Source: Halorussus amylolyticus
Lineage (GTDB): Archaea > Halobacteriota > Halobacteria > Halobacteriales > Haladaptataceae
DNA length: 54,529 bases
Reading direction: 5' to 3'
Assembly: GCF_004143485.2 (NCBI RefSeq)
Contig: NZ_ML974132.1
Location: forward strand, 311,034 to 365,562
The position numbers were made by a program, and so were the translations under genes. This document shows positions 1-54,529 of this stretch, piece by piece (within the stretch, counting starts at the first letter, position 1; the number at the start of each line of letters is the position of its first letter). Below the pieces are notes generated by a model. The model was not told the origin of the DNA and made no database searches. It saw nothing but the letters and a program-made list of their open reading frames with translations.

Positions 1-27
1 CAAGGCCGCCGCCCGTTCCGCCCCCGA

Positions 28-43
28 CCCCCCCCCCCCGGGG
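28..43. repeat. C12-G4 homopolymer near the window start
   Basis: A run of 12 C followed by 4 G lies in the first 50 bases. It resembles the G/C tracts near 43.8 kb and at the window end. It is either a true homopolymer or unreliable contig-end sequence. No gene is supported in bases 1-114. Confidence 0.6.
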
Positions 44-114
44 CGCCCACCCGGCGGGTCGTCGCCCGACAATTCTCCACAAGGGCTATACGCTCCCCAC
101 CGACAGCACACCCG

Positions 115-375
115 ATGGCCGATTGGAACACCGATTCGACGAGGTCGCCGACCGAGCGCGGGTCGCGCGCGCAGCGCGACCCGCGCGGTCCGGGCCGTCC
201 GCACGTTCCGCGCCGCCTGTCCGCTCCGCGAACCGAAGCCGCGTTCGCTATCGGGGGCGGCGCGGTCGCGGTGAACAGTTCGCTCTACTTCTTCGGCGTC
301 GAGGCGCTGTCGCACCCCGTTCTCACCGTGGTCGGGGTCGCGCTGCTGGCGGCGCTGTACGTCGAAATCGAGTAG
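115..375 (+). CDS. small haloarchaeal membrane protein
   Basis: 86 residues. The first 40 are Arg/Pro-rich and low in complexity. The rest holds two hydrophobic segments, about residues 42-60 and 66-84, so this looks like a two-helix membrane protein. No catalytic motif is visible and I cannot name a family. A 13-bp inverted repeat (156-186) lies in the Arg-rich part, which suggests that the N-terminus is poorly conserved or that the true start is further in. The C-terminal hydrophobic half is the best-supported part. Confidence 0.5.
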   Translation: MADWNTDSTRSPTERGSRAQRDPRGPGRPHVPRRLSAPRTEAAFAIGGGAVAVNSSLYFFGVEALSHPVLTVVGVALLAALYVEIE

Positions 376-419
376 CGAGCGCGTCGAAATCCGTAGCGTG
401 CGACGGCCGAAAAGCGGCG

Positions 420-1388
420 CTACTTCGCGTTCGCGAGTCGGTCGAACTGCTCGTCGGTGAGGTCGATTTCCGTAGCGACGAGGTTCTCTTCTAACTGTTC
501 GACCGTGCGCGCGCCCACGATGGGCGCGGTGACCTGCTCGTGGTGGGTCAGCCACGCGAGGCTGACCTGTGCGGGCGTCGCGTCCACTTCCTCGGCCACG
601 GCTTCGGCGGCTTCGAGCGCGTCGAAGTTCTCCGGGGTCAGATACGAGTCGCGGAACTGCTGGTCGGTCGCGCCGCGGGTCCCCTCCGGCGGTTCCTCGT
701 CGCGGCCGTACTTGCCCGTGAGGAAGCCGCCCGCGAGGGGACTCCACGGGACGACGCCCACGTCGTAGTCGGCGCACATGTCGAGGTAGTTCCCCTCGAT
801 TTCGCGGTTCGCGAGGTTGTAGCGCGGTTGGGCCAGCGTGAACGGTTCGTAGCCCCGCCTGTCCGCGATTTCGTTGGCCTTCGCGACCTTCCACGCGTTG
901 GGTTCGAGCGTCGAGGTGCCGAGATAGTTGACCTTGCCGTCGCGCACGAACTCGTTCAGGGTTCGCATGAACTCCTCGGCGGGCGTCTCGTCGTCCCACC
1001 GGTGGATGTAGAGCAGGTCCACGTAGTCGGTACCGAGTCGGTCCAGAATCTCGTCGAGGTTGTTCCGGAGGTGCTTGCGCGAGAGGCCCCCGCCGTTCGG
1101 GTGGTCGGCGGTCGGCCAGTAAATCTTCGAGGCCACCACGAACTCCTCGCGGTCGCGGTCGGCGAGCCAGTTCCCGATGTACTCCTCGCTCCGGCCGTCG
1201 CCGTACATATCGGCGGTGTCGATGAAGTTCCCGCCCGCCGCGGCGTAGGCGTCGAGGAGTTCGTGGGCGCGCTTCTCGCGGATTTCTATCTCGCCCGCGT
1301 CGTTCTCGTGGCCGAATCGCCACGTCCCGAACGCGATTTCGCTGACTTGCGTGCCGGTCGGTCCGAGCGCCACCGTGTCGAGTCCCAT
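420..1388 (-). CDS. aldo/keto reductase
   Basis: 322 residues from the ATG at 1388. An upstream in-frame start would only add unconserved sequence. This is a soluble NAD(P)H-dependent reductase of the (beta/alpha)8 AKR superfamily. The catalytic tetrad is visible as Asp57 and Tyr62 (FIDTADMYG), Lys88 (VVASKIYW) and His129 (DLLYIHRW). The C-terminal cofactor region (PIVGARTVEQLEENL) is also present. Length and motifs fit the YajO/tas-like group that reduces sugars or small aldehydes. The substrate cannot be told. It is a stand-alone gene, convergent with the small gene before it. Confidence 0.93.
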   Translation of the reverse strand: MGLDTVALGPTGTQVSEIAFGTWRFGHENDAGEIEIREKRAHELLDAYAAAGGNFIDTADMYGDGRSEEYIGNWLADRDREEFVVASKIYWPTADHPNGGGLSRKHLRNNLDEILDRLGTDYVDLLYIHRWDDETPAEEFMRTLNEFVRDGKVNYLGTSTLEPNAWKVAKANEIADRRGYEPFTLAQPRYNLANREIEGNYLDMCADYDVGVVPWSPLAGGFLTGKYGRDEEPPEGTRGATDQQFRDSYLTPENFDALEAAEAVAEEVDATPAQVSLAWLTHHEQVTAPIVGARTVEQLEENLVATEIDLTDEQFDRLANAK

Positions 1389-1531
1389 AGTCCGATTTTC
1401 TCGGACCGGAGGGTTAAACGCGTCCATCTTCGAAAGCCGACCGGAACGGAGGACTCGAATCGGAGTCCGAGGAAATGGAGGGACGAAGGATTGAGACGAC
1501 CGAAAGATTCGGCCGGGAGGGCCGAGCAGGC

Positions 1532-1828
1532 TCAGTCGCGGTTGTAGCCGTGACCGGCCAGCAGCGCCGCGACGTTGAGCGCGAGCAGACCGAGGAACGT
1601 AACGAGTTCGGCCTCCGAGGAGATACCGGTCGCGAGCAGCGGGAGGTAGAGGAACGGCAGCGCGACTGCCGCCCAGAAGCCGACGGCCTCGACCGGCGTC
1701 GTGAGCGCGTGCTCGTGGTACCGGTCGAACAGCGCTGCGAGCTTGTGACGCCCTGCGGTCGCTTCACCGGCGTCAGCAGGGGAACCAATGGCGGAGTTGT
1801 TTTCGTTTTGAAGGGACGGTTCGGACAT
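1532..1828 (-). CDS. small two-helix membrane protein
   Basis: 98 residues from the ATG at 1828. A GTG at 1855 is an alternative start. A soluble N-terminal segment of about 45 residues is followed by two hydrophobic helices, roughly 48-68 and 72-92, ending in HGYNRD. A TATA-like element (1872-1881, minus strand) sits about 25 nt before the likely transcript start and favours the shorter form. No enzymatic motif is seen. The function is unknown. Confidence 0.65.
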   Translation of the reverse strand: MSEPSLQNENNSAIGSPADAGEATAGRHKLAALFDRYHEHALTTPVEAVGFWAAVALPFLYLPLLATGISSEAELVTFLGLLALNVAALLAGHGYNRD

Positions 1829-2191
1829 CGTGGCGGTCACCTCGTCTTCAATCACTCGTTACACGGCAGGGGACATATAAGCGGGAGAGCGTTAGCGCAA
1901 TTTCAAATCAGTTCATCCGAAACGCCGATTTTCGAAACGTTTCAAAAACGCCTTAGGGAGGGCTATAAAATTTAAAACCGGTTTTGAGGGTTTTTCCCGT
2001 CTTCTCGGTGGGTGTTTAAATATTGTCTCTCGCCTGCTCCAAGCGGGGTAATCAGGCGTTGCTTTCACTCGAATAGGCCGCGATACCGAACTGCTCGGAG
2101 CCGATTCGACTTCCCGTCGGGGGCGTCCGACGCCCCGGCGAACGGTTCTCCCGAGAGAAAAGCATGAGTGCGCTCGGCGGCAAGGGCACGT
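1829..2191. other. AT-rich intergenic region
   Basis: About 360 bases without a gene. It holds TATA-like boxes at 1973-1984 and 2012-2019 (plus strand), the perfect 10-bp palindrome GAAACGTTTC at 1934-1943 (a possible operator) and a GC-rich hairpin at 2120-2136 with an 8-bp stem. The distance from the 2012 box to the next start (about 170 nt) leaves room for a leader or a small RNA. No tRNA or conserved ORF is seen. Confidence 0.4.
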
Positions 2192-2452
2192 ATGCGCGAG
2201 GGGGCGAACTGGATGCATCCGGAGGACGACCACCTGCTCGCCCTGCTACGTACCGAACGAAAGGACACGTTCAACACCATCGCCGAGCAGTTGCCGCTGA
2301 CCGACGACCAAGTCGCCGAGCGGTGTCGGACGCTCGCGGACCACGGGCTCGTCGAACACCTCGGAAGCGACATCTACACGATTAGCTCGCTCGGAAAGCG
2401 GTATCTGGAGGGCGAGGTGAACCCGAGCGAACTCAACCGGGAAGAAGGATGA
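2192..2452 (+). CDS. winged-helix DNA-binding protein, phiH1-repressor-like
   Basis: 86 residues. The chosen start gives MREGANWMHPEDD, the N-terminal signature of a large haloarchaeal family of single-domain winged-helix proteins related to the phage phiH1 repressor. ATGs at 2168 and 2213 are alternatives. The helix-turn-helix is about residues 17-45 (NTIAEQLPLTDDQVAERCRT). The wing follows (LVEHLGSDIYTISSLGKRYL). It probably acts as a dimeric local transcription regulator. It may bind the palindrome upstream, but no target is proven. Confidence 0.75.
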   Translation: MREGANWMHPEDDHLLALLRTERKDTFNTIAEQLPLTDDQVAERCRTLADHGLVEHLGSDIYTISSLGKRYLEGEVNPSELNREEG

Positions 2453-2502
2453 CTCGACCCGTGGAAGGGAGCGTCGTAACTACCACGACAAATTTCGAAG
2501 AA

Positions 2503-2653
2503 TGCCCGGGGAGGGCTCCGAACCCTCGATCTCCGCATGTCCCAGGTTCGAGGCTCGGCAGTCCTCGTCGGACATGGGGAGGCTTCCAAGGCCTGAGCAC
2601 CGAATCTCAGAACCCTATGAGTGCGGCGCTATGTCCAGCTAAGCCACCCGGGC
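2503..2653 (-). tRNA. tRNA-Met (CAT), elongator, with 77-nt intron
   Basis: The acceptor stem pairs GCCCGGG (2653-2647) with CCCGGGC (2510-2504), and A73 is at 2503. The anticodon loop CTCATA+A is interrupted after position 37. Exons are 2653-2616 (38 nt) and 2538-2503 (36 nt); the intron is 2615-2539. A bulge-helix-bulge motif can be drawn: bulge TAG, a 4-bp helix CTCA/TGGG, bulge ACA. The cuts are TA^G and AC^A, as the archaeal splicing endonuclease requires. A comparable intron of about 75 nt is known in Haloferax elongator tRNA-Met. CCA is not encoded. Confidence 0.95.
2539..2615 (-). other. BHB intron of tRNA-Met
   Basis: 77 nt removed by the archaeal splicing endonuclease after folding of the bulge-helix-bulge at the exon borders. 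It folds into GC-rich hairpins. I see no convincing C box, so it is probably not a C/D guide RNA. Confidence 0.85.
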
Positions 2654-2679
2654 TCGACTTACCGTAGACGCGAGGTAGC

Positions 2680-2687
2680 CTTTAAAG
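2680..2687 (-). promoter_or_regulatory. TATA box of tRNA-Met
   Basis: The palindromic CTTTAAAG lies 27-34 nt before the tRNA 5' end, the usual archaeal spacing. Confidence 0.6.
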
Positions 2688-2798
2688 TTCTCATCTCGAC
2701 GCGGTGGGCCACCCGGTCCCACGGTAATTTCGGTCGGCGAAATCGCGGTGCGTCGCCGCCGCCGACCGTCGGATTCGAACCGGGGGCCGCACCCGGCG

Positions 2799-2806
2799 GA
2801 TTTAAG
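2799..2806 (+). promoter_or_regulatory. TATA box of the 2831 gene
   Basis: GATTTAAG lies about 28 nt before the ATG at 2831. This fits leaderless transcription and supports that start over the upstream in-frame ATGs. Confidence 0.6.
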
Positions 2807-2830
2807 CCGAGGGGATTAACATACCTGAGC

Positions 2831-3967
2831 ATGAGCGTTCCCGGTATCGTGCAGTCCCGACTCGACGGCGAACAGGTCGCGGCCCAAGTCCCTCTCGGGG
2901 GCGAAGACGTGCTCTTCGTCACTCCGAGTCGAACTCTCATCTACCGCGCAGACGGCTTGCTCAGCGACGAGTCGGTCGAGGAGTACTCCCACGACGCGGA
3001 GCGAATCGAAATTTCCGACGGACGCCGGAAAGCCGCCGTCCAACTCGATTTCGGCATCGACGGCACCGAGAAGTTCAAGGTTCCGTCGAGTCGCCTCTAC
3101 GAGGCGCTCCACCCCGTACTCGCTGGCGTCCTGAACGCCGCGGGCGTGACCGGTCCCGACGAGACGGTCACGCAGACCTACCAGTTCAGCGAACTCACGC
3201 TGGTCATCACGAGCGACCGCGTCGTCAAACACGTCGGCGCGGCGGTCTGGGACGAGGATTACGAGGAGTTCCGATTCGAAGACGTGACCCGCCTCGACGT
3301 GGAGGAGGGGAACGTCTCCTCCCAGATAATCATCGAGAGCGCGGGCCGTCCGCAGCGAATCAAGACGCCGAGCGACCAGACTCGCGAGGTGCGCGAGCGC
3401 ATCGAACGCGCGCTCCTCGACTATCACGGCGTCTCCTCGTACGAGGAGTTCGCCCGCGAAGTTCGGGACCCCGAGACCGAGTCGGACGCCGAAACCGAGG
3501 GCGAAGTCGAGTCTGCGAGCGGCGACGACCGGGCCGACCCGCTCGCGGGCGGCGTGGACCCCATCGAAGCGAACCCGCCCGAACTCGACGACGACGGCGC
3601 GATTATCGACGACGACGCGGGCGTGACGACCGGCGAGCGACCCGGCGATGAACCGACGACCGACCCGACACCGAGCGGAGAACCGGTCTCGGCCGAGGCG
3701 GACTCGGATGATGCGGTCGCGCACGCCAACGAGACTGAGAGCGCCACAGCAGACGCGAGCGTGGACACCGACGGCTGGAGCGAGGAGACGACCGCCAGCG
3801 GCTTCGCGGACTCGGGCTTCGAACCCGCGAGTTCGGAACTCGAAGCCGACGACACCGACGTCCGTCTCGAAGCCCTGACCGAAGCCGTCGAGCGACAGAA
3901 CGAACTGCTGGCCGCCCAACAGCGAACCCTCGAACAGTTGGTCGAGGAACTCAGTCGCGGCCGGTGA
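2831..3967 (+). CDS. haloarchaeal conserved protein (DUF7115-type)
   Basis: 378 residues. The conserved first 205 or so contain two related beta-rich repeats: ALFVTPSR-type (DVLFVTPSRTLIYRADG, about 27-43) and LTLVITSDRVVKHVG (about 122-136), each followed by a hydrophobic strand pattern. They recall PH-like membrane or protein-interaction domains, which is an inference. An acidic, low-complexity linker follows (about 215-345), then a C-terminal helix with heptad leucines (LEALTEAVERQNELLAAQQ, about 346-376) likely to form a coiled coil. I recall the family as DUF7115, from memory. Its function is unknown. Its 3' end overlaps the convergent next gene by 17 nt. Confidence 0.85.
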   Translation: MSVPGIVQSRLDGEQVAAQVPLGGEDVLFVTPSRTLIYRADGLLSDESVEEYSHDAERIEISDGRRKAAVQLDFGIDGTEKFKVPSSRLYEALHPVLAGVLNAAGVTGPDETVTQTYQFSELTLVITSDRVVKHVGAAVWDEDYEEFRFEDVTRLDVEEGNVSSQIIIESAGRPQRIKTPSDQTREVRERIERALLDYHGVSSYEEFAREVRDPETESDAETEGEVESASGDDRADPLAGGVDPIEANPPELDDDGAIIDDDAGVTTGERPGDEPTTDPTPSGEPVSAEADSDDAVAHANETESATADASVDTDGWSEETTASGFADSGFEPASSELEADDTDVRLEALTEAVERQNELLAAQQRTLEQLVEELSRGR

Positions 3968-4364
3968 CCTTCCGGATGCACTCCGGGCCGAACGCGCCGT
4001 GTTCCCCGGCGTCTAATTTGATGAAGTAGCCGGTCGAGATGCCCGCGCCGCATCGCCGACACGAGAACTCGCCTTCCTTGGTAACGACCTCGCTCTGGAA
4101 ACTGACGTAGCCGCCGCCTTTCGGTCGAATAATGCCTTGCTCGCGCTCGATGACCCCGCGCTTTTCGGCCTCGTCGAGAATCGTCCGCGTGGTCGCGGGG
4201 TGGGTCGTGACCGTCTCGATGCGGTCTACCGCCTCCGCGACCGATAGCTCTGGGTCTTCGAGCTTCGAGAGGAGTTCGACGCCGACCTCGACGGGGTCCG
4301 GGTCGGCGGTCGAGTCGGCCGCTTCGCGCGTGCGGTCGGCCGCCCCGGGAGCGTCGTCTGCCAT
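3951..4364 (-). CDS. winged-helix/zinc-ribbon protein (DUF5830-type)
   Basis: 137 residues from the ATG at 4364, placed about 28 nt after a TATA-like element. A middle segment (VELLSKLEDPELSVAEAVDR..., about 27-95) looks like a winged helix. The C-terminus carries CRRCG (about 101-105) and a later Cys (PECI), fitting a small zinc-binding knuckle. It matches a haloarchaeal family annotated as DUF5830. Regulation or nucleic-acid binding is plausible but unproven. It is convergent with and overlaps the preceding gene. Confidence 0.8.
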   Translation of the reverse strand: MADDAPGAADRTREAADSTADPDPVEVGVELLSKLEDPELSVAEAVDRIETVTTHPATTRTILDEAEKRGVIEREQGIIRPKGGGYVSFQSEVVTKEGEFSCRRCGAGISTGYFIKLDAGEHGAFGPECIRKVTGRD

Positions 4365-4388
4365 CGACTCGGACTCCCTCGTGCGACG

Positions 4389-4397
4389 AATTAAAGC
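4389..4397 (-). promoter_or_regulatory. TATA box of the 4364 gene
   Basis: On the minus strand this reads GCTTTAATT, centred about 28 nt before the ATG at 4364. That supports the short start and leaderless transcription. Confidence 0.5.
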
Positions 4398-4565
4398 TTG
4401 CGCGCAGACCGTCGGAGCGGTTCGACGCGGGCACGGAAGCGACCCCGAGACCTCGCGAACATTTAAATACAAAAACGGGTCCAACTCGGGGCGTGACGAC
4501 CGCTCGTTGGCGAGCCTCGGTCCTGTCGCTCGTTCTCGTGGCGTTTCGAGGACAACGGCTCGCCC

Positions 4566-4573
4566 AAGCTTTA
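4566..4573 (+). promoter_or_regulatory. TATA-like box of the 33-residue zinc finger gene
   Basis: AAGCTTTA lies about 30 nt before the ATG at 4600, the leaderless spacing seen elsewhere in the window. Confidence 0.45.
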
Positions 4574-4599
4574 CGCCGGTTCACGGCGTGGTTCCTCGC

Positions 4600-4701
4600 A
4601 TGGGGGACCACCAGCGATACGTCTGCGAAGCGTGTGGGGACGAGTTCGAGACCGAGGCAGAACTCGAAAAACACGTCTACTGCGTGGGTCTGGTCGACTA
4701 A
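4600..4701 (+). CDS. 33-residue single zinc-finger protein
   Basis: A very short gene. After MGDHQ comes RYVCEACGDEFETEAELEKH, then VYC. This gives C-x2-C-x12-H-x3-C, one C2H2/C2HC-type zinc finger occupying almost the whole protein. A TATA-like box sits the expected distance upstream, and a 16-bp hairpin (4791-4825) follows. Stand-alone micro zinc fingers of this size are common in Halobacteria. Some act in surface attachment or stress regulation, but the role of this one is unknown. Confidence 0.8.
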   Translation: MGDHQRYVCEACGDEFETEAELEKHVYCVGLVD

Positions 4702-4790
4702 GCCGCCGCCGCGTGACTGTCAGGTGCCAGTGGGCGACTGATAGCCAACCGCCGTCGAGCGGCTAGTACATCTGTGGGGAACCGCCACCC

Positions 4791-4825
4791 GCGAGCGACT
4801 GACCGCGATGCGGTCAGTCGCTCGC
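4791..4825. repeat. perfect inverted repeat, 16-bp arms, 3-nt loop
   Basis: Arms are 4791-4806 and 4810-4825, loop GAT. It overlaps the last codons and stop of rnhA and lies between two convergent genes, where it could also act as a bidirectional transcription-ending hairpin. There is no T-run. Confidence 0.85.
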
Positions 4826-5449
4826 ACGTCGGTCTGCGCGCGACGGTGGCGGAATCTGGGCCTCGCTCGACCCGGAGTCGTCCGGTAAGACGCATCGCTC
4901 GGTCTCGGCGTTGACGTGGGCGTACTCGTCGGGCGCGTTCGCGAGCGCGTGGGCGGGGTTGGTATCGCTCGCCACGACCGCCGCCCGAACCTCCCGAAAT
5001 CCACAGATTCGCGCCCGGATTCCGCGCCAGTGGTGTCGATTCGCGTCGGGAACGCGGAGCGTTCGCGGCGGGACGCGGTCGCTTCGGCGGGTCGCCAGCG
5101 ACGCGCTGTTGACGTTCGCGGCGAGGTCGTCGTGGTCCACCACGACGCCGACGCGGGCGTCTGGCGGGGCGCGAGCCGTCAGCACGTCGAGTCCGAGATG
5201 GAGCGCCCGATACTCGGCGGCGTTGTTGTCGGCGACGGTGTCGTCGGGGAGGGCGAGACGGGCGACCCGTCGCCCGTCTCGCGTTTCGATGATGACGCCG
5301 AGACCGCCGTCGCCGGTGTTGAGGCTGTACGAGCCGTCTGTGGCGACGTAGAAATCTCGGTGGTGGGTCCGAGGCGGATGGGCGATGTGCGGCGTCGGCG
5401 ATTCGTCGAACAGTGCCCGGAGTTGAGAGGGACGGCCGTACACGGCCAT
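4814..5449 (-). CDS. rnhA: ribonuclease HI, haloarchaeal type
   Basis: 211 residues. It degrades the RNA strand of RNA-DNA hybrids. Metal-binding acids are visible: Asp38 (ATDGSY), Glu79 (NNAAEYRAL), Asp105 (VVVDHDD) and Asp174 (PDEYAHVNAE). The first 30 residues are an extension typical of halophilic homologues. A TATA box (5474-5480) supports leaderless start at 5449. The C-terminus after residue 185 is disordered and ends in a 16-bp hairpin. A second 14-bp inverted repeat (5253-5282) lies inside the domain between Asp38 and Glu79. Confidence 0.9.
   Translation of the reverse strand: MAVYGRPSQLRALFDESPTPHIAHPPRTHHRDFYVATDGSYSLNTGDGGLGVIIETRDGRRVARLALPDDTVADNNAAEYRALHLGLDVLTARAPPDARVGVVVDHDDLAANVNSASLATRRSDRVPPRTLRVPDANRHHWRGIRARICGFREVRAAVVASDTNPAHALANAPDEYAHVNAETERCVLPDDSGSSEAQIPPPSRADRRASD
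5253..5282. repeat. perfect inverted repeat, 14-bp arms, 2-nt loop
   Basis: Arms are 5253-5266 and 5269-5282 around CC, inside rnhA (around the sequence ETRDGRRVARLA). This is one of the few such repeats within a conserved fold rather than a linker. Confidence 0.85.
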
Positions 5450-5473
5450 ATTCCCCGGTTCGCTCCGGGTGGA

Positions 5474-5480
5474 CTTAAAC
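5474..5480 (-). promoter_or_regulatory. TATA box of rnhA
   Basis: GTTTAAG on the minus strand, about 28 nt before the start codon at 5449. Confidence 0.6.
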
Positions 5481-5508
5481 GTACGGCCGTTTCGAAACGC
5501 TGGGATTC

Positions 5509-5618
5509 ATAGTGATTGCTGTGAGTATTTTCAGCATCCTTCAGAAATTTCGAGGTATCGAGGGGTGACTTCGTCGGTCTGTGACCGCTTGGTGGTACAG
5601 AGTCACAGCAATCACTAT
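5509..5618. mobile_element. putative MITE with 16-bp perfect terminal inverted repeats
   Basis: ATAGTGATTGCTGTGA at 5509-5524 is matched by its exact complement at 5603-5618, enclosing 78 bases with no ORF. A subterminal CTGTGAC/GTCACAG pair is also seen. The right end touches the stop codon of the HD-domain gene (5618-5620). I see no clear target duplication and no transposase in the window. A non-autonomous element trimmed from a haloarchaeal IS is the best reading. A transcript hairpin is the alternative. Confidence 0.55.
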
Positions 5619-6841
5619 CAGAACTCGTCCAGCGTCGTCCGGGTCCCCGGCGACCGAACCTCGCTGACGAGCGCGCCGTCGGTTTCGAGTTCGAGTACCG
5701 ACTCCGCGGCGTGACCCACCGCGTCGGTGGCGTCGGCGGGCGCGTACACCCCGAGTCGCCACTGCTCGCGCTGGACCTGCCGGAGCGCCGAGACGAGCGT
5801 GGACTGCTGGCCGAGTCGGCGAATCTCGCCGTTGACGATGACTCGCGTCGCGGATTCGGTCATGCTGGGCCTGTCGAGTACGTCCACGATGACCTCGTCG
5901 CCGTCCACTCCGGCGTTGACCGCGATTTCGGCCTCGTACTCGCGGATGTCGTCGTGGCCGGCGTCGATAATCTCTTCGGGCACGTCGTCCATCTCTGCCC
6001 AGACTGCGCGCTTGTAGAGGTCGCGGTCGCCGAGTCGCCGGGCGAACTCCCGCGTTTCGGGCGTGGCTCGGAGCGCCGAAAACAGGTCGTGGTCGTCCAT
6101 CCGCCGGAGTTGCTCGGGTGCGACGTCCCCGTCGGCGAGCAGGCGCTCGCTCGCACGCTGGAGGATTCCCCGACAGATGCGGGTGACGTGGTGATTGTAG
6201 ACTGTCGGATTCATAAGTGCTCGTGCGAGCAGGAGGCTCTCGGCGGTCGGGACGTTGCCCTCCGCGAGGACGAGTTCGCCGTCGATGAGCGTGAGTTCGC
6301 GCACGAGCCGCGCGTGGTCGATAGTGCCGTACGGAACGCCGGTGTGGTGGGCGTCGCGCACGAGGTAGTCCATCCGGTCTACGTCGAGTTCGCCCGCGAC
6401 GATTTGGCCGAGGTTGGTCTCGCCCGCGATGAAGTCGGCGATAGTGTCGGGGTCGAGGTCGTGGTCGGCGAGCACGCCGCCGACCGTCCGCTCGTCGAGT
6501 AGGTCGTGAACGTCGTCGTGGTACTTTCCGGTGTGACGGTGAATGACCTCCTCGATGGTGTGGCTGTACGGGCCGTGGCCCACGTCGTGGAGGATGGCGG
6601 CGGCTTTGACTCGCTCGGCGCGCTTGCCCTCGATTCCGAGGTGGTCGAGCGCCTCGCACGCCAAGTGGTAGACGCCGATGCTGTGTTCGAATCGGGTGTG
6701 ATTCGCGGACGGGTAGACGAGATGTGCGGGTCCGAGCTGCTTGATGCGGCGGAGTCGCTGGACTGCGGGCGTATCGAGGAGCGCGCGAGCGACGCCCTCG
6801 ACCTCGATGTGGTCGTGGACGCTGTCCTTGATAGTCTTCAT
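5618..6841 (-). CDS. HD-domain phosphohydrolase (dGTPase/SAMHD1-like)
   Basis: 407 residues. The N-terminal HD domain has H...HD...D metal ligands: HTRFEHSIGVYHL (about 48-60), ILHDVGHGPYSH (about 83-94) and DVDRMDYLVRD (about 152-162). The order and spacing match deoxynucleotide triphosphohydrolases of the SAMHD1/YdhJ group, which cut dNTP to deoxynucleoside and triphosphate. Here that would be dNTP pool control or phage defence, by inference. Residues 240-390 are a family-typical C-terminal region. A TATA box 26 nt upstream gives a leaderless transcript. The 3' end abuts the putative MITE. Confidence 0.88.
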   Translation of the reverse strand: MKTIKDSVHDHIEVEGVARALLDTPAVQRLRRIKQLGPAHLVYPSANHTRFEHSIGVYHLACEALDHLGIEGKRAERVKAAAILHDVGHGPYSHTIEEVIHRHTGKYHDDVHDLLDERTVGGVLADHDLDPDTIADFIAGETNLGQIVAGELDVDRMDYLVRDAHHTGVPYGTIDHARLVRELTLIDGELVLAEGNVPTAESLLLARALMNPTVYNHHVTRICRGILQRASERLLADGDVAPEQLRRMDDHDLFSALRATPETREFARRLGDRDLYKRAVWAEMDDVPEEIIDAGHDDIREYEAEIAVNAGVDGDEVIVDVLDRPSMTESATRVIVNGEIRRLGQQSTLVSALRQVQREQWRLGVYAPADATDAVGHAAESVLELETDGALVSEVRSPGTRTTLDEF

Positions 6842-6863
6842 ATTCCACAGTTCGGCGTCTTGG

Positions 6864-6871
6864 TATAAAAA
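6864..6871 (-). promoter_or_regulatory. TATA box of the HD-domain gene
   Basis: TTTTTATA on the minus strand, 23-30 nt before the start codon at 6841. Confidence 0.7.
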
Positions 6872-6939
6872 CCGCCGGACGACGGGACTCGGGGACTCAA
6901 CTGGGAAGAGGGTGTCGCGCCCGGTGGCGCGAGTCGCGC

Positions 6940-7182
6940 TCAGTGTCGCGAGACGTGATAGAGGACGCCCCAGACGAACGCCAACCCGGTGGCGATGAAC
7001 ACCTGTCCGACGAACTCCGGGGCGAACTCGACACCGGTCGTCGTGACGAGTACGTCGCCCGCGAGTCGGGACATTCTCGCGAACGACGGCGCGGCCTCCC
7101 AGACGTACTTCGAGATGATTGCGGCGACGACCATGCTACCGAACGCCGAGAACGAGTGGGACCCGCCGGATTTCACTGGCAT
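6940..7182 (-). CDS. small membrane protein
   Basis: 80 residues. It has a Ser/Gly-rich start, a hydrophobic helix at about 10-25, a middle amphipathic part and a second helix at about 58-76 (VGQVFIATGLAFVWGVLYHV). No motif gives a function. It lies between the HD gene and queE, reads in the same direction as both, and has its own AT-rich upstream element (7226-7233). Confidence 0.7.
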   Translation of the reverse strand: MPVKSGGSHSFSAFGSMVVAAIISKYVWEAAPSFARMSRLAGDVLVTTTGVEFAPEFVGQVFIATGLAFVWGVLYHVSRH

Positions 7183-7262
7183 CTGTTACGTTCCTCCCTC
7201 GTACTACTCCGAGGGAAGTGCGCCCAATTAAATGTATCGCAAATCGGAGATATTCGGGGCGG

Positions 7263-8051
7263 CTACGTGCCCGGCGCGTCGTTCCACAGCGTGACGTGGA
7301 GCCGAGGCGTGTACCGAAAGCCGAACTCCTGGGCGAGTTCGGCCGCGACCGGTCGCGTCTCTTCGAGTCGGTCGCGAGTCGCGCCCTCGGGCATCAACAG
7401 CACGCTCGCGTCGGGAATCTCCGCGTCGGACACCTCCCGGAGTCGCTCGACGAGGCCGATGATTTCGTCCATCTCCGTCCGGTCGGACACCACGAACTTG
7501 AGTTGGAAGTCGTAGGCTTCCACCAGCGCCGCGAGCGCGTCGAGGTCGATGCGCCGGTCGTCGTGGCGCTCGGCCCACTCGCCCTCGCCTTTCGGGTCCG
7601 TTTCGGGCGTGGGCGTGCTCGACGCGAGTTTCGGGCTGACGCTCGCGAGGTCGATTGGGGCGTCCCGGTAGACGGTTCCGTTCGTCTCGACCGTCGTGTG
7701 ATACCCCCGTTCCGACAACTGTTCGAGGAGCGAGACCACCGAGTCGTGAATCAGCGGTTCGCCGCCCGTGACGACCACGTGGTCCGCGCCGAACGACTCG
7801 ACTTCCGCGAGAATCTCCTCGACGCCCATCGTCGCGTGGGTCGGCTCCCACGAGGTGTGGTACGAGTCGCAGAACCAACACCGGAGATTGCACCCCGAGG
7901 TTCGGACGAAGACGCTCGGCACGCCCGCGAGTCGGCCCTCGCCCTGCAACGATTCGAACAGTTCGTTTATCGGGAGGGAGTCGCGAGCCGGGTTAGCATC
8001 GCGGGTCGCGCCGGCGTCCTCGGTTGCTTCGACGTCACTGTTCACCGGCAT
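7263..8051 (-). CDS. queE: 7-carboxy-7-deazaguanine synthase QueE
   Basis: 262 residues. This radical SAM enzyme converts 6-carboxy-tetrahydropterin to 7-carboxy-7-deazaguanine on the way to preQ0 and archaeosine in tRNA. The [4Fe-4S] motif C-x3-C-x2-C is at Cys54, Cys58 and Cys61 (SGCNLRCWFCDS). The GGEPLIH glycine motif of SAM binding is at about 96-102. The first 27 residues are a halophile-typical acidic extension. It starts 1 nt after queD, so the two form an operon. queC, often adjacent, is absent from this window. Confidence 0.93.
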   Translation of the reverse strand: MPVNSDVEATEDAGATRDANPARDSLPINELFESLQGEGRLAGVPSVFVRTSGCNLRCWFCDSYHTSWEPTHATMGVEEILAEVESFGADHVVVTGGEPLIHDSVVSLLEQLSERGYHTTVETNGTVYRDAPIDLASVSPKLASSTPTPETDPKGEGEWAERHDDRRIDLDALAALVEAYDFQLKFVVSDRTEMDEIIGLVERLREVSDAEIPDASVLLMPEGATRDRLEETRPVAAELAQEFGFRYTPRLHVTLWNDAPGT

Positions 8052-8052
8052 C

Positions 8053-8469
8053 TCAGAACTCCGACCCGCCGCAGAGTTCGGCGGTCTCGCTCACCTGCAC
8101 GCGAATCTCGGAGACGGTGTCGGGGAGCGCGTCGGCGAGTCTGCGCTCCAACACGACGCTCATCATCTCGGCGGTCGGCGGGGCGTCGAGAACGACCAAC
8201 GAGTCGCCGTCGCCGCTCGACTCGAACGCCTCCACCAGCGGGTCGCCGTCCTCCAGCAGGAACATGTGGTCCCACTCGGATATTATCGAGGTAATATCTC
8301 CCTTATCCACGACCCACCCTTCTTCGCGGAGTTCACCTTTGACCTTCACGGCGATTTCGTAGTTGTGACCGTGCGGACGGCTACACTTCCCGTCGTGGTG
8401 GAGGAGTCTGTGGCCCGCGGAGATGCGAATCGGACGGTCTCGGCCGACGTAGAGGGTTCGCTCAGTCAT
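8053..8469 (-). CDS. queD: 6-carboxy-tetrahydropterin synthase QueD
   Basis: 138 residues, the usual size of QueD/PTPS-family enzymes. It turns dihydroneopterin triphosphate into 6-carboxy-5,6,7,8-tetrahydropterin. Zinc ligands His20, His33 and His35 (SAGHRL, RPHGHNY) and the catalytic Cys29 are visible. WDHMFLL and the late Glu-containing ETAELCG segment also fit. A TATA box at 8493-8500 gives a leaderless transcript that continues into queE. Confidence 0.92.
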   Translation of the reverse strand: MTERTLYVGRDRPIRISAGHRLLHHDGKCSRPHGHNYEIAVKVKGELREEGWVVDKGDITSIISEWDHMFLLEDGDPLVEAFESSGDGDSLVVLDAPPTAEMMSVVLERRLADALPDTVSEIRVQVSETAELCGGSEF

Positions 8470-8492
8470 ACCTGAAGATTCTCTTGGGCGTA

Positions 8493-8500
8493 CTTAAATT
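8493..8500 (-). promoter_or_regulatory. TATA box of queD-queE
   Basis: AATTTAAG on the minus strand, about 27 nt before the queD ATG. Confidence 0.65.
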
Positions 8501-8578
8501 CGTTCGAACGACCTGATGCCCAGAGTGTATCCAGAAAGTATCGACTGCTTCGAATCGCAGGCGACAGAAGCAGAACTA

Positions 8579-8706
8579 CTTCGAAAGCCCCCGCGCGTTC
8601 ACGGTCGCTGACGCGGGATATTCGGCGTCTCTCGGCGCCGGAAGACAAACCGCGTCTTCCGAGGTCACACTCGCTTCGCTCGCGTGACCACCGCCCGACG
8701 CCGAAT
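8579..8706. repeat. structured dispersed repeat, copy 1
   Basis: It starts with AAAGCCCCCGCGC and a CCGCG/CGCGG-type stem. A 10-bp stem (8620-8629 with 8697-8706) then encloses two hairpins: CGGAAGAC/GTCTTCCG (8639-8661) and a GGTCAC/GTGACC-closed element with TCGCTTCGCTC in its loop. A second copy, with the same first hairpin and a different but complementary second stem, is at 49799-49850. Similar GC-rich repeats are dispersed in many haloarchaeal genomes. The role is unknown. Confidence 0.6.
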
Positions 8707-8836
8707 AGTGGCCCGCGCAGGCGACCACGCAAGCGTGATCGCGCGGCCCCTTTCATTCCACCCCCACGGCGGTCCGTCTCACCGGCGGTTTCCCGGTGGT
8801 CTGTGTCACCGGCCACAACGGAATCGGAACACGGCC

Positions 8837-9121
8837 TCACTCCTCGGAATCGTCGTCGGGCCTACGGGCGAGCCTATCGAATCGGCTCTGCGCCTCGGAG
8901 CGTCGGCGCTCGGACTCGTCGGGGTCGTAGCTCGCGCCCACCAAATTCCCGTTCTGGACCGTCACCCGGAGAATCGCGTCCTGATGGCGGGCGTCGTCGG
9001 GCAGACGACCCTCTCGCACGGCCATCTCGCCGACCGTCTCCTCGCCGTCCTCCACGAGCAAAACGGCCCGCTCGCCCTCGAACCGGTCCACGACCGCGGT
9101 GTAGCGTCCGTCAGGAATCAT
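8837..9121 (-). CDS. DUF3006 family protein
   Basis: 94 residues. The start MIPDGRYTAVVDRFEGERAV and the later segment about 27-50 match DUF3006, small beta-barrel-like proteins found beside secreted metallo-beta-lactamase-fold proteins in bacteria and archaea. The last 25 residues are charged and probably disordered. Its start codon lies inside the 3' end of the upstream lipoprotein gene (11-nt overlap), so the two are translationally coupled. The biochemical role of the family is unknown. Confidence 0.85.
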   Translation of the reverse strand: MIPDGRYTAVVDRFEGERAVLLVEDGEETVGEMAVREGRLPDDARHQDAILRVTVQNGNLVGASYDPDESERRRSEAQSRFDRLARRPDDDSEE

Positions 9122-10676
9122 AGCTCTCCTCCGCCACGAGTTCGCCTTCGGCGGTCCGGACGAAAACCGTGTCGCCGTCGTTGTTCCAAATCGGCGTTCC
9201 CGACCCCCAGTAGTAGTCGCCCCCGCCGTCGGTTCCCGACCCGGTGTAGAGCGTGAGGCTCTCGCCGGGGTCGAGCGCGGTGCCCTCCGGGAACGCGTAG
9301 CGGTGGTCGGCCTCGTCGCCGACGGTCCACCCCGAGAGGTCGAGGGTTCGGTCGCCGCCGTTCCGGAGGACGACGTACTCGTCGTTCAGATTCTCGCGGT
9401 CGTCGCCCGCCGCGTCGGCGTGGACCTCGGCGACTTCGAGCGCCGCGGCGCTCGAAGTCGCCGAATCGGTTCCGCCGTCGGTGGCGGCCGTGGTGGTCTC
9501 CGAATCCGTGGTTTCCTCGGCGCTCGTCGCGCTACCCGCGCCGGTCACACCAGTACCTCCCCGCGCGGGGAATCTCGCTCGCGGTTCGAGCGGGTCGTCG
9601 CTCCCCGGCGCGATTTCCGGGGCGTCGCGGAGTCCGAGCGGGTCGGTCGCGGCCGCGCGCTGCGTTCGAACCGCGAATCGCTCGCCGTCGGTTTCGAACG
9701 CCACCGACCCGTGGACCCCGGTCCAGTAGGTCGGCACCTCACGGTCGGTGAGGCGTTCGAGGAGTTCGCGGTGCGGGTGGTCGTACGGCGAGTCGTAGGC
9801 GCTCTGAATCACCGCGACCTGCGGGTCGCTCGCGGCGAGTAGCCCCGGCCCGGTGCTGGTGTTGCTCCCGTGGTGGCCCGCCGCGAGGACCGAGGCGTCG
9901 AGTCGGTCGCTCGCGGTTTCGAGGAGGTAGCGTTCTCCGTTTCGCTCTGCATCCCCGGTCAGGAGCACGCTCGCGTTCCCCCGTGCGACCCGGAGGACCA
10001 GACTGTTCTCGTTGCGGTCCTCGCCCGAGAAGTACCCCTCTGGCGGCGAGAGGACGCCGACCTCCGCGCCCGCCATCGGAATCGAATCGCCCGCCTGCGC
10101 CCGATAGAGCGTCACGTCGTGTTCCTCGACGGCGTCGAGGTAGCGTTCGTAGGTCCGGGTCGCGGCCGCGATTCCGGGGTCGTACACCGCGCCCACGCCG
10201 TCGGCCTCGGTCTCGAAGTGGTCGATGACGGCGGCGTGGCCCCCGATGTGGTCGGCGTCGGCGTGGGAAGTGACGAGGTAGTCGATTCGGGTCACGTTCC
10301 GCGCCCGGAGGTAGTCGATGACGTGCGCGCCGTCGTCGTTCCAGTTGCCGGTGTCGTAGAGGAGCGTCTCACCGGTCGGCCCGACGACCAGCACGCTCGC
10401 GCCCTGCCCGACGTTGACGAAGTGGACCGAGAGGTTTCCGGCGGCTCGCGTCTCGGTCGAAGTCGCTCCGCCCGTCGAGTCGTCGGTCGAAGTCGATTCA
10501 CCGGCCGAAGTCGAATCGTCGGCCGGGACCATTTCGGTCGGCGACGCGGTTTCTTCGCCGGAGGGCGAGTCAGTGAGTGTGCCCGACCCGCCGAGGCATC
10601 CGGCGAAAAGCACCGACATGACGACGACTGCCAAGACTGCGCGGACGACCGGACAGGACCGAAAGCGGGCGCTCAT
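9111..10676 (-). CDS. secreted ComEC-like MBL-fold lipoprotein with lamin-tail domain
   Basis: 521 residues from the ATG at 10676. Residues 1-30 are a lipoprotein signal with lipobox LFAGC. A Ser/Thr/Asp-rich linker follows. A metallo-beta-lactamase domain (about 84-330) has the metal motif SHADADHIGGH and resembles the ComEC/Rec2 nuclease domain. After a second linker comes a C-terminal lamin-tail domain (about 405-521: LEVAEVHADA, YVVLRNGGDRTLDLSGW). The protein should sit on the outer face of the membrane and may degrade extracellular DNA, which is an inference. It is operonic with DUF3006. An 18-bp inverted repeat lies at the linker/lamin-tail border. Confidence 0.88.
   Translation of the reverse strand: MSARFRSCPVVRAVLAVVVMSVLFAGCLGGSGTLTDSPSGEETASPTEMVPADDSTSAGESTSTDDSTGGATSTETRAAGNLSVHFVNVGQGASVLVVGPTGETLLYDTGNWNDDGAHVIDYLRARNVTRIDYLVTSHADADHIGGHAAVIDHFETEADGVGAVYDPGIAAATRTYERYLDAVEEHDVTLYRAQAGDSIPMAGAEVGVLSPPEGYFSGEDRNENSLVLRVARGNASVLLTGDAERNGERYLLETASDRLDASVLAAGHHGSNTSTGPGLLAASDPQVAVIQSAYDSPYDHPHRELLERLTDREVPTYWTGVHGSVAFETDGERFAVRTQRAAATDPLGLRDAPEIAPGSDDPLEPRARFPARGGTGVTGAGSATSAEETTDSETTTAATDGGTDSATSSAAALEVAEVHADAAGDDRENLNDEYVVLRNGGDRTLDLSGWTVGDEADHRYAFPEGTALDPGESLTLYTGSGTDGGGDYYWGSGTPIWNNDGDTVFVRTAEGELVAEESYDS
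9427..9464. repeat. perfect inverted repeat, 18-bp arms, 2-nt loop
   Basis: Arms are 9427-9444 and 9447-9464 around GC. One arm codes the first strand of the lamin-tail domain (LEVAE). The other codes the end of the preceding Ser/Ala linker. Confidence 0.9.
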
Positions 10677-10888
10677 CGGTACGTTCGAGGGCGCGCCGGG
10701 ACAACACTCCTTCTCAAAATAATATGACACGTGCGCGCGGAAGAATCCCGAGGATGGCGTTCCCCGGACCGGTAGGACGACCGAACTTCCTGAACGACCA
10801 ATAGCTTGAACTTCCGGACCGCCGTCTATCCTGGCGATGGGGGAGACGCCTCACTGCCGAGGAGCGGTCGAACCCCTCGGAGGAACAC

Positions 10889-11779
10889 ATGCGTAGCGAC
10901 ACCGAGACCGAGCGCGAGCCGCCCGAGGTCGCGGCGGCCGCGACCTCGGACGACAGCACCGAGAGCGCCGACCGTCTCGCCGACGAGAACCGGCGGCTCC
11001 GCGCCGAGCCGTCTCGCGGCCGACGCGCCACCTACCGGTACACTGCGCTCGGTCTGTTCGGTCTCGGCGTCGTCGCGGTCCTCGGTGCGGTCGCGTTCCC
11101 CGACTCGCGCGACGTGCTGTTCGCGCTCGGCGGTACCGGACTGTTCGCGGGGGTGCTGACCTACTCGCTCACGTCCGAGCGGTTCGTCACCGCGACCGTC
11201 GCCGACCGGATGTACGCCCCGCTCGCCGAAACCGGCGCGGAACTCGCGGCCGAGCGAGACCTCACCGACCGGCGCGTATACGCCCCGGCGAGAATCGACG
11301 CGCCCGGGTTCGCACCCGTCAGGCTGTTCGTTCCCCGACACGCCGACGACGCGATTCCCGACCCCGACGAACTCGACTCGCTGTTCGTCACCGACGACGG
11401 TCGCGAGCGGGGCGTCGCGCTCCCGCCCTCCGCGGGCGCGCTCTACCCGGAGTTCGAGCGCGAACTGGTCGATTCGGTCGCTGAGCGACCGTCCACGCTC
11501 GCAGTGCAGTTGACCGACGCGCTGGTCGATGGGTTCGAACTCGCGTCGAGCGCGACCCCGGACGTCGAACGAGGCCGCGTCACGGTCGAAATCGAGGGAA
11601 GCGCGTATCCCGACCCCGACCGATTCGACAATCCGATTCCCTCGTTTCTCGGCGTCGGATTCGCGGCGGGTCTCGACGCGCCGGTGACGACCGCAGTCGC
11701 GGTCGGCGACGGTGCGACGGATTTCGTCGTGACCTGCGAGTGGGACCCCGACGAGACTGGAACCGAAGCGACCGCGTGA
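10889..11779 (+). CDS. haloarchaeal conserved two-helix membrane protein
   Basis: 296 residues. A charged N-terminal stretch (1-45) contains a short helix (DRLADENRRLRAE). Two membrane helices follow at about 50-68 and 75-92. The cytoplasmic part of about 200 residues has recurring motifs (YAPLAETGAELAAE, VRLFVPRHADD, GVALPPSAGALYPEFER). The layout matches a conserved haloarchaeal family of unknown function. A 12-bp inverted repeat (10923-10949) lies in the variable N-terminus. Confidence 0.8.
   Translation: MRSDTETEREPPEVAAAATSDDSTESADRLADENRRLRAEPSRGRRATYRYTALGLFGLGVVAVLGAVAFPDSRDVLFALGGTGLFAGVLTYSLTSERFVTATVADRMYAPLAETGAELAAERDLTDRRVYAPARIDAPGFAPVRLFVPRHADDAIPDPDELDSLFVTDDGRERGVALPPSAGALYPEFERELVDSVAERPSTLAVQLTDALVDGFELASSATPDVERGRVTVEIEGSAYPDPDRFDNPIPSFLGVGFAAGLDAPVTTAVAVGDGATDFVVTCEWDPDETGTEATA
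10923..10949. repeat. perfect inverted repeat, 12-bp arms, 3-nt loop
   Basis: Arms are 10923-10934 and 10938-10949 around CGG, in the disordered N-terminus of the 10889 gene (PPEVAAAATSDD). Confidence 0.8.
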
Positions 11780-11809
11780 GACGACGCCGCCTGAAGTCGG
11801 TTCGAGCGG

Positions 11810-12085
11810 TCAGAGCACGCCCGGCGGGAGCATCCCGACCATCCGGCGGGCGACTACGAGACCGAACGCGGCGAGTCCGGCGAGGACGACCCACCGGACC
11901 GACCCGTGCCACCCGGCCGAGACCGTCGAGGACGCGACCACTTCGAACACGACCAGCAGGCCGACGACCGACGCGCCGAGGAACAGTTCGAGCGCCAGCG
12001 CGTCGAACAGCGTCAGCACGACCACGACCGCGAGGAGCAACGCGACGAGGACGCGGACGAATCGAAGTCGGCGCGACGTTTGCAT
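11810..12085 (-). CDS. small three-helix membrane protein
   Basis: 91 residues, almost all hydrophobic. Three helices are at about 8-27, 32-50 and 63-80, with basic residues at the N-terminus and at VARR. No motif is recognised. It is convergent with the preceding gene and divergent from the DUF1616 gene. It fits a conserved small haloarchaeal membrane protein. The function is unknown. Confidence 0.65.
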   Translation of the reverse strand: MQTSRRLRFVRVLVALLLAVVVVLTLFDALALELFLGASVVGLLVVFEVVASSTVSAGWHGSVRWVVLAGLAAFGLVVARRMVGMLPPGVL

Positions 12086-12258
12086 GGCGACGACGTACGT
12101 CGCCGACCGATTAGAAGGGCACGCATCGTTTCTCGACCGGAGAGACCGGACGCCCGAGCCGAGCGTCCGGTCCCGATACCGGTGGAGTGAGTATGCGGTC
12201 CCTACTCCCCGAAACTGCCGATTCTTTTTTGGTCGTCACCGAGGTACGTGCGACGAGA

Positions 12259-13320
12259 ATGGGACCTGTTCGACGGACACGAGTAGCCGTCTCGCGGTTC
12301 GTCCGGAATTTTCCCGCCGACCTCGCCGCGACCGTCGCGCTCGCGGTGCTGGCGGGGGGTGCAGTCACGCTGCCGGGCGTGCGCGAGACGCCGGTCCCGT
12401 TTCTGTTCGCGTTCCCGTTCGCCCTGTTCGCGCCGGGATACGCGGTGGTGGCCGTCCTCTTTCCCGAGCGCGGCGGCGTGGAGTGGGCCGACGAGCGCGA
12501 CGCAATCACCTTCCCGCACACGAAACGACGAATCGGCGGTCTCGAACGCGCGACCCTGTCGGTCGCGGTGAGCGTCGGCGTCGTCCCGGTCCTCGGGATA
12601 CTCCTCGTGCTGACCGGCGCGGGTCTCACGCTCGTCCCGGTCGTCGCCGTCGTCGGAGGGTTCACGCTCGTCACGTCGGTCGCCGCCGCGATTCGTCGCT
12701 CGCGGCTTCCGCCCGAGAATCGGTTTCGAGTCCCGTACCGACGGTGGGTCGCGTCGGCTCGGACCGCACTCGGGCCGGGCGACAGTCGGACCGACACGGC
12801 GCTGAACGTCGTCCTCGTGCTCTCGGTTCTGGCCGCCGCGAGCAGCGTCGGCTACGCGGTGGCGGTCCACGAGCAGGGCGAACCGTTCACCGAGTTCTAC
12901 CTCGCGACCGAGAACGGGACCGGGGCGCTCGCGGCCGACGGCTACCCCGCGAACGTCACGCTCGGCGAGACGCAGTCGGTGGTCGTCGGCATCAGCAACC
13001 ACGAGCGCGAGGCGACAGATTACTCGACTGTGGTGCTGTTACAGCGGGTCGCGCCGGAGAACGGGTCGGTCGTCGAATCGAATCGACTCGACGGATTCGA
13101 CGTGCGCGTCCCGGCCAACGAGACGGCTCACGTCACCCACGAGGTGCGACCGAACGCGACGGGCGACCGCCTGCGCCTCCAGTTCCTCCTGTATCGGGGC
13201 GACCCGCCCCAGGACCCGACGCGTGAGAACGCGTATCGCCGAACGCACGTCTGGACAGACGTGCGTTCGACCGCCGAAACGTGGAGGTGGCGACCCCGCC
13301 GAAACGTGACTCGAACCTAA
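12259..13320 (+). CDS. DUF1616 family membrane protein
   Basis: 353 residues from the ATG at 12259. An upstream in-frame ATG adds only unconserved sequence. Four membrane helices are clear: about 17-37, 41-60, 93-113 and 118-135. The motif FPFALFAPGYAVVAVLFPE is typical of DUF1616. A fifth helix at about 176-192 leads to an extracellular beta-rich domain of about 150 residues with N-glycosylation sequons (NGT, NVT, NET, NAT). DUF1616 proteins often border surface-glycan and N-glycosylation loci, as here. A 14-bp inverted repeat (13240-13269) lies near the C-terminus. Confidence 0.85.
   Translation: MGPVRRTRVAVSRFVRNFPADLAATVALAVLAGGAVTLPGVRETPVPFLFAFPFALFAPGYAVVAVLFPERGGVEWADERDAITFPHTKRRIGGLERATLSVAVSVGVVPVLGILLVLTGAGLTLVPVVAVVGGFTLVTSVAAAIRRSRLPPENRFRVPYRRWVASARTALGPGDSRTDTALNVVLVLSVLAAASSVGYAVAVHEQGEPFTEFYLATENGTGALAADGYPANVTLGETQSVVVGISNHEREATDYSTVVLLQRVAPENGSVVESNRLDGFDVRVPANETAHVTHEVRPNATGDRLRLQFLLYRGDPPQDPTRENAYRRTHVWTDVRSTAETWRWRPRRNVTRT
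13240..13269. repeat. perfect inverted repeat, 14-bp arms, 2-nt loop
   Basis: Arms are 13240-13253 and 13256-13269 around GA, near the 3' end of the DUF1616 gene (RRTHVWTDVRST). Confidence 0.85.
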
Positions 13321-13543
13321 CTGCTTTTGTCACGGTCGAACCCCGAAAACCGCGCTCATCGACCGTCTCCGGGAGAGTAATCACGGCCTACCGGATATTC
13401 AATGTAAGCTTAATAGACTAAAAAGAGACCAAAATAGATATAAGCTATCGGTATCGCATTGAGATTGCGTAGGGTCGGGCGAACCGCGACCCGCCCGACG
13501 ACGGCAGCACAGTGGCTGACCACCAGCAGTAGACACATCTACG

Positions 13544-14698
13544 ATGACAGCGAACCACCCATACCGAACCCCAGACGAGGGGACCGAGAATTGGCACGTC
13601 CCGCTCAACGAGAACTTCGAACAGCTCGACACCGACGTCGAAATCAGAGACACCGCCGACAAGCGCGACTCGTACGAACCCAAGAACGGCGCGAAGTTCC
13701 TGGCAATCGACACGGGAGCGACGTTCGTCGGCGACGGAAACGAGTGGTCGAGAGCGCCCGTTCAGCCCCACGGCCACGACAAGCTCCGGATTCCCGTGAA
13801 GTCTTCGGACCCCGCCGAGGCCGCGGTCGGCGAAATCTGGTACCGCGGCGACCAGAACGCGGTGAAGGTCCAGACCACGAACGGCCCGGCGCAGTTGCAG
13901 GTCGGGTCGGCGGAGTCGCCCGACGACGGTGACGGCTCCGACGCCGAACCCGACGTGTCCGACGCGTACACGACGATTCCGTTCGACAGCAACGACTACA
14001 CCGACGCGTTCACGAACCTCGATTCGTACGGTACTCGACGCATCGTGGACCAGACCCGAAGCGGGTCGGACCTCGACCGAACTGCGCTTCGCGTGGACCT
14101 CGACCAGGGTGATTTCTGGGGCACCATCCTCAAGTACGACTTCACGAGCGAGGGCCACGACGAACCCGAGGAAATCTACGCCCGCTACCACGTCTACTTC
14201 CCGAGCGGCTTCGAGGCTGGCGGCACCGGCGGAAAGCTCCCCGGTCCGGCCGGACCGTACGGGAGCACCGGGCAGGCCGGAAACGCCGCGGACGGCACCA
14301 ACGGCTGGAGCGCACGGGGCGCGTGGCGAGCGGCCGACTCGTCGAGCGACCCGCGAAGCGTCCCCATCCGCCCGGAGTACTACGTCTACCACGCCGACAT
14401 GAGCGGCAGTTACGGCGACCGACCCAAGTGGGATGTCGAGTTCGAGCGCGACCAGTGGTATCAGGTCGACCAGCACGTGAAGATGAACACGCCCGGCCAG
14501 CGCGACGGCGTGGTCGAGGCGTGGGTCGACGGCGAACAGGTGTTCGACGAGACCTACCGCTTCCGGAACGACGGCTACGACGACATCAAGATTCAGAAGT
14601 ACTGGTTCACGCTGACCTACGGCGGAAGCCAGACCTCGCCCTCGGACAACTCGGCGTACTTCTCGGACCTGACGCTGTCGCCGTCGCCGTTGCTGTAA
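13544..14698 (+). CDS. polysaccharide-lyase-like protein with tail-fibre-like N-terminus
   Basis: 384 residues, with no signal peptide. Residues 1-75 carry NWHVPLNENFEQLDTDV and FLAIDTGATFVGDGNEW. The W-x-PLN-x-NF-x-x-LD pattern is common at the start of phage tail-fibre and cell-wall-binding proteins. After an acidic linker, residues about 145-384 look like a jelly-roll polysaccharide lyase (PL14/PL20-like: ARYHVYFPSGFEAGGTGGKL, WYQVDQHVKMNTPG, DGVVEAWVDG). The same fold appears in the gene at 22586. It probably binds or cuts an acidic polysaccharide. Catalytic residues cannot be assigned by eye. Confidence 0.7.
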   Translation: MTANHPYRTPDEGTENWHVPLNENFEQLDTDVEIRDTADKRDSYEPKNGAKFLAIDTGATFVGDGNEWSRAPVQPHGHDKLRIPVKSSDPAEAAVGEIWYRGDQNAVKVQTTNGPAQLQVGSAESPDDGDGSDAEPDVSDAYTTIPFDSNDYTDAFTNLDSYGTRRIVDQTRSGSDLDRTALRVDLDQGDFWGTILKYDFTSEGHDEPEEIYARYHVYFPSGFEAGGTGGKLPGPAGPYGSTGQAGNAADGTNGWSARGAWRAADSSSDPRSVPIRPEYYVYHADMSGSYGDRPKWDVEFERDQWYQVDQHVKMNTPGQRDGVVEAWVDGEQVFDETYRFRNDGYDDIKIQKYWFTLTYGGSQTSPSDNSAYFSDLTLSPSPLL

Positions 14699-14891
14699 GC
14701 TTCGATTTCGGGTTTTCTTTCGGCGCGCAGACTGCTCGCTGTCGCTAACGTACTGTCGTCAGTACACCGTCTCCAACAGCGGTCGTTCTGGCGGTAGGGA
14801 GCGCCTACTCCGGTTCGGACTCCGGCTTCCGTGTCGAACAGTGCGGCTTTTTTATCACGGTCGCCCCCGTCTGACCGACGACCGTTCTTCG

Positions 14892-16982
14892 ATGGTTTCG
14901 TTCGAGATTCCCCAAGCCGCCCGCCGACGCTTCAGCTTCGGCCGCGTCGGAACGCTTCTCCTGTACGCAGTGCCGACCGCCGGACTCGCCGGACTCGCGG
15001 TTCCGTACCTCCTCGGATTCGAGACGCTGGCGATTCTGGCCACCTACATCGCGGTCCCGTGTCTCGTCGCGCCGGTGCTCTACTACTACGCGACCGGAAC
15101 CCCGGCGCGATACGACTCGGAACCACACCGGTCTGAGCGACGGGGCGAGACCGCAACGCGAGGGCACTCCGACCTCCGGACCGAGAAACTGTTGGCGTCG
15201 GCGTTCTTCGTCCTCCAAGCTATCGCGGTGTTCCTCCTCGTCTCGACGCCGGTTCGGCCGTACAGCTACTACGTGGTGGTCGCGCTGTCGGCTGGCGTCG
15301 TCCTCGCCCAGATTCTGTTCCTGTCGTCGTCGCACTGGCGCGCGATTCGGATTCTGTCTCAAATCGCCCTGCTGAACCTCAACGTCCTCTGGGGGGTCAC
15401 GTTCAAGTACAACTTCTACATCGGGCGCACCGACATCCTCGGCCACGCGTGGCTCGTCCAGAAGATTCTCCGGGCCGAGACGACCGTCGGGCAGTTCTCG
15501 GGGTTCTACCGGTCGTTCCCGCTCTGGCACGTCCTCGGGTCGATGGAACACTTGCTCGCCGGGTCGCCGTGGAAACCCCGGATGACGCTGTTCGCCATCA
15601 GCGGCCTGCTGTTCTGTTTCGCCGCAATCGGCGTCTTCCTCACCTCGATGTACGTGTTCGGTTCGTACAAGGTCGGACTGGTCGCCGCGCTCCTGACGTG
15701 TCTGCACCCCAACGCCATCGCGAACGGGATGTACGCGATTCCCCGGAGCGCGGCGTCGTTCTTCTTCGTGATACTCCTGTTGCTCTGGGTCAAAAACGAC
15801 AGGCGGTCGATACTCCTGTTCGCCGCGCTCACGATGGTCGTCGCGGCGTACCACACCGCCTCGCTCCCGTTCGTGTTCCTGATTCTGTCGGTCGAGTACG
15901 GGATTCGGAAGGTGGCCCTGCCCCGGGCCGACGACGTGGGGACCACCTATCGAGTGCTGGTGCTCGTCGCGGTAATTCAGGCGTTCTACTGGGTGTTCTT
16001 CGCGGACTACCTCATCAGGCACGTCCTCGGTGTGATGTTCCAGTCGAGCACTCCGGGCGCGATAAACTCGGGTATCATCGGCCAGCCGGTGACCGAACTC
16101 CTCAACTATCTCCATCACAGCATGTTTCTGATTCTCATCCTCGTCGGGGTGCTGACCGCGCTCACGACCGACCGACTCCGGGGTCGGGCGAAGGTCGTGA
16201 TGCTCTCGGCGCTCTGTCTCGCGGCGGTGACGTTCCCCGGCCCACAGCTCCTGCTCGGAAAGCTGGCCGAGTCGTTCAACATCCTCCGATTCGCCCAGTA
16301 CACCTACCCGTTCATGGCGATGGCTGGCGGCTACGGACTGGTGGCGCTCTACCGACGGACGGCGTCGGCCGGGCTGACGGGCACACAGATTCGCGCCATC
16401 GCGTTCGCCGTCTTCCTCCTCCTGTCGATGTTCACCGTCTCGAACGACTTCACCGCGTCCGACAATCCGCTGGTCGAGCGCCAGTTCTACACCTACTACG
16501 TCGCCGACTCCGAGGAGGAGAGCATGCAGACCATCGCGGGGATGAGTTCGGGTAACGTGCTGTCGGACTACGTCACCGAGCGGTATCTGTCCGCGTCACC
16601 CTACGAGCGGAAGGGTCGCGTGCTCGGGGTGAACGAGGACGCCGACCGGATGTACCTCGGGGGCGACGAGAACGTCGTGTTGGTCCGAGAAGGGGAACTC
16701 GAACGCCGGTCGGTCCAGTTGCGCCAGACCGACCGCTACCGCGACGATTCGGACTACCTCGGGTCGCTTCGGTACGTCGCGCCGACCGCCCCGGTGTGGA
16801 ATCAGACCGACGACCTCGACCGGGTGTTCGATTCGGGGAGCGTCGTGGGCTACAAGCAGTCCCCGGTGGTCGGGCCGCCCCGAAACGCGACGGTCGAGTC
16901 GTCGGCCCGAAATTCGACCGCCGAAAGCGCGCGACGAGACGCCGCTGGCGTCTCGTCGCGCGCGGTCGTGAACGCTCCCTGA
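14892..16982 (+). CDS. large multi-pass membrane protein, GT-C-like
   Basis: 696 residues from the ATG at 14892. About 12-13 membrane helices span residues 20-530, followed by a soluble domain of about 160 residues. An acidic motif early in the membrane part (NFYIGRTDILGHAWLVQKIL) and a position among glycan genes fit a GT-C glycosyltransferase or oligosaccharyl/mannosyl transferase-like protein. No family signature is certain, so a polysaccharide polymerase is also possible. The C-terminal tail (about 655-696) is disordered and contains a 17-bp inverted repeat. A TATA-like T-rich element (14847-14855) lies upstream. Confidence 0.75.
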   Translation: MVSFEIPQAARRRFSFGRVGTLLLYAVPTAGLAGLAVPYLLGFETLAILATYIAVPCLVAPVLYYYATGTPARYDSEPHRSERRGETATRGHSDLRTEKLLASAFFVLQAIAVFLLVSTPVRPYSYYVVVALSAGVVLAQILFLSSSHWRAIRILSQIALLNLNVLWGVTFKYNFYIGRTDILGHAWLVQKILRAETTVGQFSGFYRSFPLWHVLGSMEHLLAGSPWKPRMTLFAISGLLFCFAAIGVFLTSMYVFGSYKVGLVAALLTCLHPNAIANGMYAIPRSAASFFFVILLLLWVKNDRRSILLFAALTMVVAAYHTASLPFVFLILSVEYGIRKVALPRADDVGTTYRVLVLVAVIQAFYWVFFADYLIRHVLGVMFQSSTPGAINSGIIGQPVTELLNYLHHSMFLILILVGVLTALTTDRLRGRAKVVMLSALCLAAVTFPGPQLLLGKLAESFNILRFAQYTYPFMAMAGGYGLVALYRRTASAGLTGTQIRAIAFAVFLLLSMFTVSNDFTASDNPLVERQFYTYYVADSEEESMQTIAGMSSGNVLSDYVTERYLSASPYERKGRVLGVNEDADRMYLGGDENVVLVREGELERRSVQLRQTDRYRDDSDYLGSLRYVAPTAPVWNQTDDLDRVFDSGSVVGYKQSPVVGPPRNATVESSARNSTAESARRDAAGVSSRAVVNAP
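16927..16963. repeat. perfect inverted repeat, 17-bp arms, 3-nt loop
   Basis: Arms are 16927-16943 and 16947-16963 around GCT, in the last 20 codons of the 14892 gene (ARRDAAGVSSRAV). It could act as a hairpin at the transcript end. Confidence 0.9.
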
Positions 16983-17032
16983 ATCGCCTGCGAACCTCCT
17001 GACCGCCTGCGAACTTCCCGACCGCCCGGACC

Positions 17033-17593
17033 CTACTGCGACGAGAGTCGGTGCACGACCCAGTTGTGAACCGTCTTGAGAACACTCACTCCGGGCGTCC
17101 CGTCGAGAACCCAGAGACCGACCACCGCGAGCGCGCCGAGCAGTTCGACCCCGGTGAACGCCGTCACCGAGAACGACCGCAGATGGCCGACGAAGGACGG
17201 TCTGGTGGTGTACTCGATTGCGGGCACGACCGGCCACAGCAGAAATCCCAGTTCCCCGTACTCGCCCGCGAGGAGCGGAAACACTGCGTCGCCCGCGATG
17301 TGAGTGAGGTAGCCCACCGCGAACGCGTCGGCGACCGCCGTCCGATTTCGGCGCCGGAGGACCAATCCGACCGCACCCACGACGAGCGCGGCCACCAGAA
17401 GCGAGTGTGTCAGCGACCGGCCGTTCGGCAGGACGCCGAGCGTCCACGCCAGCGGCTTGTCCACGAGGTCGGGAAACTGGGTTCCGAACGCGAGCGCGAC
17501 GGTCGGCAGGCTCTCGGGCGCTCGTCGCGTGCGCACGCGAACCAAAATCGAGTACGAGAGATACCCCACGGCCAGATGCCCCCACGGCCACAT
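17033..17593 (-). CDS. membrane-bound metal-dependent hydrolase (YdjM/DUF457-like)
   Basis: 186 residues. The start MWPWGHLAVGYLSYS holds the first conserved His. FPDLVDKPL, LTHSLLVAAL and GYLTHIAGDAVFP supply the Asp/His pattern of the DUF457/YdjM family. About four membrane helices are seen. Family members are called membrane-bound metal-dependent hydrolases, with unknown substrate. It is convergent with the large membrane protein gene and divergent from the sugar-dehydrogenase operon. Confidence 0.85.
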   Translation of the reverse strand: MWPWGHLAVGYLSYSILVRVRTRRAPESLPTVALAFGTQFPDLVDKPLAWTLGVLPNGRSLTHSLLVAALVVGAVGLVLRRRNRTAVADAFAVGYLTHIAGDAVFPLLAGEYGELGFLLWPVVPAIEYTTRPSFVGHLRSFSVTAFTGVELLGALAVVGLWVLDGTPGVSVLKTVHNWVVHRLSSQ

Positions 17594-17660
17594 GAGGACT
17601 CGTTCGCGGCGTACGCAGTTAGTCTCTGGGGGGCTGAACGCTCGGACCGGAGTCCGAGTC

Positions 17661-17694
17661 GCTCGACCCGCTCCGCACGCGGAGCGGGTCGAGC
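17661..17694. repeat. perfect inverted repeat, 16-bp arms, 2-nt loop
   Basis: Arms are 17661-17676 and 17679-17694 around AC, in a divergent intergenic region and directly after a 7-bp hairpin (17641-17658). Confidence 0.9.
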
Positions 17695-17729
17695 GTCGTC
17701 CGGACTTACCGGCGCGTAATCCGGCTTAC

Positions 17730-17750
17730 CGCCGTTTCCCGGCGTTTTTT
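17730..17750 (+). terminator. hairpin followed by T6
   Basis: CGCCG (17730-17734) pairs with CGGCG (17740-17744) and is followed directly by six T. It looks like an intrinsic terminator on the plus strand, yet no annotated gene reads into it. This hints at a short upstream RNA. Confidence 0.45.
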
Positions 17751-18004
17751 CCGGCCTTACCGGAATCGTAGGCGGTGACAGTCGAATCTCGGGGACACCC
17801 TAACTCCGAACGCGGGAATCGTAGGCGAACCGTACCTCTTGAAAAGTACGTGGGATTATATTGAACATTCCTGCGTTTATATCCGAGGCTCCGATGAACG
17901 ACAGTCCAGCTTATGACGGCTGTCTCACAGCACGCTCGAACCGGCAGTGACCATTATCCTCGGCCTGAATCGCGTTCGAACGCAATCCTTAACGGAGGCG
18001 TAAA

Positions 18005-19405
18005 ATGAGCGAGGAACGCGACCGAATCGGCGAGCGCGGAGGCGACGCTCGCGGTTCGCGCGTAAACTGCGTCGTCGGACTCGGGTACGTAGGCCTGACG
18101 GTCGCGGTCGCGCTCGACCGCGCGGGGTATCCGACCGTCGGCTACGACATCGACACGGAGAAAATCCGCGAACTGAACGCCGGTCGCGACCCGACCGGGG
18201 AGTTCGGCGACGACGCCATCGCCGCGAGCGACATCTCGTTCACCGACTCCCCGACGGACATCGAGCGCGCGAAATACGTTCACGTCGCCCTCCCGACGCC
18301 GATTGACGAGACGGCGAGACCCGACCTGAGCGGACTCGAAGTCGCGAGCGAGACCATCGGACGCCACCTCGCCGACGACGCGGTCGTCGTGTACGAATCC
18401 ACGCTCTACCCCGGCGCGACCCGCGAGCGATTGCGGCCCGCGCTCGAACGCGGCGCGACAGCGGGGAACGGCGCGACGTTCCGGGTCGGCTACTCGCCCG
18501 AGCGAATCGTGCCGGGCACCGCCCGAACCACGACCAACGTCACGAAGGTCGTCGGTGCTGAGGACGACGAGACGCGCGCCGAACTCGAAGTCCTGTTCGA
18601 CGATATGGTGGGTGGCGACGTCTACCCGGTCGAGAGCATCGAAATCGCGGAGGCCGCCAAGTGCATCGAGAACGTCCAGCGCGACGTCAACATCGCGCTG
18701 ATGAACGAGTTCGCGCAGGGGTGTCGCGAACTCGACTTCGACCTCGACCCCCACGCGGTCCTCGACGCCGCCGGTACCAAGTGGAACTTCCACCGGTACG
18801 AACCCGGACTGGTCGGCGGCCACTGCATTCCGGTAGACCCCCACTACCTCCGCCACAAGTTCGAGCAGTCGGGCTACGTCCCCCAGCTAATCCGGTCTGC
18901 CCGAACCGTGAACCAAGGGATGTCGGGGTACGTCTGCTCGCTCGTCGTCGACGCGCTCGAAACCGCGCGGGCCGAGACCCGACTCGTCGAGAGTTCCGGA
19001 ATCGCGGAGGGGTCCGGCACCGCGAGCGCGGCGTCAGAAGCCCCGTTCGGGGCGCGAGCGCTGCTGCTCGGATTCACTTACAAACCGAACGTCGGTGACG
19101 TGCGAAACTCCGCGGTTCAGGACGTCGCGGAGGGATTGAGTCGGCGCGGCATCGAAGTCGTGGGCCACGACCCGCACTTCGACGCCGAAACCGTCCCGGA
19201 GACGTTCGACTTCGAGGTGCAGTCGTCGGTGGACTTCGACGACGTAGACTGCGCGGTCGTGCTGGCCGCCCACGACGAAATCCGCGACTACGACCTCGAA
19301 CGGATGGCCGACGAGATGGCCGACGACCCTGTACTGGTGGACGTCGGGAACGGATTCGACCCCGACGAAGCGACCGCGCACGGATTCACCTACCGGAGGC
19401 TGTGA
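18005..19405 (+). CDS. nucleotide sugar dehydrogenase (UDP-GlcNAc/ManNAc-type)
   Basis: 466 residues. It oxidises C6 of a nucleotide sugar to a uronic acid using two NAD+. The Rossmann motif GLGYVGLTVA is at about 24-33. EAAKCIENVQRD carries the catalytic Lys. The active-site Cys is in GGHCIPVDP (about 274-282). The C-terminal UDP-binding domain begins near LGFTYKPNVGDVRNS. It resembles the WecC/TviB group more than UDP-glucose dehydrogenase. First gene of a tight operon (1-nt gap, then 4-nt overlaps). It supplies uronic acid for the surface polymer. Confidence 0.9.
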   Translation: MSEERDRIGERGGDARGSRVNCVVGLGYVGLTVAVALDRAGYPTVGYDIDTEKIRELNAGRDPTGEFGDDAIAASDISFTDSPTDIERAKYVHVALPTPIDETARPDLSGLEVASETIGRHLADDAVVVYESTLYPGATRERLRPALERGATAGNGATFRVGYSPERIVPGTARTTTNVTKVVGAEDDETRAELEVLFDDMVGGDVYPVESIEIAEAAKCIENVQRDVNIALMNEFAQGCRELDFDLDPHAVLDAAGTKWNFHRYEPGLVGGHCIPVDPHYLRHKFEQSGYVPQLIRSARTVNQGMSGYVCSLVVDALETARAETRLVESSGIAEGSGTASAASEAPFGARALLLGFTYKPNVGDVRNSAVQDVAEGLSRRGIEVVGHDPHFDAETVPETFDFEVQSSVDFDDVDCAVVLAAHDEIRDYDLERMADEMADDPVLVDVGNGFDPDEATAHGFTYRRL

Positions 19406-19406
19406 C

Positions 19407-20537
19407 GTGTACCGAGAGCACACCATCGGGGTCGTCGTCCCCGCGTACAACGAGGCGTCGTTCGTCGGTGGCGTCGTCCGCGACCTGCCGGATTTCGTGG
19501 ACCGAATCTACGCCGTGGACGACGCTTCGACCGACGCGACGTGGGACGCGATTCGCCGCGTTTCGGCCGAGGTAGCCGAGACGGAGAGCGAGTCGAGACG
19601 CGACGGCGCCGACCGAATCGCGGTCACCGACGGCTTCGGTCGCCTCTCGGCCGACCGCCACGTCGCGGCGTACGAGACCGAGGGCCGCGTCACTCGCATC
19701 AGACACGCCGAGAACAGGGGCGCGGGCGGCGCGATACAGACGGGCTACCTCGCCGCGCTCTCCGACGACATCGACGTGATAGCGACTATCGACGGCGACG
19801 GACAGATGGACGCCAGCCTCTTGCCTCGCCTGCTCGACCCCATCGTGGCGGGGCGGGCGGAGTACGCGAAGGGGAACCGATTCGCCGACACCGCGCGGGT
19901 CGTGTCCGAGATGCCGCCGTTTCGGCTGTTCGGCAACGTCCTCTTGACTGGTCTGACTCGCGTGGCGACCGGGTATTGGGGACTGTCGGACCCCCAAAAC
20001 GGCTTCACCGCCGCCTCGCGCGAGGCGCTCCTCGCGGCCGACGTCGAGAGCCTCTGGGAGTACTACGGCTACATGAATCAGCTGATGGCCCGACTCAACG
20101 CCGAGGGCGTTCGCATCGCCGACGTGCCGGTGCCGACCACCTACGGCGACGAGGAGAGCGGCATCGACTACTCCCAGTACATCCGAAAGGTGTCGTGGCT
20201 CCTCGTCGCCTCACTGGCCGCGCGACTCCGACCCGGTCGGGGCGACCGACTCGTCTCGCCGGTCGCGGTCGGCTATCTCGTCGGGACGCTGGCGACCCTC
20301 GCCGGAGTCGGGCGGACTCTCCGGTTAGCGGGGCGAAACGGCGGCGGCTCTGGCGAATCCGGACGCGGCGGACGTCGATTACTGCTCGCGGGTCTGGTCG
20401 GATTCCTCGCGGGGGTCGCGTTCGACACCGCCGAGGGTCCGGTCGTCGTTGACGAACCCTCGGGTGCGGCGAGCGAAGCACCCGACACCGGGGACGAACC
20501 CCGGTCGGTCGCCGCGACCGACGGAGGGCGCGAATGA
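19407..20537 (+). CDS. glycosyltransferase family 2, polyprenyl-phosphate type
   Basis: 376 residues from a GTG at 19407, one base after the preceding stop, with GGAGG about 8 nt upstream. The GT-A core has VVVPAYNEASFVGGVV, VDDASTD (about 36-42), TIDGDGQMD (the DxD site, about 130) and a KGNRF motif, as in dolichyl-phosphate glycosyltransferases such as AglJ. Two hydrophobic segments near 285-300 and 330-345 anchor it to the membrane. The polar tail contains short hairpin-forming repeats. Predicted to load the first sugar on a dolichol carrier. Confidence 0.88.
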   Translation: MYREHTIGVVVPAYNEASFVGGVVRDLPDFVDRIYAVDDASTDATWDAIRRVSAEVAETESESRRDGADRIAVTDGFGRLSADRHVAAYETEGRVTRIRHAENRGAGGAIQTGYLAALSDDIDVIATIDGDGQMDASLLPRLLDPIVAGRAEYAKGNRFADTARVVSEMPPFRLFGNVLLTGLTRVATGYWGLSDPQNGFTAASREALLAADVESLWEYYGYMNQLMARLNAEGVRIADVPVPTTYGDEESGIDYSQYIRKVSWLLVASLAARLRPGRGDRLVSPVAVGYLVGTLATLAGVGRTLRLAGRNGGGSGESGRGGRRLLLAGLVGFLAGVAFDTAEGPVVVDEPSGAASEAPDTGDEPRSVAATDGGRE

Positions 20538-21655
20538 CCGTCGAACCGACCGAGTCGGTCGAACCGACCGACTCGGCCGCGGGGCGCGCCGACAGGGCCG
20601 ACCCGCCCACGGTCACGTTCACGGTGACCCATCCCCACGACGCCCACCTGTTTCGCCACGCCATCGCGGAACTCTCGGCCGCGGGCTACCGAATCTACGT
20701 GTTCGCCCGCGAGAAGGAGATGGCGGTCGAACTGCTGAAGGCGTACGACATTCCGCACATGGTGCTGTCGGGCGACCACACCTCGAAGGGCGGTCTCATC
20801 AAGAGTTGGCTCACGTTCGAGTACAATCTGCTCCGGCAGGTCCGGGCGCTCGACCCCGACCTGATGGTCGCCGAGGTCGGGGTCGCCACCTCGCAGGTGT
20901 CGGCCATCCTCGGCGTGGACAGCCTCGTGTTCGTGGACGCCGAACACGCCACGCTCCAGAACCGACTCGCGTTCCCGTTCGCCGACCGCATCTGCACCTC
21001 GCGGTGCTTCTGGGACGAAATCGGCTCGAAGCAGGTCCGGTACGACGGCTATCAGGAACTGGCGTACCTCCACCCCGACAGATTCGACCCCGACCCGGCG
21101 GTCCTCGACGAGGCGGGTCTCTCCGAGGACGACACCTTCGTCGTGCTTCGAGCGGTGGGATGGAACGCGGCCCACGACATCGGTGGGAGCGGGTTCGACG
21201 GTCTCGAAGCCGTCGTCTCCGACCTCGAATCGACCGGCGCGGAGGTCGTCATCACGTCCGAGGAACCGCTTCCCGACCACCTCGAACCGTATCGGGTATC
21301 GGTCGCGTCCCACCGGATGCACGACCTGATGTACTACGCCGACCTCTACGTCGGCGAGAGTCCGACGATGGCGACCGAGAGCGCGGTTCTCGGCACGCCG
21401 GCCATCTACGTCTCCACGATTCGGATGGGGTACACCGAGGACATCGAGGAGCGGTACGGCCTGCTGTTCAACTACTCGGGCGAAGACCGCCAGATGCGCG
21501 CGCTCAGCAAGGCGAAAGCGATTCTGACCGACTCCGACCCCGAGGAGTGGGCCGAGAAGCGACGCCGACTCCTCGCGGACAACAGGGACACGACGGACGT
21601 CATCGTCGAACAGGTCCGGGAGATGGTCGGCGACACGCGGGGTGACGACTCGTGA
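20534..21655 (+). CDS. DUF354 family protein, UDP-GlcNAc 2-epimerase/GT-B-like
   Basis: 373 residues, starting by ATGA overlap with the GT2 gene. After a Thr/Ser/Asp-rich 30-residue extension comes a GT-B-like fold: FTVTHPHDAHLFRHAI, a first Rossmann domain with LVFVDAEHATLQNR, and the C-terminal donor-site-like YYADLYVGESPTMATESA with PAIYVST. DUF354 proteins are found in archaeal polysaccharide loci and resemble WecB/Alg13-type enzymes. The exact reaction is unknown. A 12-bp inverted repeat (20550-20576) occupies the N-terminal extension. Confidence 0.85.
   Translation: MTVEPTESVEPTDSAAGRADRADPPTVTFTVTHPHDAHLFRHAIAELSAAGYRIYVFAREKEMAVELLKAYDIPHMVLSGDHTSKGGLIKSWLTFEYNLLRQVRALDPDLMVAEVGVATSQVSAILGVDSLVFVDAEHATLQNRLAFPFADRICTSRCFWDEIGSKQVRYDGYQELAYLHPDRFDPDPAVLDEAGLSEDDTFVVLRAVGWNAAHDIGGSGFDGLEAVVSDLESTGAEVVITSEEPLPDHLEPYRVSVASHRMHDLMYYADLYVGESPTMATESAVLGTPAIYVSTIRMGYTEDIEERYGLLFNYSGEDRQMRALSKAKAILTDSDPEEWAEKRRRLLADNRDTTDVIVEQVREMVGDTRGDDS
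20550..20576. repeat. perfect inverted repeat, 12-bp arms, 3-nt loop
   Basis: Arms are 20550-20561 and 20565-20576 around AAC, in the unconserved N-terminal extension of the DUF354 gene (TESVEPTDS). Confidence 0.8.
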
Positions 21656-22512
21656 AGCCAGCGCTGACGGCACCGACGCCGACCGACACGGCGTGCATCA
21701 CGCTCGACCTCGAAGACAACTGGGACTTCGAGTCGCCCGACCTCCGGTATCTCGTCTTCGACCACCTCGACGAGTACGTCGCGCTGCTCGACCGACTCGA
21801 CGTGCCGCTGACCGTGTTCGTCGTGGGGCAGGTCCTCGAAGACCGGCCCGAAGCCGTGCGGCGACTCGACGACGAACTCGACGCGGAGTTTCACCTCCAC
21901 TCCTACCAGCACGACATGCACAACGAGGTCAGCCTCGAAGCCGAGGTTCGGAAGGGGACGCGGGCGTTCGAGGAGGTCCTCGGGCGCGACCCCGACGGCT
22001 ACCGCGCGCCCCGATTCATCGTGAACGACGGCGACCTTTCGACGCTCTCGGACGCGGGATTCGCGTTCGACAGCAGCATCTGCCCGTCGTACCGACCGGG
22101 GGTGTACAACAATCTCGACCTGCCGACGCGACCGTACTACCCGGCGGAAGCTCCCGGCCTGCTCGAACTCCCGGTCTCGGTCCACCCGCGACTCAAGATT
22201 CCGTTCGAGCAGAGCTACCTCCGACTGTTCGGCGAACCGTATCTGCGACTCCTGGAGCGGTCGGCGCTCCCCGACCTGCTCGTGTTCAACTCCCACCTCC
22301 ACGACTACTTCCACACGGCGGCCCACGACAATCTGGGTCGGATTCGCCAGTTCGCGTTCAAGCGCAACATCGACCGGTCGCCCGAGACGTTCGAGCGATT
22401 CGTGGGCCTGCTCAGGGAACGAGGCTACCGGTTTCGAAAGCTCGGTGACGTGAGCGACGAGATACGAACGCCCGACTCCGCCGCGAGAGCAGAGTCGGCT
22501 CCGGTCGAATAG
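21652..22512 (+). CDS. polysaccharide deacetylase family protein
   Basis: 286 residues from a GTG that overlaps the preceding stop (GTGA). The NodB-type core shows LDLEDNWDFE (first motif with the metal Asp), FHLHSYQHDMHN (His pair), GYRAPRF (motif 3) and a late FNSHLHDY motif. It removes N- or O-acetyl groups from a polymer or lipid-linked sugar. No signal peptide is present, so it probably acts in the cytoplasm on a precursor. Last gene of the 18005 operon. Confidence 0.88.
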   Translation: MKPALTAPTPTDTACITLDLEDNWDFESPDLRYLVFDHLDEYVALLDRLDVPLTVFVVGQVLEDRPEAVRRLDDELDAEFHLHSYQHDMHNEVSLEAEVRKGTRAFEEVLGRDPDGYRAPRFIVNDGDLSTLSDAGFAFDSSICPSYRPGVYNNLDLPTRPYYPAEAPGLLELPVSVHPRLKIPFEQSYLRLFGEPYLRLLERSALPDLLVFNSHLHDYFHTAAHDNLGRIRQFAFKRNIDRSPETFERFVGLLRERGYRFRKLGDVSDEIRTPDSAARAESAPVE

Positions 22513-22585
22513 CTCGGCTTCCGGCGGGAACTGTCCCCGTCCGAACGCTTTACTTCGTGAGTAGCGTACCAGTTCCGGGGAGTGG

Positions 22586-24019
22586 ATGTCACCTGATATT
22601 ACGCGGCGTGAGCTACTGGGGTACGGAGTCACTGGCGGGGTCGGGGTCGGTCTCGTGGCGCTCGCGAGCGCCCAGCTCGGCCAACAGTCGGACGGTCCGA
22701 CGACTGGAAACGGTACCGAAACGACGGCCGGGGGCGGCAACGAAACGACGACTGCGAGCGAAACCACGACCGAGAGCGTCGATGCTCCCGAGATTTCTGT
22801 CGAAGAGGTCGTCCGAGTCGGCGAATCGAGATACGAGGTCACGTTCGGCTACGCGATGCCCGAAGATGCCACGGTCGAGCGAAGCCGGTTCGTCTCCGGA
22901 AACGCGTCGAACGACCCGCCTCAAGCGTTGGAACCGGGACGTCACACCTTCACCGTCGAGTGGAAACTCAACGGCGACAACGAGACGCTCGCGTGGGAGG
23001 TCCGACTCCGTGAGGGCGACGATGCGTTCCGAGCCAAGACACCGACGGCGGCGGTCGTCCGCGACAACTGGACGCTGAGCCTCGACCAGTTGCAGGCGAG
23101 GTTCGACCAGTTCGCCCCGACCGACATCACCGTGGTCACCGACCCGGGGATGAAACAGACGATGCGGATGGCCAACGACCGAGGCAAAGCGGCGTTCACT
23201 GTCCGAGAGAGCGGTCGAGTCGTCTACGAGGAGAACGGCACGTGGTGGGACGTTGGAGCGAGCGCGAGCGAGATGATGCCGCCCGAGATGGGCGGCGCGG
23301 ACGGGTTCGGCGACGGCGACGAGAACGACCAGTACACGTTCACCTTCTCGAACTCGCCGTACGACGGGAGCCAGCGGATGACCCACATTTTGAACGAGGG
23401 GGAGCACTGGGGCGCGAACGTCTTCTACTACTTTCCCGAACACGACCAGGGCGGTGCCGGACTCGACTCCGCCCAACCGGACGAAGTGTACAGCAGGATT
23501 CGGGTTCGGTTCGAGTCCGACTGGGTGCAGCGAAACGACGGTGACACGTGTAAAATATACTGGGCTGGCTGCAATCTGAGCGCGGGTCGCGCAGGGAGCG
23601 CAGGCTACGCGCCTTCCGGCGACGACGGCTGGAGCGTCAGAATCTACACTCGCGGTCCGTCCGACGACGGGACGGTGTCGCTCGGGTCGTACGTGTATCA
23701 CTTAGACCAGAACGGGAATTTCGGGTCGCTGTGGGACTGGTCGTCCGAGGCCGAAATCGGCGAGTGGCACCAGATAGACACCTACGTCAGACTCAACTCC
23801 GTGACCGACGGGTCGGCCGAGCGCGACGGTGTCGTCCGAATGTGGCTGAACGGGTCGCTCGAAGACGAGCACACCGACGTTCGGTGGCGGACCACGGAGG
23901 ACCTCGGCTTCGACAGGCTCGGGCCGGGGTCCTACTGGGGCGGGTCTGAGGTCTCCCCGCGGAACAACAGGGTCAAGTACAACGATTTTCAGGTCAACGT
24001 CGGGTCGGAAGGCCTGTAA
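22586..24019 (+). CDS. Tat-exported polysaccharide-lyase-like protein
   Basis: 477 residues. The signal ITRRELLGYG plus hydrophobic helix (about 6-31) is a twin-arginine signal. A Thr/Asn-rich linker follows, then a beta-sandwich of about 100 residues (SVEEVVRVGESRYEVTFGYA). The C-terminal 230 residues form a lyase-like jelly roll (FYYFPEHDQGG, VRFESDWVQRNDGDTCKIYW, WHQIDTYVRLNS) related to the protein at 13544. It should act outside the cell on an acidic glycan, perhaps for release or trimming of the cell's own polymer. Confidence 0.75.
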   Translation: MSPDITRRELLGYGVTGGVGVGLVALASAQLGQQSDGPTTGNGTETTAGGGNETTTASETTTESVDAPEISVEEVVRVGESRYEVTFGYAMPEDATVERSRFVSGNASNDPPQALEPGRHTFTVEWKLNGDNETLAWEVRLREGDDAFRAKTPTAAVVRDNWTLSLDQLQARFDQFAPTDITVVTDPGMKQTMRMANDRGKAAFTVRESGRVVYEENGTWWDVGASASEMMPPEMGGADGFGDGDENDQYTFTFSNSPYDGSQRMTHILNEGEHWGANVFYYFPEHDQGGAGLDSAQPDEVYSRIRVRFESDWVQRNDGDTCKIYWAGCNLSAGRAGSAGYAPSGDDGWSVRIYTRGPSDDGTVSLGSYVYHLDQNGNFGSLWDWSSEAEIGEWHQIDTYVRLNSVTDGSAERDGVVRMWLNGSLEDEHTDVRWRTTEDLGFDRLGPGSYWGGSEVSPRNNRVKYNDFQVNVGSEGL

Positions 24020-24061
24020 TTGGGTCGTTCGTCGAGCGCGAAAACGCAGTTCCTCCGCGAG

Positions 24062-25528
24062 TCAGGTGATGTACGACCCGACGGTTCTGACGTCGAGGAG
24101 TCCGAGCAGAATCGCCAGTGCCGCCCACACCGCGCCGCCGAGCAGGACGACGCCAGCCAGCGTGACGAACCCCGAAACGAACGCCGCCGACTGGACGACG
24201 ACTGCGCTCATCGCGCCCGTAATCCCGAGTATGAGGACGAAGTCTCGCGCGACCGTGCGAACCTCGATGGATATCTCGGTGTGCATGACGTACACGGTCG
24301 TCAGCGCGTAGGCAGTGTGGGTCACGGCCTTGGCTATCGCGGCCCCGACGACGCCGAGCGCGGGGACGAGGACGACGATGAGCGCGACGTTCGCGAGCGC
24401 GGTCGAACCCTTCGCTATCGACCGGGCGCGCGCTCGTCCGAGGAAGTCGAGCGCGTTCTCCGAGACCTCCTCGATGGCCTGCAGGCCCGCGACGAGTGCG
24501 AAAATCTGGAGCACGTCGGTCGCGGGCGCGTACTCGGGACCGAACACGATGGTTATCATCGGACGCGCGAGCAGAATTAGTCCCGCCGTCGCCGGAACGT
24601 ACAGCAGGAGCGTGTGGACCAGCGTGGACCGGTAGATGTCCGAAACGCGGTCGAGTTGGTCGGCCGCCTTCCGGTCGCCGAAGTACGGTCCGACCGAGAA
24701 GCCGAGCGCCGACGCGGGCGCTTGGAGCAGGTGGACCGCCTGCTTGCTGAGCGCGTAGTAGCCGACCGCGACCGGCGCGAGAAAGAACCCCACGAGCGCG
24801 GTGTCGAGCGTGTTGTCCACGACTTTCGCGCCGCGAGTGGCGAACAGCGGCACGCTGTACCGGAGCACGTCGGTTCGCGTCTCGGCGTCGAGGTCGCCGT
24901 CGGTGTCGAGGCCGCGGTAGACGCTCCGGTAGAACAGCACCACGCCGACGACCGCCGCGAGTCCGAACCCGACGATGTACCCGGCCATCGCACCGACCCC
25001 GCCGAACCCGAGGAGGACGAACACGACGACGAAGCCGAACCGACCCACGCCCTCCGACGCGTAGACGGCGGCGCTCCGGTCGATGCGCTTGAACCCCTGC
25101 AGGAGCTTCCGGAAGTAGCGATACAGCGCCCGGACGACGATGACCGCCGAACCCACGAGCAGGAGCGTCCCGAGTCCGGGGTCGTCGAACACCGACGCGA
25201 GCGGCGCGTGGAACACCGCTATCGCGAGCGCGACGACGGTCGAACTCACGAGGATGAACCGAAACGAGAAGCCCACGATGGGACCCAGACGCTCGGGATT
25301 GCTCTCGCCGTACTCCGCGATGTACGTCGCGGCTGAGTAGGGGACTCCGAGGTCTGCGAGTAGCTGTGCGCCGGTCAGAATCGACAGCGCGAGGAAGAAC
25401 AGCCCGTACACGCCGGGGTCGAGGGCTCGCGCGAGAAATAGTAGCGTGGCTCCCGACGTCCCGAAGTAGAGGATTCGGCCGACCATCTCCGCTCTGAACC
25501 CCTGTGCGATGTTGTCACCGATATCCAT
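24062..25528 (-). CDS. oligosaccharide flippase (Wzx/AglR-like)
   Basis: 488 residues with about 14 hydrophobic helices. It belongs to the MATE/MVF-type polysaccharide exporters. The N-terminus (MDIGDNIAQGFRAEMVGRIL, FLARALDPGVYGLFFLALS) and PLFATRGAKVVDNTLDTALVGFFL match archaeal Wzx/AglR proteins. These move lipid-linked oligosaccharides across the membrane. It is convergent with the lyase gene and divergent from the FemAB-like gene. Here it should export the glycan built by the 18005 operon. Confidence 0.88.
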   Translation of the reverse strand: MDIGDNIAQGFRAEMVGRILYFGTSGATLLFLARALDPGVYGLFFLALSILTGAQLLADLGVPYSAATYIAEYGESNPERLGPIVGFSFRFILVSSTVVALAIAVFHAPLASVFDDPGLGTLLLVGSAVIVVRALYRYFRKLLQGFKRIDRSAAVYASEGVGRFGFVVVFVLLGFGGVGAMAGYIVGFGLAAVVGVVLFYRSVYRGLDTDGDLDAETRTDVLRYSVPLFATRGAKVVDNTLDTALVGFFLAPVAVGYYALSKQAVHLLQAPASALGFSVGPYFGDRKAADQLDRVSDIYRSTLVHTLLLYVPATAGLILLARPMITIVFGPEYAPATDVLQIFALVAGLQAIEEVSENALDFLGRARARSIAKGSTALANVALIVVLVPALGVVGAAIAKAVTHTAYALTTVYVMHTEISIEVRTVARDFVLILGITGAMSAVVVQSAAFVSGFVTLAGVVLLGGAVWAALAILLGLLDVRTVGSYIT

Positions 25529-25962
25529 GTTGGTGCGAAATTTGCAGTCCGAACGCCCGGTCGTCGCGGGTCTCGTCAGTAGCCTGCGACTGGATGCCCA
25601 TTTGTTATTGAGCGTCTTTCCGCGAGTAACGGGTGGTTACGGGCTTCTCCGTGCGAACGGGTGGCGCACTCTGTACGCACAGGGCCCTTCCCTACGGAGG
25701 GTCGGAGCGCGCTCCGCACAGGCAGGAAGGCTCGCCCGCACGAGCGGGGCCCCGCTCGTGCGGGCGAAGCCGACCGTATCGCGCATTACTTTCCGGGCGG
25801 GACCTCGGGACCGTTCGATACGCGGCTCCTAACAAAGTACCCCGGTATCGGTAGTGGGGGTACCGTGATTCGAAGTACGAGAAACCCACTTGCCGATAGT
25901 TTCGTCGCCGCCCAGTACCGCAATTCGCTCGACTCGGTCGTCCCCTCGAACTCCCGATAGCG
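25529..25962. other. divergent intergenic region with long palindromes
   Basis: About 430 bases between divergent genes. It holds a 14-bp palindrome (25703-25716), a 36-bp perfect palindrome (25732-25767), duplicated CGGGTGG-containing words near 25630-25665 and an imperfect GTACCCC/GGGGTAC pair (about 25837-25866). No ORF in it looks real. The promoters of both flanking genes must lie here. Confidence 0.45.
25732..25767. repeat. perfect palindrome, 18-bp arms, no loop
   Basis: The complement of 25732-25749 is exactly 25750-25767, with centre GGGG|CCCC. A smaller 7+7 palindrome lies 16 nt to its left. It could extrude a cruciform or fold as a strong RNA hairpin. Confidence 0.9.
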
Positions 25963-27036
25963 ATGGCGGGAGAGATGCACACCGAGAGCCGACTCGCGGT
26001 CGAACTGTGCGAGGACCCGGATGCGTGGGACTCGTTCGTCGAGCGAAACGACGGCCCGGCGTACGCGACTTGGGGGTGGGGTGACGCGGTCGAATCGTAC
26101 GGCCACGACAGGTGGTATCTGGTGGCGCGCGACTCCGGGACCGACATCGTCGGCGCGCTCCCGCTGTTCCACGTCGAGAGCAGGCTGTTCGGCTCGAAGC
26201 TCCTGTCGCCAGCGTTCGCCGAGCGCGGGTCGGTCGTGGTCGGCGACAACCGCCGGGACGAAGCCGCGAATCTCCTCCTCGACCGCACGAAGGCGCTGGC
26301 CGACAGGCTCGATGTCGATTTCGTGAGTCTGCGAGGCTCGCAAGTCGAAGGTACCGACGACTACGTCGAGAAGAACAGATACGTGACGTTCCGAGTCTCG
26401 ACCGACCGGGACGCCGAATCGGTATGGGCCGACGTGAAAGACAGCCGCCAGCGCCAAATCGAGCAGGCCGACGACGACGAGTCGCTCACGTTCGGCGTCG
26501 GCGACTCGCTCGCCGACCTCCGGGAGTACTACGACCTCTACCTCGAATCCATGCGAGGTCACGGAACTCCCGCCCACTCGTTCGAGTTCTTCCGGATTCT
26601 CTGGAATCGACTCCACGACGCCGGAAACCTTCGGCTCAGCACGATTCACCGAAACGGCGAGCTGATAAACGGCATGATAGACCTCTCGCTCGGTTCGACG
26701 GTGTACCAGTGGGGGGTCGTCAGCGACTACGACCACCGCGACCTGAACGGCGGGAGCCTGCTCCTCTGGAAGTCGCTGGAGTGGGCCGCCGAGAGCGGCT
26801 TCGACGCCTACGAGTTCGGTCGCACTCGCGAGGGGTCGGGCGTCTACATGTTCAAAAAGAGCTTCGGCGGACAGAAGACGTGGTACGACGACCTTCACTA
26901 CTTCCCGGGCGGGTCGGCGAACCTCCCCGACCCCGACGACGACAAGTACGACCGCGCGAAGGAGGTGTGGCGGCGACTTCCGATTCCGGTGACCCGCGTG
27001 GTCGGGCCGCAGGTTCGGAAACGCATCGGGCTGTGA
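25963..27036 (+). CDS. FemAB/GNAT-like acyltransferase
   Basis: 357 residues with two tandem GNAT folds. The N-terminal part has WDSFVERNDGPAYATWGWGDAVE. The C-terminal part has GELINGMIDLSLGSTVYQWGV, LLLWKSLEWAAESGFDAYEFGRT and a GVYMFKKSFGG motif typical of the FemAB group linked to exopolysaccharide and PEP-CTERM loci. It probably transfers an acyl or aminoacyl group to a sugar. An in-frame ATG 12 nt downstream is an alternative start. It may be transcribed with the following methyltransferase (14-nt gap). Confidence 0.82.
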   Translation: MAGEMHTESRLAVELCEDPDAWDSFVERNDGPAYATWGWGDAVESYGHDRWYLVARDSGTDIVGALPLFHVESRLFGSKLLSPAFAERGSVVVGDNRRDEAANLLLDRTKALADRLDVDFVSLRGSQVEGTDDYVEKNRYVTFRVSTDRDAESVWADVKDSRQRQIEQADDDESLTFGVGDSLADLREYYDLYLESMRGHGTPAHSFEFFRILWNRLHDAGNLRLSTIHRNGELINGMIDLSLGSTVYQWGVVSDYDHRDLNGGSLLLWKSLEWAAESGFDAYEFGRTREGSGVYMFKKSFGGQKTWYDDLHYFPGGSANLPDPDDDKYDRAKEVWRRLPIPVTRVVGPQVRKRIGL

Positions 27037-27050
27037 ACTGACCCGAAATC

Positions 27051-27767
27051 ATGAAACTTGCCGACCTCGTCCCTATCGACCTCTCCTGCTTGGGCGCAGC
27101 CAGCTTGAGCCATCGAAAGCGAGAGACCCTCGAACTCCTCTCGGACAAGTCGTTCGACGCGGTCCTCGACGTCGGTTGCGGGGACGGCCAGTTGACGAAC
27201 ATGATTGCCGACGCGTGTAACGCGGCTCACGTATGCGGAATCGACATTTCCGAGGAGTTGGTTTTCCACGCCGCAGAGCGGGGTGTGTCTGCGGAGGTAG
27301 TGAATCTCAACGAAGACGAGTTCCCGTTCGCAGACGCGGAATTCGACCTCGTGTACTGCAGTGAAGTCGTCGATTATCTCTGGGACGTTGACCACTGCTT
27401 CTCCGAAATCAGACGGGTCCTACGAGACGGAGGGATATTCGTCGTGTCCACGCCCAATCTCGCGGCCTTCCACAATCGAGTCGCACTCGCGTTGGGAAAT
27501 CCACCGCTCCCCGTCCGGCGTTCAACCGACGTGTTGTCGGGCGAAGACGACCGGTCGCCCGTCTCGAATCGGAACACGCTGTTCACCGTTTCGACGCTCG
27601 AAGAGACGCTCGGAAATCACGCGTTCGACGTCGAAACAGTGGTCGGTTCCACCAGTTATCGGGAGAAGTACTCGCCGTTGGTCAAACTGGCCGACCGAAC
27701 GCTTGCCCACTTTCCCGCACTCAGTTATCGAATCATCGTCGTTGCACGGAAAACGGCTGAAAACTGA
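27051..27767 (+). CDS. class I SAM-dependent methyltransferase
   Basis: 238 residues. The SAM-binding motif VLDVGCGDGQL (motif I) lies near residue 42, followed by GIDISEEL, FPFADAEFDLVYC (motif IV) and RVLRDGGIFVVSTPN (motif V/VI). This fits the UbiE/Methyltransf_11 group. The substrate is probably a sugar or lipid of the glycan locus. Codon use seems a little less GC-rich than its neighbours, and a tRNA follows directly. Recent acquisition is therefore possible. Confidence 0.85.
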   Translation: MKLADLVPIDLSCLGAASLSHRKRETLELLSDKSFDAVLDVGCGDGQLTNMIADACNAAHVCGIDISEELVFHAAERGVSAEVVNLNEDEFPFADAEFDLVYCSEVVDYLWDVDHCFSEIRRVLRDGGIFVVSTPNLAAFHNRVALALGNPPLPVRRSTDVLSGEDDRSPVSNRNTLFTVSTLEETLGNHAFDVETVVGSTSYREKYSPLVKLADRTLAHFPALSYRIIVVARKTAEN

Positions 27768-27782
27768 CCTCTTGGGAAGAAG

Positions 27783-27857
27783 TGCTCCGTCAGGGATTCG
27801 AACCCTGGTCCTTGCCGTGAGAGGGCAAGATGATTGGCCGGACTACACCAACGGAGC
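27783..27857 (-). tRNA. tRNA-Glu (CTC)
   Basis: 75 nt. The acceptor GCTCCGT (27857-27851) pairs with ACGGAGC, and A73 is at 27783. The anticodon stem TTGCC/GGCAA encloses CTCTCAC, giving anticodon CTC (Glu). The T-arm (CCAGG TTCGAAT CCCTG, closing pair C-G) is regular. No intron is present and CCA is not encoded. Confidence 0.95.
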
Positions 27858-27887
27858 GTGTCTGCACTCATGCGTAGTCCGACGGAC

Positions 27888-27897
27888 TGTTTAACAG
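27888..27897 (-). promoter_or_regulatory. TATA-like box of tRNA-Glu
   Basis: CTGTTAAACA on the minus strand, about 31-40 nt before the tRNA 5' end. Confidence 0.4.
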
Positions 27898-27960
27898 TTG
27901 CGCTTTCCGACCGGAGTGTCCCGGTTTCGCATATCAACGGACTAATCGAATCGAAGGCGG

Positions 27961-29181
27961 CTACTCTTCGAGCGGCGACCCGGCGGCGTCGGGTTCGTGG
28001 CCTTCGAGGCTGATGATGTTCTCGCGGCCGACCCGGAGTTTGCTGATGTCGCCGTCCTCTTCCATCTCCGAGAGGAGCATGCTGACCTTCGATTTCGACC
28101 AGCCGGTCTCTTCCACGATGTTGACCTGCTTCATGCGGCCGCCGTTCTCGTCGAGGAGTTTCTTCACTCGCGCCTCGTCGGTCAGCAGCTCCTCGTCGCT
28201 GACCGACGGCGCTGGCGAACCGGTGTCGGCGCTCGCGGCGGCCGCCCCGCCGCTCCCGCCGCCGGGGTTGTTCTCGTTCCCGGTCAGCGAGCCGAAATCG
28301 CCCTGTCGCCACGCGAACGCGGCCGCGAGGCCGAGGAGGACGACCACGGCCGCGACGAACAGCATCAGCGGCGACCCGTCGTTCGACGTGGACTGACTCG
28401 CCGCTCCCGGTTGCGTGGTGTTGGTCGTCACGGTCGATTGGCCGCCGGTCTGCGTGGTCGTCTCCTCCGTCGTTTCCTGTATGGGTTTGAATTTCACGCG
28501 TGGCCGCTGGTCGGTGAAATCGCGCTCGCCTTGCCACGTCACGGATTCGCTGTTCTCCAGCGTGTCACCGGAGATTTCGCTCGTGTTCGGGTCGGCCGAT
28601 TCGAACGTGAGTCCCGGCCCGGTGTGGACGACCAGCGACTGATTCGGGCCGAGATACAGCCCGCCCTCGAACACGTCGCCGATGATAATCGTGTCGCCGT
28701 CGTTTTCGGAGGAGCCGAAGCCGGTCCACTGGAACGACATCTGGACGACGCCCCGATTCTCGTTGACCAGACCGCCGACCTCGGCTTGCTTCGAGAAGCT
28801 CTCGGCCTTCATGACGCGGTCGGTCGAGTTCTGTCCCACGCTCGTCAGTCGCTCGGCTTGGTCCTGGAAGTCGTCGTACAGCGCGGTCGAGTTGTTGTTG
28901 AACTCGGCGGCGAACTGCTCGAACTGCTCGCGCTCGGTATCGTTGAGCGTCCGCTGATACATGAACGTCCACTCCGCAGTGCCGTTTTCGTAGGCCGTGA
29001 TGTGGAACTCCACGGTATCGAAGTTCTCGGTGACGCCGAGCGTCTCCGTCTCTGCGGACGTGTTCTGCGCGGGCGGGGACGTGTCCTGCGCCGACGGAAT
29101 ACCCGGGGTAGCCGCCCCGGGTATCACTCCCACTCCGACGAGTAACACGATTACGAGGCCGACAGCCAGCCGCCGTCTCAT
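27961..29181 (-). CDS. membrane-anchored winged-helix regulator
   Basis: 406 residues from the ATG at 29181. The N-terminus is a signal peptide (RRRLAVGLVIVLLVGVGVIPG). A long extracellular domain follows (about 35-260; VEFHITAYENGTAEWTFMYQ), then a Thr/Ser-rich stalk, a membrane helix (about 285-303, LMLFVAAVVVLLGLAAAFA) and a cytoplasmic winged helix (about 340-395; KLLDENGGRMKQVNIVEETGWSKSKVSMLLSEM). This one-pass sensor-regulator layout is frequent in Halobacteria. It should link an outside signal to DNA binding at the membrane. Two TATA boxes and a duplicated leader precede it. Confidence 0.85.
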   Translation of the reverse strand: MRRRLAVGLVIVLLVGVGVIPGAATPGIPSAQDTSPPAQNTSAETETLGVTENFDTVEFHITAYENGTAEWTFMYQRTLNDTEREQFEQFAAEFNNNSTALYDDFQDQAERLTSVGQNSTDRVMKAESFSKQAEVGGLVNENRGVVQMSFQWTGFGSSENDGDTIIIGDVFEGGLYLGPNQSLVVHTGPGLTFESADPNTSEISGDTLENSESVTWQGERDFTDQRPRVKFKPIQETTEETTTQTGGQSTVTTNTTQPGAASQSTSNDGSPLMLFVAAVVVLLGLAAAFAWRQGDFGSLTGNENNPGGGSGGAAAASADTGSPAPSVSDEELLTDEARVKKLLDENGGRMKQVNIVEETGWSKSKVSMLLSEMEEDGDISKLRVGRENIISLEGHEPDAAGSPLEE

Positions 29182-29198
29182 GTACGTTATTCCTCCAT
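29182..29198 (-). promoter_or_regulatory. leader repeat copy A with GGAGG ribosome site
   Basis: The 17 bases ATGGAGGAATAACGTAC (minus strand) stand directly before the ATG at 29181. GGAGG is 10 nt from the start. The segment also reads as a three-codon ORF, Met-Glu-Glu-stop. A TATA-like element (29206-29213) precedes it. Confidence 0.6.
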
Positions 29199-29272
29199 CG
29201 TTGCGTATAGTATGTTCGTTGTTCGGGACCAATCGCGGTTCCCAAGGACCCCTCGATTGCCACCCGTTCGGC

Positions 29273-29289
29273 GTACGTTATTCCTCCAT
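29273..29289 (-). promoter_or_regulatory. leader repeat copy B
   Basis: An exact second copy of the 17-base leader, 91 bp upstream, behind its own TATA box (TATA at 29297-29304). Here it is followed by no start codon in the right position, so it resembles a duplicated promoter plus leader. Confidence 0.6.
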
Positions 29290-29323
29290 TGCCCGGTATA
29301 AAAGACCTTGTGACGTGGGACTG

Positions 29324-30478
29324 TCACCGAACAACGTTTCCAGCTACCATGACCTGTGCTGGCGATTGCCACGCCGACGCGTCGTCGCGGGGATTCCCGT
29401 CGAGCACCACGAGGTCGGCCCGATACCCCTCGACGACCCGTCCTACGTCGGACAGTCCCAGCAAATCCGCGGCGTTGACCGTCGCGGCCTCCAATGCCAT
29501 CTCGGGCGAGAGACCGTGTTCGACCATCAGTTCGACCTCCCCGGCCGCGTCCGCGAGGTGATTGAACGGGGTCCCGGCGTCGGTCCCCATCGCGATGGGA
29601 ACGCCAGCGTCGAGGGCGTAGTCGAACGCGTCGTCGAACGCGTCGGCGGCCTCCTCGGCTTTTCGCACCGCGAACTCCGGAATACCGCCTTCCGTTCCGG
29701 CGTCCACGATGCCGTGAAGCGCCTTCGCGGTCGGCACCCAGTAGGTGGCCCGCTCGGCCATCAATTCGGCGGCTTCGCGGTCCATGAAGGTGCCGTGTTC
29801 GACGCTCGAAATCCCCGCCTTCGTCGCGTTTTTGATTCCCGCCGCGCCGTGGGCGTGGGCCGCGGTCGGAACCCGTTTGGCGGAGGCGGCGTCCACGAGC
29901 GCCGCCAACTCCGCTTCGTCCAACTCGGGCGCGCCGGTCAGCGCGCCCTCGGTCAGGACGCCGCCGGTCGCCATGCACTTCACCACGTCAGCGCCGCGTT
30001 TCAGTTGCTCTCGGGCGGCTTTCTTCACCTCGGGGACGCCGTCTGCTTCCCTGCCGAACCAGTGGCCGTGCCCGCCGGTCATCACGACGTTTTCCCCGCA
30101 CGCGAGGACGCGCGGCCCTTCGACCACGCCCTGCTCGACTGCCTTTGCGGCGTCGAGCGCGACCGAACCCGACGCGCCGAGGTCTCGGACCGTCGTCACG
30201 CCAGCGTCGAGCGCGGCGTCGAGATTCGCGGCGACTCGATACGCCAACGTCGCGTCGGAATCGTCGCGGTTCGAACTCGGGTCCGGTCGGCCGTCCATCA
30301 TGAGGTGGACGTGCGAGTCCACGAGACCCGGCGCGACGAACTGTCCGGTCGCGTCGAGGTCGTCGTCGCCGTCGGGGACGTCGTCGCCGACCGCGACGAT
30401 TTCGCCCGCTTCGACGGCCACGTCTGCCTCGCGCGCGCCGTCCGCGTCTACCACCGTTCCGCCTCGGAGTACGAGCAT
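29324..30478 (-). CDS. amidohydrolase family protein (imidazolonepropionase/prolidase-like)
   Basis: 384 residues from the ATG at 30478. The metal-dependent TIM-barrel signs are the HxH of LVDSHVHLMMDG (about 58-69), the Lys in VVKCMATGG, His in AHAHGAAGIKNA, His in SSVEHGTFMD and the late Asp in MGTDAGTPFNH. The flanking beta-sandwich residues (GGTVVDADG, DLVVLDGNP) are also present. It resembles archaeal Xaa-Pro dipeptidase/imidazolonepropionase-like amidohydrolases. The substrate is not predictable. A TATA-like TACTTAGG lies about 28 nt upstream. Confidence 0.88.
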   Translation of the reverse strand: MLVLRGGTVVDADGAREADVAVEAGEIVAVGDDVPDGDDDLDATGQFVAPGLVDSHVHLMMDGRPDPSSNRDDSDATLAYRVAANLDAALDAGVTTVRDLGASGSVALDAAKAVEQGVVEGPRVLACGENVVMTGGHGHWFGREADGVPEVKKAAREQLKRGADVVKCMATGGVLTEGALTGAPELDEAELAALVDAASAKRVPTAAHAHGAAGIKNATKAGISSVEHGTFMDREAAELMAERATYWVPTAKALHGIVDAGTEGGIPEFAVRKAEEAADAFDDAFDYALDAGVPIAMGTDAGTPFNHLADAAGEVELMVEHGLSPEMALEAATVNAADLLGLSDVGRVVEGYRADLVVLDGNPRDDASAWQSPAQVMVAGNVVR

Positions 30479-30649
30479 GGTCTCGTGATTAGCGCCCCGG
30501 ACCCTAAGTATCGCGGTCGCGGAACTTCGGTGTTCAAGTGCTGATTCGACGACGCTCGACGGCCCACCCGGCACGACCTCGCACGAACGCGGGCGGTTTC
30601 ACCCGAACAGGCGGTGGGTTTATGTGAGGTCGAACGGTATCAGTTCCCA

Positions 30650-31249
30650 ATGTCTCGGATGCCGGACGACGGTGGAGACGCCGACGACCGGTCGGCGCTG
30701 GCCCCCGACGAACTCGACATCGAGAACGACGAGAACGTCGTCTCGCTCGACGAGGGCCGGTACGTTATCGGGACCGACGAGCGGCCCACGGTACCCGAGT
30801 CGGCCGAGGAGGCCGACGACGAAGGGACCGAGCGCGGCGATTCGTCGGCGAGGGAGTCGCCGACTCCCTCGCCGCCTGCCCCCGCGGACTCCGGCGCGGT
30901 CAAACAGCGGTTGGAGGAGGACTTAGAGGGTTCGAGCGCCCGGTACGGCTTCCACGTCTCCGCGAAGTCCGAGGACGCGGTGAGCCACCAGCAGATGTTC
31001 TCCGACGACGTCGGAACGGTCTTCGACAGCCTCCTGCGGTGGTACGCCCAGCAGTTGACGACCGAGATGCCCGCCGAGGACGTGCTCGGCATCCTTCTCA
31101 CCGAGTCGAACGTCCGGGTGCGCTACTCGCCGTCGTGTCTGCAGGCCATCCTCGAAGCGTACGACCTCGGCCCCGACGACACCATCGCCGACCTGTACGA
31201 GGCGGTCCGGGACGACCGCGGGATGGTGTTCCCGCCCGAGAACGTCTGA
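30650..31249 (+). CDS. haloarchaeal conserved protein beside the che operon (DUF7500-type)
   Basis: 199 residues. The first 40 carry a short conserved segment (DENVVSLDEGRYVIGT). A Ser/Pro/Glu-rich linker (about 45-85) contains a 13-bp inverted repeat. The C-terminal 110 residues (RYGFHVSAKSEDAVSHQQMFSDDVGTVFDSLLRWYAQQL..., RYSPSCLQAILEAYDLGPDDTIADL) form a compact helical domain. I recall it as DUF7500, from memory. Its place just before cheW suggests a motility or chemotaxis link, unproven. Confidence 0.75.
   Translation: MSRMPDDGGDADDRSALAPDELDIENDENVVSLDEGRYVIGTDERPTVPESAEEADDEGTERGDSSARESPTPSPPAPADSGAVKQRLEEDLEGSSARYGFHVSAKSEDAVSHQQMFSDDVGTVFDSLLRWYAQQLTTEMPAEDVLGILLTESNVRVRYSPSCLQAILEAYDLGPDDTIADLYEAVRDDRGMVFPPENV
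30846..30874. repeat. perfect inverted repeat, 13-bp arms, 3-nt loop
   Basis: Arms are 30846-30858 and 30862-30874 around GCC, in the disordered linker of the 30650 gene (SSARESPTPSPPA). Confidence 0.85.
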
Positions 31250-31400
31250 GAGTGACTGCTGTGGCTCTGTTACGAGCAGTGTCGTACACCATCGTTTCGT
31301 GGGCCAAAACTATCCCACCGGCTCTCTCCGCGATTATCATCTCCGAGAGCCGGGGGTGGGTTTTATGTCCTGGCGTTCGATGTTCGAAATAGAAAGTCAC

Positions 31401-31961
31401 ATGGAGGTACAGGAGTCGACCGAACCGACCGACGAACCCGGAGCGCCCCGCGCCGAGGAACCCGCGAAGGAGGACCTCGAAACCCGACAGGTCGTGGAGT
31501 TCCGACTCGGCGAGGACTACTGCGCAATCGATATCGGCGAAGTGGACAGCATCGTCGAAATAAAGAAAGTGACCCGCATCCCTCGAACGCCCGACTCCAT
31601 CGACGGCGTGATGGACCTCCGGGGCGAGACGACAGCTATCATCGACCCTCGGACGTTCCTCGGGGTCGAGGGCGAGTCGCCCGACGCCGACGAGCAGAAT
31701 GTCCTCGTCCTCGACCGTCCCGACGACAAACAGAAAATCGGCATCCGCGTGGACGAGGTGCGCGAAGTCGCCACCTACACCGAGGACCGAATCGACACCG
31801 ACGACGACCTCTCGAATCTCGACACGCAGGGGATTTCCGAGCGCGTCTCGCGGGGCATCATCCGGAAGTCCAACGGTGGCGAGGACGACGCCGCCGACGG
31901 AGACGACCTCAACCTCGTCGTGTGGGTCGATATCGACGCGGTCATCGGACAGTTAAAATGA
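31401..31961 (+). CDS. cheW: chemotaxis coupling protein CheW
   Basis: 186 residues from the ATG at 31401, after a TATA-like GTTTTATG at 31360. It couples transducers (Htr/MCP) to CheA. After an acidic 25-residue lead the CheW/SH3-like domain shows VEFRLGEDYCAIDIGEVDSIVEIKKVTRIPRTP and GVMDLRGETTAIIDPRTFLG. The insertion DGEDDAADGDD near the end is a halophile-type acidic loop. First gene of the che block. cheY has its own promoter. Confidence 0.93.
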   Translation: MEVQESTEPTDEPGAPRAEEPAKEDLETRQVVEFRLGEDYCAIDIGEVDSIVEIKKVTRIPRTPDSIDGVMDLRGETTAIIDPRTFLGVEGESPDADEQNVLVLDRPDDKQKIGIRVDEVREVATYTEDRIDTDDDLSNLDTQGISERVSRGIIRKSNGGEDDAADGDDLNLVVWVDIDAVIGQLK

Positions 31962-32010
31962 GTTGTGCTTTCGAGCGACCGAACATCAGTGATGATAATC
32001 GCGTGCGAGC

Positions 32011-32018
32011 ATTTATTT
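32011..32018 (+). promoter_or_regulatory. TATA box ahead of cheY
   Basis: ATTTATTT lies about 38 nt before the cheY ATG. The cheY-cheB-cheA-cheC-cheD-cheR run can therefore start here, apart from cheW. Confidence 0.5.
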
Positions 32019-32052
32019 CGCCCCACTTTCAATCCCCCGGTAGGTGACTATC

Positions 32053-32415
32053 ATGGCAAACGACGTACTCATCGTTGACGACTCGGACTTTATGCGGAAT
32101 CTGCTCCGGGAGATACTCGAAGAGGAGTTCGAAATCGCTGGCGAGGCCGAAAACGGGGTCGAAGCGGTCGAACTGTACGAGAAGAACGCGCCCGACCTCG
32201 TGATGATGGACATCGTGATGCCCATCCGCGACGGCATCGAGGCGACGACCGAAATAAAGGACGCCGACCCCGGCGCGAACATCATCATGTGTACCAGTAT
32301 CGGGCAGGAGGAGAAGATGAAGGCGGCCATCAAGGCGGGTGCCGACGGCTACATCACCAAACCGTTCCAGAAACCCAGCGTGATGGACGCCATCGACGAC
32401 GTTATCTCAGCATGA
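32053..32415 (+). CDS. cheY: chemotaxis response regulator CheY
   Basis: 120 residues, a single receiver domain. Phosphoacceptor Asp53 (MMDIVMP), acidic pocket Asp9-Asp10, the Thr switch (MCTSIG) and Lys (YITKPF) are all in place. Phospho-CheY acts on the archaellum motor through CheF adaptors (present at 45787) instead of the bacterial FliM. The ATGA overlap with cheB shows coupled translation. Confidence 0.95.
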   Translation: MANDVLIVDDSDFMRNLLREILEEEFEIAGEAENGVEAVELYEKNAPDLVMMDIVMPIRDGIEATTEIKDADPGANIIMCTSIGQEEKMKAAIKAGADGYITKPFQKPSVMDAIDDVISA

Positions 32416-33449
32416 CACGGGCAGTCGTCGTCGACGACTCCCACTTCATGCGGACGGTTATCTCCGATATTCTGGAGTCCGACGGCATCGAAGTCGTCGC
32501 GCAGGCCGACGACGGCGAGACCGGCGTCGCCGCGGTTGCCGACCACGAACCCGACGTAGTCACGATGGACGTGGAGATGCCCCGGATGAACGGCATCGAA
32601 GCCGTCGAGGAGATAATGGCGACGAACCCCACGCCCGTGCTGATGCTCTCGGCCCACACCGACGAGGGCGCGGAGGCGACGTTCGAGGCGTTGGAGAAGG
32701 GTGCGGTCGATTTCCTCGCCAAACCCGGTGGAGAGGTCTCGACCGAAATATCGGCTCACCGCGACGCGCTGGTCGAGAAAGTCCGGTCGGCCGCGCGGGC
32801 CGACCCCGAGACGTTCGGCGAGGTGGACACGACCGACGACGCCATCGAGACCGACCACGCGTACATCGAGAACCCGACGCTCGTCGTCGGGGCTTCGACC
32901 GGCGGACCGCGGGTGGTCGAGCGCGTGCTCTCGGACCTCCCGCGGAACGCCGACTTCAGGGTGCTCGTGGTCCAGCACATGCCCGACGGCTTCACCGCGC
33001 GATTCGCCGACAGACTCGACCGTCGAAGCGAGTACGACGTGTCCGAGGCCGAAGACGGCATGCGAATCGGCGGCGGCGAGGCCGTCGTCGCGAAAGGCGG
33101 CTACCACCTAGAAGTTGCGGGCTACGGCAACGGTCGGCTCCGGCTTCGACTCCAGCAGGAGGCCCAGCGTCACGGCGTTCGGCCCGCTATCGACGTGACG
33201 ATGGAGACCGCGGCCGAGAAGGTCACGGGGCCGCTCACCGCGGTCGTCCTCACCGGCATGGGCAAGGACGGCGCGGCGGGCGTCGAAGCCATCTCGTCGG
33301 TCGGCGGCGCGACCCTCGCCCAGAACGAGGAGACCTGCTCGGTGTTCGGCATCCCGGCCCGCGCGATAGAGACCGGATGCGTGGACCGGGTCCTCTCGGT
33401 TGAGGAGATGGGCAAGGCGATACTTTCCACGATTCGAAAGAGTGAGTGA
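32412..33449 (+). CDS. cheB: protein-glutamate methylesterase CheB
   Basis: 345 residues. It has an N-terminal receiver domain (Asp53 in TMDVEMP) and a C-terminal methylesterase domain with Ser in VVGASTGGPR, His in VVQHMPDGFT and Asp in MGKDGAAGV. It demethylates transducer glutamates when phosphorylated by CheA and so provides adaptation. It starts by overlapping the cheY stop. The linker between domains has a smaller 8-bp hairpin (32785-32805). Confidence 0.95.
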   Translation: MTRAVVVDDSHFMRTVISDILESDGIEVVAQADDGETGVAAVADHEPDVVTMDVEMPRMNGIEAVEEIMATNPTPVLMLSAHTDEGAEATFEALEKGAVDFLAKPGGEVSTEISAHRDALVEKVRSAARADPETFGEVDTTDDAIETDHAYIENPTLVVGASTGGPRVVERVLSDLPRNADFRVLVVQHMPDGFTARFADRLDRRSEYDVSEAEDGMRIGGGEAVVAKGGYHLEVAGYGNGRLRLRLQQEAQRHGVRPAIDVTMETAAEKVTGPLTAVVLTGMGKDGAAGVEAISSVGGATLAQNEETCSVFGIPARAIETGCVDRVLSVEEMGKAILSTIRKSE

Positions 33450-33455
33450 TAGAGT

Positions 33456-35636
33456 ATGGAAGATTACTTACAAGAGTTCATACGAGAGAGCGAGGAGAAC
33501 ATCACCGAGTTGAACAATTCCCTGCTCGAACTCGAAGACGACCCCAACGACGAGGCGGCGATGGATTCGATATTCCGGACCGCCCACACGCTCAAGGGTA
33601 ACTTCGGCGCGATGGGCTTTCAGGAGTCGAGCGACCTCGCCCACGCCATCGAGGACCTGCTCGACGAGATTCGGCAGGGCCGGATGGAGGTTTCGGCCGA
33701 CATCATGGACCTCGTGTTCGAGGGCGTGGACGAAATCGACCGCGCGCTCGACCAGATAGAGGAAGACGGCGAGGCCGACATCGACCCCGACGACATCATC
33801 GCCGAGATTCGGGGGACCATTCAGACCGGCGGGTCGGCCTCCGGCGATTCGAGCGACGAAGCCGACGCGGGCGGGGATGCCGACGGGGACGCTGACGGTT
33901 CGGCCGACGAAGCCGACCCGGACGCTGCTGTGGCGGACGCGCTCGCGGAGTTCGCCGACCCCGGGGCGTTAGCGGACCCCGGTGGCGACGTGTTCCACGT
34001 CGCTGTGGATATGGGCGACCCCGAGATGAAGGGCGTCGATGGGATGTTCGCGCTCGAAGGCCTGAACGACGGTCTCGACCTGCTCGGGACGGTGCCCGAC
34101 GTGGACGCGGTCAACGACGGCGAGTACGACGACGGCTTCGACGCCTTCGTGGTCGGCGAGAGCGCGGGCGCGGTCGAGTCGGCCGTCGGGTCGGTCGGCA
34201 AAATCGCGGGCGCGACGGTGACGCCGGTCGATGCCGACGACGTGGCCGCGGCCGCCGACAGCGCCCCCGACCGGGCGGGCGCGGACGGCGAAACGAGCAC
34301 CGACGGCGAGTCGGACGTGGATGGCGAGACGGGCGCGAGCGACGAAGATACGGCGGAGGCGGACGCCGCGGCGTCCGCCTCCGCGGGCGAAAGCGGGGGC
34401 GAAGCGTCCGCGAACGACACTTCCGACACCGGCGATTCGTCCGGGAGTTCCCGGTCGTCCGAGTCGGACGCGTCCGACTCGGACGACACCACGAAAATCG
34501 AGGAGATACAGTCGGTCCGGGTGGACGTGGACCAACTCGACGACCTCCACGGGCAGGTCGAACAGCTCGTGACGAGCCGAATCAAGCTCCGGCGGTCGGT
34601 CGAGCAGGCCGAAATCGACAGCGCCGAGGACCACCTCGACGAACTCGACAAAATCACGTCGAGCCTGCAGGACACCGTGATGGACATGCGGCTGGTGCCG
34701 CTCAAGAAGGTCGTGAACAAGTTCCCGCGACTCGTTCGGGACCTCGCTCGGTCCCAAGAGAAGGAAATCGACTTCGAGATGGAGGGCACCGACATCGAGT
34801 TGGACCGCACCATCCTCGACGAAATCAGCGACCCGCTGATGCACCTGCTCCGGAACGCGGCCGACCACGGTATCGAGGACCCCGACGCCCGCGAGGCCGC
34901 GGGCAAGCCCCGCGAGGGGTCGGTCACTCTCCGGGGGTCGCGCGCCAGAGACCGCGTGACCATCGAAGTCGAAGACGACGGCAGCGGTATCGACCCCGAC
35001 GCGCTCCGGACGAAAGCGGTCGAGGAGGGCGTGCTGACCCGCGAGGAGGCCGACGACCTCGACGACCAGGAAGCACAGGAACTCATCTTCCACGCGGGCT
35101 TCTCGACCACGGAGGAAGTCACCGACGTGAGCGGTCGGGGCGTCGGGATGGACGTGGTGAGCGACACCGTCTCGCGCCTCGACGGCGTCATCGACGTTGA
35201 CAGCACGCCGGGCGAGGGTACGACCATCAGCCTCTCGCTCCCGGTCACGGTCGCCATCGTGAAGGTGCTGTTCGTCCAGTCGGGCGACGAGGAGTACGGC
35301 ATCCCCATCAAGAACGTGGACGAAATCCGCCGGATGGACGAGCCGAAAACCGTCGAGGGCGAGGAGGTCGTGACTCACGACGACACGGTGTACCCGCTCG
35401 TCCGACTCGGGGAAGCCCTGAACGTCCCCGGCGAGACCAAGAACGGCGACGGCATGCTGGTCAGAGTCAAGGAGTCCGAGCGCCAGGTCGCCATCCACTG
35501 CGACGCAGTGAGCCGACAGGAAGAGGTCGTCGTCAAGCCGTTCGAGGGCATCCTGTCGGGGATTCCGGGGCTGTCGGGTGCCGCGGTCCTCGGCGAAGGC
35601 GATGTCGTGACGATTTTGGACGTGGAGACGCTATGA
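33456..35636 (+). CDS. cheA: chemotaxis histidine kinase CheA
   Basis: 726 residues. Domains in order: HPt/P1 (1-110; His44 in FRTAHTLKG), acidic linker, P2-like CheY/CheB-binding domain (about 180-270), long acidic Ser/Asp linker (about 275-345), dimerisation P3 (about 350-410, DDLHGQVEQLVTSR), HATPase P4 (about 415-580; LLRNAADHGIE, DDGSGID, GRGVGMD) and CheW-like P5 (about 590-726). It autophosphorylates and passes phosphate to CheY and CheB. Two perfect inverted repeats lie in the second linker. Confidence 0.95.
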   Translation: MEDYLQEFIRESEENITELNNSLLELEDDPNDEAAMDSIFRTAHTLKGNFGAMGFQESSDLAHAIEDLLDEIRQGRMEVSADIMDLVFEGVDEIDRALDQIEEDGEADIDPDDIIAEIRGTIQTGGSASGDSSDEADAGGDADGDADGSADEADPDAAVADALAEFADPGALADPGGDVFHVAVDMGDPEMKGVDGMFALEGLNDGLDLLGTVPDVDAVNDGEYDDGFDAFVVGESAGAVESAVGSVGKIAGATVTPVDADDVAAAADSAPDRAGADGETSTDGESDVDGETGASDEDTAEADAAASASAGESGGEASANDTSDTGDSSGSSRSSESDASDSDDTTKIEEIQSVRVDVDQLDDLHGQVEQLVTSRIKLRRSVEQAEIDSAEDHLDELDKITSSLQDTVMDMRLVPLKKVVNKFPRLVRDLARSQEKEIDFEMEGTDIELDRTILDEISDPLMHLLRNAADHGIEDPDAREAAGKPREGSVTLRGSRARDRVTIEVEDDGSGIDPDALRTKAVEEGVLTREEADDLDDQEAQELIFHAGFSTTEEVTDVSGRGVGMDVVSDTVSRLDGVIDVDSTPGEGTTISLSLPVTVAIVKVLFVQSGDEEYGIPIKNVDEIRRMDEPKTVEGEEVVTHDDTVYPLVRLGEALNVPGETKNGDGMLVRVKESERQVAIHCDAVSRQEEVVVKPFEGILSGIPGLSGAAVLGEGDVVTILDVETL
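34353..34384. repeat. perfect inverted repeat, 15-bp arms, 2-nt loop
   Basis: Arms are 34353-34367 and 34370-34384 around GC, in the Ala/Asp/Ser linker of cheA (AEADAAASAS). Confidence 0.9.
34454..34487. repeat. perfect palindrome, 17-bp arms, no loop
   Basis: Arms are 34454-34470 and 34471-34487, in the same cheA linker just before the P3 domain (SSESDASDSDD). Confidence 0.9.
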
Positions 35637-35688
35637 GACGACAACCACGAGGACCGGGCCGAGGAGAACCGAGTCGAGGAGGAGACAC

Positions 35689-36300
35689 ATGAGCCGAGGT
35701 GACACTGAAAACTTGAAAGTAGATATTCGAAAGCTGAATCTGTTCAATCAGATGGCGAAGGAAGGCGCCAACACCGTCGCGTCCCACCTGAACCAGATGA
35801 CGGGGATGGACACCGAGATGGAGATAACCAAGACCAACTTCCTCGACATCGACGACATCAAAACCCACGTCGGCGACGAGAAACAGGTCGGCATCCACAT
35901 CGAACTCACCGAACCGCCTCACGGCTACATCCTGTTTCTGTTCAGCGCCCGGAGCGCGAAGACGCTCGCGTCGGGGATGCTCGGCGGCCAGTCCTCGGGC
36001 GGAAAGGGCTTTTCCGACATGGAGAAGTCGGCGGTCCAGGAGATAGGCAACATCATGACCAGCGGTTTCATCGACGGGTGGGCGAACGTCCTCAACACCA
36101 CCATCGACATCTCCACGCCGAAGTTCACCTACGGCGCGGGGTCGCGGACGGTGGACAGTCTCGTCGGCTCTCGGCCGGGCGAGATGGCGCTCGTGTTCGA
36201 CTCTCGCGTCCACGCGCGCGAGGCGGACGTGGAGGTCAAAGTGTACACGTTCCCCGAACTCGCGGAACTGGTCGAACTCATGCAGCAAATCGAGATATGA
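35689..36300 (+). CDS. cheC1: CheY phosphatase CheC (CheC1)
   Basis: 203 residues. CheC-type proteins dephosphorylate CheY-P. Both helices carry the E-x2-N signature: KEGANTVA near 24 and QEIGNIMTSGFIDGW near 120, with the downstream Pro (ISTPKF). The first domain half has the MTGMDTEMEIT strand. It ends by ATGA overlap with the next gene, a two-unit CheC protein. Confidence 0.9.
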   Translation: MSRGDTENLKVDIRKLNLFNQMAKEGANTVASHLNQMTGMDTEMEITKTNFLDIDDIKTHVGDEKQVGIHIELTEPPHGYILFLFSARSAKTLASGMLGGQSSGGKGFSDMEKSAVQEIGNIMTSGFIDGWANVLNTTIDISTPKFTYGAGSRTVDSLVGSRPGEMALVFDSRVHAREADVEVKVYTFPELAELVELMQQIEI

Positions 36301-37466
36301 ACGTCGATGTCGAGTCGCTGGGAAGCTTCAGCAGGACGGCCCACGAGGGGGCCGAGCGCGCGGCCGGGAACCTCACCGGCATGACGGGCATCGAAACCGC
36401 GGTGGACGTGACCGCGGTCACGCTCGCGTCCGCGGAGGCGCTCGTCCGCGACGACCGCCGGGTCGGCGTCGTCGTGGACTTCGAGGGCGAAATCACGGGA
36501 ACGAGCGTGCTGTCGTTCCCGCCTGAAGGCGTCGAAACGCTCCTCGACGCGCTGCTAGCTGGCGACGGACTCGACGAGAGCGCGGTCCGCGAGGTCGGTA
36601 ACGTGGTCACCAGCGGCTTCATCGACGCGTGGGCCGACCGCCTCGAAACCACCATCGACATCGCGCCGCCCCGGTACGTCCCGGACATCGGCGCGAACTC
36701 GCTCGACGAAATGACGCTCGAACGCGACTACGGTTTCGTGTTCCGGAGTCGGGTGAGCGCGGTCGGCGAGGAACTCGATTTCTCGTTTCACATGTTTCCC
36801 GACCCCGACTCGATGCAGGCGATGCTGACCGACGGGGGCGACGAGATTCCGGTCGAAAAGCTCGCGACCCTCCGGGAGATGGCCCAGTCGGGCGCGACCA
36901 CCGCCTCCGAGAGCGTCTCGGCGATGACCGGCATCGAAACGACGGTCGATATCTCCAACCTGAGCTTCGTCCCGGTCGAGGACGTGCCGGCCGAACTCAC
37001 CGACCGGAGCCACGTCGGCACCGTGCTCGGATTCGGCGACGAACCCCAGGGGTACGTCCTGATACTGTTCGACGAACCCTCGGCCCGCGAAGTCGTCGCA
37101 GCGCTCGTCCCGGACGCGGACGCAGAGACGTTCGACCCGATGGCTCGGAGCGCGATACGCGAAATCGGCAACGTCATGACGAGTAGTTTCGTAGACGGGT
37201 GGGCGAACGTTCGGGATACCACCATCGAGATTTCGACGCCGCAGTTCGTCCACGACATGGGCCGAGCGGTCGCGGACTCGGTGGTCGCGCGCCTCGGCCA
37301 ACGCCAGGCGTTCGCGTTCGTGTTCGACGCCACCCTCCGGGCCGACGACCGGGCGTTCGACTGCCAGATTTACGCGCTTCCCGACGAATCGGAGCTTCGG
37401 GCGATGCTCGAAGATATCGACCGCGGTGCGACGGCCGAACGCACAACCAAGGCGGGTTCGCTGTGA
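36297..37466 (+). CDS. cheC2: tandem CheC-domain protein (CheC2)
   Basis: 389 residues, two complete CheC units in a row (about 1-190 and 195-380). Unit 1 has HEGAERAAGN (E-x2-E, degenerate) and REVGNVVTSGFIDAW (intact E-x2-N). Unit 2 has AQSGATTASES (degenerate) and REIGNVMTSSFVDGW (intact). Each unit therefore keeps one active helix. It probably works with CheC1 and CheD in CheY-P removal or as a CheD-binding regulator. It overlaps its neighbours upstream and downstream. Confidence 0.88.
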   Translation: MNVDVESLGSFSRTAHEGAERAAGNLTGMTGIETAVDVTAVTLASAEALVRDDRRVGVVVDFEGEITGTSVLSFPPEGVETLLDALLAGDGLDESAVREVGNVVTSGFIDAWADRLETTIDIAPPRYVPDIGANSLDEMTLERDYGFVFRSRVSAVGEELDFSFHMFPDPDSMQAMLTDGGDEIPVEKLATLREMAQSGATTASESVSAMTGIETTVDISNLSFVPVEDVPAELTDRSHVGTVLGFGDEPQGYVLILFDEPSAREVVAALVPDADAETFDPMARSAIREIGNVMTSSFVDGWANVRDTTIEISTPQFVHDMGRAVADSVVARLGQRQAFAFVFDATLRADDRAFDCQIYALPDESELRAMLEDIDRGATAERTTKAGSL

Positions 37467-37468
37467 GC

Positions 37469-37975
37469 ATGAACACTGACGGTCTTCCGCACAGCGGCGA
37501 CCCTCCCGACCGAGTGCGAGTCGGTGTCGCGGAGTTCGGCGTCGCGACCGGCGAGACCCGACTCACGACCAGCGGCCTGGGGTCCTGCGTCGGCGTCGCG
37601 CTCGCGGACCCCGATGCGGACGTCGCGGGTCTCGCACACGCCATGCTCCCCTCGGGCGACGACGACCGCGCGCGGCCCGCGAAGTCGGTGCCACAGGGCG
37701 TCGAGCGACTGCTGGCCGCGGTCGAGTCGGCGGGCGCGGACCCCGACCGAATCGAAGCCAAAATCGCGGGCGGCAGTCGGATGCTCGACTTCTCCGGCGT
37801 CGGCGAGGGCGTCGGCGACCGAAACGTCGCGGCCGCTCGCGAGACGCTCGCCGAGTGCGGGGTCCCCGTGGTCGCCGAGGACGTGGGCGGAAGCCACGGC
37901 CGGTCGCTGTCTGTCTGTCCGCGGACGTGGACGCTCACGGTGACGAGCGCCCACGACGGGGAGGTGGAACTGTGA
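37469..37975 (+). CDS. cheD: chemoreceptor glutamine deamidase CheD
   Basis: 168 residues from the ATG at 37469. A GTG at 37463, overlapping the cheC2 stop, is an equally possible start. The catalytic Cys lies in TTSGLGSCVGVAL and the His in AGLAHAMLPS. KIAGGSRMLDF and the later VVAEDVGGSHGRSL are also family-typical. CheD deamidates transducer glutamines and binds CheC, so the adjacent cheC genes fit. It overlaps cheR by GTGA. Confidence 0.92.
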   Translation: MNTDGLPHSGDPPDRVRVGVAEFGVATGETRLTTSGLGSCVGVALADPDADVAGLAHAMLPSGDDDRARPAKSVPQGVERLLAAVESAGADPDRIEAKIAGGSRMLDFSGVGEGVGDRNVAAARETLAECGVPVVAEDVGGSHGRSLSVCPRTWTLTVTSAHDGEVEL

Positions 37976-38796
37976 GCGACGACGCGGCGTTCGAGCGCCT
38001 CCTGCGGTACGTCGAGGACGAACTCGGGTTCGTGACGAGCTACTACGACGACTCGTATCTCGACCGGCGAGTCTCCTCGCGAATGCGCCGGACCGACGCC
38101 GACGACTACGAGGAGTACGACGCGATTCTGCGCGACGACGACCGCGAGGCCGAGGCGCTCCTCGACGCCCTCTCGGTCAACGTCACGAGCTTCTTCCGCA
38201 ACCCCGACGTGTGGGAGGAGGTGCGGTCGGTACTCCGGTCGCTCTCGGAGAACAACCGCCGGGTTCGGCTCTGGAGCGCGGCCTGCTCGGACGGCCGCGA
38301 ACCGTACTCGCTCGCGATGCTCGCGCTCGACGACCCCGAAGTGGACGAGTCGAAAATCGAGATTACCGCGACCGACATCGACCGCGAGATTCTGGCGGCC
38401 GCCCGGCAGGGCGTCTACCGGAGCACCCGGACCACCGACATCTGCGAACAACTCTCGCCCCTCGCGGACTCCGGGCGGTACGTCGAACAGGACGACGACC
38501 AGTTCGCGGTCACCGACGCGGTGAAGGACCTCGTGCGCTTCGAGCGCCACGACCTCATCAGCGGCGACCCGAAATCCGACTTCGACCTCGTGGTGTGTCG
38601 GAATCTGTTCATCTACATCGACGCCGAGCACAAGCTCCCCATCCTCGAAACCGTCTCGAAGTCGCTTCGGGACGGTGGCTACCTCGTCATCGGGAAGACC
38701 GAGACGCTTCCGGAACTCCTCAAGCCCGCGTTCGACCCCGTGGCGCGCCGACTCCGCATTTATCGGAAAACCGACAGCGTATCTGTCGAGGGGTGA
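37972..38796 (+). CDS. cheR: chemotaxis methyltransferase CheR
   Basis: 274 residues from a GTG overlapping the cheD stop. It methylates transducer glutamates with SAM, opposing CheB. The N-terminal helical domain (LRYVEDELGFVTSYYDDSYLDRRVSSRM) is followed by SVNVTSFFRNPDVWE, the SAM site LWSAACSDGREPYSLAM and FDLVVCRNLFIY. Last gene of the che run. About 120 bases separate it from the archaellum genes. Confidence 0.93.
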   Translation: MSDDAAFERLLRYVEDELGFVTSYYDDSYLDRRVSSRMRRTDADDYEEYDAILRDDDREAEALLDALSVNVTSFFRNPDVWEEVRSVLRSLSENNRRVRLWSAACSDGREPYSLAMLALDDPEVDESKIEITATDIDREILAAARQGVYRSTRTTDICEQLSPLADSGRYVEQDDDQFAVTDAVKDLVRFERHDLISGDPKSDFDLVVCRNLFIYIDAEHKLPILETVSKSLRDGGYLVIGKTETLPELLKPAFDPVARRLRIYRKTDSVSVEG

Positions 38797-38881
38797 GCGC
38801 GGAAAACGGCCACGAGAGCGCGCGTAACGTCTCTTTACTCGCGTCAGACGGCGAGTATCAACACTGATAACTCAGGGGGAA

Positions 38882-38889
38882 GATTAATG
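38882..38889 (+). promoter_or_regulatory. TATA-like box of the archaellum operon
   Basis: GATTAATG lies about 29 nt before the ATG at 38915 and marks a separate promoter for the fla genes. Confidence 0.45.
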
Positions 38890-38914
38890 TGCCGGAAGTT
38901 CGCTGTTGTCGGTA

Positions 38915-40270
38915 ATGAAACTTATCGGTCTCAGCGACCAGTTCGTTCACCTCCTCGGGACGAGCATGGTCGCCATGGGAATCATGGATTTCATGGACGA
39001 AGAGGAGGGTGAGAGCGCGGACGCGGATGCAGACGGCGGCGACGACGACCTCTTTGGCGACGGGATGGGCGGCGAGATGGACGACGACTTCGGCGAGATG
39101 GACGACAGCTTCGGCGGAATGGACGACGGGATGGGTGGCGAGATGGACGACTGGGGCGACGGCGGGGGGGACGACGAGTTCGGCATGGGCGGGGGTGGGG
39201 CGACCCAAGAACTGGAGAACCGAATCGACGAACTCGAAAACGAGGTCGCCGAGATTTCCTCGACCGTCGGGACGGTCCGGAGCGAGAACGAGCAGATAAG
39301 CGCGAAAGTCGACGACACCGAGGAGAACGTGCGCAAACTCCTCGAAATCTACGAGATGGTGACTCGCGGCGTCAACCCCTTCGTGGACGACGTACAGGAG
39401 GGCGGCATGGGTGGCGGCGGGTTCGGCGACGGCGGCGGGGGCGGCTTCGGCCTGTTCGAAGACGACGAGGAAGAAGAGGAGGAGGCCGACCTCGACTCGG
39501 ACGTGACCGAAGCGGAGGCCGAGAGTTTCTTCGACGACGACTTCGAGGACGAGGAGGAGGACTTCGACGACTTCGGGGAGGCGGAAGACGATTTCGAGGA
39601 CGATGCGGCCGAGGACCTCGGCTTCGACGCTCCCGACGAGGGGCTAGACGACGACACTTCCGTAGCGGACGACGAGGACGAAGACGACGGTGGGCAGGCC
39701 GGTGGCTCGACGTTCGCGGAACTGAAAGAGGAGTACGAGTCGGGCGACGCGGACTGGGCCGAGGGGGAGGGCGAGCCTCCCGACTCGGAACCCGACCCCG
39801 AACCGACGGCCGAGGATGCGGACGTCGAGGGCGAGTTCGAGTTCGAAGCGCCTGCGGAGGCCGAACCGGTCGAAACCGAACCCGCGACCCCGACAGCCCA
39901 GTCGGGCCTCGACAGCAAGCCGTACCTCGCACAGCTTCCGAACGGCTACGTCTCGGACCTCGTGGTCATGGAGTGGTTGGAGTTCCTCGTGACCGAGTTC
40001 GGCCCGGACGACGCGGTTCGGACCATCACCTACTACGGCGACATCGAGTGGATAAGCGAGTCGGTCGAGGAGGAGTTGCTGGCGTACGTGAGCGGGTTCG
40101 CCGAGGTGGACGAGGTGGACCCCGAAGAGACGGGTCCGGCGACCCTCGCCATCGACGACCACATCCAGAGTCTCACCTTCCTGAGCCAGCTGACCGGCGA
40201 CGCTGTTCAACGGAAAATCGTCGAACACTGCGCACAGATACGAGGTGGGCGCGATGGGATTCAGCGTTAG
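38915..40270 (+). CDS. flaCDE: archaellum accessory protein FlaC/D/E fusion (ArlCDE)
   Basis: 451 residues. Order: short hydrophobic start, Met-Asp-Asp-Gly repeats (about 38-90), a FlaC-like coiled coil (about 100-160; ELENRIDELENEVAEISS, YEMVTRGVNPFVDD), a very acidic linker (about 180-320) and a C-terminal FlaD/E domain (about 345-440; KPYLAQLPNGYVSDLVVMEWLEFLV). Many haloarchaea have separate flaCE and flaD; here one gene carries all parts. The protein is a soluble ring or scaffold that links Che input, via CheF, to FlaH/FlaI. It overlaps flaF by 17 nt. Confidence 0.85.
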   Translation: MKLIGLSDQFVHLLGTSMVAMGIMDFMDEEEGESADADADGGDDDLFGDGMGGEMDDDFGEMDDSFGGMDDGMGGEMDDWGDGGGDDEFGMGGGGATQELENRIDELENEVAEISSTVGTVRSENEQISAKVDDTEENVRKLLEIYEMVTRGVNPFVDDVQEGGMGGGGFGDGGGGGFGLFEDDEEEEEEADLDSDVTEAEAESFFDDDFEDEEEDFDDFGEAEDDFEDDAAEDLGFDAPDEGLDDDTSVADDEDEDDGGQAGGSTFAELKEEYESGDADWAEGEGEPPDSEPDPEPTAEDADVEGEFEFEAPAEAEPVETEPATPTAQSGLDSKPYLAQLPNGYVSDLVVMEWLEFLVTEFGPDDAVRTITYYGDIEWISESVEEELLAYVSGFAEVDEVDPEETGPATLAIDDHIQSLTFLSQLTGDAVQRKIVEHCAQIRGGRDGIQR

Positions 40271-40709
40271 CGGCGCGACGGTCGTCCTGTTCCTCGGCAT
40301 CTTCATCAGCTTCGGGATGGCGTACACGGCGGGGAACAACGGCGTCGAGGCGATACACGCCGCCTACGAGGACAGCACCGACGACGAACTCGACCGCCAG
40401 AACACCGCGGTCAGCATCGCCACCGCGAGCGCCGCGAACGACGACGGAGACGTGACACTGAACGTGGCGGTCGAGAACACCGGTTCGACGACGCTGTCGG
40501 TGAATGACACCGACATTCTTATAGATGGAAATTACACGAGACACACGAGCGATAATATGCTAACGTTGGAAGTCGACGAAAACGACGCGACAGACCTCTG
40601 GCTCTCCGGCGAGACGCTCCGCTTCGAGATTTCGCTCGACTACGAGCCGTCGCGGGTGAAGGTCGTGACCGGTCCGGGCGTCTCGGCCGCCGCGGAGGTG
40701 AGCGACTAA
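40254..40709 (+). CDS. flaF: archaellum stator protein FlaF (ArlF)
   Basis: 151 residues. One N-terminal membrane helix (GATVVLFLGIFISFGMAY, about 7-24) is followed by an extracellular beta-sandwich (VTLNVAVENTGSTTLSVNDTDILIDG). FlaF binds the S-layer and anchors the rotating motor with FlaG. The gene starts within the end of flaCDE and abuts flaG. Confidence 0.87.
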   Translation: MGFSVSGATVVLFLGIFISFGMAYTAGNNGVEAIHAAYEDSTDDELDRQNTAVSIATASAANDDGDVTLNVAVENTGSTTLSVNDTDILIDGNYTRHTSDNMLTLEVDENDATDLWLSGETLRFEISLDYEPSRVKVVTGPGVSAAAEVSD

Positions 40710-41162
40710 ATGGCGAGTGTCTCTTCGACTCATCTCATCCTGTTTATCGCGAGCCTCCTCATCGCCGCCAGCGTCGCCGGAACGTTCACCCAGGGGGTGC
40801 AGCGTCTCTCGTCGGCGTTAGGCGAACGGAGCCTCGACGTGTCTCAGGACGTTCGGACCGACGTGGAAATCATCAGCGACCCCGGAGGTGACGCGATGTA
40901 CGACTCCGAGAGCGAGAACCTCACAGTGTTGGTGAAAAACACCGGCTCGGAAAGCCTCGACGCCGACGCCAGCCAAATCGACGTGTTAGTCGATGGTGAG
41001 TATCAGACCGGCGTTTCGGTGAACGTCATCGGTGGCTCGGCGTGGACGCCCGGAAACGTCGTCGAGGTGGAAGTCGATCTTCTCGAACCGCTCACCGGCA
41101 GCGACCATCGCGTGAAAGTGATAGTGAACAACGACCACGAGGTGCTTCAGTTCCGAACATGA
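40710..41162 (+). CDS. flaG: archaellum stator protein FlaG (ArlG)
   Basis: 150 residues. An N-terminal helix ([20 protein letters not shown]) is followed by a beta-sandwich like that of FlaF ([26 protein letters not shown]). FlaG and FlaF form the pseudoperiplasmic stator. The ATGA overlap with flaH shows operon structure. Confidence 0.87.
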
Positions 41163-41926
41163 CACGAGACAATCTCTACTCGCTCGGCTTGCAGGACCAC
41201 GACAGACTCAATCACGAACTCGGTGGCGGCATCCCCCGCGGCTCTATCGTCCTCATCGAGGGTGATTACGGCGCCGGAAAGTCCGCGATGAGCCAGCGGT
41301 TCAGTTACGGTCTCTGTGAGACCGACCACACGGTCACGCTCCTCTCGACCGAACTCACTATCGGCGGCTTCATCGACCAGATGCACTCGCTGTCGTACGG
41401 CGTCGAGGACCACCTGCTGAACGAGCAACTCCTGTTTCTCCACGCCGACGTGGACACCGGCGGCGGGCGGCGACTCACCGCGCCGAGCGAGGAGGAGGAG
41501 GGCAACCGCAAGGAACTGCTGAATCGGTTGATGAACGCCGAGGCCATGTGGCAGGCCGACGTTATCATCATCGACACGTTCGACGCCATCCTCCGGAACG
41601 ACCCGATGTTCGAGGCGCTCATTCGCCAGAACGAGGAGCGCCAGGCCGCCCTCGAAATCATCTCCTTCTTCCGCGATTTGGTGTCGCAGGGGCAGGTCAT
41701 CGTCCTCACCGTGGACCCCTCGACGGTGGACGAGGAGGCAATCGGTCCGTTCCGAGCCATCGCCGACGTGTTCATGGAACTCCAGATGGTCGAGGTCGGC
41801 AACGACGTGCGCCGGAACATCTCGGTCAAGCGGTTCGCCGGGATGGGCGAACAGGTCGGCGACACCATCGGGTACTCGGTCCGTGCCGACGCCGGAATCG
41901 TCATCGAGAGCCGTAGCGTCGCGTAG
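41159..41926 (+). CDS. flaH: archaellum ATP-binding protein FlaH (ArlH)
   Basis: 255 residues, a RecA/KaiC-like fold. Walker A is [12 protein letters not shown] (about 38-49), and [13 protein letters not shown] is the Walker B strand. FlaH binds ATP, forms a ring and docks on FlaI at the motor base. An insertion ([20 protein letters not shown]) after the Walker region is halophile-like. It lies 8 nt before flaI. Confidence 0.92.
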
Positions 41927-41934
41927 GGACTACC

Positions 41935-43716
41935 ATGACCGAACACGGGACCGCACAGATTCAAGACGACCTCCGGGAAGTCGCTATGCGACGGCCCCAC
42001 CTGCGGGACTATCTCAAACGGTTCAAGCAGTTCACCGGGGAGTTCCCGCGACTCATCGACGAACCCGGCGGCGAGTGGGAGGCCGACAAACCCAACGTCA
42101 TCTACCCCGTGGGCGGCCCGATATACTGTCACATCTACGGCGACGTGGGCCAAGACACCGAGTACTACGCAGTGGAACCCGACCTCTCGGGCACCGAACA
42201 GGAGCTTTTCGGGAAGGTCCGGAGCCAGATTCTAGAGCGGAGCGTGAACAAGCCCGCGCCCGAGAACGAGGCGGAGTACGACGACCGCATCGAGGAACTC
42301 CTCGACGAGACGGTCGCCATCGACGACGGCAACGGGTCGGGTCGGCCCAACATCCGAAACCTCTCTCCCCAGCAGGTGATTCAATGGGTGAAGGACGTGT
42401 CGTACAACGACTTCAAACAGGGGGTCCGGGGCGTCTCGACCGAGGAAATCGTTCGGACGGTCAAAGACTACACCAACATCGGCACCTACGAGGTGTCCGA
42501 GCAGACCTACGAGAACATCCGGTATCGGTTGAATCGCGACATCGTGGGGTTCGGGCCGCTCGAACCCATCATGCGCGACCCGGCGAACGAGGACATTCAC
42601 GTCATCGGACCCCACGAGACGTACGTGGACCACGGCACGTTCGGGATGCTCGGCACCAGCGTCGATTTCGGCACCCCCGAGCAGTTCGACAACTGGCTTC
42701 GGAACATGGGCGAGCGAATCGGCGACCCCGTGAGCGACTCCGACCCCATCGTGGACTCCACCCTGCCCGACGGGTCGCGTATCAACATCATCTACTCCGA
42801 CGACGTGAGCCTGAAGGGGCCGAGCCTCACCATCCGTCAGGGCGAGGGGACGCCGCTCTCGGTCGCCCAGATTACCAAGTGGGGAACGCTGTCGCCCAAA
42901 CTCGCGGCGTACCTCTGGCTCTGTCTCGAAAACGAGCAGACGGTGTTCGTGGTCGGGGAGACCGCGTCCGGGAAGACCACGACGCTGAACTGTATCATGT
43001 CGTTCATCCCGCGCGACTCGAAGATTTACACCGCGGAGGACACCGCCGAGGTGCTGCCGCCCCACGACACGTGGCAACAGCTTCTGACTCGTGAGGGCGG
43101 CGGCGAGGACAGCACCGACGTGGACATGTTCGACCTCGTCGCGGCCGCGCTCCGTTCGCGCCCCGACTACATCATCGTGGGTGAGGTCCGTGGCGAGGAG
43201 GGTCGGATGGCGTTCCAGGCGGCCCAGACCGGCCACCCCGTGATGTTGACGTTCCACGCGAGCGACATCGTCTCGATGATTCAGCGGTTCACGGGCGACC
43301 CCATCAACATCCCCGAGACGTTCATGGACAACGCCGACGTCGCGCTGTTCCAGAACCGAGTCAAGCAGGGCGACGACGTGCTTCGTCGCGTGACCTCCGT
43401 CCAGGAGATAGAGGGCTACTCGAAGGAGATGGGCGGGGTCGTGACCCGCCAGTCGTTCTACTGGGACCCCGTCGAGGACGAAATCGTCTTCCAGGGCATG
43501 AACAACTCCTTCGTCCTCGAAGAGCAGATTGCGACCCTGCTCGGCTACGAGAACACCCGCGACATCTACGACGAACTCGACTTCCGCGCCGAACTGTTCG
43601 AGCGCATGATAGAGGAGAACATACTCGGTTACCACGAGGTCAACGAGACCATCGAGGCGTTCCAGCGCGACGGCGTGGACGGGCTTCCGTTTAACATCCA
43701 TCGGTCGTTCGACTGA
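41935..43716 (+). CDS. flaI: archaellum motor ATPase FlaI (ArlI)
   Basis: 593 residues, a type II/IV secretion ATPase that powers both assembly and rotation. An N-terminal domain (1-240) precedes the ATPase core: Walker A VVGETASGKTTTLN (about 346), Asp box IYTAEDTAE, Walker B YIIVGEVRGEEG and His box TGHPVMLTFHASD. Length fits haloarchaeal FlaI. A 12-base word (TCGTTCGACTGA) at its stop is repeated 20 bp downstream. A long G/C tract then separates it from flaJ. Confidence 0.94.
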   Translation: MTEHGTAQIQDDLREVAMRRPHLRDYLKRFKQFTGEFPRLIDEPGGEWEADKPNVIYPVGGPIYCHIYGDVGQDTEYYAVEPDLSGTEQELFGKVRSQILERSVNKPAPENEAEYDDRIEELLDETVAIDDGNGSGRPNIRNLSPQQVIQWVKDVSYNDFKQGVRGVSTEEIVRTVKDYTNIGTYEVSEQTYENIRYRLNRDIVGFGPLEPIMRDPANEDIHVIGPHETYVDHGTFGMLGTSVDFGTPEQFDNWLRNMGERIGDPVSDSDPIVDSTLPDGSRINIIYSDDVSLKGPSLTIRQGEGTPLSVAQITKWGTLSPKLAAYLWLCLENEQTVFVVGETASGKTTTLNCIMSFIPRDSKIYTAEDTAEVLPPHDTWQQLLTREGGGEDSTDVDMFDLVAAALRSRPDYIIVGEVRGEEGRMAFQAAQTGHPVMLTFHASDIVSMIQRFTGDPINIPETFMDNADVALFQNRVKQGDDVLRRVTSVQEIEGYSKEMGGVVTRQSFYWDPVEDEIVFQGMNNSFVLEEQIATLLGYENTRDIYDELDFRAELFERMIEENILGYHEVNETIEAFQRDGVDGLPFNIHRSFD

Positions 43717-43989
43717 TAGGAACGTCGTTCGACTGACGAGTGTGCGCGCGACTCCGATTCCGTCGAGACCGAACCGCCCTGCCGGTCGGGGGGGGGGGGG
43801 GGGGGGGGGGCCCCCCCCCGCCCCCCCCCCCCCCCCCCCCCCCCCCCCGGGGGGGGGGGGGGGGGGGGCCCGCCCCCCCCCCGCCGCGAGACTCCGAATC
43901 GACGCCGATTCGGGGGTGTAATTTTCGGCTTGCAAGATTTATGAAGGTGGGACGTAAACCCCGCGAACACCAGCCCTCCATCGAGCATC
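43717..43989. other. flaI-flaJ spacer with G/C tracts
   Basis: 273 bases between two genes that are normally adjacent. It holds the second copy of TCGTTCGACTGA (43725-43736), a G/C homopolymer block (43788-43883) and an AT-rich ATTTATG (about 43938-43944) some 46 nt before flaJ. That last element may give flaJ its own promoter. Confidence 0.5.
43788..43883. repeat. alternating G and C homopolymer block
   Basis: As written: G23, C9, G, C28, G20, C3, G, C10, G. The two strands are self-complementary over long stretches and could form hairpins, cruciforms or G-quadruplexes. Such sequence is also typical of consensus error at a hard-to-sequence GC tract. The exact length is not trustworthy. Confidence 0.6.
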
Positions 43990-45717
43990 ATGGCAGAAAC
44001 CGAACAACCGGCACAGAGCGCGAAAGACCTCTTCGCTGGCTTCGCGTCCTCGACGATAGAGTCCTACCGGCAGATGGAGACGCCGGTCTCCCGGTACTTG
44101 GCCGCGGTCGTGGTGCCGTCTATCGTCTTTTTCGTGGTGACTGTCGCGGTGTTCGTCGTCACGGACTTCCCGCTTCTAATCGCGGTTCCCATCCCCTTAC
44201 TCGGTCTGCTCGCGCTGGTCGTGGCGGTCGTCTACCCCAAAATTCTGCGCGACCAGAAGCGCAAGGAGATAGAGGACCGCCTTCACCTGTTCATCACCCA
44301 CATGACCATCCTCTCGACCGCGAACATCGACCGAGTGGAGGTGTTTCGCACCCTCGGCGAAGAAGACGAGTACAAGGCGCTGGCCGAGGAGATGCGCCGC
44401 ATCACGCAGTTGGTCGATACGTGGAACCAGAGTCTCGACGATGCGTTGCGAATCCGAGCGAACAAATCGCCGAGCAAGCCGTTCGCGGACTTCTTGGACC
44501 GACTCGCGTACACCATCAACGCCGGACAGGAGATAGAGGACTTCCTGCTGAGCGAACAGGACGTGGTGATTCAGAACTACGTCACCATCTACGAGGGGTC
44601 GCTTCAGAACCTCGAGGTCATGAAGGACCTCTACCTCTCGATGGTGCTGTCGGCGACGTTCGCGCTCGTGTTCGCGACCGTTCTCCCGATTCTGACCGGG
44701 ACCAACCCCACGACGACGGTCGGTGCGGTCGTCGTGATGTTCGCGTTTATTCAGGTCGGGTTCATCCTCCTGATTCGCAGCACTGCTCCCTACGACCCGC
44801 TGTGGTACCACCCGCCGAGCCAGACGACGTGGTCGGAGTGGCGAATCCGCATCTCGGTCGTCGTGGGCGTGTTTCTCACCATCGCGGCGATAGCGGCCTC
44901 TCTGCTCGTTCTGATGGGCCAGACGTCCATCGACCCGGACTCGATTCCGCTGCCGTTCTACGCCGCGATTCCGACCACGCCGCTGTTGATACCCGGCGTC
45001 GTCGTCCGCAGGGAGGAGGAGAAAATCAAGGAGCGCGACGAGGAGTTCACGAGCTTCATCCGGGCGCTGGGCGCGACCGAGAGCGCAAAGCAGAGTACGA
45101 CCACCAAGGTCCTCGAATCGCTCCAGGGCAAGAACTTCGGCGCGCTGAGCAAGAACGTCAGCGACCTCTACAAGCGACTCAACATGCGCATCGAACCCGG
45201 TATGGCGTGGCGACACTTCACCGCGGATTCGCGGTCGTACCTCATCCAGAAGTTCAGCGAGATGTTCCTCGTCGGCCGCCAGATGGGCGGCGACCCGAAG
45301 AAGCTCGGCGAACTCATCGCGAGCAACATGAACGAAGTGATTCAGCTCCGCGAGCGCCGCACCCAATCGACCGTGACGCTCATCGGTGTCCTCTACGGGA
45401 TTACCGCGGCTTCGACGTTCGCGTTCTTCATCGGTCTCGAAATCGTCGAAGTGCTGGCGGGAATGGACGTGAACCTCGACACCGACCAGTTCGACTTCGG
45501 CACCATCATCTACACCGAGGTGTACGACATCGACACCATCGAGTATCTCCTGATACTCATCATCCTGCTCAACTCCGTGCTGTCGTCGCTGATGGTCCGC
45601 ATCGCCGACGGCGGCCACAAGGTGAACTCCTACCTCCACTTCGTGCTGTTGACGTGGATTTCGAGCGTCATCGCGGTGTTCACTCGCATCGTCGTCGGGT
45701 CGTTCCTGAACGTCTGA
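43990..45717 (+). CDS. flaJ: archaellum membrane platform protein FlaJ (ArlJ)
   Basis: 575 residues. A cytoplasmic helical domain (1-35) and a first pair of membrane helices (about 36-85) come first, then a T2SSF-like cytoplasmic domain (LHLFITHMTILSTANIDRVEVFRTLGEEDEY...), a central set of helices (about 218-340), a second T2SSF domain (FTSFIRALGATESAKQS..., SEMFLVGRQMGGDPKKLGE) and helices near 460-480 and 510-570. FlaJ is the membrane core that FlaI turns. Confidence 0.92.
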   Translation: MAETEQPAQSAKDLFAGFASSTIESYRQMETPVSRYLAAVVVPSIVFFVVTVAVFVVTDFPLLIAVPIPLLGLLALVVAVVYPKILRDQKRKEIEDRLHLFITHMTILSTANIDRVEVFRTLGEEDEYKALAEEMRRITQLVDTWNQSLDDALRIRANKSPSKPFADFLDRLAYTINAGQEIEDFLLSEQDVVIQNYVTIYEGSLQNLEVMKDLYLSMVLSATFALVFATVLPILTGTNPTTTVGAVVVMFAFIQVGFILLIRSTAPYDPLWYHPPSQTTWSEWRIRISVVVGVFLTIAAIAASLLVLMGQTSIDPDSIPLPFYAAIPTTPLLIPGVVVRREEEKIKERDEEFTSFIRALGATESAKQSTTTKVLESLQGKNFGALSKNVSDLYKRLNMRIEPGMAWRHFTADSRSYLIQKFSEMFLVGRQMGGDPKKLGELIASNMNEVIQLRERRTQSTVTLIGVLYGITAASTFAFFIGLEIVEVLAGMDVNLDTDQFDFGTIIYTEVYDIDTIEYLLILIILLNSVLSSLMVRIADGGHKVNSYLHFVLLTWISSVIAVFTRIVVGSFLNV

Positions 45718-45786
45718 TACACAGGACCGAAAAAATATGTACCCCCTCTGTGAACCACCGGTAAACGAACCACTTCCCCGAAAACT

Positions 45787-46641
45787 ATGTCCGAAAAGGT
45801 CATCGCCGATTTCGTGGCGCGGTTCACGGTCGAAACGTTCGAGACGCCCGACCCCGTGAGCGGCCGAATCGTCCTGAGTCGGCGTCGTCTCGTGCTCGCC
45901 ACATCGGACTCGAAGACGACCATTCCCCTCTCGGCTATCTTCGACATCAACGTGGGTCAGGTACCCGGCGACCTCGACGAGTTTTTCCAAGACACGATTA
46001 CCATCGCCTACGAGGTGGACGGCACTCGACGCGTGGCGGTAATCGAGGCCGGAACCGAGGAGGTCACCCGGTTCAAGACGGTGCTGTTCAAGGCCCAACT
46101 CAGCGGGAGTCAAACCAGAATCAAACACCCCGCGCGAGTGGGCGGTCGCGTGACCGACTCGACGTTCCGCCCGGCGAAACTCCGGATTCGACCGGGCGTC
46201 GTGCGGTTCGTCTGTTCGGACCCCGTCACGGTGAATCTGGCGAACGTCACGTACTTCGAAAAGGCGCGCCGGGAGGTCGGAACCGTGGTCGCGGTCCGAC
46301 ACGCCGACGAGGGCCAATCGGTGACCTCGGAGTTCGCGCTCGAAAACGACCGAAAGCTCAATCTGCTCGGGAGATACCTCCGACTCGAATACTCCGAACT
46401 CGCGCAGGCGGCCGAGGAGGTGGACGTTTCCGAGGGCGAAGTCGAGGCGCTGGTCGCCATCTACTCGGGAGGTCGGAGCGGCGACCTCGCCGGGATGCTC
46501 GGCGTGGATTCGAGTCGAGTCACGATGTTGCTCAACGACCTCCGTGAGAAGGGTCTCGTCGACGAGGGGCAAAAGGGCCTGTCGCTGACTGCGCAGGGAC
46601 AACTCCTCGTCAGCGACCGCATCGAGACGGTGAACACCTGA
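45787..46641 (+). CDS. cheF: taxis protein CheF
   Basis: 284 residues of the DUF439/CheF family, which binds CheY-P, CheD and CheC2 on one side and the archaellum accessory proteins on the other. Residues 1-200 are beta-rich repeats (RIVLSRRRLVLATSDSKTTIPLSAIFDIN). The C-terminal 80 form a winged-helix-like domain (GEVEALVAIYSGGRSGDLAGMLGVDSSRVTMLLNDLREKGLV). Its place beside flaJ agrees with the adaptor role. A T6 run (46672-46677) just after may end the transcript. Confidence 0.92.
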   Translation: MSEKVIADFVARFTVETFETPDPVSGRIVLSRRRLVLATSDSKTTIPLSAIFDINVGQVPGDLDEFFQDTITIAYEVDGTRRVAVIEAGTEEVTRFKTVLFKAQLSGSQTRIKHPARVGGRVTDSTFRPAKLRIRPGVVRFVCSDPVTVNLANVTYFEKARREVGTVVAVRHADEGQSVTSEFALENDRKLNLLGRYLRLEYSELAQAAEEVDVSEGEVEALVAIYSGGRSGDLAGMLGVDSSRVTMLLNDLREKGLVDEGQKGLSLTAQGQLLVSDRIETVNT

Positions 46642-46708
46642 ACACCTCGTCGCTCCGAACTCTCCAGTAAATTTTTTCACATAATATCACCAGTAAAATT
46701 CCTAAGCG

Positions 46709-46721
46709 TTTTTATATTATA
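46709..46721 (+). promoter_or_regulatory. TATA box of the sensor kinase gene
   Basis: A strong AT block (TTTTTATATTATA) lies about 28 nt before the ATG at 46743. Confidence 0.7.
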
Positions 46722-46742
46722 CTTGGTAACATTCGACAAGCA

Positions 46743-49028
46743 ATGGGGAACGCCATCCGTGTTCTGTTGGTCGACGACGACACGGCCGTCGCGAAGTTGA
46801 CCGCCACCTACCTGAAGCGGGCCAGCGAGGACATCACGACGACCGTCGAGACGGGTCCCGCCGACGCGCTCGCGCGGGTGACCGGCGACGAGTCGGTAGA
46901 CTGCGTCGTCAGCGACTACGACATGCCCGAGATGGACGGACTGACTTTCCTCGACGAAGTGCGCGCGGTCGCCCCGGAACTGCCGTTCATCCTCTTTACG
47001 GGAAAGGGAAGCGAGGAAATCGCGTCGGAGGCCATCTCGTCTGGCGTGACCGACTACCTCCAGAAGGAGACCGGCACCGACCACTACACAGTGTTGGCAA
47101 ACCGGGTCGAGAACGCGGTCGCCCAGCATCGCGCCGAGCGACAGGCCGACGAGGCGAACGAGCGGATTCGACGCATCTTCGAGCGCATCACCGACGCGTT
47201 TTACGCGTTCGACGACGACTGGCGCGTGACCTACGCGAACCAGCAGGCCGCCGACCACACCGACCGGTCCCAGCGCGAGCTAATCGGCGAGGACATCCGG
47301 AGGGTGCTTCCCGAATCCGACGGCCGGGAACTGTACGACTCGTTCGACCAGGCGTTCGAGACCCAAGAGCCGGTGACGCTCGAAACCGAGTCGGTGCTTC
47401 GGCCCGACCAGTGGATAGAGGTCCGGGTGTACCCATCCGAGGACGGCCTCTCGGTGTACTTCCGAGACACCACCGAGCGCAAGCGCGCACAGATGGAGCT
47501 TCGCGAGACGAAACAGAAGATAGAGGCGCTCCACGATGTGGCCGCCCGCGCGGTCGCCTGCACGTCCGAGCAGGAAATCTACGACCTTGCGGTCGAGACC
47601 GCCGAGGAAATACTCGAATTCGACCTCTGTACGGTGGATGCGGTGGAGGACGACCGGCTAATTTCGCGCGCGGTCTCGAAGGTCGTCGCCACCGACGGCT
47701 ACTACGAGACGACGCCGATAGACGCCGAGGGGAATCTCGCGGCGCTCGCGGCCCGCGAGTGGGAGTCGTCGCTGGTCGAGGACCTCCGAGAGACCGAGAT
47801 GGTTCCGGCCGAGAGCGAGTACCGCTCGGTGCTGACCGTGCCAATCGGCGAGTTCGCCGTCTTTCAGGCGGTCTCGAAGGACCTCGGCGGCTTCGACGAG
47901 GCCGACCGCGACCTGACCGAACTGCTCGCCGCACACCTCGACGAGGCGCTCACGCGGGTCAAATCCGAGACCGAACTCCGGGACGAGCGCGACCGCTTCG
48001 CCGCGCTGTTCGAGAACGTCCCGAACGCGGTAGTGCGCTACGACAGCAGCGACGACGCCGCAATCTGCCGGTCGGTCAACACGGCGTTCGAGGAGGTGTT
48101 CGGCTGGACCGCCGAGGAGATGGTGGGCGAATCGGTCGACGACTACATCCTCCCCGACGACGAGTGGGAGGCCGGAAAGTCGCTCAACTCGCGGGTCCGT
48201 CGGGGCGGACGAATCGAGGGCGAGGAGGTCCACCGCCGGACGCGCGACGGCGGTCGGGACTTCCTGCTCCACACGGCCCCTTCGCGCAACCGCGACGACA
48301 GCGAGGCGTTCGCCATCTACGTCGATATCACCGACCAGAAGGAGCGCGAGCGAAAGCTCGCCCGGCAGAACGAGCGACTCGAAGAGTTCGCCAGCGTGGT
48401 GTCTCACGACCTCAGAAACCCGCTCAACGTCGCGTGCGGACGGTACGACCTCTTGGCCGACGAGTCCGACGCCGAGCACCTCGAACCGCTCGGACGGGCG
48501 CTCGACCGAATGGACGCGCTGGTCGAGGACCTGCTCGCACTCGCCCGGCAGGGACAGGTCGTGGACGACTTCGAGCAGGTGTCGCTCGCGAGCGCGGCCG
48601 AGACCGCGTGGGAGACCGTCGAGACCGAAGCGGCCACGCTTTCGCTCGACGAGGACGCGGTGATTCAGGCCGACGAGCCCCGTTTCCGCGAACTCCTCGA
48701 GAATCTCTTCGGCAACGCCGTGGAGCACGGCGACTCGGACGTGGCGGTCGAAGTCGGCCCGCTCGCGGCGGGCGACCGGACCTGCTCGTCGGAGGGCCGC
48801 CCGACGCGGGGGTTCTACGTCGAAGACGACGGGTCGGGCATCTCGGAAGCCAACTCCGAGAAGGTGCTCGAACACGGCTTCACGACCACCGACGACGGCA
48901 CCGGTTTCGGTCTCGCCATCGTGTCGTCCATCGCGGAGGCCCACGGTTGGCGCACGTCGGTCTGCGAGAGTGATGCGGGCGGCGCGCGCTTCGAGTTCAC
49001 CCGGGTGGCGATTCGAGAGAAACCGTAA
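46743..49028 (+). CDS. REC-PAS-GAF-PAS hybrid histidine kinase
   Basis: 761 residues, soluble, with no membrane helix. Order: receiver (1-120; Asp58 in VVSDYDMPEMDG), PAS (about 140-255), GAF (about 265-400), PAS (about 415-535), HisKA with His555 (VVSHDLRNPL) and HATPase (about 650-760; LLENLFGNAVEHGDSD, VEDDGSGIS, GTGFGLAIV). Such kinases are a large haloarchaeal class with unknown signals. No separate response regulator is adjacent except the che genes. It has its own promoter. Confidence 0.92.
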   Translation: MGNAIRVLLVDDDTAVAKLTATYLKRASEDITTTVETGPADALARVTGDESVDCVVSDYDMPEMDGLTFLDEVRAVAPELPFILFTGKGSEEIASEAISSGVTDYLQKETGTDHYTVLANRVENAVAQHRAERQADEANERIRRIFERITDAFYAFDDDWRVTYANQQAADHTDRSQRELIGEDIRRVLPESDGRELYDSFDQAFETQEPVTLETESVLRPDQWIEVRVYPSEDGLSVYFRDTTERKRAQMELRETKQKIEALHDVAARAVACTSEQEIYDLAVETAEEILEFDLCTVDAVEDDRLISRAVSKVVATDGYYETTPIDAEGNLAALAAREWESSLVEDLRETEMVPAESEYRSVLTVPIGEFAVFQAVSKDLGGFDEADRDLTELLAAHLDEALTRVKSETELRDERDRFAALFENVPNAVVRYDSSDDAAICRSVNTAFEEVFGWTAEEMVGESVDDYILPDDEWEAGKSLNSRVRRGGRIEGEEVHRRTRDGGRDFLLHTAPSRNRDDSEAFAIYVDITDQKERERKLARQNERLEEFASVVSHDLRNPLNVACGRYDLLADESDAEHLEPLGRALDRMDALVEDLLALARQGQVVDDFEQVSLASAAETAWETVETEAATLSLDEDAVIQADEPRFRELLENLFGNAVEHGDSDVAVEVGPLAAGDRTCSSEGRPTRGFYVEDDGSGISEANSEKVLEHGFTTTDDGTGFGLAIVSSIAEAHGWRTSVCESDAGGARFEFTRVAIREKP

Positions 49029-49124
49029 CCGATTCGTCGGCCGAGGACGTATCGGAACCAGACCGCGGCTACGGTCGCTCACGGGCACCATAACAAAGAT
49101 GCGTGCGGCCCACTCGTAAGACGA

Positions 49125-49209
49125 GGAAGGGTAGCTCAGTGGTAGAGCGCCACCGATTCTACGGTGGCAGCCTGACAGGCTTCGCGTGGTTCGACTCCCG
49201 CCCCTTCCG
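49125..49209 (+). tRNA. tRNA-like gene with long variable arm, isotype unassigned
   Basis: 85 nt. The acceptor GGAAGGG/CCCTTCC with G73, a regular D-arm (GCTC AGTGGTA GAGC), a variable-arm hairpin (AGCCT GAC AGGCT) and a T-loop TTCGACT are all present. The anticodon hairpin is odd: GCCACCG/CGGTGGC leaves a 6-nt loop ATTCTA, or an 8-nt loop with a 5-bp stem. TCT, TTC or CTA could be read as anticodon. The T-stem has one extra T (GCG-T-GG/CCCGC). It may be a non-standard tRNA, a pseudo-tRNA or another structured RNA. Confidence 0.5.
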
Positions 49210-49265
49210 CTCCGTTCGGTTTTCTGCGAGGCGTTTCATCGCCGAGCAATTGCTCCGAACGGAGC
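49209..49265 (+). repeat. tRNA-tail hairpin A
   Basis: GCTCCGTTCGG (49209-49219) pairs exactly with 49255-49265. The enclosed sequence TGCGAGGCG-CGCCGAGCA carries a small inner stem. It starts on the last base of the tRNA-like gene. The same inner loop returns at 49389-49412 with different outer arms. Confidence 0.75.
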
Positions 49266-49275
49266 GGGGGACGGC

Positions 49276-49365
49276 GCGGAGTCGAGCAAGCAAGTCGCAT
49301 GCCCGGACGCGCAACGAACGAAGTGAGTGAGCATCCCGGAACGTCTTGCCCGGTTCGACTTCCGC
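49276..49365 (+). repeat. tRNA-derived unit 1
   Basis: About 90 bases beginning GCGGAGTCGAGC and ending in a degenerate copy of the tRNA T-arm and acceptor 3' side (GGTTCGACTTCCGCCCCTTCC, extending to 49371). GGAGTCGA and TCGACTTCC at its ends are nearly complementary, so the unit can fold end to end. Confidence 0.6.
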
Positions 49366-49372
49366 CCCTTCC

Positions 49373-49430
49373 GTTTTCTGCCGACACACTGCGAGGCGTT
49401 TAGCGCCGAGCATACGCGTCGGCAGAAAAC
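49373..49430 (+). repeat. tRNA-tail hairpin B
   Basis: GTTTTCTGCCGAC (49373-49385) pairs exactly with 49418-49430. The inner loop sequence matches hairpin A, but the arms differ while staying complementary. Confidence 0.75.
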
Positions 49431-49436
49431 TGATTC

Positions 49437-49526
49437 GGAAGGGAGTCGAGCAGACGAGTCGCACGCCCGCGCAGGGAGCGAAGCGACCGAGCAGGACCGT
49501 CTCGGCGAGTTCGACTCCCGCCCTTC
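49437..49526 (+). repeat. tRNA-derived unit 2
   Basis: It begins GGAAGGGAGTCGAGC (same first seven bases as the tRNA-like acceptor) and ends GTTCGACTCCCGCCCTTC. GGGAGTCGA (49441-49449) and TCGACTCCC (49511-49519) are exact complements. The size of about 90 nt is close to a tRNA, but no anticodon arm is present. Confidence 0.6.
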
Positions 49527-49589
49527 TGCTTTTGCGACGAACTACTCTGCTCGCTGTGAGTCGTCGCTAACAGAATCAATTTCAGCCAG

Positions 49590-49859
49590 AAAGCCCCCGC
49601 GCTCGCAGTCGCTCCGCGTGATATCCCGTGCGTGCAGTTCTGCTCGCACGTCACCTGTGAGAACCGCACCGCAACCGCGACAGCCACACGCCTCCCCAAC
49701 CGACTGCGGTCCTCGACTGCTCGCTCTGCTCGCAGTCTGCGGTCCTCATCCCTCGCGCGCTTTGGGCGCGACCACTTGCGGGTCGCGCCAGCGCGCGCCG
49801 GAAGACAAACCACGTCTTCCGAGCCTGCGGTCGCTTCGCTCCCGCAGACGCCGGGGTGA
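49590..49859. repeat. dispersed structured repeat, copy 2, and GC-rich hairpins
   Basis: It contains AAAGCCCCCGCGC (as at 8584), a 9-bp hairpin (49765-49773 with 49781-49789) closed by CGCGCGC/GCGCGCG, the hairpin CGGAAGAC/GTCTTCCG (49799-49821, one loop base different from copy 1) and a CTGCGG/CCCGCAG element with TCGCTTCGCTC between. No gene is supported from 49210 to 49924. Confidence 0.6.
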
Positions 49860-49924
49860 TTGTCCCACCGAGCGTCGCATCTCGGATATCATTCTGCGTC
49901 TCGCTCTCCCAGAAAAAACATCGA

Positions 49925-50872
49925 CTACCGCGGTCCAATCGGCTCGCGCGGGAGCGGTTCGTCGTCCTTCAAATCGGCCGCGATTTCGCCCATCGTCTGC
50001 ACCTTAAGTGGCGTCCGGTCCCGAACTTCCGCGAGGTGGGAGAGGATGGCGCGCATGCGGTCGAAGTCACGGTCGTCGGTCAGATTGTTCGGGTGGAGCC
50101 ACATGTGGAACACGCCCTCCTCGCTCGCGGCGCGGTCGATGCCTCGCTTGGCCATCGTGACGACCGGGTCGCCGGTCACGCCCTCGACCAGCGACCGGGC
50201 GCGTCCCTCGAAGCAGAACAGGTAGAGCGAGGCCGGGATGTTCACCAGACCGTACTCGTCCACCTCGGGCGTGACCAGCGTCGGCGACACGAGACCGGTC
50301 GGCCACCCGAGGAGCTTCGCCGCCGACCCGAGCAGGCCACGGTCGTACCACCGCCGGGGCTGGACCCCGCGGTAGGACTTGACGCCGTAGGCCGCGAGCA
50401 CGTCGCGGTGGCCGACGTAGTTTCGCGGGAAGACGACCGAGTCTACCGTAAGGCCGCGGTCTTCGGCGATTTCGACCGCCTCGCGCATCTCTGCGGCCGC
50501 GATTTCTCGGGTGGTGTGGCCGAATTCGACGTGCGAGAAGGTGTGGCTCCCGACCTCGTGGTCGGCGTCGGCCCCTTCGATTGCGTCCACGAGCTTCGAC
50601 CCGTACCACTCCTCGTCCCGGCGCTCCCACGTTCCGGGGTCGCGGTCGAACCACCCGTCTTCGGTCGGGTGGTCTCGGTGGTCTCCGTCACAGTCGTCGA
50701 GCATGAGGTGGCCCACGACCGCCCACGTCGCCGGAACGTCGAATTCGTCGAACAGTTCCAGCAGGCGGAGCCACGACTCGCGCGCCGACGACACCCGTTC
50801 GTCGGGGAGGTCGGCGTGGTCGTGGAAGCCCCACGCGAGTTCCGCATCGAGCGAGAGTACGACAGAACCCAT
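49925..50872 (-). CDS. polysaccharide deacetylase family protein
   Basis: 315 residues from the ATG at 50872. The N-terminal SVVLSLDAELAWGFHDH holds the metal Asp. SHTFSHVEFGHTT gives the His pair, VFPRNYVGHRDVL is motif 3, and FHMWLHPNNL is the late His motif. There is no signal peptide. It differs from the deacetylase at 21652 and stands alone next to glmS. A role on N-acetylated amino sugars is likely. Upstream in-frame codons are unconserved. Confidence 0.87.
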   Translation of the reverse strand: MGSVVLSLDAELAWGFHDHADLPDERVSSARESWLRLLELFDEFDVPATWAVVGHLMLDDCDGDHRDHPTEDGWFDRDPGTWERRDEEWYGSKLVDAIEGADADHEVGSHTFSHVEFGHTTREIAAAEMREAVEIAEDRGLTVDSVVFPRNYVGHRDVLAAYGVKSYRGVQPRRWYDRGLLGSAAKLLGWPTGLVSPTLVTPEVDEYGLVNIPASLYLFCFEGRARSLVEGVTGDPVVTMAKRGIDRAASEEGVFHMWLHPNNLTDDRDFDRMRAILSHLAEVRDRTPLKVQTMGEIAADLKDDEPLPREPIGPR

Positions 50873-50950
50873 CGTCGCGAAGCTATGGGAGCGTCGGCGA
50901 GTAAATCGGTCAGACCGTTCAGCAGCGTTCTCCACGGTAATCGGGTGTTT

Positions 50951-52771
50951 CTACTCGACGGTCACGCTCTTTGCGAGATTTCTGGGTTTGTCGATGGGGC
51001 GGCCGAGCAGGTCGGCCGCGTGGTACGACACCAACTGCAACTGGACGTTCGCCAGCACGCCCGCCACGTCGGGGTGGGTCTCGGGAATCGTGAGCACCTC
51101 GTCGGCGTGCTGGTACACCTCATCGTTGGCGTCGCTCGCGACAGCGACCACGGGCGCGCCCCGCGCCTCGGCCTCTTTGACGTTGCCGAGGGTCTTCTCG
51201 TCGTTCCGGCCGGTGAACACCGCGAACACGGGCGTCCGGTCGGTCACCAGCGCGAGCGGCCCGTGCTTGAGTTCGCCCGCCGCGAACCCCTCGGCGTGCT
51301 CGTAGGAGATTTCCTTGAACTTCAGCGCGCCTTCCAGCGCGACTGGTCGGACCGCGCCCCGGCCGATGAAGAAGTAGGCGTCGCTGTCGTGATACCGCTT
51401 CGCGATTCGTCGGGCGCTCGTGTAGTCGAGTATCTGTTGGACGTTGCCCGGAAGGTCAGAGAGCGCGTCGAGTCGCTCGCGGGTCTCCGGCGAGCGCGTC
51501 CCGGTCACGTCACGGACGAGGCGCTCGCCGAGGAGCGCGAGCGAGACTACCTGCGAGGAGAACGTCTTGGTCGCGGCCACGCCGATTTCCGGCCCGGCCC
51601 GGATGAACAGCGCGTCGTCACACTCGCGGGCCGCGGTCGAACCCACGACGTTGGTGACCGCGAGCGTCTTCGCCCCGCTGGCGTTCGCCCGCCGGAGCGC
51701 CGAGAGGGTGTCTGCGGTCTCGCCGGACTGGGTCACGCCGACCACGAGCGTCTCGTCGTCCACCGGCGGCTGGCCGGTGGCGTACTCGCTCGCGAGGAAG
51801 GTCTGTGCGGGAACGCCGCTGTCGGAGAGGAACTGCGCGCCGACGAGTCCGGCGTGGTAGCTCGTGCCACACGCGACGAACTGGACGCGTTTCACGTCCT
51901 CGAACGTTCCGGGCGGGAACTCTTCGAGGTGGATGTCGCCGGTCGTGGGGTCGGCGCGTCCGCGGAGCGTCTGGCGGAGCGCGGCTGGCTGTTCGTGAAT
52001 CTCCTTGAGCATGTAGTGGTCGTAGCCGCCCTTTCCGGCGTCCTCGGGGTCCCACTCGACCGTCTGGACCGACCGCTCGACGGCTTCGCCGTCGGCGGTC
52101 GTGATGCGGTGGCCGTCGGGTCTAACCTCGACCACGTCGCCGTCGTCGAGGTAAATCACGTCGTCGGTGAAATCGAGGAACGCGGGCACGTCGCTCGCGA
52201 GGAAGTACTCGCCGTCGCTGACCCCAAGGACGAGCGGCGACCCGCGACGGGTCGCGTACACCGCGTGGTCGTGCTTGGTTATCATCGCGACGGCGTAGCT
52301 CCCCGAGAGCTTTTCGAGGGTCTCGCGGAACGCGGTCTCGGGGTCGGCCCCTTCGGCGAGCGACTCCTCGACGAGGTGCGGGATGACCTCGGTGTCGGTG
52401 TCGCTCGTGAACTCGTGGCCGCGGGCGAGCAGGTCGGCTTTGAGTTCGTCGTAGTTCTCGATGATGCCGTTGTGGACGATTGCGACGTCGCCCGAGCAGT
52501 CGGTGTGCGGGTGAGCGTTCTCGTCGGAGGGCGGGCCGTGTGTGGACCACCGCGTGTGACCGATGCCGAGGCCGCCGTCGGGAACTTCGTCGGCGAGGAC
52601 TTCCTTCAGGTGCGAAATCTCGCCTTGGCGCTTGAACACCTCGGGACCGCTCCCGTTCTTCACCGCCAGTCCTGCCGAGTCGTATCCGCGGTACTCCAGA
52701 TTTTCGAGCCCCGTGAGAAGCTCGTCAACCGCGCCGTCGTCGCCGCCAATACGCGCAATGATACCACACAT
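50951..52771 (-). CDS. glmS: glutamine-fructose-6-phosphate aminotransferase GlmS
   Basis: 606 residues, the family's full length. It makes glucosamine-6-phosphate from fructose-6-phosphate and glutamine, the first step to UDP-GlcNAc. The glutaminase domain starts MCGIIARIGG with nucleophile Cys2, followed by HTRWSTHGPP and NHGIIENYDE-like residues. Two SIS domains follow (VACGTSYHAG, VGVTQSGETADTL, YFFIGRG). The C-terminus AKSVTVE is typical. It is divergent from the GlmU-like gene, a pathway partner. Confidence 0.96.
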   Translation of the reverse strand: MCGIIARIGGDDGAVDELLTGLENLEYRGYDSAGLAVKNGSGPEVFKRQGEISHLKEVLADEVPDGGLGIGHTRWSTHGPPSDENAHPHTDCSGDVAIVHNGIIENYDELKADLLARGHEFTSDTDTEVIPHLVEESLAEGADPETAFRETLEKLSGSYAVAMITKHDHAVYATRRGSPLVLGVSDGEYFLASDVPAFLDFTDDVIYLDDGDVVEVRPDGHRITTADGEAVERSVQTVEWDPEDAGKGGYDHYMLKEIHEQPAALRQTLRGRADPTTGDIHLEEFPPGTFEDVKRVQFVACGTSYHAGLVGAQFLSDSGVPAQTFLASEYATGQPPVDDETLVVGVTQSGETADTLSALRRANASGAKTLAVTNVVGSTAARECDDALFIRAGPEIGVAATKTFSSQVVSLALLGERLVRDVTGTRSPETRERLDALSDLPGNVQQILDYTSARRIAKRYHDSDAYFFIGRGAVRPVALEGALKFKEISYEHAEGFAAGELKHGPLALVTDRTPVFAVFTGRNDEKTLGNVKEAEARGAPVVAVASDANDEVYQHADEVLTIPETHPDVAGVLANVQLQLVSYHAADLLGRPIDKPRNLAKSVTVE

Positions 52772-53183
52772 CAGTTATCTACCCCCGTCGTGTTCGTAGC
52801 TATCATAATCGAACCTTGTTTTGCAGCGCTCGGGATGGCGTCCCACGGTCTGTCACGTAGCCACCGCTTAGGTGCCGGAGTTCGTCCGTCACACGTCGTG
52901 TCGTCCAGACCGTCCCGACCACCGGGGAGCGGGTGATGTCCGACTGAAAGCCGCCACTCCCCTTTGTTATACACCTACTGACGACCCGGTAGGGAAGAAT
53001 ACGCACCTCGTAAGCACGACCTATCCGGGCCGATACCGTCCGTATCGGCGAGTAGACACGGGTAAGTAGACCGGTCCGGGTTCGCCTTCCCCTCCCCGAA
53101 CGACCGCCCACCGATTGGATACCACACACTTACACCCCCGCAAGGAGGTGGTAACAAAGTGTCCGGTCGGCGTACGCCGGGTA
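52772..53183. other. divergent intergenic region glmS/glmU-like
   Basis: About 410 bases. It holds an AT-rich element about 33 nt before glmS (52801-52810), a hairpin at 53030-53050 with an 8-bp stem and a strong ribosome-site-like AAGGAGGTG (53139-53147) before the GlmU-like gene. I see no convincing gene. A glmS-type riboswitch is not recognisable. Confidence 0.4.
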
Positions 53184-54398
53184 ATGACAGCCGAGATGCC
53201 GCAGGCAACTGAGACGACGCAGGTAGTCGTCCTCGCTGCTGGCGAAGGGACCCGAATCCGACCGCTGTCGAGGTCGGTGCCGAAACCGATGTTGCCGGTC
53301 ACCGACCGACCGCTCGCCGCCCACACCGCCGACGCCGCGATTCGTGCGGGCGCGGACGAACTGATACTCGTCGTGGGCTACGAGGCCGACACGGTCCGCG
53401 ATTATTTCGGTGCGGAGTACGCCGGAGTCCCGGTCGAGTACGCGGTCCAGACCGAACAAGCCGGGACCGCCGACGCGGTCCGGGCCGCGCGCGAGTACCT
53501 CGACGGCCGGTTCGCGGTCCTCAACGGCGACAATCTCTACGACCCGGCGGGTGTGGAGTCGCTGTTCGCCGAGGGTCCAGCGGTCGGCGCGCGCCGGGTC
53601 GAAGACCCCTCGAACTACGGCGTCCTCTCGACCGAGGGCCGAACAGTCACCGACATCGTGGAGAAGCCGGCCGACCCGCCGACCGACCTCGCCAACACCG
53701 GCGCATACCTGTTCCCCGCGGAGGCGAGCGAGTGGCTCGACGTGCCCGAGAGCGAGCGCGGCGAGCGCGAAATCACCGACGTGCTCGCCCGCGTCATCGA
53801 CGAGTACGAGGTAACCGCGGTCGAACTCGACCGGTGGCTCGACGTGGGGCGTCCGTGGGAACTGCTCGAAGCCAACGAGTGGAAACTCGGCGAATTGGAG
53901 CGCGACGTTCGTGGCGAGGTCCACGAGACGGCCGATTTGCGCGGGAACGTCGTGGTCGAAGAAGGCGCGACAGTCGATGCAGGTGTGGTCGTCGAGGGTC
54001 CCGCGCTCGTCCGGGCGGGCGCGAGCGTCGGCCCGAACGCGTACGTCCGCGGCGCGACCCTCGTCGGCGAGGACGCAAAAGTCGGTCACGCCGTCGAAGT
54101 CAAAAACAGCGTTCTCATGCGGGGAGCGACCGTGGGCCACCTGAGCTACGTCGGCGACAGCGTGCTCGGACGCGACGTGAACTTCGGCGCGGGGACCACG
54201 GTGGCGAACCTCCGTCACGACGACGAAGCGGTGAAACTCAGCGTGAAAGGCGAGCGCGTCTCGACCGGCCGACGGAAGTTCGGCGTCGTCGCCGGCGACG
54301 ACGCCAAGACCGGAATCGACGTGGCACTCAACGCGGGCGTCAAACTCTCGGCGGGTGCGCGCGTGCCACCGGGTGAGACGGTGACTCGCGACCGATAA
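53184..54398 (+). CDS. glmU: bifunctional sugar-1-phosphate nucleotidylyltransferase/acetyltransferase (GlmU-like)
   Basis: 404 residues from the ATG at 53184. ATG 53196 or GTG 53148 (directly behind AAGGAGG) are alternatives. The N-terminal nucleotidyltransferase has VVLAAGEGTRIRPLSRSVPKPMLP (signature about 15-38), LNGDNLYD and NTGAYLF. The C-terminal left-handed beta-helix has hexapeptide repeats from about residue 245 (GNVVVEEGATVDAGVVVEG) and the NFGAGT motif. It should acetylate GlcN-1-P and form UDP-GlcNAc, as in archaeal ST0452-type enzymes. With glmS it supplies precursors for the glycan locus. Confidence 0.9.
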   Translation: MTAEMPQATETTQVVVLAAGEGTRIRPLSRSVPKPMLPVTDRPLAAHTADAAIRAGADELILVVGYEADTVRDYFGAEYAGVPVEYAVQTEQAGTADAVRAAREYLDGRFAVLNGDNLYDPAGVESLFAEGPAVGARRVEDPSNYGVLSTEGRTVTDIVEKPADPPTDLANTGAYLFPAEASEWLDVPESERGEREITDVLARVIDEYEVTAVELDRWLDVGRPWELLEANEWKLGELERDVRGEVHETADLRGNVVVEEGATVDAGVVVEGPALVRAGASVGPNAYVRGATLVGEDAKVGHAVEVKNSVLMRGATVGHLSYVGDSVLGRDVNFGAGTTVANLRHDDEAVKLSVKGERVSTGRRKFGVVAGDDAKTGIDVALNAGVKLSAGARVPPGETVTRDR

Positions 54399-54456
54399 TC
54401 GTCACGAATCGGGGGAGGGAAAACGCGGTGAACGGAGAACGGCGTCGTCCGGTCGC

Positions 54457-54500
54457 GGGGGGGGGGGGGGGGCCCCCCCCCCCCGGCCCCCCCCCCCCCC
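54457..54500. repeat. G16-C12-GG-C14 tract at the window end
   Basis: A G/C homopolymer block like that at 43.8 kb, 60 bases after the last gene and 29 before the window end. The tail after it is low complexity and unreliable. Nothing else is seen in 54399-54529. Confidence 0.6.
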
Positions 54501-54529
54501 ACCACCCGGAAATTATGTTGGGGGGTGGC

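What the first reader, a model, noticed from the sequence alone, without database searches (positions are those of the whole stretch)
49125..49526. Non-canonical tRNA-like gene followed by tandem tRNA-derived palindromic units
The 85-nt tRNA-like sequence has a long variable arm, G73, a 6- or 8-nt anticodon loop from which TCT, TTC or CTA could be read, and an extra base in the T-stem. Two degenerate copies of its T-arm/acceptor 3' side follow (ending near 49371 and 49526), each in a unit whose ends are complementary. Between them two hairpins share an inner loop but have different, fully complementary arms. Exchange of stems with kept pairing points to selected structure. It could be an integration hot spot built from repeated tRNA ends, a family of tRNA-derived mobile hairpins, or a multi-part structured RNA.
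Basis: partly seen in the sequence, partly recalled or inferred. Interest (0 to 1): 0.72.

Follow-up and report, generated by a model that had tools for sequence, protein, structure and literature searches.

The report
Anticodon-less tRNA-like RNA pairing nuclease leader
In this salt-loving archaeon, and in about half of the haloarchaeal genomes sampled, a gene makes a tRNA-shaped RNA with no conserved anticodon, and one strand of it is exactly complementary to the DNA just upstream of a small nuclease gene, in step from species to species, so it is probably an undescribed regulatory RNA rather than a translator.

Summary
In detail: an 85-nt tRNA-like gene at 49125-49209, followed by two units carrying copies of its 3' end. 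It is not an intron-bearing or broken tRNA. A covariance model built from it finds the same RNA in 199 of 391 Halobacteria genomes, at 63-111 bits in the matches listed; ordinary tRNAs reach 44 at most. Acceptor stem and D arm are essentially invariant. The anticodon arm covaries as a stem, but its loop is different almost everywhere, so there is no anticodon. The strand with the bulged T-stem base is the exact reverse complement (13-24 nt) of a site upstream of a UPF0213 GIY-YIG nuclease gene in 64 of 75 genomes examined. The match covaries between genera and is present or absent with the RNA (13 of 13 versus 0 of 2 Haloferax species). Most likely it is a tRNA-like antisense RNA acting on that transcript; a shared DNA site is not excluded. 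Natrialbaceae mostly carry a different T stem and no match at that gene. The downstream units are a separate, general feature: 9 of 30 ordinary tRNA genes checked in this genome have a copy of their own 3' end 107-153 nt downstream. Expression, pairing in the cell and function are untested.

The parts
49125..49209 (+). anticodon-less tRNA-like RNA (mature region by homology)
   Evidence: cmscan 44.2 bits; model R1 107.3 bits; 83-95% identical in 25 other genomes of the family
49090..49098 (+). TATA-like element ATAACAAAG, 35-27 nt before the RNA
   Evidence: AT content peaks at -35..-28 in 86 upstream regions
49150..49167 (+). hairpin replacing the anticodon arm (CCACCG ATTCTA CGGTGG), loop not conserved
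   Evidence: 6 of 7 pairs with double changes class-wide; 21 different loops in 26 relatives
49169..49181 (+). variable arm AGCCT GAC AGGCT
   Evidence: 3 pairs with double changes
49170..49190 (+). antisense segment GCCTGACAGGCTTCGCGTGGT, reverse complement of the GIY-YIG leader site at G000:C1:238193-238213 (17 nt exact; 20 of 21 overall)
49187..49187 (+). bulged U in the T stem, part of the antisense core
   Evidence: alignment A2; compensatory GUG/CAC against GCG/CGC in L072 and L076
49207..49267 (+). hairpin 1 with conserved inner element and variable arms
49278..49373 (+). palindromic unit 1, ending in a copy of the RNA's T arm and acceptor 3' side
49370..49433 (+). hairpin 2, same inner element, different arms
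49436..49529 (+). palindromic unit 2, ending in a degenerate copy

Best explanation
The gene makes a stable non-coding RNA folded as a tRNA cloverleaf but with an arbitrary hairpin where the anticodon arm should be. Shown: a conserved RNA family, a promoter-like box at fixed distance, a structure that covaries, and a 13-24-nt exact antisense match, covarying between genera, to the stretch between a DUF7563 zinc-finger gene and the (surE-)GIY-YIG nuclease gene. Inferred: it is transcribed and end-processed like a tRNA; it pairs in trans through its variable-region/T-stem strand (single-stranded linker first, then invasion of the weak bulged T stem) with the leader or intergenic region of the GIY-YIG transcript; and this changes translation or stability of the nuclease message. 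The tRNA body would serve as processing and stability scaffold, or bind an unknown partner through the invariant acceptor stem and D arm.
For: RNA family: 199 of 391 genomes and 48 of 86 genera at E <= 1e-6, against at most 44 bits for real tRNAs. Structure: covariation above every shuffle, 10 pairs with double changes. Promoter box. Antisense: 64 of 75 genomes with at least 13 nt, against 4 of 4500 shuffled leaders. The run of matches beyond the 12-nt core is 2.69 with own RNA against 0.68 with another genome's (0 of 20000), and 2.49 against 0.55 with one genome per genus (0 of 3000). Core variants move together: GGAGCCC site with GGGCUCC RNA, and ACCACACGAACCC with GGGUUCGUGUGGU. Presence moves together: Haloferax 13 of 13 with RNA have the site, 0 of 2 without; outside f4 the table is 76/33/25/156. 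One prediction passed: the f4 genome G260, picked for its leader site, turned out to have the GCGUGG-type RNA with a 16-nt match. In the long forms the linker before the T arm is single-stranded.
Against: No expression or pairing data. The site's distance to the GIY-YIG start varies from 12 nt to over 3 kb, with surE between in some genera, and it keeps a steadier 14-40 nt from the upstream DUF7563 stop, so which gene is controlled is open. In Halorussus the site lies where the sequence between a TATA-like stretch and a leaderless start would be, so it may not be in the mRNA. Most Natrialbaceae keep the RNA but have no match at GIY-YIG, so pairing there is not its only role. G027 and G049 keep the site without the RNA.
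Confidence: 0.5

Rival explanations
1. The match works on DNA: a protein (autoregulating GIY-YIG nuclease, repressor or recombinase) recognises the same duplex sequence in the tRNA-like gene and in the promoter region of the GIY-YIG unit.
For: In Halorussus the site sits between a TATA-like stretch and the start codon; the site has a conserved ACC prefix not complementary to the RNA.
Against: The conserved block ends where complementarity ends and its extension differs from genus to genus in step with the RNA, which a fixed protein site would not need; position relative to the downstream start is not fixed.
Confidence: 0.17
2. The pairing runs the other way: the leader is a sponge or destabiliser of the tRNA-like RNA, whose real job lies in its invariant acceptor stem and D arm.
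For: Acceptor and D arm are the most conserved parts; Natrialbaceae keep the RNA without the match.
Against: No partner is known; the site is absent with the RNA in Haloferax, but G027 and G049 keep the site alone.
Confidence: 0.17
3. It is a functional but odd translational or aminoacyl-donor tRNA (for example Ser- or Sec-like, with G73 and a long variable arm).
For: Cloverleaf with T loop UUCGANU, intact acceptor stem, G73 in most.
Against: 21 different loops in 26 close relatives, so no conserved anticodon; discriminator G, A or C; several long forms have no variable stem in the predicted fold; absent from half of the genomes.
Confidence: 0.07
4. A decaying tRNA or an integration scar with chance matches.
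For: Short copies of the 3' end follow it.
Against: Near-invariance over a whole class with compensatory changes.
Confidence: 0.02

Closest known systems
tRNA (Rfam RF00005)
   Same: Cloverleaf, 7-bp acceptor stem, D and T arms, discriminator base; 44.2 bits
   Different: No conserved anticodon, bulged T stem, arbitrary hairpin in place of the anticodon arm, absent from half of the haloarchaea sampled
trans-acting antisense sRNAs (general kind)
   Same: Separate gene, short covarying complementarity to the region before a coding sequence
   Different: Scaffold is a whole tRNA-like cloverleaf; the antisense strand doubles as a T-stem strand; no expression data
YrlA bacterial Y RNA tRNA-like modules and tmRNA (from memory)
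   Same: Non-decoding RNAs built on a tRNA fold
   Different: Those lack this acceptor/D sequence and antisense strand; they are bacterial with known partners; not tested by alignment
tRNA-3'-end direct repeats of integrated elements (e.g. 43-nt repeat of a tRNA 3' end, PMC3119063)
   Same: Downstream units end in copies of the tRNA 3' side
   Different: Units are about 110-165 bp, tandem, carry no integrase, and start with the inverted T arm

Membership tests
canonical tRNA | cloverleaf scoring above the tRNA covariance cut-off | tested here: met
   44.2 bits against 29
canonical tRNA | conserved anticodon in a 7-nt loop | tested here: not met
   21 different loops in 26 relatives; class-wide loop of variable length
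canonical tRNA | intron explains the odd anticodon arm | tested here: not met
   84-88-nt forms have a 5-7-bp stem and 3-8-nt loop, no room for an intron
canonical tRNA | aminoacylated, decodes a codon | not testable with these tools
   needs charged-tRNA sequencing
trans-acting antisense sRNA | complementarity to a target maintained by covariation | tested here: met
trans-acting antisense sRNA | own promoter and transcript | tested here: inconclusive
   promoter-like AT peak at -35..-28; no transcript data
trans-acting antisense sRNA | changes target expression | not testable with these tools
   needs deletion and compensatory mutants
trans-acting antisense sRNA | target conserved wherever the RNA is | tested here: not met
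   Natrialbaceae with GUGGCG-type RNA lack the GIY-YIG site
integrated element with tRNA attachment site (downstream units) | direct repeat of the tRNA 3' end | tested here: met
   10 of 31 genes including this one, 0 upstream
integrated element with tRNA attachment site (downstream units) | integrase or cargo between the repeats | tested here: not met
   copies 107-153 nt downstream, too short for an integrase gene

The most novel reading that the evidence does not exclude
A new class of archaeal regulatory RNA: a dedicated tRNA-like molecule without anticodon, made by much of the Halobacteria, which controls a conserved GIY-YIG nuclease by strand exchange between its own bulged T stem and the target transcript, with the invariant acceptor/D domain docking an as yet unknown protein.
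Probability: 0.3. Interest if true: 0.88.

Novelty: new variant of a known kind. Interest (0 to 1): 0.77.

Why it matters
It adds a conserved, genetically tractable non-coding RNA to a group of archaea (including Haloferax) in which few trans-acting RNAs have known targets. It would show that a full tRNA body can be kept for something other than decoding, explain some undetermined tRNA calls in haloarchaeal annotation, and give a first lead on regulation of UPF0213 nucleases, whose role is unknown. The covarying target makes the idea directly testable with compensatory mutants. The tRNA-trailing units are a second open question that can be put in other haloarchaeal genomes.

Tried and rejected
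Ordinary intron tRNA: no room for an intron, loop not conserved. Phage or virus origin: no hit in viral contigs or phage records; one plasmid copy, in Halorientalis. Replacement target in Natrialbaceae: CGCCACGAGGC hits lie mostly in coding sequence or in unrelated places, with no shared leader. First pattern with CTGT found only f1 because the variable-arm part differs between families; corrected by reading leaders directly. Fixed TATA box before the leader site: only a weak AT signal, inconclusive. Literature: no paper found on such an RNA in the held library; the H. volcanii tRNA inventory PMC2584109 lists 52 tRNA genes in its text and does not mention it there.

Full report
OBSERVATION. 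The window lies in a haloarchaeon. Genus g1 contigs match named Halorussus contigs by length and position (G018:C8 and G017:C14 against NZ_SBIV01000008.1 and NZ_KZ859513.1), so the host is probably a Halorussus species.

THE RNA IS A CONSERVED FAMILY. blastn finds it full length in 26 of 28 genomes of the family, own genome included; two Halorussus genomes (G014, G027) have no copy with either method. In the oriented alignment A2 the acceptor stem GGAAGGG/CCCUUCC and nearly all of the D arm and T loop are invariant, while the loop of the 'anticodon' arm has 21 sequences in 26 genomes, so no anticodon is kept. Model R1 built from it gives 85-111 bits to the family members scored and at most 44 to ordinary tRNAs. 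Class-wide it matches in 199 of 391 genomes and 48 of 86 genera at E <= 1e-6 (not all scores were listed; those seen run from 62.7 to 110.7 bits). An exact pattern scan of 84,980 bacterial and archaeal genomes gave 94 stretches; of the 80 listed nearly all are named haloarchaea, and the one without such a name is a MAG called 'Euryarchaeota archaeon'. Lengths run from 78 to 132 nt, because the hairpin in the anticodon position and the variable region are free. Some genomes have a short and a long form. My sequence extraction asked for GGAAGGG, so the full invariance of the acceptor is partly by selection; the model alignment did not ask for it and shows the same in 24 sequences.

STRUCTURE. 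On 24 distinct sequences from several families, 95.7% of cells pair; 10 pairs have changes on both sides, and the covariation score exceeds all 500 shuffles and all slid versions. That alignment was fitted to the model's structure, so the counts lean towards it. The T stem carries a bulged base; GCG/CGC is replaced by GUG/CAC in some genomes, and in most Natrialbaceae the bulge sits elsewhere (GUGG-C-G/CCCAC). AT content peaks at -35 to -28 before the RNA in 86 upstream regions, as expected of an archaeal TATA box: promoter-like, not proof of transcription.

ANTISENSE MATCH. The strand with the bulge (GGCUUCGCGUGGU plus neighbours) is the reverse complement of a site upstream of a small GIY-YIG gene (PF01541; UPF0213 in the PDB, 1zg2 and 1ywl) found in 386 of 391 genomes. 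Sites follow the stop of a 49-aa DUF7563 zinc-finger gene, 14-40 nt after it by eye, and precede GIY-YIG directly or with surE between. In 64 of 75 genomes with RNA and leader in hand the exact match is 13-24 nt; the 11 without are Natrialbaceae. Shuffled leaders reach 13 nt in 4 of 4500 trials. Covariation is the strongest evidence: beyond the shared 12-nt core, the site matches its own genome's RNA for 2.69 nt on average against 0.68 for RNAs of other genomes (0 of 20000 permutations), and 2.49 against 0.55 with one genome per genus, 17 genera (0 of 3000). Whole core variants move together (f3/g11 RNA GGGCUCC with site GGAGCCC; G022 GGGUUCGUGUGGU with ACCACACGAACCC). Own-genome duplexes are stronger in 21 of 24 comparisons. 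In Haloferax all 13 species with the RNA carry the site pattern and the 2 without have none. Outside Natrialbaceae the 2x2 table is 76/33/25/156; that test ignores shared ancestry, and its site pattern misses variants and includes chance coding hits. I expected that Natrialbaceae genomes with a leader site would have the GCGUGG-type RNA; G260 did, with 16 nt.

MECHANISM. Steps shown: conserved folded RNA, promoter-like box, covarying complementarity. Steps inferred: transcription, tRNA-like end processing, pairing in the cell, effect on expression. In the long forms the linker before the T arm is single-stranded in the predicted fold, a natural entry for pairing that would then open the weak bulged T stem. 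What speaks against a simple story: variable distance to the start codon, a possible promoter position in Halorussus, and Natrialbaceae, which keep the RNA without this match. A DNA-level site and a reverse (sponge) role remain open.

DOWNSTREAM UNITS. Nine of 30 ordinary tRNA genes checked in the genome, and this RNA, have a copy of their own 3' end (at least 18 of 24 nt matching) 107-153 nt downstream; none has one upstream. Examples follow tRNA-Asn, an intron-bearing tRNA with TTT in the anticodon position, tRNA-Arg and tRNA-Met; the palindrome core GACGAGTCGCACGCCCGG..CCCGGACCGTCTCGG is shared but the arms fit each tRNA. This is a separate phenomenon, probably tandem duplication or a small element using tRNA 3' ends; its mechanism is not resolved.

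NOVELTY. I found no paper on such an RNA in the held library, which lacks most subscription journals. As a kind it joins two known ideas, antisense sRNA and tRNA-like RNA, in a form I have not seen described.

Noticed in passing
window 49207-49529; L300 (G000:C1, after tRNA-Asn), L303, L304, L305, L308: Tandem palindromic units after many tRNA genes, each carrying inverted and direct copies of that tRNA's own T arm/acceptor 3' side around a shared core; 9 of 30 ordinary tRNAs checked.
   Followed up: partly
L191-L196 with L072, L074-L079: Several genomes carry both a long and a short form of the tRNA-like RNA; a short form lies on a Halorientalis plasmid (NZ_CP019069.1). Where compared (G112, G264) the long form fits the GIY-YIG leader better.
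   Followed up: partly
L165-L175, L197-L202 against L125-L136: Most Natrialbaceae have a T-stem variant (GUGG-C-G) and no antisense match at GIY-YIG, although leaders of several of them keep ACCACGCGcccc.
   Followed up: partly
L334-L340: In Halobellus and relatives a surE gene lies between the antisense site and the GIY-YIG gene.
   Followed up: no
L330 (reverse strand) 500-511: A 12-nt match to the Natrialbaceae T-stem strand in a non-coding stretch of G298; seen in one genome only, probably chance.
   Followed up: yes
window 43789-43883 and 54457-54500: Long runs of G and C that look like sequencing or assembly artefacts rather than biology.
   Followed up: no
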